From a virus: a stretch of DNA of 33,677 bases. This document shows, in pieces, positions 1 through 33,677 of this stretch. Both the position numbers and the translations under genes were made by a program. Where the stretch lies: IMG/VR virus record IMGVR_UViG_3300035670_009547, positions 1-33,677 of that record; one strand, given 5' to 3'. Positions within the stretch are counted from its first letter, which is position 1. Each line of letters starts with the position of its first letter. The notes beneath the pieces are model-generated. The model was not told where the DNA came from and made no database searches. It saw only the letters and a list, made by a program, of their open reading frames with translations.

Positions 1-366
1 ACGAGCGGTGATGATAGAAAAAATTGACCCGTTGTTTACCGCTTCCACAAAATCAGCCCAAGCGGGACCTGGTTTTGCTTTCATAGAGTCGATCAAAAAT
101 TGTTTGTCACCTTTAGTGGTGAAATTTCTAAATGGGTCACTAGCAAATCCTGTAATGGTCTTTCCTTCATATTCGAATGGTTCTTTACCAATCTTGGAAC
201 GATATTCTGCAAAATCTTCTGTAGACATACCAACCTCTTCACCATCTTCTGTTTGTACAATGATTTTAGTTGGCATGTACATCAAGTTGTCGTCCCAATC
301 AAAAGCGTAGTATTTGAGAGTTGGCATCCCCAAATCATCAAATCCTTCGTTTACTATTTTATTCAT
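1..366 (-). CDS. HAD-superfamily phosphatase-like protein, 3' part cut by window edge
   Basis: The minus strand is open from ATG at 366 to the window edge, giving the first 122 residues. The N-terminal part has a HAD motif I-like segment, FDWDDNL, at about residues 22-28, with the two aspartates expected for the nucleophile and the acid/base. The visible part ends in SIITAR, which fits HAD motif II (Thr after a hydrophobic strand). HAD proteins hydrolyse phosphate esters; the substrate here is unknown. The gene follows the sheath gene on the same strand after a strong hairpin. The rest of the gene, including motif III, is outside the window. It is unlike the second HAD gene at 31675, which has the more usual DxDGT motif. 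Confidence 0.75.
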   Translation of the reverse strand, partial: MNKIVNEGFDDLGMPTLKYYAFDWDDNLMYMPTKIIVQTEDGEEVGMSTEDFAEYRSKIGKEPFEYEGKTITGFASDPFRNFTTKGDKQFLIDSMKAKPGPAWADFVEAVNNGSIFSIITAR

Positions 367-385
367 AAATTCTTTTAAAGGCTAA

Positions 386-405
386 GGTGGGGGTTTCCCC
401 CCACC
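386..405 (-). terminator. Stable hairpin with GAAA tetraloop after the sheath gene
   Basis: An 8-bp GC-rich stem (386-393 with 398-405) closes a 4-base loop. Read in the direction of the sheath mRNA the loop is GAAA, a GNRA tetraloop, starting about 10 bases after the sheath stop codon. The clean T-run (407-412) lies on the plus-strand side. In the sheath direction only a broken T-tract follows, so it could be a leaky terminator, an mRNA 3'-end stabiliser, or a barrier to plus-strand transcription. Confidence 0.6.
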
Positions 406-415
406 ATTTTTTATA

Positions 416-3400
416 TTAGATATTCTCAAACGAAGCTCCTGTTGGAGTGATCAAGAATTCAATATCGATGAATTCAAGAGCCTTCGTTGGTTTTAAGTAG
501 ATCTTACCTGTCATTGTGTTTCTGTCCAAATCAGCAGGATCGTTAGAAACGGTTACACGGAAGTCGTATAAACCACGGTCTCTTCTGATTGCGTCAAGGA
601 TAGGATTCACTGAATCAAGGAAGTCCTGTCTTACTTTAGCGTCATTTTGTTCGAACAACAATCTAACTGCTACTGCTGAGATCAACTTACGAGCCTGTAG
701 TAATAATCTTCTTACGTTGATTCTGTTTAGAGCAGTGTCAGCGATTTGAAGAGTTTTGTTACCCCAAATTACAGTACCTACATCAGAGAAGGTAGCAATT
801 GGATTGATACGACCTTGGTAAAGAGTATCTCTTTGGTCTTGAGTTAGTTTGATACGAGCCTTCACAGCGTTTACCAAACCTCTTGTGTAACCTGCAGTTG
901 CGAACCATGGGAATGCGATGTTATCTGTAAGAGCCAAGTTTCTACAAACCTCGTTTGTTGGTGGGATGTAGATTTGAGTGTTATTTACAGTATCTCTAAC
1001 CAAGATCCATGGGTAGTAGGTTGCTGTGTAGTTAGAATCAATACCTGTGTTGTCCAAGTTATTTACCGCTTCTGTAGGAGGGGTAATGTTATCCGTATTA
1101 GTTGGAAGAAGGACATTACAGTCAGGAGTAGTTACGATGTAAAGAGAGTCAGCTCTTTGGTAAGTAACCATATCGATTGCTTGTTCAACCAAGTTTGAGT
1201 TTGTCAAGTAATCAATACCAGGAGTGGCAAACACGTTGATGTTTACTGCTTCAGGGTTATTGAATGTTGAAATACCCAACAGGTATGCGTAGTAGTCAGA
1301 AGTAGAGAACTCAGCGAAACCGTCTTGAGCGATCAACTTGAACGCTCCCCAACCGTCAGCCAATGGGTAACGGAGTGATTGACAAGCACCTCTCTGCCAT
1401 AATGAACCACCAATTTGGTATCTGTCATCATTAGTTCTGTACTCACGATAGATATCCCATCCGTCAAAACCACCTTGTAACAAGAATGCAAATTTACGTG
1501 ATTGGATTGTGTAGTATGGGTTTGCTGGATCTGTAGGATCTGATTGGAATGAAGTATCACCACAATCGAACGCTGGTGTACCAGCTGTTGGACCTGCAGT
1601 AATTGTAACAACAGTTGATCCCGAGTCCATGTGGAAACCTTTGGTTATATAATTCCAAGGTAATGAATCAACATTACACAAGTTGCTTGGTGCCTGTCTA
1701 CCTTTGTATTGGAAGAAATCAGGGTCGTAACCAATTTGGGACGATATACCCAAGAAGTTTCTTCTGATGTTATCACCAGGTGATAAAATTTGGTTAGGAC
1801 CAAATGGAATGTTGAAAGGTGGATTACCAATAACTTCACCTGGGAAGTTGTAAGCTGTTTTGTAAACAGGATATGGAGGTTGAGCTGAAGCGTAAGAACG
1901 GATTACATAACCTTCGAAACCACAAGGTAGAGAATCAGGTTGTGCTTTGTCGTTCAACTCCAACATGATGTACTTAGAAAGAAGTGCGTACTCACCATCA
2001 GCAGTACCCACTTTCACACCAATATAACTGTTACTTGTTGGGTCCATAGTACATTGAGTAAATTTCTCCAAGTAAACAGGATTTGAGTCAGTGTCAAAGA
2101 AACTTCTTACACCCAAATCAAACGAACCGTTATTGAATGAAATATTTTCAATAGTAATTTTCACTTGTGTATTAGCCCCGTTACCGTCAGCAATTGAGAT
2201 AATTCTAAACAGTCTGTCAACCGTAGTACCTTCAAGTTCAGAAACAACCCATGGTGACTCAGCATCTTGATATTTTTCAACGTAGTTAGCGATAGTTGCG
2301 GTATTTGGTGAGTATCTCAAACCAGGTAACGCTAAAGGAGCACACTGTAAACCACGAATAAATCCTTGGTTGTAACCATAGTTCAACATATTTTGGAATT
2401 GCTCCTCAACAAACAATGGAACCTCATTTCTTGGTTTACCGAAGTTTGTAATACCAAATACCTTCGTAATATAATTAGGATCACCACTATTCATAGAAGT
2501 TGCGAAAGAGAAGTCAGTACCGTCAGATGTTACACCCGAAAGATTGAATGTTGCATAAGGATTGAATGTAATACCGGAGTATATACCTGAACAATCAATA
2601 ATAACATCAGTGGTTCCTGTAACAGTGTAAGAAGGACCATGTTGATTATTACCATACAACGAGATTCCTCGAGATCTCCAAGTAGCAACCACCAAGTCAC
2701 CCCAACCATCGTAAGCCGTACCAACATAATTGAATACTGTTCCAGACACTGTTCCTGAGAAACATCCTGATGGACCGAAAGCCACCAACTGATCTACAAT
2801 TGAAACAAAAGAATAACCTGAATAATTTTGACCTGTAGTCAAATCAAAATTAGAGTAGTACCATGAATCATCATTAGGTGATGTGAAATCCGCAGTGGAT
2901 TCAGATAGACCAGAAACACCAAACACGTTTGTTGAGGCAGTATATGTTGGTGACAACGCGTTGAAACTCGGGTCGCTAATGGTACCGAAGTAAGAAGCTG
3001 AATAACCTGAAGATACAGGTAGATCCAAAATTCCTTGTAAAAAGTCAGACAAATCTGATTGTATTGTACTTTCACCACCGTTCAACATAGGATAAGGAGA
3101 AGTAAGATTTGCCAATATTTGTGGTGCAAACGCTCCATCAGTTGTAAATGTCACAGATGTACCACCCGAACAACCAGTGAATCCAATTTGGAATGCGGTT
3201 TCAGTTCCATCCAACGCCACTGTTGATGGATCAACGTTAGCGACAGTCAATAAAGACCAAGAAGGTCCTGCATCATAACCTGATAGACCAAGTACACGAG
3301 TTACGAATAATTGGTTAGATTGTTGTAGGTAAGATTTGGCAATGTATGCCAATTCATATTTAGGTATTTGTGTGTTTTCAAATTTCACTGGAAGAGTTCC

Positions 3401-3580
3401 ACCGAAGAAAGCTTCGAACTCATCGTAATTTGTTATAAAGATTGGCTCAAAAGCGGGACCGATTTGTGTTTCTCCAACCAGACCCAAAGTTGTCACACCA
3501 ACACTTTGAGCTACAAAACTCAAATCTCTTTCAGAAGTATAGACTCCAGGAGATACGAATATTTTATTTGATACTGCCAT
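416..3580 (-). CDS. gp18: Contractile tail sheath protein (T4 gp18-like), enlarged
   Basis: This 1054-residue protein forms the contractile tube around the tail tube of myovirus particles. The N-terminus has the family signature SPGVYTSERD, then a GPAFEP segment. The C-terminal ~170 residues carry the conserved core: an arginine-rich helix (NVRRLLLQARKLI), then YDFRV...N, and a last strand with LEFIDIEFLITPTG. T4 gp18 has 659 residues, so this one is much larger; Ser/Gly/Thr-rich sequence at about residues 120-380 looks like inserted surface domains. The start at 3580 is the only good ATG before the signature. A TATTTAT box lies 35 bases upstream, consistent with late expression. Confidence 0.93.
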   Translation of the reverse strand: MAVSNKIFVSPGVYTSERDLSFVAQSVGVTTLGLVGETQIGPAFEPIFITNYDEFEAFFGGTLPVKFENTQIPKYELAYIAKSYLQQSNQLFVTRVLGLSGYDAGPSWSLLTVANVDPSTVALDGTETAFQIGFTGCSGGTSVTFTTDGAFAPQILANLTSPYPMLNGGESTIQSDLSDFLQGILDLPVSSGYSASYFGTISDPSFNALSPTYTASTNVFGVSGLSESTADFTSPNDDSWYYSNFDLTTGQNYSGYSFVSIVDQLVAFGPSGCFSGTVSGTVFNYVGTAYDGWGDLVVATWRSRGISLYGNNQHGPSYTVTGTTDVIIDCSGIYSGITFNPYATFNLSGVTSDGTDFSFATSMNSGDPNYITKVFGITNFGKPRNEVPLFVEEQFQNMLNYGYNQGFIRGLQCAPLALPGLRYSPNTATIANYVEKYQDAESPWVVSELEGTTVDRLFRIISIADGNGANTQVKITIENISFNNGSFDLGVRSFFDTDSNPVYLEKFTQCTMDPTSNSYIGVKVGTADGEYALLSKYIMLELNDKAQPDSLPCGFEGYVIRSYASAQPPYPVYKTAYNFPGEVIGNPPFNIPFGPNQILSPGDNIRRNFLGISSQIGYDPDFFQYKGRQAPSNLCNVDSLPWNYITKGFHMDSGSTVVTITAGPTAGTPAFDCGDTSFQSDPTDPANPYYTIQSRKFAFLLQGGFDGWDIYREYRTNDDRYQIGGSLWQRGACQSLRYPLADGWGAFKLIAQDGFAEFSTSDYYAYLLGISTFNNPEAVNINVFATPGIDYLTNSNLVEQAIDMVTYQRADSLYIVTTPDCNVLLPTNTDNITPPTEAVNNLDNTGIDSNYTATYYPWILVRDTVNNTQIYIPPTNEVCRNLALTDNIAFPWFATAGYTRGLVNAVKARIKLTQDQRDTLYQGRINPIATFSDVGTVIWGNKTLQIADTALNRINVRRLLLQARKLISAVAVRLLFEQNDAKVRQDFLDSVNPILDAIRRDRGLYDFRVTVSNDPADLDRNTMTGKIYLKPTKALEFIDIEFLITPTGASFENI

Positions 3581-3615
3581 TTTGTTTTAGGTTCAATAAA
3601 ATTTATTTTTATTAC

Positions 3616-3622
3616 ATAAATA
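3616..3622 (-). promoter_or_regulatory. TATTTAT late-promoter candidate for the sheath gene
   Basis: The motif reads TATTTATG toward the sheath gene, 35 bases before its ATG. It belongs to the recurring set described in the findings. Its function is inferred from position only. Confidence 0.5.
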
Positions 3623-3658
3623 TCCGGCAAAAAGACAAAAACTTTACTTATAGTTTTC

Positions 3659-3665
3659 TATTTAT
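3659..3665 (+). promoter_or_regulatory. TATTTAT late-promoter candidate for the small plus gene
   Basis: The motif reads TATTTATA toward the small plus ORF and diverges from the sheath box at 3616-3622. On the other strand the same bases read TATAAATA, the exact T4 late box, pointing at the sheath gene 78 bases upstream of its ATG, so it might serve either direction. Confidence 0.45.
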
Positions 3666-3671
3666 AAAATG

Positions 3672-3695
3672 GGCAGTTTTTATTCTGCCTTTTTT
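3672..3695 (+). terminator. Hairpin plus T6 run just before a small ORF (attenuator-like)
   Basis: A 5-bp stem GGCAG/CTGCC (3672-3676 with 3685-3689) and an 8-base loop are followed at once by six T. This is the shape of an intrinsic terminator in the plus direction. It lies between the TATTTAT box at 3659 and the ATG at 3702, where there is no upstream plus gene to terminate, so it may act as an attenuator. Confidence 0.45.
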
Positions 3696-3701
3696 CTACC
3701 T

Positions 3702-3860
3702 ATGAAAAAAGAAATAAAGAATTTAAAGATTTCCAAAGAGACACACACTCTTTTGAAAAACTATTGTGATAAGAATGGTTTGAAAATGTATAAGTTTCTT
3801 GAGAACCTTATAATTGATAAGTGTCAAGAAAAAAAAGACATTTACGGAGAATCATACTAA
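3702..3860 (+). CDS. Small ribbon-helix-helix-like protein, possible DNA-binding regulator
   Basis: This 52-residue basic protein starts at the ATG at 3702. An in-frame ATG at 3669 would add 11 residues encoded by the hairpin, which is less likely. A short strand (NLKIS) is followed by a helix (KETHTLLKNYCDKNG) and a second helix (KMYKFLENLIIDKC), matching the strand-helix-helix plan of Arc/MetJ/CopG repressors. It is a lone plus gene between minus structural genes, and its last 9 bases overlap tail-to-tail with the next gene. If it binds DNA, the 121-bp divergent region upstream of the sheath gene is an obvious target. The fold call rests on pattern only. Confidence 0.55.
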   Translation: MKKEIKNLKISKETHTLLKNYCDKNGLKMYKFLENLIIDKCQEKKDIYGESY

Positions 3861-4895
3861 CTTTACTCCGTAAATAATTTTGCTAGGTTGAGTGACATCA
3901 GTTTGAACAATGTCAACTCTTAGGGTTTCATTTGTATTTACTTGAATAACTGAAACATCGGACCCATAAAAGTCACCGTTTATATAAACGTCCCAACTTG
4001 TAATATTTTCAGTTTGATCTACCACGAAGTCACCCGTGTAATCAACCATGATTGACTTTGTGTTAGTTCCTGCAGGATATAACATCGCGGTTTCAAATGA
4101 ATCAGGATTTTCGGGATAAGATTTTTTCTTACCCCTCGATCTTGACTGAACAACTTCATAGGTATTGAAAATTCTTGAGACGGCGGGAGCAACTTCAAAC
4201 TCTTCTTCATCAAGAAGAAATGCTAACATCGTAAATTCGTAATTTTGTATATAGAATCGGCGTCTTCCAATATCGATAACAGACTCATCACTTATGTTAT
4301 TCATAATAATAGGAATATAGTGACCGTTAATTTTTCTGTAGGCTTGACGTGATGCAAAAGTTTGAATGACGTTTTTATTAAACTCATTCAATTCTCTCAT
4401 ACGGTTACTCAAAATTTTGACATTATAAGTGATGTCCACCGGAACAGGTTGTGGAATTTTATAAATGTCCATTCCTTTTACATTACCATTCCATGAAGGA
4501 ACCGCGGCATAAAAATATTCTTTACGATTTGGAATGTTATAAATGATTGCCGGATTACTACCATATTTTACATCAGGATTTCTTACCGTTGTAATGAAAG
4601 GTAGTTCGGGATTTCCATTAATGTCATTGAAGTCCCATGTTTGAGTGAACTGAGACCAGTTCTGTGTCGTTATAATAATATCCACAGGAGGTATTACTTT
4701 ACCCTCAACAACTGTCTGTAATTCTTCTTTTACAAAATCCAAAAACCCACGATCCAAATCTGCGTGTAATAATGACTTGGGCAAATAGGTACCGTCTTCC
4801 TTGATATACTCAAGCAATTGTTCACGTCTCTGATACAGAATTTTTTCTGGTGTCAGATTTATATTCGGAATTATTTGTTTTTTTGGAAGTGCCAT
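3852..4895 (-). CDS. Virion structural protein, candidate tail-completion/neck protein
   Basis: The protein has 347 residues and no signal peptide or membrane segment. A central block (VPVDITYNVKIL, then a helix with NEFNKNVIQTFASRQAY, then GHYIPIIMNNISDES) resembles in style the T4-like proteins that cap the tail next to the sheath gene. The next segment, YIQNYEFTMLAFLLDEEEFEV, is a strand-rich continuation. In T4 the neck and tail-completion genes 13, 14 and 15 lie upstream of gene 18, which fits its position just before the sheath gene in transcription order. The ATG overlaps the previous stop by one base (TAATG). The exact T4 counterpart (gp15-like or other) is not established. Confidence 0.5.
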   Translation of the reverse strand: MALPKKQIIPNINLTPEKILYQRREQLLEYIKEDGTYLPKSLLHADLDRGFLDFVKEELQTVVEGKVIPPVDIIITTQNWSQFTQTWDFNDINGNPELPFITTVRNPDVKYGSNPAIIYNIPNRKEYFYAAVPSWNGNVKGMDIYKIPQPVPVDITYNVKILSNRMRELNEFNKNVIQTFASRQAYRKINGHYIPIIMNNISDESVIDIGRRRFYIQNYEFTMLAFLLDEEEFEVAPAVSRIFNTYEVVQSRSRGKKKSYPENPDSFETAMLYPAGTNTKSIMVDYTGDFVVDQTENITSWDVYINGDFYGSDVSVIQVNTNETLRVDIVQTDVTQPSKIIYGVKLV

Positions 4896-5410
4896 TATAA
4901 TCCTCTGAATTCATTTTCACTCACAGGAGTCGCAGTATAAGAAAAATAAAATTTCTTATAACCACCATATGTGTGTCTATTATCCCAGTTGGGAGATCCC
5001 GCATCAATAATTGAATAGTATCGTACTTGATTTTCGGTAATCCAATATCCAATGTAGTCACCGAGTTCAATGTTTGTTTGTAATTCCTCGAGTTCCTTTT
5101 GATAAACGTGGAAGTTCAAGACACCTGGTTCATTCTGAACAATTTTGGAGTTACCCAAGAACTGTTCTGTCGCACCATCAATCTTAACATAAGCATTGAT
5201 CGATACCGGTGCCAAGAATTGGATACCGTCTTTTACCACCTCACCATAAACATCATCGTTTACGGTTTTAGTTCGGTCAACCTTGTACAAAACAATTTGG
5301 AAATTCATATCACCATCAAGCCATTCTCGACCCATGTTGATATCCAAATCGAAATCTTCACTACCGAAGAATTTACCCAATCTTGTAATAGGAACTTGTC
5401 TCTGTGCCAT
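4895..5410 (-). CDS. Virion structural protein, candidate neck/head-tail connector
   Basis: The protein has 172 residues from the ATG at 5410. A start at 5431 would add seven residues overlapping the TATTTAT box and is less likely. It begins MAQRQVPITRLGKFFGSEDF and has alternating beta-strand sequence such as MNFQIVLYKVDRTK and IQFLAPVSINAYVKI, with a TYGGYKKFYF segment near the end. It is the first gene of a minus block leading to the sheath gene and has a TATTTAT box 8 bases before its start, as expected for a late virion gene. No enzymatic motif was seen. The neck assignment rests on synteny and is weak. Confidence 0.45.
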   Translation of the reverse strand: MAQRQVPITRLGKFFGSEDFDLDINMGREWLDGDMNFQIVLYKVDRTKTVNDDVYGEVVKDGIQFLAPVSINAYVKIDGATEQFLGNSKIVQNEPGVLNFHVYQKELEELQTNIELGDYIGYWITENQVRYYSIIDAGSPNWDNRHTYGGYKKFYFSYTATPVSENEFRGL

Positions 5411-5418
5411 CTTACTTG

Positions 5419-5425
5419 ATAAATA
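5419..5425 (-). promoter_or_regulatory. TATTTAT late-promoter candidate for the 172-aa structural gene
   Basis: The motif reads TATTTATC, 8 bases before the ATG at 5410. If it is a -10-type box the mRNA would be nearly leaderless. Confidence 0.5.
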
Positions 5426-5452
5426 TAACATAAATCATTATCTTTTTAGGCA

Positions 5453-7219
5453 TTGGAAGAACAAAGCAACATATTAGCCGTCGGGGTATTGGAACGTAAA
5501 GCCTTAGAATTATTGGAAAACTACGAAGGTGCCAATAATTACATCCTGCGTTTAAAAACCAAAATGTTGGATAATCCCAAGTTTTATCCAACTCGAGCAC
5601 AATCGGAATACATAATAAATTTTCATACAAGGGTTCCAAAGGTCGCAAAAAAATGGGTAGATTTAGATCCATATTTTGCACAAAAAATTGCGGATGACAA
5701 ACTGTTCACACAAGTACCCGAAAAAATCTACATTGAAAAACTTTTGATCGAGAAGGATACCTCATACCACATTTGGGGTAAATTTTTCGAAAAAGATTCT
5801 GTTCAAGATTTATGGTTACCAAAAGTAGCTCTTTTGAGAGATAACACCATAAAGAATGTTGTTATTGATTATACCAAATATTTTCACCGACCACCTTTGG
5901 AACACCAAAAGGAAGCAATTCAAAAATTGTGTGAAAATAAAAAGATGATTCTCGCTGATGACATGGGTCTCGGTAAGACCACATCCACAATCATCGCAGC
6001 ATTAGAAACAGGTGCAAAAAAGATTTTGATTATTTGTCCAGCATCTTTGAAGATCAACTGGCAAAGAGAAATTGAAAATTATACGAATCGTCCAACATCA
6101 ATTATTGAAGGAAAGAAATGGGAAGACGGAGACTTCGTAATCATAAACTACGATATTATCAAAAACTTCCACGATGAAAAAAATAAAAAAGAGTCAGTTA
6201 TTCTTAATTCTAAGTTTGATTTGGTCATTATCGACGAGGCCCATTACATTCAAAACAAACAAGCCCAAAGAACGAAACTTATAAATGATTTTGCTTCACG
6301 AGTAGATCGTCTGTGGTTACTAACGGGAACCCCCATCACAAGTCGTCCTATCAATTACTATAATCTTCTCAACCTTATCAACTCCCCCGTTGCTGAGAAC
6401 TGGATGGCATACGTCAAAAGATATTGTAATGGATTCCAATTTAGAGCTGGAAAAAGAAAAGTATGGAACGTCAGTGGTGCATCCAATTTGGAGGAACTCC
6501 GAGACAGAACAAAACCACAGGTTCTAAGAAGACTCAAAGAAAATGTTCTTGACCTACCCGATAAAATTATCACCCCAGTATATTTAAGACTTCGTTCAAG
6601 ACAATACGAGGAACTTATGGGTGACTACTATGATTGGTACGATAAGAGTGGTGAGGCGGATTCTCTGACCCTACAGTTCACCAAACTGACTCAGGTGAGA
6701 CAATGTATCGCACAGGAAAAAGTGTCTTCCACAATCGAGATATGTGAGAACATCATTGAACAGGACAAGAAGGTTATTGTCTTTACCAACTTCACCAAAA
6801 CCTTGGAGATGATATTGGAACATTTCGGAAAGAAGGCGGTTCGTCTTGATGGTTCGATGAATCAAAGAGAAAGACAAGAATCTGTCGACAAGTTCCAGAA
6901 TGACGATTCAGTCATGGTTTTTGTTGGAAATATCAAAGCCGCGGGTACAGGTATCACCCTCACATCGGGAGAAGCTGTGGTTATGAATGACCTTTCGTTC
7001 CTTCCATCTGATCACTCACAAGCAGAAGACCGAGCATATCGTTATGGTCAAAAAAATAATGTTTTGGTTTATTATCCCATATTTGACAACACAATAGAAG
7101 GTATCATTTACGACATTCTGAAAAAGAAAAAAGATATTTTTGAAACTGTTATGGGTGATAAAGAATCTACAGGTGATTACGTTGAGGAAATTCTCAAGTC
7201 AATTAATAGTAGAAGATAA
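5453..7219 (+). CDS. SNF2-family DNA helicase/translocase
   Basis: This 588-residue SF2 ATPase should translocate on duplex or branched DNA. Motif I is DDMGLGKT (residues 169-176), motif Ia is ICPASLK, motif II is DEAH (261-264), and motif III is TGTP (291-294). Motif V (AAGTGITLT) and motif VI (QAEDRAYRYGQ) lie in the C-terminal RecA lobe. The RYGQ ending and DEAH box are typical of the SNF2 group related to SMARCAL1, so likely roles are recombination or fork repair, as UvsW has in T4 by a different helicase family. The first ~140 residues have no clear domain. The start is a TTG at 5453, because a stop lies two codons upstream and the first ATG is 35 codons in. No TATTTAT box precedes it. 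Confidence 0.93.
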   Translation: MEEQSNILAVGVLERKALELLENYEGANNYILRLKTKMLDNPKFYPTRAQSEYIINFHTRVPKVAKKWVDLDPYFAQKIADDKLFTQVPEKIYIEKLLIEKDTSYHIWGKFFEKDSVQDLWLPKVALLRDNTIKNVVIDYTKYFHRPPLEHQKEAIQKLCENKKMILADDMGLGKTTSTIIAALETGAKKILIICPASLKINWQREIENYTNRPTSIIEGKKWEDGDFVIINYDIIKNFHDEKNKKESVILNSKFDLVIIDEAHYIQNKQAQRTKLINDFASRVDRLWLLTGTPITSRPINYYNLLNLINSPVAENWMAYVKRYCNGFQFRAGKRKVWNVSGASNLEELRDRTKPQVLRRLKENVLDLPDKIITPVYLRLRSRQYEELMGDYYDWYDKSGEADSLTLQFTKLTQVRQCIAQEKVSSTIEICENIIEQDKKVIVFTNFTKTLEMILEHFGKKAVRLDGSMNQRERQESVDKFQNDDSVMVFVGNIKAAGTGITLTSGEAVVMNDLSFLPSDHSQAEDRAYRYGQKNNVLVYYPIFDNTIEGIIYDILKKKKDIFETVMGDKESTGDYVEEILKSINSRR

Positions 7220-7230
7220 TAAGTTGGGGG

Positions 7231-7237
7231 TATTTAT
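7231..7237 (+). promoter_or_regulatory. TATTTAT late-promoter candidate for the superoxide dismutase fusion
   Basis: The motif lies 26 bases before the ATG at 7264. Imperfect complementary arms (7224-7232 and 7254-7260, TTGGG...TA with TACCCAA) flank it and could place it in a weak hairpin. Confidence 0.5.
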
Positions 7238-7263
7238 AATCAATAAACGATAGTACCCAAGAT

Positions 7264-8781
7264 ATGAGAAATATAAAAAACAAAATTCAAGTACTCGAAG
7301 AACGCATCCGACAAAACGAGCAACAACTTCACGAAGCCAAGAAAATCAGAGCCGAGAAATTACCTTACGGATATTCAGCCTTACGTCAGTTCATTGATCC
7401 AGAAACAATGAACATCCATTATAACAAACACTACAAAGGTTATATTACAAAACTCAATGACGCTTTGGAAGGTAAAAATTATGGTGATCTTTCACTGGAA
7501 GAAATTATTAAGACTATTGAAAGATTTTCCAAATCAATTCGAGATAACGCTGGGGGTGCTTACAACCACGCCATTTTTTGGAAAATGCTTTCACCAACAG
7601 AAAAAGAACCAAAAGGAAACATTCTGAAAAAAATCAATTCGAACTTTGGATCATTATCAAACTTCAAAAAGAAATTCGAGGATTATGCTAAGAAAAGATT
7701 CGGATCGGGTTGGGTTTGGTTAGTTCTAACCAAAAGAGGTTCGTTGAAAATTATGACCACCGCCAATCAAGATAACCCACTTATGAATGTCATCAAAGAA
7801 GGTGGACACCCTCTTTTGGGTTTGGATCTTTGGGAACACGCATACTACCTGAAGTACAGAAACAAGAGGGACGAATATATTAAAAACTTTTGGAAGGTTG
7901 TGAATTGGGATTTCGTCGAAGAAGAATTGAACCGATTGACAAATAAAAATGTTCAGGAAAGCACTTCAGCCAAAAGAATTCTAAAAGAACAGGCTCAATC
8001 GAGTGCCTGTTCAGATGACGAAAGAAAAAAAATAAGAATACTTTTCAATAACAATCCTGAAGTTTTAGAAATGTACAAAACTACCATTATGCAGTTTTTG
8101 GCGGATGTTTTCGCGAGCAAGTATTACACCAGAAACGAATATGGTCCGAATACCGCAGCAGGAATTTATGACTTGGAAAAACCAGGTAGATCTATTATCA
8201 ACTATTTGAACACAAACTATAGCGCGTTTTGTCCTTTACTTCGTGACTTGAATTTGGTTCTGACAAGAGCAAATGTTGAACCAATTGTATTTGATGGAAA
8301 AGATCCAAAATCTCAAGTAGACGAGATGGCTCGTATGTTAGGATTTATCAATCAATTAAAATTCAGAATTTTTGATCCGAGCTCAAAAACTTTCAAGACA
8401 ATATTCAAAGTTTTAAACGATACCTCAGGAAGAGGTGGAAAAACTGAAGATATTGTTGAGAAAAAATTCAATGAAAAATTTGGTAAAGAAAATGTAAAAA
8501 GGATTGGTGAATTGGGTAGTAAAGAAGATATGATGGGTGTGGACATCAAAGTTATGATTGATGGAAAACAAAATACCGCTCAAGTAAAACCTTTCACATC
8601 CATATCTAATGAAGATGGAATGTTGAAAATCGATGGGACTGCCAACGTAAAAAAATACAAAACAGATTGGATGGTTTTTGTAAGAAGAGGAAAAGATATC
8701 GTGGTGTTTGATAACAGTAACTCTGAAATCAAAGACGGTACATATTATTTTCCAGAATCATCGTTATTGTACCAATTCTAA
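7264..8781 (+). CDS. Mn-type superoxide dismutase fused to a PD-(D/E)XK nuclease-like domain
   Basis: The protein has 505 residues. Residues 1-30 are a charged, probably coiled-coil helix. Residues ~31-225 are a full Fe/Mn superoxide dismutase: metal ligands H52 (IHYNKHY), H102 (YNHAIFW), D188 and H192 (LDLWEHAYY), and active-site Y60. Gly98 in DNAGG and Gln169 in TANQDNP match the manganese rather than the iron type. The family converts superoxide to oxygen and hydrogen peroxide. Residues ~250-505 form a second domain with GVDIKV (D427) and AQVKP (Q440, K442), preceded by a glutamate-bearing helix near 395-399. This is the spacing of a PD-(D/E)XK nuclease core, but it is a tentative call. 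A TATTTAT box and structural neighbours downstream suggest late, possibly virion-linked expression. Confidence 0.9.
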   Translation: MRNIKNKIQVLEERIRQNEQQLHEAKKIRAEKLPYGYSALRQFIDPETMNIHYNKHYKGYITKLNDALEGKNYGDLSLEEIIKTIERFSKSIRDNAGGAYNHAIFWKMLSPTEKEPKGNILKKINSNFGSLSNFKKKFEDYAKKRFGSGWVWLVLTKRGSLKIMTTANQDNPLMNVIKEGGHPLLGLDLWEHAYYLKYRNKRDEYIKNFWKVVNWDFVEEELNRLTNKNVQESTSAKRILKEQAQSSACSDDERKKIRILFNNNPEVLEMYKTTIMQFLADVFASKYYTRNEYGPNTAAGIYDLEKPGRSIINYLNTNYSAFCPLLRDLNLVLTRANVEPIVFDGKDPKSQVDEMARMLGFINQLKFRIFDPSSKTFKTIFKVLNDTSGRGGKTEDIVEKKFNEKFGKENVKRIGELGSKEDMMGVDIKVMIDGKQNTAQVKPFTSISNEDGMLKIDGTANVKKYKTDWMVFVRRGKDIVVFDNSNSEIKDGTYYFPESSLLYQF

Positions 8782-8789
8782 TAATAAGA

Positions 8790-8796
8790 TATTTAT
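8790..8796 (+). promoter_or_regulatory. TATTTAT late-promoter candidate for the 372-aa structural gene
   Basis: The motif reads TATTTATA in the 31-base gap after the superoxide dismutase fusion, 16 bases before the ATG at 8813. Confidence 0.5.
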
Positions 8797-8812
8797 ATAG
8801 AAAAACCGTAGA

Positions 8813-9931
8813 ATGGCTGTTATACCGGAACCAGAAAGAACCAAACTCTATAACCGTATCTTAAATCTTTTAGGTGCACCACTTAGAGCTGTAGAATTGG
8901 AATATGAAATGATGGATTCTCTATTGGAGTTATCTATAGGAGACTATTCTCAATACCTTCAGGATTGGTTAATTGAATCTCAGTGGACATCTCTTTACGG
9001 ACTTAATTTGGAGACGGAATCTTTAGCAAACGCTCTTATAAGAAGATCATTAGATTGGGAAACCCAATACACATACGCATATTCAAAGATTGCCGGACTT
9101 CAGAATGCAGGACCATATGTCCTAAAAAGAGATTATTTTGATTTGGTTGCCGGTCAACAAATTTACGAGATTCCAGCATGTAGAGAAATCAACCAACTTC
9201 TTTGGTATTCACCAAGTGAAATGAACAATATGTTATTTGACCCATGGTCATTTGGCTCGTTTGGTGGTGGTGGAGGTCTCGGAGGGCCTGGTGGTTTCGC
9301 ACAAGCCGGTATGGGTGGAGGAGGATATTTCTTCTTCTCTTCCTATGACGTTATGTCAAGACTTCAAGATATTAACGTAAAAAGACGTTTGATCCAACCA
9401 GATTTACAATATCAAGTTACGGCATTACCTGATGGTAAAAAAGCCGTTTGGTTATTCAATACTCCAGGCGGTAAATTTGATTTCGGTGACAACGAACTGA
9501 TGAGAGGAAGAGTTTGGTATTGGTATTACGAAGTGTGTGGTGATGAAAGAGATTTGTGTCTCAAAAACAATCCTGATATTGTAAAATTACCATCAGACAT
9601 TCCACTTGATGAAATTATGTGGATTGACCTAAACGAACCCTCAAAAGTATGGGTAAGAAGGTGGTTCACCGCATATTGTAAAGAAACGTTAGCCAGAGTC
9701 AGAGGTAAATTTAGTGGAAATCTAAAAACACCTGACAGTGAGGTAACAATGGACTATCAATCTTTGCAGACAGAAGCAAAAGATGAAAAAGTTACATTAT
9801 TAACTGAATTACAAGGAAGATTAGAGAGGTTGAGACCTGAGAATCAAATGAAAAAAGAAGCGGAAATCGCAACCAATTTGAATACTCAACTGAAGTATAG
9901 ACCTATGACCATTCCAATTACAGTAGTATAA
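8813..9931 (+). CDS. Virion structural protein, candidate T4-like neck protein
   Basis: The protein has 372 residues. The N-terminal half is helical (VELEYEMMDSLLELSIGDYSQYLQDWL) and there is a glycine-rich loop at about residues 149-177. The C-terminal part has WVRRWFTAYCKETLARVRGKF, then LKTPDSEVTMDYQSL and a charged helix with RLERLRP. That C-terminal order (basic helix, a PD/PGG-like turn, long helix) resembles neck proteins of T4-like marine phages, but the match is from memory of the pattern only. The late-type TATTTAT box supports a virion role. No catalytic motif was seen. It reads into the next plus gene with a 1-base gap. Confidence 0.5.
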   Translation: MAVIPEPERTKLYNRILNLLGAPLRAVELEYEMMDSLLELSIGDYSQYLQDWLIESQWTSLYGLNLETESLANALIRRSLDWETQYTYAYSKIAGLQNAGPYVLKRDYFDLVAGQQIYEIPACREINQLLWYSPSEMNNMLFDPWSFGSFGGGGGLGGPGGFAQAGMGGGGYFFFSSYDVMSRLQDINVKRRLIQPDLQYQVTALPDGKKAVWLFNTPGGKFDFGDNELMRGRVWYWYYEVCGDERDLCLKNNPDIVKLPSDIPLDEIMWIDLNEPSKVWVRRWFTAYCKETLARVRGKFSGNLKTPDSEVTMDYQSLQTEAKDEKVTLLTELQGRLERLRPENQMKKEAEIATNLNTQLKYRPMTIPITVV

Positions 9932-9932
9932 C

Positions 9933-10268
9933 ATGGCAATAATCAAAACAATTCCAGTTGAAAAAATTATAAACGGAAACAAAGTCCGTACGTCTGAATC
10001 TGCAATTGTTTCAGAGAGAAAATACACAACCAATGGTGAATATTCCTTAGTAATAAGAGGTGTAGACAATTGTAATATTCAACTAAACTCGAGAACCACC
10101 GATAAGATCAAGATCAAAGCCATGACAAATGTTTTGATCAAACCAGATTTTGGTAGAATCGATGAAGAATGGGACGAAATCAGTTTAGAAAAAGGTGCGT
10201 GTATCGAATTAGTCAACATCAACAAGGGTTGGTACATTCTCTCCTCTGATGGTTTGAAAATTTGGTAA
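9933..10268 (+). CDS. Small beta-rich phage protein of unknown function
   Basis: This 111-residue protein is rich in alternating beta-strand sequence (KIKIKAMTNVLIKPDFG, ACIELVNINKGWYILSSDG). It has no signal peptide, membrane segment or catalytic motif. It follows the neck-like gene by one base and probably shares its late transcript, so a small virion or decoration protein is possible. Its last 60 bases overlap tail-to-tail with the end of the DNA polymerase gene on the other strand, so the ...NKGWYILSSDGLKIW end is antisense to the polymerase C-terminus. Confidence 0.65.
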   Translation: MAIIKTIPVEKIINGNKVRTSESAIVSERKYTTNGEYSLVIRGVDNCNIQLNSRTTDKIKIKAMTNVLIKPDFGRIDEEWDEISLEKGACIELVNINKGWYILSSDGLKIW

Positions 10269-13052
10269 TTCTTTTACCTTATTTTCCCAACCACTCTCTG
10301 CAATATCATACATGTAAGTCGGGTTTAGACCTCGTCTTGACCAATAGTTGAGTTCTTGTTCAGATACCGTCAAAACATCATTCAAATCGTCTTGGTCTCC
10401 ATGAGATAACGGATGACCGTTTAATAGCTCACATTGTTTTGAAGTAAATATTCCACGTTTCTCGGGATCATCGACTAATAAGTTGTGTCGTACCTCATCT
10501 TGGAAAACAACCATTAGAGGTTCAATTCTCTTATTGAATGTAGAAATTGCTCGTGATACGTTGTAATCACCTGTCATTTCAGGATTTTGTTCCAACTCTT
10601 CTTGGTTCAAAAGGTAACAATTCAATTGTATTCTTGATTCAGTGTCTTGTAAAACTTCACCGGTTTTTTTGAAATGTCTTTCTCTTTGTAGCTCACTGTA
10701 TTTTTTTGCAGGAACCTTTTGAACGTCACCATGGGAAGCCTTTTCACCATTGTTGACATACATGATGATATCACCCAAATTGACAGGAAGATTGTGTTGA
10801 ATCGCCAACTCCATGTGGGCTTGACGAGACATCAAAGATCCTGCTTTTGTTTTTTGTGTACATCTGAACTTATAATCCTCTAAAGATTGTTTTACTTTTG
10901 CTCTTTGAGCAATCTTGATCAAAGGGATTTTTTGGTCATAGATCTTCTCAAGGTATTCATAATAATATTCAACAAATTCTTTACCCTGACCTTTCAGCAA
11001 CATTTTGATTCCTTTATCCAAAAAATCCTCAATATAACCAGGTAGTTTTTTTGACTTAATAGTATTACCGACAAGTTTTATTTTACCACTATCAGTCATC
11101 AAAGCATAGTTCTTACGGGCCAAGTTTATACAAGACGGCCAAACACCATCATTATCCAAAGCCATTTCACCACGCATAAAGACATCGTTGTATTCGGCAA
11201 TATCGGCTGAGGCACCCGTATATTCCTTACCCTCCTTAACTTTCCAGTTCAATCCACGTCCAATGTATTTACGTTGCTCTACATCTGATGGTGATGAAAA
11301 GTTCACACCGTCTGTATCCATAACCAATGGTTCATAACCACGATTCATAAAGAACGAAATCATCTGTCTTAGATACTGTCGTCCTGTACAAGTGATTTGT
11401 TCCCCCATGTACATATCACCCCAATGATATACTTGAGGTGCAGAAAGTGCACCGAACATTGAGTTGATGAAGATCTTGATTGGTAGTTGTTTTCTATCGT
11501 AGGATTTGGATTTTTTTGGATCACTTTCAGAATATTCTTCGGCCAATTGTTTGTAAAGAATACGTGTATCACGGAAATACTTCAACAGTCCTTTCATTGC
11601 ACCTGTAACATCACATTTAGGAAATACATCATGTACAAGTTGGATTGATGGATACAGTGATGAAAAGTCGAGTTTCAACACATTTGTAGAATATCCCACT
11701 TTGATCAGTCGTGAAAGTCCCCCAACAAAATCGGTTTTGGACTCCTTAGCGGGAATAGCCAAATTATATTTGTAGGACCAAGCCAACATAATCATTTTCC
11801 ACAAAGTTGCGGTACCCATCGTACTTACTCGTTCGTAAGTAGTGGGAACCAGAGACGCCAAAAGGAATGAACCTTGGTTAAACTCATCGTCTACTCGTAA
11901 GGTTTCCTCAAGGTCATCGTCAAGATACATCTCCACCAAACGGTCACCAGTAACTTTCTCATATACATCAGGGAATCGTACATCGAGATCCTTGAATTTG
12001 GGATCATCGGCCTTTTTATACTTACCATTGTTGACATTCAACCAAAAGTCTTCCTTTTTGGAGTACATAGGACCAATATCAGTGTGGTCGATGTAAATAC
12101 GATCAGCATCTTCAATCTCAAGATATTGTGTAATGTACTTTAGACCAGCACTTTTGATACTCGAGTTAATTGCTTGAGCTCTTCTAACAGAGTGTAAGAT
12201 GTCAATTACATTATATCCCCATATGGATACCTGTGGGTAACGCTCAACCTCGTTAGCCAACTTCAACATTTGTTCTTTTTGAGTGATAGTCCTTTGTGGA
12301 TTGAGTGACTTACATATCTTTTTTACATCTAATCCAAGTGACTTACATCTCTCGAAAATCCAGTACCAGTCGAAGTTGAATGAGTTATAACCACCAATAA
12401 TGGATGGTTTTAAGTGATCTATTGTATCAAAAAATTTGATTAGACCAATACGTTCTTTTTCCTCTGTATCACATTCGATAACTTCGTGAAATCCTTTATT
12501 GGTTTTCATACCAATCATGAAGATTCTACCATGCTTAGGCTCCAACGACGTGGTTTCCAAGTCAAATACAAATCTTGTAATATCATTGTATTCTTCATAA
12601 CCCTTGAAAAGTCTCTTCTCTTTTTGAATAAGATACTGTTCCACAGGAGGTAACATAAGAAATAAATCTCTCACATTTTCTCCCCAAGGATCAATCCCAC
12701 CCTCTCTAAAAAATTGGGTCAAAGCCCTATAACCCGCCAAACACTTCACCAAATAAGTTAAACCACGGTTGAGTCTGTCGTCACCGTGAGTTTCCAATTT
12801 CTCAATAACAATTTTGTGTTTGGACATAGCGGCTTTCTGTTCAGCCTTGGATCCATTGTAAAAATTCAGACCCTTTAAGTCCCCAACCCACGCAAACGGT
12901 ACAAAATGGTCTTTATTGATAGATTTTCCCTTACCAGGTATTTCCTTAATTTTATAAATTGAGTCTGTTACGTAGTCAAATTCGATGGCTACAATATATT
13001 CTTCAGGGTCATTACCCTCCAAAAATGATCTAATTTCTTCGTTCGAAATCAT
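10209..13052 (-). CDS. gp43: DNA polymerase, family B (T4 gp43-like)
   Basis: This 947-residue replicative polymerase carries a 3'-5' proofreading domain. ExoI is FDLETT (D164, E166), ExoII is YNSFNFDW (D228), and ExoIII is YLDDD (Y376, D380). In the polymerase domain motif A is LDFSSLYPSI (D462), motif B is KIFINSMFGA, and motif C is MDTDGV (D579, D581). Length and order match T4 gp43 (898 residues). The ATG at 13052 is the first in frame. The leader has a hairpin at 13087-13103 and a 16-codon mini-ORF, discussed in the findings. The C-terminus (...NVPTLVDVD) lacks an obvious clamp-binding LFxxF-like tail. The end overlaps the 111-aa plus gene by 60 bases. Confidence 0.97.
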   Translation of the reverse strand: MISNEEIRSFLEGNDPEEYIVAIEFDYVTDSIYKIKEIPGKGKSINKDHFVPFAWVGDLKGLNFYNGSKAEQKAAMSKHKIVIEKLETHGDDRLNRGLTYLVKCLAGYRALTQFFREGGIDPWGENVRDLFLMLPPVEQYLIQKEKRLFKGYEEYNDITRFVFDLETTSLEPKHGRIFMIGMKTNKGFHEVIECDTEEKERIGLIKFFDTIDHLKPSIIGGYNSFNFDWYWIFERCKSLGLDVKKICKSLNPQRTITQKEQMLKLANEVERYPQVSIWGYNVIDILHSVRRAQAINSSIKSAGLKYITQYLEIEDADRIYIDHTDIGPMYSKKEDFWLNVNNGKYKKADDPKFKDLDVRFPDVYEKVTGDRLVEMYLDDDLEETLRVDDEFNQGSFLLASLVPTTYERVSTMGTATLWKMIMLAWSYKYNLAIPAKESKTDFVGGLSRLIKVGYSTNVLKLDFSSLYPSIQLVHDVFPKCDVTGAMKGLLKYFRDTRILYKQLAEEYSESDPKKSKSYDRKQLPIKIFINSMFGALSAPQVYHWGDMYMGEQITCTGRQYLRQMISFFMNRGYEPLVMDTDGVNFSSPSDVEQRKYIGRGLNWKVKEGKEYTGASADIAEYNDVFMRGEMALDNDGVWPSCINLARKNYALMTDSGKIKLVGNTIKSKKLPGYIEDFLDKGIKMLLKGQGKEFVEYYYEYLEKIYDQKIPLIKIAQRAKVKQSLEDYKFRCTQKTKAGSLMSRQAHMELAIQHNLPVNLGDIIMYVNNGEKASHGDVQKVPAKKYSELQRERHFKKTGEVLQDTESRIQLNCYLLNQEELEQNPEMTGDYNVSRAISTFNKRIEPLMVVFQDEVRHNLLVDDPEKRGIFTSKQCELLNGHPLSHGDQDDLNDVLTVSEQELNYWSRRGLNPTYMYDIAESGWENKVKELPNFQTIRGENVPTLVDVD

Positions 13053-13066
13053 TGTAATGTATATTT

Positions 13067-13117
13067 TTACCGAGTGACATATTCTCTTCCACGTTTTGTG
13101 GAATTTGTCTTCCTCAT
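13067..13117 (-). CDS. Possible 16-residue leader peptide before DNA polymerase
   Basis: The mini-ORF encodes MRKTNSTKRGREYVTR and then TAA. Its ATG is 6 bases after the TATTTAT box at 13124-13130, the same close spacing seen at 5410 and 26553. The hairpin TTCCAC/GTGGAA lies inside it, and its stop is 14 bases before the polymerase ATG. It could be a translated leader or just chance; nothing but position supports it. Confidence 0.25.
   Translation of the reverse strand: MRKTNSTKRGREYVTR
13087..13103 (-). promoter_or_regulatory. Hairpin in the DNA polymerase leader
   Basis: A perfect 6-bp inverted repeat with a 5-base loop (TTCCACAAAACGTGGAA on the minus strand) lies 34 bases before the polymerase ATG. 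T4 gp43 is known to repress its own translation by binding a leader hairpin; a similar role here is only an analogy. Confidence 0.4.
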
Positions 13118-13123
13118 CCTATA

Positions 13124-13130
13124 ATAAATA
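13124..13130 (-). promoter_or_regulatory. TATTTAT box upstream of the polymerase leader
   Basis: The motif reads TATTTATT, 71 bases before the polymerase ATG and 6 before the mini-ORF. It would give the polymerase an unusual late-type start. Confidence 0.4.
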
Positions 13131-13151
13131 TACAAATGAATTATCTTACCG

Positions 13152-13553
13152 TCAACAACAGGGAGAGTCAGCAATAAAACTATCTTGGATATTGATGTAG
13201 AGTTCATCTCTAAGGGGGACAATCAAATCCCCTTGTGGACCACCCAACAATCCTTGGTTGTACTGTATCAAGAATTGACCTACGTACCTTCCCACAGTGT
13301 TAGTATCTCTTTTGGTGAACCTGTAATAAACATAATACTCAGGAGTGGCGTTCTCATCTAAACCAATAAGTTCAACGATGTATGCAGGTTTGGACACAAT
13401 TTTCGGGATACCTGTAGCTTCGTCGATCATAGTAAACGAAATGGTGGCATTTTCCAAAGACTCCATGAAACCTTGGTATTCACTTCTCCCGTCCTGAACA
13501 ACTTGCATTTTCAGTAAGGGTAAAGTCGCATTTTTCTTTATGAAAAAATCCAT
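13152..13553 (-). CDS. Small conserved-looking phage protein, possible virion component
   Basis: The protein has 133 residues starting MDFFIKKNATLPLLKMQVVQDG. It has strand-rich sequence (SFTMIDEATGIPKIVSKPAYIVEL, YYVYYRFTKRDT) and ends with a DELYINIQDSFIADSPCC tail with a terminal cysteine pair. I do not recognise an enzyme family. A TATTTAT box 15 bases before its ATG marks it as late-type, so a structural role is plausible. It lies between the glycosyltransferase cassette and DNA polymerase on the same strand. Confidence 0.7.
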   Translation of the reverse strand: MDFFIKKNATLPLLKMQVVQDGRSEYQGFMESLENATISFTMIDEATGIPKIVSKPAYIVELIGLDENATPEYYVYYRFTKRDTNTVGRYVGQFLIQYNQGLLGGPQGDLIVPLRDELYINIQDSFIADSPCC

Positions 13554-13568
13554 AGATAGTATTTTACA

Positions 13569-13575
13569 ATAAATA
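13569..13575 (-). promoter_or_regulatory. TATTTAT late-promoter candidate for the 133-aa gene
   Basis: The motif reads TATTTATT in the 26-base gap, 15 bases before the ATG at 13553. Confidence 0.5.
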
Positions 13576-13579
13576 CCTC

Positions 13580-15250
13580 TTAGGATTCTTTTCTCAAACT
13601 ACCTTCGTAAAATTCAAACCTATCGTGTTCGGTGGGGGTCATCAATAGCATAGCAGGATTGATGTTTCCAGCAACGGTTTCTTGATACATGTAACTCATC
13701 CATGTTTGTTCAAAAGGGTGAGCCCACTTTTCAGTTAGGAACATTTTTTTGTTACCTGACTTTGTTACCACTTGTGGCCAGTTACAATAATAAATTTCCC
13801 CATCGATAAAAGGTACCCCTTTATAACTTCTAATGTGTTTGAACAAAGTTCGTGGGGCATTGGGATCTTGACCATGGACAGGAAGTTGACTTTTTTCAGG
13901 CCACCTCTGTTCACGATAAAACTGTGGTACATTATACCATGACCATTGAGTTCCATTATCACCAAAAAACTCAGTGTAATTCAATTTCAAAAAGTCATAA
14001 TTGTATTTTTTTGATATCTCCATGGAAATCTTATAGAGATTTTTCACATATCTGTTAAATCCGTTTTTACACACGGTACCCTCATTTGGGAAGAAGAACA
14101 TATCATCTTCAAAAAACCAATAAAAATCGAAGTTTTCTTGATCGGCATGTTCGGCAATCCACTGTCTACCACCACAAATACCCAAATTATCTTTTTTTAC
14201 GTGTTCAAAACCATATTGATTACATAACTCAGAATATCTATCAAACGTAGAAAGGTCGGAAGAATTGTCTAACAAAATTTTTCTTGGTTTGTTTATGAAA
14301 TCCGTATCATATTCTAACATTGATTTGATAAGAGTCTCGAATTGGTTGGGACTATTGAATGTAATTACATATAATCCTGTGTTCGAAATGTCCAAGTTTT
14401 CAATTGATGGCGCAATAGGTGTTTTTGATTTTTTTACTAAAGAATCATTTTTGAGATCTTCAAAGAATTTGGAAACCAACCCATTGTTTTCTATTTCAAA
14501 ATAATTTATAAGATCGGGATGTTTGTAACATAAAATGGTAAATAATGATTCTTCAGTACCCATAAGCCCCGATTTCAAAGTACTACTCATCAAGTTGTAG
14601 TATAGTCCATTCAGATCCGAAATACTTTCCTTGGGGCCTCCGAAAAAACCACCACGGGCGACCATATTTACTTTGTCACCAACAAGTTGATTCAATCGTG
14701 AAAAATTAAAACCATGAATTTCAGTGTTAGCATCATAAGGAAAACATATAAAAGAAAACTTGTCAAAATATTTTGTCAATTTTTCTTGTACCTTATCGTG
14801 TGTAAAATATCCGGGATGAACAGTGTTAGTAAGACCGGCATCAATCCAAAATAGATAGTCTGAATCGAACTGATCCATGATCTTAGCATCATGAATTAGG
14901 AACATTTTTGACATTACCAAAGGATTGTACATCTCAAGTTTTGCTTGTGTTGATTCACTCAACCAACCCGCTTGAGAATACCAATCAGGGTTATTTCTAA
15001 TGTTTTGAATATCACTAAAAAATTCGTTTTTGAACCATTCCTGACTTCGATTAATAAATTGAGTATTTTCTCGTTTTCTATGTTTCCATACAAATGACTC
15101 CAATTCAGATTCACCAAAAATAATCATGTTGATATCAACTTGTAAGAGTTGTTCAAACTTTTGAAGGTAATGATCAAACGATCTTGACCATCCTTCTCCG
15201 AGAGTATCTCTCTTAATATCCCATAATCCTGTTACAAATGTGACTTTCAT
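13580..15250 (-). CDS. Two-domain glycosyltransferase (HtrL/WlaTC-like plus GT-A-like)
   Basis: The protein has 556 residues. The first ~270 (VTFVTGLWDI, MYNPLVMSKMFLI, YLFWIDAGLTN, then RGGFFGG) match the HtrL/YibB/WlaTC family pattern found in surface-polysaccharide loci. The second part (from about residue 290) starts LYVITFNSPNQFETLIKSML and has a FFEDDMFFFPNEG acidic motif typical of a GT-A nucleotide-sugar metal site. It also has a late GEIYYCNWPQV segment and a WAHPFEQTWMSY helix. Two catalytic units in one chain would let it add two sugars or act processively. It is the last gene of the minus cassette, starting one base after the methyltransferase stop. The acceptor is unknown. Confidence 0.75.
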   Translation of the reverse strand: MKVTFVTGLWDIKRDTLGEGWSRSFDHYLQKFEQLLQVDINMIIFGESELESFVWKHRKRENTQFINRSQEWFKNEFFSDIQNIRNNPDWYSQAGWLSESTQAKLEMYNPLVMSKMFLIHDAKIMDQFDSDYLFWIDAGLTNTVHPGYFTHDKVQEKLTKYFDKFSFICFPYDANTEIHGFNFSRLNQLVGDKVNMVARGGFFGGPKESISDLNGLYYNLMSSTLKSGLMGTEESLFTILCYKHPDLINYFEIENNGLVSKFFEDLKNDSLVKKSKTPIAPSIENLDISNTGLYVITFNSPNQFETLIKSMLEYDTDFINKPRKILLDNSSDLSTFDRYSELCNQYGFEHVKKDNLGICGGRQWIAEHADQENFDFYWFFEDDMFFFPNEGTVCKNGFNRYVKNLYKISMEISKKYNYDFLKLNYTEFFGDNGTQWSWYNVPQFYREQRWPEKSQLPVHGQDPNAPRTLFKHIRSYKGVPFIDGEIYYCNWPQVVTKSGNKKMFLTEKWAHPFEQTWMSYMYQETVAGNINPAMLLMTPTEHDRFEFYEGSLRKES

Positions 15251-15251
15251 A

Positions 15252-15860
15252 TTACTTTATTTTTTTTCTACACGCCCAAACGACTTGTTTAAATTCCTCC
15301 TCGTAATAACCTTTCAAATTGTTTATTTTACAAGCTTCTTCAATATCAGTATCTTGGATTTCTAACCAATTCCAAATTTTATCATGAACAAATTCTCTGA
15401 AATAAGATTCATTTGGAGAATAATCATGTGCCATGATAACATCACCTATCTTCAAAAAATTTGAGAGGACTCTAAACTCATTTTTTTTACTTCCACCATC
15501 ACAAAGAACTAAGGTCGTCCCTTCCGAACTAATAAAATCAATAATTTCTTGACCATTTTCTAAATCAGAATATTGATGATTGAATTTATTCTCAACTCGT
15601 ATGTCAATTTTAGCACCATTTTCGACATGATGTCTCAAATATTGTGGGTCATATACATCATAGGTAACTAGTTTAGTTGATTCCAAACCAATTCTATCTA
15701 AAATGTCTCTAATCATTAGAGTCAATCCCCCGGATGAGGTTCCAATTTCTAAAACTTTGGATGGTTTCAGTTCCGATAATAAATTCTCAAAAGTTGATTC
15801 AATGTTTGGGTGTTGCATTATTGTCAAACCTTTATAAACAAAATGTCCTGAAATACTCAT
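15252..15860 (-). CDS. Class I SAM-dependent methyltransferase, CmcI-like/TylF-like type
   Basis: The protein has 202 residues in a Rossmann-like fold. Motif I is KVLEIGTSSGGLT (SAM-binding glycine loop), followed by KLVTYDVYDPQ with an acidic strand end. The TLVLCDGGSKKNEF and VIMAHDYSPNE segments match the metal-coordinating DGxH/HDY region of the sugar- and antibiotic-type O-methyltransferases. It sits inside the glycosyltransferase cassette with 1-base gaps on both sides, so methylation of a sugar is the natural guess. DNA or protein methylation is not suggested by its motifs. Confidence 0.8.
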   Translation of the reverse strand: MSISGHFVYKGLTIMQHPNIESTFENLLSELKPSKVLEIGTSSGGLTLMIRDILDRIGLESTKLVTYDVYDPQYLRHHVENGAKIDIRVENKFNHQYSDLENGQEIIDFISSEGTTLVLCDGGSKKNEFRVLSNFLKIGDVIMAHDYSPNESYFREFVHDKIWNWLEIQDTDIEEACKINNLKGYYEEEFKQVVWACRKKIK

Positions 15861-15861
15861 G

Positions 15862-16593
15862 TTATATTTTTTTTGTTAGATTTAATGAAAAACTCGAATT
15901 ATCGTGAATTAAAAATGGTTCCGTACCAAATTTAGTTGTAATAACTCCATTTTCTAATTTATAGTAAGTTGCGTCTAATTCTGAAGTGGAAAAAAAGTAT
16001 TTTGAAATTTCATCTTTTTTAAGATTATTTTCTTTCACATTATAATATTGCCACACACCTTGGTCATCCCAAAAATCGATATTTGTTGAAAGACAAATTT
16101 CTTCTAACTTAAGAATAATCTCGTAAAATTTTTTAACTTTTGAAATCACGGCTCCTGAATTTACATAATGAAATTCTTTGGGTTCTAATGTGGTGTTAAA
16201 CCATTGGGAAACAGTATCAATATATGGCCAACAATTTTTTTCTGTCGAAATTATTATTTCCTCACCGCTCGAAATAAAATCCTCAAAAAGTTCAACAGAA
16301 CTTCTTGCAAATTTGGTATCACTATAATCTATGTGTAGTATATTATCATACTTACCAAGAATATTAGTCTCAATGAATTTTCTTAATCTAAAAATTTTTC
16401 CAAAAACTAAATCTTTTCGTTTACTATGACCGATATTAGGAATGTTACCGAAGTTAAATGGATCAAAGTCATCACTGAAATTAATATAAAAATCTTCAGA
16501 ATTTACATCGTAGGCAAATCTTTGTTTGCATTCTTCTTTAGATGGTTTGGAACAACCATTACAGTAATACGTCGTTATTATGGCATTCTTCAT
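15862..16593 (-). CDS. Glycosyltransferase, PLOD/collagen-type GT-A-like
   Basis: The protein has 243 residues starting MKNAIITTYYCNGCSKPSKEECKQRF, a cysteine-rich N-terminus. An acidic NILHIDYSDTKF segment fits the metal-binding site of GT-A enzymes. HYVNSGAVISK and IDFWDDQGVWQYYN match the 'NSG...DDQ' order of the lysyl-hydroxylase-associated glycosyltransferase domain, and FLIHDNSSF near the end supplies a late histidine. Its sister at 16590 shares this order. They overlap by four bases (ATGA), pointing to coupled translation and probably an old duplication. The sugar donor and acceptor cannot be told from sequence. Confidence 0.65.
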   Translation of the reverse strand: MKNAIITTYYCNGCSKPSKEECKQRFAYDVNSEDFYINFSDDFDPFNFGNIPNIGHSKRKDLVFGKIFRLRKFIETNILGKYDNILHIDYSDTKFARSSVELFEDFISSGEEIIISTEKNCWPYIDTVSQWFNTTLEPKEFHYVNSGAVISKVKKFYEIILKLEEICLSTNIDFWDDQGVWQYYNVKENNLKKDEISKYFFSTSELDATYYKLENGVITTKFGTEPFLIHDNSSFSLNLTKKI

Positions 16594-17327
16594 AATAAAT
16601 TTAGGTGTTGTGTAATTTTAGGACTACCGTAGTTCCAACCATTATCGTGAACAAAAATTGGTTGGGTGTTTGTGGGTTTATATAAAACCCTATTATCTTG
16701 CATTTTATACCAATCAACACCTGTTAGGTAAGTACTCACAAAAATATCTCGATTTGAATCCAAAACTATTTTGGGTTCAAACTCATTTACATAATAATAA
16801 GTAAAAACACCTTGATCACCACCGAACGATTTATATTCGAGTGGAAAAACATTTTCAATAACAGTATTCAACAACTTTATATAATTTGACTTGTCCGAAA
16901 TTTGTAATCCAGCATTCAAGAAATTTGAATTATTCTTGTCACTGTTGTTATATGAATTTGTTGGTGTCCAAGAACTAATATCGTTTGGATATTGATGTCG
17001 TTCAGCTGAAAACATAATTCCACTCTCTAATTTTATATTATCAATATTATCTAAACATACAACGTCAGATGTGTCAGAAAAAATATAAACGTCTGTAGGA
17101 AGTTCCTCAATTTTGTCTTTCAATAAATAAATTCTATACAACAAAAATTCGTATTGATATCCAAATTTATTCTCGAATTCTTTTTCTAAATCTATAAAAT
17201 TATTTCTGTTGAAATGTATATTATGAAAATTTACAGGGTCATTATTCTTTATGAAACTTTTATATAAAACTGAATCAAAAACATTTGATCCGTCAGAATA
17301 AGACCAAGTAACACTAACAAGCTTCAT
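16590..17327 (-). CDS. Glycosyltransferase, PLOD/collagen-type GT-A-like, sister of the next gene
   Basis: The protein has 245 residues. VYIFSDTSDVVCL is the expected acidic (DxxD) strand end that binds the nucleotide-sugar metal. FLNAGLQISDK and SFGGDQGVFTYYYV match the 'NAG...GDQ' acceptor-site block. The late PIFVHDNGWNYG segment matches the terminal His-x-Asn/Gly block of the PLOD-type family. It directly follows the GT25 gene (stop and start abut) and precedes a paralogue by ATGA overlap. It is probably cytoplasmic, with no signal peptide. The acceptor is unknown. Confidence 0.7.
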   Translation of the reverse strand: MKLVSVTWSYSDGSNVFDSVLYKSFIKNNDPVNFHNIHFNRNNFIDLEKEFENKFGYQYEFLLYRIYLLKDKIEELPTDVYIFSDTSDVVCLDNIDNIKLESGIMFSAERHQYPNDISSWTPTNSYNNSDKNNSNFLNAGLQISDKSNYIKLLNTVIENVFPLEYKSFGGDQGVFTYYYVNEFEPKIVLDSNRDIFVSTYLTGVDWYKMQDNRVLYKPTNTQPIFVHDNGWNYGSPKITQHLNLL

Positions 17328-18038
17328 TTATTTTACAGGATGTGAATTACTTATATACTCTTCCAATTGACTTACGTGACCCCATAAATCACTGTAAGAT
17401 GTGAATTGAGTGGATAATGATTTTTCATAAGTCAAACCTTTGTAGAAGGTTGGTAAGATATTCAAAGGTTGATCTAATTTATAAAAGTCAAAACTGTTCG
17501 GGTCAGATACTACCTCTTTACCATAAACCGCTAAGGTCAATAATTCGTCAGGTAACAAATTATTATGATTATCGTGAGGATACACCGGATAAGTCTCCAA
17601 TAAATGCTTCGCAAAATCTTTTTTTATCAAGTAAGATTGGGCGTGGGATGCCGATGACACTACGTAACATTTGTTCTTATATAACAATGGATCTCTTCTA
17701 TTTCTACATCCGAGCCAAAAAACATCCCAATCAGTGTTATTTATATTATCGAAAATCTCGTCAGATTCATCTATCAGTAAATCTAAAAACATACAATCGT
17801 CTTCTAATACTAATAAAACTTCATGATCTGAATCGACTAATTTTTGATATAACTCAAAGTGACTTCTTTTACAATTCACAGTAGCTGTGGGTGTGTTATT
17901 TACAGCACTAAATCTTTCAACACCTTCGATTTTAAATTTTGTAAATTGATTTTCCAAAATCTCTTTACGATCAACTCTTTTGTCCAAATTGATGTAATAA
18001 CCTATATCAGCAATCTTTTTTCCGTTGAACGTTACCAT
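17328..18038 (-). CDS. GT25-family glycosyltransferase
   Basis: The protein has 236 residues. GYYINLDKRVDRKE at the N-terminus is the GT25 signature (INLDxRxDR), NCKRSHFELYQ matches the conserved CxxSHxxL region, and VLLVLEDDCMFLDL gives the ED(D) metal-binding motif. LPDELLTLA further on fits the late GT25 acidic block. GT25 enzymes include LPS galactosyltransferases in bacteria and collagen galactosyltransferases in animals. It lies second in the minus cassette, two bases after the GlcNAc-type gene. Confidence 0.87.
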   Translation of the reverse strand: MVTFNGKKIADIGYYINLDKRVDRKEILENQFTKFKIEGVERFSAVNNTPTATVNCKRSHFELYQKLVDSDHEVLLVLEDDCMFLDLLIDESDEIFDNINNTDWDVFWLGCRNRRDPLLYKNKCYVVSSASHAQSYLIKKDFAKHLLETYPVYPHDNHNNLLPDELLTLAVYGKEVVSDPNSFDFYKLDQPLNILPTFYKGLTYEKSLSTQFTSYSDLWGHVSQLEEYISNSHPVK

Positions 18039-18040
18039 AA

Positions 18041-19288
18041 TTATAAATTACCCGTAATTCTCTCACACCATCCCTTAGATGTTGAGTATGGCCATACAAC
18101 CCAATAAGTTGGTTTTGTTTCGGTTTGGAATTCTCTCCACACTTTACCGTATCCATCAGGATCATTCATGAGTCGGTCAATTTCTGACTTATCAGCGTCT
18201 TTTCTAAATAAAGTTTCATCGTTGGGTCCATGGAAAGCTACCACCCAAAATTCGTAATCTTTTTCAGGAACCGAGCTGTAATTGATGTCAATACAATGTT
18301 TAAAAACAGAAGCAAAATTCTTTTTCCATTCTTCTTCAGTTTCGTAATTATATGGATTTGGTGGATAATGTTTATCCAAGGTGTATTGTTGGACTGCTCT
18401 TTTCTCAAACAGAATACCCGCATATTTTTCATAATCCCTGAGACTTCTTTCAGTACCAAAACCAAAAGGACCATCGTGACCTTCTTGTTCCAAACCATCC
18501 ATACCGAAGAGTTTTCTGTTCGCTAAGTGAGATTTATTATTTCTATCAACCCATTTAGTATCATCATCCCACTGTTTAGTACGACCTTTACGGGTATATT
18601 CATGCCATATTAGGACCTTATGAGGGTGAAATAAATCATATCCCCAAGTATATGCTCTTGCCGATATTGAAATCTCTTCACCATGAAAATAATATTCGGG
18701 ATTATGTTGTACTTCAGTACTGAACTGACCAAGAGTGAACGCGTAATGAGCTGAATAAAATCTCGCGGGAACAGGTTGTTTCATATCCTTCCAACCTGGT
18801 ATGGTTTCAGGTAAGAAAAATACCGCACCCTCTGGAATAAATCTGTCAAATACCATTCTCCATGGTTCTTGTACTCTACCTTGTGGATCATTATCAGGGT
18901 CAAATGATGAAACATATCCAGTTAATAAGGGTTTCTTGTACCCTTTTTTCTGAAGTTGTTTCACCATCTTAATCATTTCATCATCCCAATTTGGTGCAAA
19001 TCTCATGTGAGAGTCAATTTGTAGGGTGTATTCTTCACCATCATATAATTGTTGAACCAAATTTCTTGCCCAACAAACACCTTCAGCCTCTTGATATGGA
19101 ATGTTCAGGATTCTAAATCTACTATCATTTTCAAACTGAGATAAGTCATCAAATTTGTCATCAGGACTAAATTGTCTAGCAATACCGATTCTAAGATTTT
19201 TAGGTCTTTTGGCGTTTTCGATCATGTTTTGGATTGTCGGAATCAATTGAGGATCCCTGTACGATGCAATTTGTACAAAAATTTTCAT
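18041..19288 (-). CDS. GlcNAc-transferase family glycosyltransferase (Skp1-type)
   Basis: The protein has 415 residues starting IFVQIASYRDPQL, the hallmark of the family typified by the protist Skp1 hydroxyproline GlcNAc-transferase. EEYTLQIDSHMRF carries the DxH/DxD-like metal site. YYFHGEEISISARAYTWGYD and PHKVLIWHEYTR are the conserved C-terminal blocks. In eukaryotes such enzymes attach GlcNAc to hydroxyproline; in phages and bacteria the acceptor is unknown. It opens the minus glycosylation cassette, behind the terminator at 19313. No TATTTAT box precedes it. Confidence 0.82.
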   Translation of the reverse strand: MKIFVQIASYRDPQLIPTIQNMIENAKRPKNLRIGIARQFSPDDKFDDLSQFENDSRFRILNIPYQEAEGVCWARNLVQQLYDGEEYTLQIDSHMRFAPNWDDEMIKMVKQLQKKGYKKPLLTGYVSSFDPDNDPQGRVQEPWRMVFDRFIPEGAVFFLPETIPGWKDMKQPVPARFYSAHYAFTLGQFSTEVQHNPEYYFHGEEISISARAYTWGYDLFHPHKVLIWHEYTRKGRTKQWDDDTKWVDRNNKSHLANRKLFGMDGLEQEGHDGPFGFGTERSLRDYEKYAGILFEKRAVQQYTLDKHYPPNPYNYETEEEWKKNFASVFKHCIDINYSSVPEKDYEFWVVAFHGPNDETLFRKDADKSEIDRLMNDPDGYGKVWREFQTETKPTYWVVWPYSTSKGWCERITGNL

Positions 19289-19302
19289 ACTATTTTTTTC
19301 CT

Positions 19303-19336
19303 TAAAATAAAAAACCCTCCGAAAAAGTAGAGGGTT
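19303..19336 (-). terminator. Intrinsic terminator after the tail-fibre block
   Basis: A 7-bp stem AACCCTC/GAGGGTT (19330-19336 with 19313-19319) with a 10-base loop runs straight into a T-rich tract (TTTTATTTT) on the minus strand. It lies between the end of the 213-aa fibre gene and the start of the glycosyltransferase cassette, so it separates a late structural transcript from the cassette. Confidence 0.8.
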
Positions 19337-19356
19337 ATGATATCAATTTTATTATT

Positions 19357-19998
19357 TTAGAATATTTTATTCAGCACACACAAGTCTGAATAAACATAAT
19401 TATCAACATCAGGGGTACTAAATTCGATTGTTACATCCAATGTGTTCGATGAGGTGGTATCGAATGTTGTGTTATTCACATTTTGAAATGCCTCACCATA
19501 AACAGACCCATTTGCAGCTTTTACTACTTGGAAGTTTCCATGTGTGGATATGGATGCGACGCCTGCGGAACCAATTGATCTAATTGTAAAATACACACTC
19601 ATAAACCAATTATCGTTGACCGCACTTGGTGTAAATGTTGCACTTTGTGCTAAGATCACTGAACCTGTTTTGAGTCTAATTGTAATATCATCATTGGTTG
19701 TATTAGCAATTCCACCCATGATAAGTTGAAAACTATCACCCACAGAAAATCCATTTGCCGGTACTGATAATGTTCCCACACCACCGTTTATTATTGAAGT
19801 TTCTGTCGTTGCTGTTGCTGACTCACTATTTGCCGTCATCGAAAATATCCCATACACAACAGGATAGGGATTCAATCCCGTAGAATTTACTTTATAAGTT
19901 GTACCGTCTTGAGCGACAGCAAATTCAGCATTAGGCGATAAATAACCTAGTGTTGATCCCGAAATATCAGGTAGTTGGGATATGGGTAGATTTGGCAT
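19357..19998 (-). CDS. Tail-fibre-associated structural protein
   Basis: The protein has 213 residues. It starts LPISQLPDISGSTL and continues YLSPNAEFAVAQDGTTYKV, the style of N-terminal attachment segments in phage fibre proteins. The rest is Ser/Thr/Asn-rich beta sequence ending in EFSTPDVDNYVYSDLCVLNKIF. It is the last gene of the minus fibre block. A TATTTAT box lies 8 bases before its ATG, formed partly by the preceding gene's stop region, and the terminator at 19303 follows it. Confidence 0.65.
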   Translation of the reverse strand: MPNLPISQLPDISGSTLGYLSPNAEFAVAQDGTTYKVNSTGLNPYPVVYGIFSMTANSESATATTETSIINGGVGTLSVPANGFSVGDSFQLIMGGIANTTNDDITIRLKTGSVILAQSATFTPSAVNDNWFMSVYFTIRSIGSAGVASISTHGNFQVVKAANGSVYGEAFQNVNNTTFDTTSSNTLDVTIEFSTPDVDNYVYSDLCVLNKIF

Positions 19999-20006
19999 TT
20001 TATTTT

Positions 20007-20013
20007 ATAAATA
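20007..20013 (-). promoter_or_regulatory. TATTTAT late-promoter candidate for the 213-aa fibre gene
   Basis: The motif reads TATTTATA directly after the upstream stop codon, 8 bases before the ATG at 19998. Confidence 0.5.
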
Positions 20014-21936
20014 TTAGAGTCCGTATTTGGATTTATCGGCATTGAAATTTTGTAAAACTTGAGGTGCCGTCAATGGTGTGTTATATATTCTTATAATACT
20101 AACAGTGCCTTTGAATGGAACTTGTAATCCACCTGTACCTTGAGCAACTCTACCCGCAATACCTACAGGACTTGTGTTACTTACTTGTCCCACACCAACT
20201 AAACTAGTTGAACCACCCGAAACACCGTTATTATAAACTGTGAGGGTTCCAGCGACAAAATCAAATACCGCAACAATCTGTCTCCATGTGTTTACAGGGA
20301 AACCAGAAACTGAAACGTTACGGAAACCTGGACCTGTACCATCAAAAACAGCAACTAACATACTACTACCTCCTTCATTAAATCTGATGGTATAAGGGTA
20401 CCTTGATTCATTATTCAAATTCCACTTTTCCAACAATTCCGCCTCACCTGAGTTTGGTTGACCATTTGAAGGATTAAACCATACTTCGACACTATATTGT
20501 TGAGTATTTGTAAAATTCGTGACACCATTCACACTTGGTATTCTACCATATGAAGAACTACCATTAAATGTGAATCCACTCAATACATTATATGTAGGAC
20601 TTCCCGACAAAGTTGCATCAGTTGAACCAATAAAGGAATCCCAAACGGTTCCTGAACCAATATAACTTTCAGGAGAAACATAGAATTGTAAATTATTTGT
20701 CACAATCGCAGGTGTTGATGACGGTGTTGGTGTGTTTGTTGGGGTTTCAGTTGGAGTCTGAGTTGGTGTATTTGTTGCCGTTACCGTTTGTGTCGGTGTT
20801 TGAGTAGGCGTTGTTGTTGGAGTTGGGCTCGGTGTGGGTGTTCCGAATTCAATAATAATGTTGGATAAATCTTCTTGTTGTAGTAAACTAAGGTTTTCTT
20901 GTAATAAAAAATTCCCTTCGGTTATTGATGGTGTTGGAGTCTGAGTTAAGGTTTCCGTTATTGTAGGTGTTGGAGTCATCGTAGGACTCTCTGTAGGTGT
21001 CTGAGTAACCGTTTCTGTGGGAGTTACTGTCGGAGTAAGAGTAGATGTTGGTGTCGGAGTTTCAGTTAGAGTAGGTGTTGGAGTAAGGGTTGGTGTTTCA
21101 GAAATTGTTGGCGTTGGAGTTTGAGTCGGTGTTTCCGAAATGCTTGGAGTAGGCGTGAGTGAAGACGTTACCGTTGGTGTCACCGATGGTGTTTGAGTTG
21201 GAGTTTCTGTCAAAGTTGGACTGGGTGTCACCGTAGGAGTCAAAGTTGATGTTGGTGTGACGCTCGGTGTAGGACTGTCAGTGATGGTAGGTGTAGGTGT
21301 TAATGTCGGAGTCGAAGTTGGAGTCTGAGTAGGTGTATCTGTTACGGTAGGAGTTGGCGTTGGAGTTGCAGAGGCAAAAATTGGTGTAGCATTTAGTACA
21401 ACACCTGCCGGAGAAACATTTGAAAAAGTGAAGTTTGTGGTTCTTTGAATTTCATTAAAATTACTACCACTGAGAACGCTTTGAGTATATCCTGTGGTTG
21501 TACCTGAACTAATTGAGAAGTTGTTGACAATATATTCACTAATTCCCCCATCAAATTTCAATTCTTGAGTCAATATAAATTCAATGTCTCGTGGGGTTAA
21601 TTGATCTACTGAGACCTCATAATCAATTATTACTGAACCCGGTCCGATGTAGGTAAGTACCGTTCCCGAATCTGGTGTCTGACTTGGTGTCATAGTTACA
21701 GTCGGTGTTGGGGTTTGACTTGGTAGTGGTGAGAATACTAGTAATTCACAAGTGACGCTTGTTGCTGAAAAATATATAAAATAAGTTCCTTGAGGGTCAC
21801 CATCAGGTGGAGAATATGTAAATGGTATTGTTTGCTCACCCAAATTTATAACCGACCCATTTAGCCTTTTATAGTAAACCAATCCCGTCTGACCGTTGAA
21901 GTTATTACTTTCGATTATTATACCTGTCTGACTCAT
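20014..21936 (-). CDS. Mucin-like tail fibre with Thr-Pro stalk and LamG-like lectin domain
   Basis: The protein has 640 residues from the ATG at 21936, one base after the previous stop. An alternative start at 21963 overlaps the previous gene and is less likely. Residues 1-190 are beta-rich with a short Thr-Pro patch at 72-90. Residues 191-340 and 366-410 are Thr-Pro-Ser repeats, split by a unique [18 protein letters not shown] segment. Residues ~415-640 are a LamG/concanavalin-like jellyroll ([48 protein letters not shown]), a fold that commonly binds glycans. This looks like a host-contacting adhesin on a stiff stalk. Confidence 0.8.
20707..20841 (-). repeat. Thr-Pro repeat tract in the 640-aa fibre gene (C-terminal stalk)
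   Basis: This tract encodes residues 366-410, a degenerate hexamer of Thr and Pro codons with Ser, Gln, Glu and Asn variants. Confidence 0.85.
20917..21366 (-). repeat. Long Thr-Pro repeat tract in the 640-aa fibre gene (main stalk)
   Basis: This 450-base tract encodes residues 191-340. The unit is about 6 bases with drifting third positions, so it is a protein-level rather than an exact DNA repeat. Confidence 0.88.
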
Positions 21937-21937
21937 C

Positions 21938-24241
21938 TTATTGGAAACTATTAAAATCAACACTTAGGACATCACCATCTTGTCTACTAAAATCAAACGT
22001 TTGGGTTACATCACTACCACTTGGATTCGCTCCACTTGTCACAACACCCAATACAAACCCATTTTTCTTTACGGTAATTTCTGTTCTATATCCTGCAGCA
22101 CCAACACCACCTTGCGGAACCATTGCAGTAACCTCAATAGCACCTCTCACACAACTATCAGAATTTCCCAAATCACCCGCGACACTAACAGTAGTACTCA
22201 AAGAAGATTTAGCAACCGAACCAGTATTTGTTGTAATGACAGAACCATTCCAATATCCTACAACTGCCGATCCTCTTGAATATGACACAGGATCTGGTCC
22301 ATCAAGTACGTCAGATGATAACCCTGTCTCGACAACTTGTTCACAACACTCACATTCAGGATTTATATAACCATTCAATGGTGTAACGTTCAAAGCACAA
22401 ACCGTAAATGCGTAGTATGGGTTTGTGTTTAATATTGTTACAGTTCCATCACAATTAGTAATTGTATATGTTTCAGATTGCATCGAATATAAATTATACG
22501 TAGAACAACATGGTGGAGTTGCCGACGGGGTAGGTGTATTCGTTGGTGTTTGTGTTGGCGTAAAATCAGGTGTAGAACTTGGTGTAACAGTTGGAGTTAC
22601 AGTTGGTGTCACGGTAGGTGTAGAAGTCGGAGTCGGAGTTGGGGTTTCAGACACCGCAAAAACACAATTACAATCTTCACCCTCAACAATTTGTAAATTA
22701 CAGTCCAAACCATTAGGTGAGAAAGTGATTGAATTAGGGATGGCACATATTACAATTCCTGTTGAGGTTCGACTCAATACCAAAGTTTGTTGGTTGAACC
22801 CACAATCCAAATAATTCAATGTAAAACCAGTACATTCTCCTATTGGGATGACACTTATAGTATGGGTTCTACAACAATCCTCTGGTAGACCCGTTGAAGA
22901 TGGTGTTATTGTAGGTGTGACAGATAATGTAGGTGTTTGACTTGGTGTCAAACCTGGCGTATTACTCGGTTCTGGTGTTGATGTTATTGTTGGTGTTGGT
23001 GTCGGAGTACTACTGACTGATGGGCAATCCACCAATCCACCTAACCAATACTGATTACCACCTATTGTAACATATTTGTCGGCACTTCTTCCACTAACTA
23101 AGTGGATTTGTGTATTACCAGTGTCGGAAAAACATGTTGTTTGACCGGTATATGGTGAAATGTTTAGTTCGTTGACAATCTCATTGATCGGAATGTAGTA
23201 TCCTTGATATGTTGATGCAGCAAACGCTTGACCAACAATTTTTCTTTGACCACCAAATTCTGCAGCAACCGCCGATCCTGAATCTCCCGGATAAATCGGG
23301 TAAGGACAAATATTTCCGACGGGTGTTGTTGTTGCAGAAGCAACAAACTGTGTAATACCATTGAATGTTAGTAATTGTCCAACACCCTGTTTTGGATACC
23401 CGAAAACTAACTGTGTTGTGTTGGTCAAAGACACAATCAATTTCATATCCCCCTCACCTTTAGCACCAGTAGTTCTTCCTGAGGAATAGAGATACTTGTT
23501 GTAAGGAACAATGGAGTTCAAATCTGAAACTGAGGCAAAATCCATGGGAGAAGTCCATCCAGTCATACCCACTTGTTTGTATGATTCGGTTGATGAAATA
23601 TCGCCCGAACCAAGAGTAAACAATGCGGTATCTACTTTGTTTGTACTTGTCGTACTCAGTGGAACATATTTTTTTACAATACCAACACTATTCTGAGAAC
23701 CATAAAATCCCGCTTCCCATCCTGGTTGGATAACCACGTCATTCACCACATTTGTAATTGGGGTGGGTAGGGTTTTCTGATTATTATAAAAGGCATCATC
23801 GATGATAACGTGAGCATTTGTTACACCACAAACTGAATTAGTGTCATTATCAACGGCAACAAAACCAAACGTACCAACACTGTTACTCATACTGGTGACA
23901 TTGGTCAATGAAATACCTCCTTGGACGGGTCGGAATATTCCCCTGTTTGGTGGTGGAACTGTTTGCCAAGTGTAGAAGTCATTTGGACAATCCGCAACCA
24001 TCGTAGGGATTTCGAATTCCACAACATCAGTTATAAACTCAGTATCGTCAATTGTAAGTTTTTTTGGTATAAGTTCGTTTTCAGGAATTTCAGATAATAG
24101 TTTTTTTTCCAAAACTCCAAATACCAATCCAATATCATCTGTGAGAACACCACCCACAGTTTTACGACCATAACCAACCATCACCACATTATCTGAGGTG
24201 GAGTCAAATAATTCTTGAGTAATCTCGTTTAGATGTCGCAT
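21938..24241 (-). CDS. Trypsin-like serine protease domain in a tail-fibre protein with Thr-Pro linkers
   Basis: The protein has 767 residues. Residues ~105-360 are a trypsin-fold protease: GVTNAHVI (H144), KVDTALFTL (D204) and YPGDSGSAV (S321) place a His-Asp-Ser triad at the usual spacing, with VGQAFAAS following. Residues 410-450 and 531-577 are Thr-Pro linkers separating a small Cys-rich module (DCCRTH... to CNC). The remaining C-terminal ~190 residues are beta-rich with further cysteines (CECCE) and end in a VDFNSFQ-type strand. Possible roles are self-cleavage during fibre maturation or cutting host surface proteins. A TATTTAT box lies 18 bases before its ATG, inside the end of the preceding gene. 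Confidence 0.85.
22511..22651 (-). repeat. Thr-Pro linker in the protease-fibre gene (distal)
   Basis: This tract encodes residues 531-577, including a triple TPTV-type run. It is the same repeat type as the 640-aa fibre stalk. Confidence 0.85.
22892..23014 (-). repeat. Thr-Pro linker in the protease-fibre gene (after the protease domain)
   Basis: This tract encodes residues 410-450 directly after the protease domain, connecting it to a cysteine-rich module. Confidence 0.85.
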
Positions 24242-26553
24242 GGAAGGTTTGGTATAAACATAAATATAGACTGATTACAATCTCCTGGTGTTGTCGATGG
24301 TGTTGGAGTCGGGGTAGGTGACGGAAGTTGAGTACCACTTGGAAATGGTGTCGGAGTAGGTGATGGTGTCTGAGTTGGGGTTGGTGTACTACTAACCTCA
24401 ACATACTCCCAATCAAAATCACAAGGGTCAAATACCGCACAATTCAAACAATATGGATTCAACAAATCGTATTGATCGTACAATAGTCTTGCGTTGTGCT
24501 GAATCTCAGGAACCGACAAAGGTTTTGCATACATATGGAATGTTGAGATCGCCCCGTCAAAGGTACCGGCGAAGTACTTCTCCAAAAGAATATTTGTTGT
24601 CAAACCACTCAAAGAAGTTCCACTCAATATATTGTCAGGGAACAACTCAGGATCTTGGATGTATTCACCACAATAAGTCTGAGGCATTGCTGAGAAAACC
24701 AAGTTCTCATGGAGTCCCTGAGTTCCCCCACCCCATGAAATGTTGAAAGGTACACCAACTTGTGTTTCTTTGTGTCCATATAAACCCCTCGGGATTATCT
24801 CCTCAAAGTTTTCAAAAGTTTCAAAATGACGACCGTTCACATAAAGTTTGAGTTTACCCCTTCTGTAAAATTCTTCGAGTAACCATTCGTAATTCAACTC
24901 CACAAGTTCTTCTTGAACTGGATTCACTTGATTGTGGGTAATTGGTGGTTGAATAAGTGATACTGAGTTTCCTGCGGTGGTGGCTGTATACACCAAATTA
25001 GATATTACACCCAACCCACCTCGGTAATACAAATCACAGAAATCCATCCACGTGTATCGTTCGAATACCGCATCGATCAATACCCAATGCTCCTCACTGA
25101 GATATTCTGTACCTAAACAATCATCATAAATGCCACGAGTAGAACAGTAGTTATTGATAGAATAACCTGTTTGTGATTCGAAACCTATGGTCTCACAAGC
25201 CCCTGTTGTGACACAATCACCGGTGAAAGTTAGAGTTCTAATACAAATTCTTGGGTTTGAGGGGTCCCCACTAAATCTTATTGCAAAGGCGTTTGACATG
25301 GAATCCAATAATGGATCATGTTCAGGTTTTGGTTTTGGTGGGGGTGGGACACAACAACTACAATATGTAACACTATGACCTGTGGTATATCCGGTTTCAG
25401 GATATACCTTCACACAGTAAGATTCTGCATATTCCAAATAGTTTGGTTTGTCTACCCTCCAATAAGGGAATTGACCTTTCCCAACATTTTTGGTGGATAT
25501 AAATTTCATCTGACCACCTACAGGATCATAACTTTCAACAACACCTTCGATGTATTCTAAAACATCGTGATATATCAAGACATCATCACCAGCTTGCCAC
25601 AATAAATTTGGTTGAACAAAAATGGTACCTCCTGAAACATTGATGTCTAAGTTAGTATATGAAGTGGTCGTATAACCTGAGTTTAGAATCTCACACATAC
25701 ATGAGGATAATCCTGTTAATGGCTCGGTGACTCTCACATAAGAAGGATCACCTGTGTTTTCACCATCCGCTGCGTGCCAAAATTTGTTTTCTGCACGAGT
25801 GCCCATGTAAAAGAATATTCCCGAGTTGTCGGGGTAATAATCGTTGAGAGTTGTTTGGCCTGAAGATGGTGTGAAAATATTTGTCAAACGAGGCTTGAGG
25901 GTCATTTCTACCGTCCAACCTTTGGGATATCTTGTTGGTAAAACTTCGTAGTCATATCCAAATAGTTTGTAAAATCCTTGGTAGAATCCCCCATATAATT
26001 CATGGAACTGACCAATTTTTTGTGAATTGTATGAAACAATATTGTATAAAGTTCCGGCACTTACGCCAGAAAACCTATGATTCGGTTCCCAAGTATAACC
26101 TGTAACTTGGAACATTTTGAATCTCCTATCGTATTTGTATCTGTCAAATTTTTCAGAATCGGGTAATAATCCCATGGTGTATTCAATACTCTGACCACTC
26201 ATACAATCCACCAATCCGTTATCTGTTCCTGTAAGACCTATGTCACAAATTGTTCTTGATGAATAACAATCAAGTAACTCATCGAGTGTATTATAATAGT
26301 TCGCGGAAACCAAAACATTCTGTTCGTTGTAATCTTGGTAATTCAAAACAAAACCTTGGTTTGAACCTGAAAAGTTCAAATCAATTTTGATGGGCATAAC
26401 ATCACCATTGAATTCACCGATCAAATACGGTGAAAAAACAACTTCTTCGTTGTATTGCCTCTCATCTGACGCCAAACTGAGGTCAGAAACTTCTTGAACA
26501 GGTTTTAAATACCACTTATTATAAACGTATTGGTTGATGTTCTGATATGCCAT
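24229..26553 (-). CDS. Large tail-fibre/virion structural protein with LamG-like region and Thr-Pro tail
   Basis: The protein has 774 residues. It starts MAYQNINQYVYNKWYL, followed by FSPYLIGEFNGDVMPIKIDL, a virion-style N-terminus. The middle has many cysteines (CSCC before a PPPPKPKPEHD hinge). From about residue 590 a jellyroll-like region appears (GKLKLYVNGRHFETFENFEEI, NISWGGGTQGLHENL, FDGAISTFHMYAKPLSVPEI), which is a LamG-like pattern. Residues 721-757 are a Thr-Pro-Ser linker, then a short DCNQ... tail that overlaps the next gene by 13 bases. It is the first gene of the fibre block, with a TATTTAT box 5 bases before its ATG. Confidence 0.7.
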   Translation of the reverse strand: MAYQNINQYVYNKWYLKPVQEVSDLSLASDERQYNEEVVFSPYLIGEFNGDVMPIKIDLNFSGSNQGFVLNYQDYNEQNVLVSANYYNTLDELLDCYSSRTICDIGLTGTDNGLVDCMSGQSIEYTMGLLPDSEKFDRYKYDRRFKMFQVTGYTWEPNHRFSGVSAGTLYNIVSYNSQKIGQFHELYGGFYQGFYKLFGYDYEVLPTRYPKGWTVEMTLKPRLTNIFTPSSGQTTLNDYYPDNSGIFFYMGTRAENKFWHAADGENTGDPSYVRVTEPLTGLSSCMCEILNSGYTTTSYTNLDINVSGGTIFVQPNLLWQAGDDVLIYHDVLEYIEGVVESYDPVGGQMKFISTKNVGKGQFPYWRVDKPNYLEYAESYCVKVYPETGYTTGHSVTYCSCCVPPPPKPKPEHDPLLDSMSNAFAIRFSGDPSNPRICIRTLTFTGDCVTTGACETIGFESQTGYSINNYCSTRGIYDDCLGTEYLSEEHWVLIDAVFERYTWMDFCDLYYRGGLGVISNLVYTATTAGNSVSLIQPPITHNQVNPVQEELVELNYEWLLEEFYRRGKLKLYVNGRHFETFENFEEIIPRGLYGHKETQVGVPFNISWGGGTQGLHENLVFSAMPQTYCGEYIQDPELFPDNILSGTSLSGLTTNILLEKYFAGTFDGAISTFHMYAKPLSVPEIQHNARLLYDQYDLLNPYCLNCAVFDPCDFDWEYVEVSSTPTPTQTPSPTPTPFPSGTQLPSPTPTPTPSTTPGDCNQSIFMFIPNLPCDI
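24260..24266 (-). promoter_or_regulatory. TATTTAT candidate before the protease-fibre gene
   Basis: The motif reads TATTTATG, 18 bases before the ATG at 24241, inside the end of the 774-aa gene. It could be an internal late promoter. Confidence 0.4.
24283..24393 (-). repeat. Thr-Pro linker at the C-terminus of the 774-aa gene
   Basis: This tract encodes residues 721-757, the same repeat type as in the next two genes downstream on the minus strand. Confidence 0.85.
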
Positions 26554-26558
26554 ATGTG

Positions 26559-26565
26559 ATAAATA
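26559..26565 (-). promoter_or_regulatory. TATTTAT box, left half of a divergent pair
   Basis: The motif reads TATTTATC, 5 bases before the 774-aa gene ATG. With 26578-26584 it forms a perfect 8-bp dyad (ATAAATAC / GTATTTAT, 10-base spacer). Confidence 0.55.
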
Positions 26566-26577
26566 CTTTTACCGAGG

Positions 26578-26584
26578 TATTTAT
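26578..26584 (+). promoter_or_regulatory. TATTTAT box, right half of a divergent pair
   Basis: The motif reads TATTTATA, 15 bases before the ATG at 26600. A second copy (26595-26601) overlaps that ATG itself. Confidence 0.55.
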
Positions 26585-26599
26585 AAGTAAAAATTATTT

Positions 26600-27418
26600 A
26601 TGATAAGTTACGGTCGCGAATATTTTTCAAACAATCTGTATTTTTTCCTCAAAAATCGTGGGGAAAATATTGATGTATATTATTCTGTAAATGAAACTGT
26701 AGTAGAAGCCCGTGAAATGGATGAGATTATTTCATTACCTATTTCATCAGAAAAATCTTTGTTCAGATTAGTAGAAAAGGTAATGAAAAGTAAAAAAAAG
26801 TTCAAAAAAGAAGACATTAAGAGACTCGTATCGAAATTAGATAAAGACAAAAAAGAAATCGACGAGTTGATTGATTTTGATGGAACGATGATGAGTTCAA
26901 AGATTCCAATTCACGATCCAAAATTGTCACCTACAAAAACTATGGACCAAACTGTGTTTGCCGCAAGACAAACAAACGATCCTGTTATGAGAGGTTATCG
27001 AGTATATTATGGTGAAAGTGTGATGAGAGAAGAAGACCTTACAGGTGCCTTCGGATACGATGTTGTGTCGGGCGACACTTATGAGGACTGTGTCGAAAAG
27101 ATGACTCAAATGGAGGTTGAAAACCCTGAGGAAAGATGTCAAGCATTTGGTAAATCACCAAAGTTGGATGAAAAAGGACAAGAAAGATTGACTGAAAAAG
27201 AAATTAAGGAAATTCAAAAACAGAAAATGATTGATATGTTGGAAGATTTGATTGTGAAAAAATCTGAAGATTCTGGCATAAGAAAAAAAGATAGTGCTAG
27301 TAAGATTGACGATTTACCTAAAATGGTGAAAAAAAACTTATCAAATCTTCTAAAACACATGGAGAAAAACGGTGTTAGTAAGTCCGATATAATCAAATTT
27401 ATCAGAAATGAACAGTAA
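26600..27418 (+). CDS. Hypothetical phage protein, charged, late-type
   Basis: The protein has 272 residues and I do not recognise a family. The N-terminus (MISYGREYFSNNLYFFLK) is followed by a lysine-rich helical stretch (residues ~60-95). Then comes a distinctive PIHDPKLSPTKTMDQTVFAARQ block and RGYRVYYGES, and the C-terminal ~90 residues are charged helices. It opens a five-gene plus block with overlaps or gaps of only a few bases, driven by the divergent TATTTAT pair. Company with the WYL-like and capsid-targeted candidate suggests a head or virion-assembly role, but this is context only. Confidence 0.7.
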   Translation: MISYGREYFSNNLYFFLKNRGENIDVYYSVNETVVEAREMDEIISLPISSEKSLFRLVEKVMKSKKKFKKEDIKRLVSKLDKDKKEIDELIDFDGTMMSSKIPIHDPKLSPTKTMDQTVFAARQTNDPVMRGYRVYYGESVMREEDLTGAFGYDVVSGDTYEDCVEKMTQMEVENPEERCQAFGKSPKLDEKGQERLTEKEIKEIQKQKMIDMLEDLIVKKSEDSGIRKKDSASKIDDLPKMVKKNLSNLLKHMEKNGVSKSDIIKFIRNEQ

Positions 27419-27875
27419 TCTTTACGATAAAATTTGGGATTTTCCTGAGGATATGCGAAATCATATGAAAGTATGTTTTGCTAAAGTAAAAAATGCGGAT
27501 TCAAATATGGAAGGTTTCAACAGAAACAAGAGATTACAAACCGCACAATCTATTGGGTATCCTGAATTAAAAAGAATTAAAAATTTTTTTGACAATCACC
27601 AAGGAACTAACGTTGACGCACCATTTATTCTCAATGGAGAAAACAAGATGAAGAATTTTGTGGATTCAATTCTTTCAGGTGCTCGTCAATCTTTGAGTAA
27701 TACCGATAAATTACGAAGGGATACTGCTATGGTCGACAATGACTTTAATATGAAAACGCCGAATCAAAATATGAATGTTTCGAAATTTGATTCAAAGAAA
27801 AATTCTTTAGAAAAACATGGATTACAAGTCAATGAAAGTATAAAGAGAATAAACCAACTAATTAGAAACATGTAA
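27408..27875 (+). CDS. Hypothetical phage protein
   Basis: The protein has 155 residues starting MNSNLYDKIWDFPEDMRNHM. It has helical, charged sequence with a YPELKRIKNFFDNHQGT segment and an Asn/Lys-rich second half. No catalytic motif, signal peptide or membrane segment is visible. It overlaps the previous gene by 11 bases and is probably translationally coupled. Function unknown. Confidence 0.7.
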   Translation: MNSNLYDKIWDFPEDMRNHMKVCFAKVKNADSNMEGFNRNKRLQTAQSIGYPELKRIKNFFDNHQGTNVDAPFILNGENKMKNFVDSILSGARQSLSNTDKLRRDTAMVDNDFNMKTPNQNMNVSKFDSKKNSLEKHGLQVNESIKRINQLIRNM

Positions 27876-27876
27876 A

Positions 27877-28167
27877 ATGGAACAATTACCTTTAGATTTT
27901 TCACAACCGCAGAATAGGTTGACAGAAATTGCTGACTTCGAAAGAAAAAAGAATCTTGTAAAAAACGATTATTCACAACAGGGTCAACAATACTCGTCAA
28001 CAAACCCTGACGCTATCGGAGATGGTGATGAAATAGGTCGTGGAACTGGAAGTTTCTTGGACGTTTATAATGTGGCGGCAGGTACTTCAGTGGATGTTTT
28101 CGAGAGAAAAATGAATATCAAATTCAACGCTTATCAACCTGACAAACCTTATAGATTAGAGGATTAA
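27877..28167 (+). CDS. Small hypothetical phage protein
   Basis: The protein has 96 residues. It starts MEQLPLDFSQPQNRL and has a polar middle with an acidic DAIGDGDEIGRGTGSFLDVYN segment. The end, NIKFNAYQPDKPYRLED, is hydrophilic. It follows the previous stop by one base in the same plus block. No family was recognised. Confidence 0.65.
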   Translation: MEQLPLDFSQPQNRLTEIADFERKKNLVKNDYSQQGQQYSSTNPDAIGDGDEIGRGTGSFLDVYNVAAGTSVDVFERKMNIKFNAYQPDKPYRLED

Positions 28168-28169
28168 AA

Positions 28170-28574
28170 ATGAAATTACTTTCAGCACTTACCCAATTAA
28201 TAACCGAAGCGGCATCTATTGACGACATCAGAAGAGCAATAGATCAGAAACAAGTATGCTCAATTTATTATGATGGTGATGAACCAGGTGGTAAGGGTTT
28301 GAGAGAAATCGAACCCGTCGCATTGGGGAGGTCGAAAAAAGGAAATTTAGTTTTTAGGGCTTGGGATCAGGCGGGAGCATCCCATACAGCATATCTTAAC
28401 GACCCACATAGTCCCAAACCAGGATGGAGACTTTTCCGTGTGGATAGGACTAGTATGTTTAAACCAACAAGACAAAACTTTACTAAACCGAGACCTGGCT
28501 ATAATTTTGATGGTGATAAAGATATGACAAGTATCATTACTATCGCTAAATTTGATACTAGAGAAACCGCATAA
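28170..28574 (+). CDS. WYL-like domain protein with T4-type capsid-targeting N-terminus
   Basis: The protein has 134 residues. From about residue 17 it follows the WYL domain pattern: a helix (IDDIRRAIDQKQ), SIYYDGDE, LREIEPVALGRSKKGNLVFRAWDQ, and GWRLFRVDRTSMF. WYL domains bind ligands or nucleic acids in regulators and are common in phage-defence proteins. The first 14 residues (MKLLSALTQLITEA) resemble T4 internal-protein capsid-targeting sequences (MKTYQEFIAE|A), with an I-T-E|A site at 11-14 that would fit the T4 prohead protease. That would make it an internal, ejected head protein; this is inference. It joins its neighbours by a 2-base gap and a TAATG overlap. Confidence 0.75.
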   Translation: MKLLSALTQLITEAASIDDIRRAIDQKQVCSIYYDGDEPGGKGLREIEPVALGRSKKGNLVFRAWDQAGASHTAYLNDPHSPKPGWRLFRVDRTSMFKPTRQNFTKPRPGYNFDGDKDMTSIITIAKFDTRETA

Positions 28575-29158
28575 TGAACGCACAATTATTAGAAAAACTT
28601 GTAGTCGCAAAAAAAATAATGGATAAATCGAATGATATCCAAAGAGGTTCCGTTGGGGGAAACATTAGAACTACGGTAGAATCTTATGAGCCTGTAAACG
28701 CATCTTACAATATTCCTCAGGAATTTTTGGCAGAACAACCAAAACCAAAACAAGTTCCAAACAATATGAATTCAAAAGAGAGAATATTGAGTTCAAAATT
28801 ACCTGATGAAATCAAAAAGTTGATGATCGAACATCCAATCGAGCAACCTAGAACATCAGGAACAGAGACAATTCTTAGTGATGAGTTAGTAGAGGCGGCA
28901 TCAAGATTGATGAAAACTGACGCCTCAGGAAAACAGGTCAGACAAACGGTACAAAGACAACCTCAAGGACAAAATGTTTCTGAAAGTGTTCTCGACATTA
29001 GTAACTTGAGAAGTATGTTGAAGGACGTGGTAAAAGAAGTATTATCCGAACAGGGTGTAATCACAGAATCCACACAGAAAACAAAAGAACAAATAACCTT
29101 CAGAGTAGGTCAACATGTATTCGAGGGTGTGATTACAAAAATTAAGAAAGTTAAGTAA
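28574..29158 (+). CDS. Hypothetical phage protein, possible virion component
   Basis: The protein has 194 residues. Two short helical segments (residues ~1-20 and ~145-165, LRSMLKDVVKEVLSEQG) are separated by a polar, Pro/Gln-rich stretch. The C-terminal 30 residues (EQITFRVGQHVFEGVITKIKKVK) are a compact beta-like block. The VLSEQG and VITEST segments contain L/I-x-E sites of the T4 prohead protease type. It is the last gene of the 26600 block, linked to the WYL-like gene by TAATG. Function unknown. Confidence 0.65.
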   Translation: MNAQLLEKLVVAKKIMDKSNDIQRGSVGGNIRTTVESYEPVNASYNIPQEFLAEQPKPKQVPNNMNSKERILSSKLPDEIKKLMIEHPIEQPRTSGTETILSDELVEAASRLMKTDASGKQVRQTVQRQPQGQNVSESVLDISNLRSMLKDVVKEVLSEQGVITESTQKTKEQITFRVGQHVFEGVITKIKKVK

Positions 29159-29178
29159 TTCCTTTTTTTTGTCGTAGA

Positions 29179-29201
29179 TTTTTCATATATTTTATGAAAA
29201 A
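29179..29201. promoter_or_regulatory. AT-rich inverted repeat before the 29210 block
   Basis: TTTTTCAT (29179-29186) and ATGAAAAA (29194-29201) form an 8-bp inverted repeat with a 7-base centre. It lies 8 bases before the ATG of the glycosyltransferase at 29210, in a 51-base gap that lacks a TATTTAT box. It may be an operator or part of an early promoter; this cannot be decided by eye. Confidence 0.3.
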
Positions 29202-29209
29202 GAAATTCT

Positions 29210-30424
29210 ATGTCCAAAATTAAGTTGTTGGTTATTCCCTCAGATAAAACAGGTGTTGGTAAATTCAGATCTTTAGATCCTCATATTTTTTTACAAAATT
29301 TATATCCCGATGATTTTCATATTGATATCATGTATGATGTCAATGTTAACGATGATTCGTTTTGGGAAGAATATCAAATCGTACATTTTCACCGTACTAT
29401 CGGTCCAAACTATGATATAATGGAATCTTTATTATCCAAATTAAAATCTTTTGGTGTGGTAACCATTATGGATTTGGATGATTATTGGCTTCCTGGAAAA
29501 GAACACCCCATTCATGACTTAATCATGGCGAACAAGTTACATGAAAAAATTGTCCGTAATTTGAAAAATGTACAACATGTAATTACTACAACCTCAATTT
29601 TCGCAGAAGAAATTAAAAAACACAACAAGAATGTCGTTGTATTTCCAAACGCTATCAATCCCAATGAACCTCAGTTTAAGGAAAAAACACAACCATCGGA
29701 AAAACTACGTTTTGGTTGGTTAGGTGGTTCTTCTCACTTACACGATTTAATGATTTTGGAAAGTTTATTCACCAAATCATCACCAATCAAAGATAAAACA
29801 CAATTTTATTTGTGTGGTTTTGACATGAGAGGTACTGTTACAGAAATAAATCAACAAACAGGCGAACAAAAACAAAGACCCATTCAACCAATGGAAACTG
29901 TATGGTATAAGTATGAAAATATTTTTACCAACAAATATTCCATGATTTCACCCGAATATAAAAACTTCCTCATGTCATTCAAAGAGGAAGATGATTCAAA
30001 GTTTAGTAATGAGTTTTATCGAAGAGTTTGGACTAGACCAATTCAAAGCTACGCCAAAAACTACTCTAAATTTGATGTTTCTATGGCTCCACTAAAAAAT
30101 CATATTTTTAACCGTGTAAAATCACAGTTGAAAGTTATAGAAGCGGGCTTTTACAAAAAAGCCCTCATTGCTTCAGACTTGGGTCCCTACACAATTGATT
30201 TGAAACATTCATTAGAAAATGGTAACTTTGTGAATGGAAATGCATTATTGGTGAAAGAAGGGCGTAATCATTCAGACTGGTTCAAATACGTAAAAAAATT
30301 GGTCGACAACCCATCTTTTGCGGAAGATTTGGGTGAAAGATTATATGAAACTGTTTCACCAGTTTATGATATTAATATTGTTACAAAAGCTAGAGCAGAA
30401 TTTTATAAATCGTTGATCAAATGA
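29210..30424 (+). CDS. GT-B type glycosyltransferase
   Basis: The protein has 404 residues. The N-terminal lobe has VVTIMDLDDYWLPGK, then HVITTTSIFAEEIKKHNKNVVVFPNAINP, the typical link into the second lobe of GT4-like enzymes. LRFGWLGGSSHLHDL starts the C-terminal Rossmann lobe and NRVKSQLKVIEAGFYKKALIASDLG supplies the E-x-x donor-binding helix (normally near the EAx7E motif). These enzymes transfer a nucleotide-activated sugar. Unlike the minus cassette it sits with DNA-metabolism genes. It overlaps the exonuclease gene by four bases (ATGA). Confidence 0.82.
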   Translation: MSKIKLLVIPSDKTGVGKFRSLDPHIFLQNLYPDDFHIDIMYDVNVNDDSFWEEYQIVHFHRTIGPNYDIMESLLSKLKSFGVVTIMDLDDYWLPGKEHPIHDLIMANKLHEKIVRNLKNVQHVITTTSIFAEEIKKHNKNVVVFPNAINPNEPQFKEKTQPSEKLRFGWLGGSSHLHDLMILESLFTKSSPIKDKTQFYLCGFDMRGTVTEINQQTGEQKQRPIQPMETVWYKYENIFTNKYSMISPEYKNFLMSFKEEDDSKFSNEFYRRVWTRPIQSYAKNYSKFDVSMAPLKNHIFNRVKSQLKVIEAGFYKKALIASDLGPYTIDLKHSLENGNFVNGNALLVKEGRNHSDWFKYVKKLVDNPSFAEDLGERLYETVSPVYDINIVTKARAEFYKSLIK

Positions 30425-31122
30425 TACAACCACAAATTTCAAAAATATTATTCTTTGATTTGGAAACCATTGGTATTACCAAGGATTTTGATGAGTTAAG
30501 TGAGAAGTATCCTGAACTTAAAAAGCAATTCTTGAATTATTTCGATTGGTTCATCAAAAGATTCCCTGAGGACAAAGATCTATCTCCCGAACAAGTTTTT
30601 GTGAATAGAGCGGCTCTTGTTCCTGAATTTACAAGGATTGTATGTGCAAGTTTTGCATTTGTTACACCGGATGGTAAAACACATATACAAACATTTTCAG
30701 ACAAAGATGAAAAAAAACTCCTAAGGAATATAAACGACCTTATGAATAAAGTTTTCAAAATGGATTTTTGGCTTTGTGGACATAATATAAAAATGTTTGA
30801 TATCCCAATGTTACTCAAGCGTATGGTAATCAACGGAATAAAACCATCACCATTATTACCAAATTACGATACAAAACCATGGGAGATCAAGGCTGTTGAC
30901 ACCTTAGATATTTGGAGGATGGGTAATAATTTTGGTTTAGCGTCTTTGGAACTCATGTGTGCTGCTATGGGTGTACCGTCTCCTAAAGAAGGTGAGGTTA
31001 CTGGTAACAGAGTCCATGAAGCATATTACGAGTATGATCAATTAGATTTGATTGTTGAATATTGTGAAAGAGATGTATTAGTTTTGATTGAAGTCATAAA
31101 AAAATTTAAAGAATTACAATAA
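30421..31122 (+). CDS. DEDDy 3'-5' exonuclease (DnaQ/PolB-exonuclease-like)
   Basis: The protein has 233 residues. ExoI is FFDLET (D and E), ExoII is GHNIKMFDIPML (with the invariant D), and ExoIII is EYCERDVLVL, a Y-x3-D form that makes it DEDDy. DTLDIWRMGNNFGLASLELMCAAMG lies between, as in stand-alone PolB-exonuclease-like proteins. It should degrade single-stranded DNA or RNA 3' ends. The phage DNA polymerase already has its own proofreading domain, so this one probably works in repair, recombination or host DNA turnover. It shares ATGA with the previous gene and TAATG with dut. Confidence 0.9.
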   Translation: MIQPQISKILFFDLETIGITKDFDELSEKYPELKKQFLNYFDWFIKRFPEDKDLSPEQVFVNRAALVPEFTRIVCASFAFVTPDGKTHIQTFSDKDEKKLLRNINDLMNKVFKMDFWLCGHNIKMFDIPMLLKRMVINGIKPSPLLPNYDTKPWEIKAVDTLDIWRMGNNFGLASLELMCAAMGVPSPKEGEVTGNRVHEAYYEYDQLDLIVEYCERDVLVLIEVIKKFKELQ

Positions 31123-31700
31123 TGTCCACTAACGAAGAATTAGTAAAAGGTCTCGAAAAACTCTTGAAAGGATTAGAAGAAGAAATTTTTGATGATGATA
31201 TGGAATTTGAAGGGATTCCTATCCAAGAATTAGATGAAGTGGTTATGGGTAACAATCATTTAATACCACTTCATTTTACTAAAGTTTCTGAGGGAACAAT
31301 AACACCTAAATACAATTATCCATCAGATTCAGGATTTGATTTGTATAGTACTTCAGATGTAAAAATTACTGGTTTTGGTAGATCTCTAATATCAACAGGA
31401 ATTAAATTTGACATCCCTGAAGGTTATGAAATACAAGTTAGGACTAAAAGTGGTTTAGCCTTAAATCATGGACTTATGGTCTTGAATAGTCCTGGAACTG
31501 TTGATCAAGGATACAATGGTGAAATTAAGGTCATTATGTTCAATTCAAACCCTGCAACTGTTGAAATTTCGAAAGGACAAAAAGTGGCACAAGCGGTTCT
31601 CACACCCGTTGTGTCAGGTAAATGGGTAAATCTTATAGAGGTGGAGACAATAAACGATAAAGAACGAGGGAGTAATGGATTTGGGTCAACAGGAATTTAA
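31122..31700 (+). CDS. dut: dUTPase with N-terminal extension
   Basis: The protein has 192 residues; trimeric dUTPases usually have about 140-150. It hydrolyses dUTP to dUMP and pyrophosphate to keep uracil out of DNA and feed dTMP synthesis. All five motifs are present: SDSGFDLYS (residues 68-76), RTKSGLA (107-113), GTVDQGYNGEI (125-135, catalytic D128), KGQKVAQAVL (151-160) and RGSNGFGSTGI (182-192). The first ~48 residues are an acidic helical extension (EELVKGLEKLLKGLEEEIFDDD) not needed for the core. It overlaps the HAD gene by 26 bases. Confidence 0.96.
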   Translation: MSTNEELVKGLEKLLKGLEEEIFDDDMEFEGIPIQELDEVVMGNNHLIPLHFTKVSEGTITPKYNYPSDSGFDLYSTSDVKITGFGRSLISTGIKFDIPEGYEIQVRTKSGLALNHGLMVLNSPGTVDQGYNGEIKVIMFNSNPATVEISKGQKVAQAVLTPVVSGKWVNLIEVETINDKERGSNGFGSTGI

Positions 31701-32085
31701 TGGTATTGCAATTAGTCCAATTCTTCCTGATGGAAAGAAAAATTATTTAATTGACATCGATGGTACTATAACTGAGGATGTACCTAATGAAGAACCTTGG
31801 AGAATGGTTACCTGCGAACCATATCCTGGTTCTGTTGAAATAATCAACAAATGGTATGATGAGGGTCATATCATCACTTTTTTTACATCAAGAACTGATT
31901 CGCACAAAGATGTGACACTTGAATGGCTAAATAAACATGGATATAAATTTCATGGTCTTCTACTAAATAAACCACGAGGTGGAAACTATCATTGGATTGA
32001 CAATCACATTGTGAGAGCAACAAGATATGAGGGTAAATGGAGTAAAATGACTAAGAAAAAAACAGACATTGAAGTTTTCGAATAA
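31675..32085 (+). CDS. HAD-superfamily phosphatase
   Basis: The protein has 136 residues. Motif I is YLIDIDGTITED (two catalytic aspartates), motif II is ITFFTSRT, and the end has LLLNKPRGGNYHWIDNHIV with motif III lysine and a downstream acidic WIDN. Small HAD phosphatases in T4-like phages act on nucleotide or polynucleotide phosphates; the exact substrate here is unknown. The ATG at 31675 lies within the dut coding sequence in another frame, and no better in-frame start comes before motif I. It joins the next gene by TAATG. Confidence 0.87.
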   Translation: MDLGQQEFNGIAISPILPDGKKNYLIDIDGTITEDVPNEEPWRMVTCEPYPGSVEIINKWYDEGHIITFFTSRTDSHKDVTLEWLNKHGYKFHGLLLNKPRGGNYHWIDNHIVRATRYEGKWSKMTKKKTDIEVFE

Positions 32086-33503
32086 TGATTACAATTGGAT
32101 TTTCTACTAGAGAGCATAATCAAAACTATATTGATTACATACAAAAAACCTGCATGTTCAAGGAGGTTGAGATTATTGAAAAGGTAAACAAAGGTACTCA
32201 ATCATTATCTGAAGTTTACAATGAAATTATAAATGAGTCATCAAATGATGTTGTTGTATTAATACACGATGATTTGGAATTCGATACAAAAAATTGGGGA
32301 GATAAACTACTTAAAGGATTCCAAAAAAATCCTGAATTCGGTATTGTAGGTCTTGCTGGAACCAAATTTTTACCATCAAATGCTAAATGGTGGACAGTCT
32401 CATCAACAATGTATGGAATCGTGAATCACAAACAAAACGGAAAAAAATGGACAAGTATTTACTCCGCAGATTTGGGACAAAAATTCGAAGATGTTGTAAT
32501 TACTGATGGTCTTTTCATAGCATTAGATAAGACAAAAATTAAACATAAGTTTGATGAAACTATACCAGGATTTCACTTTTATGATTTGGGTTTTACACTC
32601 AAAAATTATTTGGATGGAGTCAAAGTTGGTGTGACAACCATGGTGAGAGTCACTCATTTATCCATAGGTGAAACTAATACTCAGTGGGAAAAAAACAGAC
32701 AAGATTTTGAGACAAAATATCAAAATCAGTTACCAATCAATATTCTACCGAAAGATCAAAACGAAACTTTTATTTTTTGTCACGAACAAGATTTAATACT
32801 CGAGTTCGAACAGAACAACAAATTCAAAAGTTTATACAAATATACCTATGTTTTTTTAGGTAAAAGACCTGTAGATAAATTATCCGAACTTCAAAACGTT
32901 ATTATTGCTAGAAATTTGGATCATAATTTAGAGGATTATCCTTTATTCACATCATTTACCGGTTGGTACGCATTATGGAAAAATAATCTCATTAGTACTA
33001 AGTATGTGAATTTATTTGAGTATGATGTTGTACTTGATCCATATATTGATCAACGTCATTGTAAATTTTACGAACAGAATGTTGAGTTAATTGGATATGT
33101 TCCTTTTCCAGTTGCCCATTACCAATTTATTACAAATCAAGAATGGGTAGAACATATATTGCCCGCAATTAAGGAAGTGTATAGACATGACTTATATCAA
33201 TACTTTTCGAAGTTACTTCAAAATAATCCTCAGGCTGTGTGGTCTTCAACATCCAATACAACTTTCAGGTTTGATGTATTCGAAGAATATATGAAATGGT
33301 TTGAACCACTGATACCGTATCTAAAAGATACTAAGACCTGTGGTCACGCCCACGAAAGATCCATAACATTTTTCTCACATATGAGAAAGAAAAAACAATT
33401 AATTACTAACGGCATTCTTCAGCACCTACAATTGGATTCCCATAAAACTCAAGGTCATTCCGTAAACATGGATGACTCACTGAAAAAATTAATGAGTCAT
33501 TAA
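32085..33503 (+). CDS. Two-domain glycosyltransferase (GT2-like)
   Basis: The protein has 472 residues. The first ~225 are GT2-like: ITIGFSTREHN, a helix with SLSEVYNEIINESSNDVVVLIHDDLEF (acidic metal site), FGIVGLAGTKFL, and DGLFIALDK with a late GFHFYDLGFTLKNY. The second part (~245-472) has YKYTYVFLGKRPV, NLFEYDVVLDP (a second acidic motif) and a distinct C-terminal helical region (HERSITFF). Like the 556-aa gene in the minus cassette, two catalytic modules seem fused. It follows the HAD gene by TAATG and leads into another glycosyltransferase candidate two bases on. Confidence 0.75.
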   Translation: MITIGFSTREHNQNYIDYIQKTCMFKEVEIIEKVNKGTQSLSEVYNEIINESSNDVVVLIHDDLEFDTKNWGDKLLKGFQKNPEFGIVGLAGTKFLPSNAKWWTVSSTMYGIVNHKQNGKKWTSIYSADLGQKFEDVVITDGLFIALDKTKIKHKFDETIPGFHFYDLGFTLKNYLDGVKVGVTTMVRVTHLSIGETNTQWEKNRQDFETKYQNQLPINILPKDQNETFIFCHEQDLILEFEQNNKFKSLYKYTYVFLGKRPVDKLSELQNVIIARNLDHNLEDYPLFTSFTGWYALWKNNLISTKYVNLFEYDVVLDPYIDQRHCKFYEQNVELIGYVPFPVAHYQFITNQEWVEHILPAIKEVYRHDLYQYFSKLLQNNPQAVWSSTSNTTFRFDVFEEYMKWFEPLIPYLKDTKTCGHAHERSITFFSHMRKKKQLITNGILQHLQLDSHKTQGHSVNMDDSLKKLMSH

Positions 33504-33504
33504 G

Positions 33505-33677
33505 ATGAAATACGTGAGTTACAGTCTTTGGGGTAAAGATGAATTATATACTAAAGGGGCCTTGATAAATTCCCTTCAGGTGAAAGAATTTTATGAAGAT
33601 TGGCAATCTATTTTTTATTATGATGATAGCGTTCCCGAAAATATAATATCAAAATTAAACGAAAACGGGGCTATCAC
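33505..33677 (+). CDS. Probable glycosyltransferase, 5' part, cut by window edge
   Basis: The ATG at 33505 lies one base after the previous stop and the frame stays open to the window edge (57 residues). The N-terminus, MKYVSYSLWGKDELYTKGAL, then LQVKEFYEDWQSIFYYDDSVP, is the style of a small phage and bacterial glycosyltransferase-like family that begins with 'SxxLWGxxxxYxxGA'. The catalytic part is outside the window, so the assignment rests on this N-terminus and the neighbouring genes. Confidence 0.6.
   Translation, partial: MKYVSYSLWGKDELYTKGALINSLQVKEFYEDWQSIFYYDDSVPENIISKLNENGAI

Follow-up and report, generated by a model that had tools for sequence, protein, structure and literature searches.

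A gene for superoxide dismutase and a predicted nuclease beside a neck gene

The window, the whole stretch of viral DNA that was analysed, is 33,677 nt long. An ORF on its plus strand (7264-8781) starts with ATG and encodes 505 amino acids, in exactly the frame that an earlier sequence-only reading of this DNA had given it. The gene and its neighbours comprise the following features, in which a slash within a motif marks a predicted cut:

5453..7219, plus strand: UvsW-like helicase gene, constant upstream neighbour (PHROG 62, E=4e-115; synteny)
7231..7238, plus strand: TATTTATA box, late-promoter-like element (kept in orthologues)
7264..8781, plus strand: SOD-nuclease precursor gene (505 aa; syntenic orthologues)
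7264..7335, plus strand: N-terminal leader, residues 1-24, helical, ending QLHE/A; capsid-targeting-like propeptide with the first predicted site, E24 (conserved Glu, disorder)
7354..7938, plus strand: Mn/Fe superoxide dismutase (SOD) domain, residues 31-225 (ligands H52, H102, D188, H192)
7957..7959, plus strand: E232 (VQE/S), second predicted prohead-protease site (conserved Glu, disordered linker 228-245)
7987..7989, plus strand: E242 (ILKE/Q), third predicted prohead-protease site (conserved Glu, disordered linker 228-245)
8008..8385, plus strand: helical region ahead of the nuclease core, residues 249-374, with a conserved NTNY motif (present in SOD-less orthologues)
8386..8778, plus strand: predicted PD-(D/E)XK nuclease core, residues 375-505, with E395, D427 and Q440-x-K442 (fold and invariant residues)
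8790..8797, plus strand: second TATTTATA box, ahead of the neck-protein gene (sequence)
8813..9931, plus strand: head-tail adaptor (gp13-like) gene, constant downstream neighbour (PHROG 211, E=1.4e-9; synteny)

In the loci examined, the sheath gene, g347 and g178 lie on one strand, and uvsW, the nuclease gene with or without its SOD part, the gp13-like neck gene and g111 lie on the other, followed by polB. The head-tail adaptor-like protein is the structural neighbour that the sequence-only reading had pointed out, and the assignment to a T4-like phage was also supported.

The same reading had noted a late-type box, which was found again in relatives: TATTTATA, exact or as the one-base variant TATTTA, precedes the start codon in 34 of 37 representative orthologues. 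In relatives it also lies 20-39 nt ahead of most portal, protease and scaffold genes, and of its 33 copies in a 171-kb relative, 23 are no more than 40 nt upstream of an ORF on the same strand, versus 3 of 33 copies of the reverse complement. The element is the reverse complement of the T4 box TATAAATA and is the form used by this phage lineage; a canonical T4 late box TATAAATA on the strand of the gene was rejected. By its sequence and placement, TATTTATA is a putative late promoter, and since portal, protease and scaffold genes have it in common, the SOD-nuclease gene carries a head-gene signal.

The first half is an intact Mn-type SOD

The first half of the protein had been read as a full Mn-type SOD with ligands H52, H102, D188 and H192, together with Y60 and the Gly98/Gln169 pair, and Pfam, a structure match and residue invariance all agree with this. 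Both SodFM domains are present (Sod_Fe_N, E=8e-21; Sod_Fe_C, E=2e-41), and the best solved structure for this part is the S. aureus MnSOD 5n56 (E=1e-61, residues 31-223). The three His and one Asp metal ligands and the gateway Tyr of the SodFM family are all in place; H52, H102, D188, H192, Y60, G98 and Q169 are invariant in the window and in all 110 distinct homologues with the fusion. The second-sphere residues are of the Mn type as well, with Gly98/Gln169 and, before Asp188, Gly186-Leu187, the counterpart of Gly159-Leu160 in S. aureus MnSOD. A Gly-Leu pair ahead of the ligand Asp marks Mn preference in SodFM, so that the match suggests that Mn is favoured (PMC7264356). The domain is thus full and intact, with Mn as the metal predicted from its residues.

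The phage SOD has all ligands and second-sphere residues in common with bacterial SodFM proteins such as 5n56, but it differs from them by its N- and C-terminal extensions, its fusion and a phage clade of its own. In the SOD tree, the fusion SODs form one clade (100/99.9) separate from the sampled cellular SODs, and the next set outward adds eight others, which a separate tree groups as Sphingobacteriaceae (Bacteroidota). Because the cellular sequences in the tree were picked by similarity, an origin of the SOD in Bacteroidota is a lead only. Standalone SODs of jumbo phages (PA5oct EST35_0261 and that of Vibrio phage 2.275.O) belong to the SOD family too, but are shorter, unfused and only about 26-31% identical to the fusion SOD. 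EST35_0261 (L313, 1510-2058) is named ‘hypothetical’ and seems to be without part of the canonical alpha-hairpin segment; its record carries the note ESI-MS/MS, which may refer to detection in the virion.

The second half has a predicted PD-(D/E)XK nuclease fold

Residues 249-505 gave no convincing match in Pfam, PHROG, NCBIfam, PADLOC or PDB sequence and profile searches. Specifically, no sequence-profile match to a known PD-(D/E)XK member family was found in Pfam, PHROGs or PDB profiles, and no PADLOC model for a known anti-phage defence protein matched. We modelled the whole chain with AlphaFold2 (pLDDT 82, pTM 0.51); the domains are confident internally, and residues 18-25 and 228-245 are disordered (pLDDT below 50). 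Residues 296-505 reached a pLDDT of 83, and in a Foldseek search of this part against the PDB the top 25 matches were all PD-(D/E)XK nucleases, including I-Ssp6803I, NhoI and archaeal Hjc. The matches reach moderate significance (best E=4.6e-3, probability up to 1.0), which makes the fold assignment good, not overwhelming. The active-site layout E...D...(E/Q)xK is present as E395, D427 and Q440-x-K442, with QxK where (D/E)xK is usual. The fold search and the invariance of these residues accord with the earlier proposal of a PD-(D/E)XK-like second half built around D427 and K442, and the C-terminal half is, by its modelled fold, a predicted nuclease. It has the fold and the E...D...QxK layout in common with I-Ssp6803I, Hjc and NhoI, but shares no sequence similarity with them and adds the N-terminal helical region with NTNY.

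We consider it highly improbable that this domain is a catalytically dead nuclease fold, a DNA-binding or structural part of the head in which E232 and E242 would have a structural role only. Such a role would fit with QxK in place of the usual (D/E)xK and with the lack of a sequence match to known nucleases; however, E395, D427, Q440 and K442 are invariant and are kept even in an SOD-less protein, about 25% identical, of a different phage, the 735-kb uncultured one, and this suits an active site. Standalone distant homologues of the nuclease were seen in that phage (L082, 5713-6639) and in L216 (3020-3838), in both cases away from the syntenic neighbours.

A distinctly unlikely alternative, which is compatible with the explanation that we favour below, is that the nuclease completes heads at the neck in the manner of T4 gp4, working on the ends of the packaged DNA before the tail is attached, with the SOD riding along and protecting this step or the portal region. 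In nearly all of the syntenic loci that were checked, the gene lies next to the head-tail adaptor gene, and the T4 gp4 ‘head closure’ protein has, by eye, PD-(D/E)XK-like residues. However, a profile comparison found no similarity to T4 gp4 (hhalign probability 0.1%; a weak test, with a single gp4 sequence), and gp4 has only 150 aa and is sited elsewhere in T4. Sequence homology of the nuclease to gp4 was rejected on this profile comparison.

The fusion is common in uncultured T4-related phages

Fused homologues were collected from four IMG/VR scans, taking the best 80 loci per scan, with some contigs counted more than once. This set comprises at least 216 fused ORFs, at least 110 of them distinct, all with intact SOD ligands; the nuclease motif is intact in all but one truncated ORF. 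The SOD domains of the distinct sequences are at least 55% identical, and the mean pairwise identity in the fused set is 0.71 for the SOD versus 0.45 for the nuclease core. The sequence-only reading had called SOD genes rare in tailed phages and had named no described SOD-nuclease fusion; by these numbers the fusion is common in an extensive group of uncultured, T4-related phages from water, not the peculiarity of one phage. An assembly artefact, which that reading had considered, or a one-off fusion is ruled out by the 110 distinct sequences and the conserved synteny in related phages.

Among INPHARED isolates, no record covers 80% of the query, and a search with the nuclease alone had as its sole match the 735-kb uncultured phage. 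The isolates whose capsid proteins come closest, Flavobacterium immuto phage and Microcystis phage Mel-JY01, have neither the nuclease nor the SOD. For cellular genomes, one contig scan with two SOD peptide patterns gave SOD matches only, none extending beyond residue 258, and a fusion there was rejected. The literature searched on phage SODs yielded no description of an SOD-nuclease fusion. In UniProt, A0A6J5L953 from an uncultured Caudovirales phage (501 aa; 48% identity over 481 alignment columns) is apparently the same fusion, labelled only ‘superoxide dismutase’. On contig L111, the SOD and the nuclease are encoded by two ORFs that overlap in different frames (5252-6013 and 5980-6813), which reflects either a gene that is naturally split or a frameshift from sequencing.

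SOD was gained once and lost repeatedly

In some phages, SOD-less orthologues of roughly 280-320 aa occupy the same locus. Five SOD-less contigs (61-309 kb) carry no SOD anywhere on them, and seven fusion contigs carry exactly one each, within a frame of 509-540 aa. With two distant SOD-less relatives as the root, the nuclease tree shows a single SOD gain, at the base of the clade or earlier, and at least two losses; in a tree of UvsW and the neck protein, the SOD-less group is nested within the SOD group. Compared with its near relative L273, contig L241 shows a clean in-frame excision that joins EMKKIEIEKL to KSIISEG, its leader (...EMKKIEIEKL) being followed by KSIISEGKSERCS... Leaders of SOD-less members are short, e.g. 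MTTVKTSTYLILLTE/K, which resembles the start of T4 IPI, MKTFKEFTSTTTPVSTITE/A. The nuclease is thus the conserved core of the gene and the SOD a dispensable cargo, and the natural excision of SOD alone indicates that a covalent link between them is not needed.

Candidate prohead-protease sites flank the SOD

The T4 prohead protease gp21 cleaves after L/I-X-E (PMC9026906), a loose motif that arises by chance. Three candidate sites of this kind were found in the SOD-nuclease. E24 is Glu in only 104 of 111 sequences, with L/I/V at P3 in 103/111 and mostly M or A at P1' (variants LFLNE/M, LLITE/M, QQLHE/A); Met at P1' is unlike the T4 gp23 and IPI sites, but occurs in the gp21 self-site region of relatives (LIE/M). 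E232 is Glu in all 111, with L/I/V/M at P3 in 111/111 and S/T at P1' in 102/111 (variants KLNE/S, KTVKE/S). E242 is Glu in 110/111, with L/I/M at P3 in 110/111 and G/Q/S/A at P1' in 107/111 (variants VISE/G, ILKE/Q), and in some orthologues it reads FLTE/A, the T4 gp23 site. Three of the eight near-invariant Glu columns of the SOD-nuclease fit the motif, all outside the folded domains; as background, six neighbouring proteins with 2,487 columns in total have 54 near-invariant Glu columns, 3 of which fit. This enrichment, calculated by hand on few columns, has a hypergeometric p of about 0.02.

Relatives encode a gp21-type protease (Peptidase_S77; PF03420, E about 1e-24) and a gp23-type major capsid protein (MCP; PF07068, E about 1e-64); the 33.7-kb window fragment has neither of its own. 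In direct alignment, the T4 gp23 site FLTE/A falls on LINE/A in six of six relatives and on IVSE/A or LISE/A in Flavobacterium and Microcystis phages, and the gp21 LIE-9 region aligns with GILIE/M or GILVE/A. The features of a gp21 substrate found here are thus a protease and MCP in relatives and an L/I-x-E after an N-terminal leader. An N-terminal motif census of one whole relative was not discriminating alone.

Several unrelated proteins have N-terminal tags in common, such as ‘RILNLHESATKxxYLxEQ’ or ‘MKKVIRLTESDLTRIIxRVIxEQ’ (L306, 7907-11959; L315-L323, the 171-kb relative, 105382, 125705 and 126638); these tags resemble capsid-targeting leaders with a protease-type site at their end.

A processed internal head protein as the probable explanation

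We regard it as probable that the gene encodes a prohead-processed internal head protein, in which an SOD cargo lies between a leader and a core head nuclease, is freed in the capsid and is injected. The gene would be a late gene of a far-T4-type phage, and its precursor would enter the prohead via the N-terminal leader. The gp21-type prohead protease would then cut after E24 and after E232/E242, which would remove the leader and free the Mn-SOD, which would dimerise, and the PD-(D/E)XK nuclease. Both enzymes may stay in the capsid and leave with the DNA into the host. The nuclease would be the ancient, retained function, processing DNA either as heads are completed or once inside the new host, and the SOD, acquired once between leader and nuclease, may guard the DNA in the capsid or a freshly infected cell against superoxide. 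The host is probably a member of the Bacteroidota; the closest isolate capsid proteins include those of Flavobacterium phages and a Microcystis phage, and the Bacteroidota TAnnTTTG promoter was not enriched in the window.

Association with the virion, suggested by the sequence-only reading, is made probable by the motif, protease and late-box evidence. The mature product is probably not a single bifunctional chain, since protease-type sites flank the SOD and natural deletions drop SOD alone. We consider it unlikely that the protein stays uncut in the cytoplasm as a bifunctional enzyme, or is simply the product of an auxiliary metabolic gene (AMG), whose late SOD detoxifies superoxide in the dying host while the nuclease of the same chain degrades or processes DNA. 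The SOD is indeed fully intact and more conserved than the nuclease, jumbo phages have standalone SOD-family genes, and phage SODs have been proposed as AMGs that buffer stress (PMC12542629). However, the conserved Glu sites occupy the disordered linkers that flank the SOD, the position by the neck gene is fixed, the box is common to head genes, and the link between the two domains is dispensable. An unpackaged SOD that works in the cytoplasm at a late stage of infection is also conceivable.

A processed internal head protein has known counterparts. The T4 internal proteins (IPI, IPII, IPIII and Alt) also combine a leader ending in L/I-x-E with diverse cargo, and the T4-type prohead protease and gp23-type capsid belong to the same phage lineage as the SOD-nuclease. 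The SOD-nuclease differs from them in having two enzyme domains with sites between them and SOD as cargo, and its packaging is a prediction. Fusions to the T4 capsid-targeting sequence (CTS) bring foreign enzymes into heads, including EcoRI endonuclease and staphylococcal nuclease (PMC9026906). Polyvalent proteins of phages and conjugative elements are multi-enzyme chains for which packaging, processing and injection have been proposed; their processing is ascribed to built-in peptidase domains, whereas that of the SOD-nuclease would be due to the phage prohead protease (PMC5512222). Pfam found no built-in peptidase domain in the SOD-nuclease chain, and the word ‘superoxide’ is absent from the text of the polyvalent-protein paper (PMC5512222).

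If the favoured explanation is true, a common aquatic phage group carries an antioxidant enzyme inside its particle, phage survival or early infection is linked to reactive oxygen in sunlit water, and phages can insert an enzyme cargo into an internal head protein and lose it again by simple in-frame deletion. As a less probable extension, the leader-nuclease gene may be a natural cargo slot, with enzyme domains swapped between prohead-protease sites and the SOD injected with the DNA against the host oxidative response, as a virion-delivered antioxidant counter-defence; such a slot could bear on loading proteins into phage heads. The analysis also names a widespread, unannotated family of predicted PD-(D/E)XK head-region nucleases, and the predicted cut sites offer a direct way to test the idea.

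Other genes in the window

The tail sheath protein at 416-3580 has 1054 aa, and only its last ~290 aa fit known sheath profiles, which leaves about 760 aa unexplained. A 767-aa protein (21938-24241) has an N-terminal match to the phage protease PHROG 20754 (E=1e-13), and its C-terminal part recurs in the neighbouring 649-aa protein (PHROG 15511). Glycosyltransferase genes lie at 13580-15250, 17328-18038, 18041-19288 and 29210-30424, with matches to HtrL/YibB with weak TAGT and HMC-glucosyltransferase, PHROG 24687 (E=8e-171), PHROG 2835 and PHROG 7162. Their targets may be DNA or a surface, and modified phage DNA could be shielded from the phage's own packaged nuclease.
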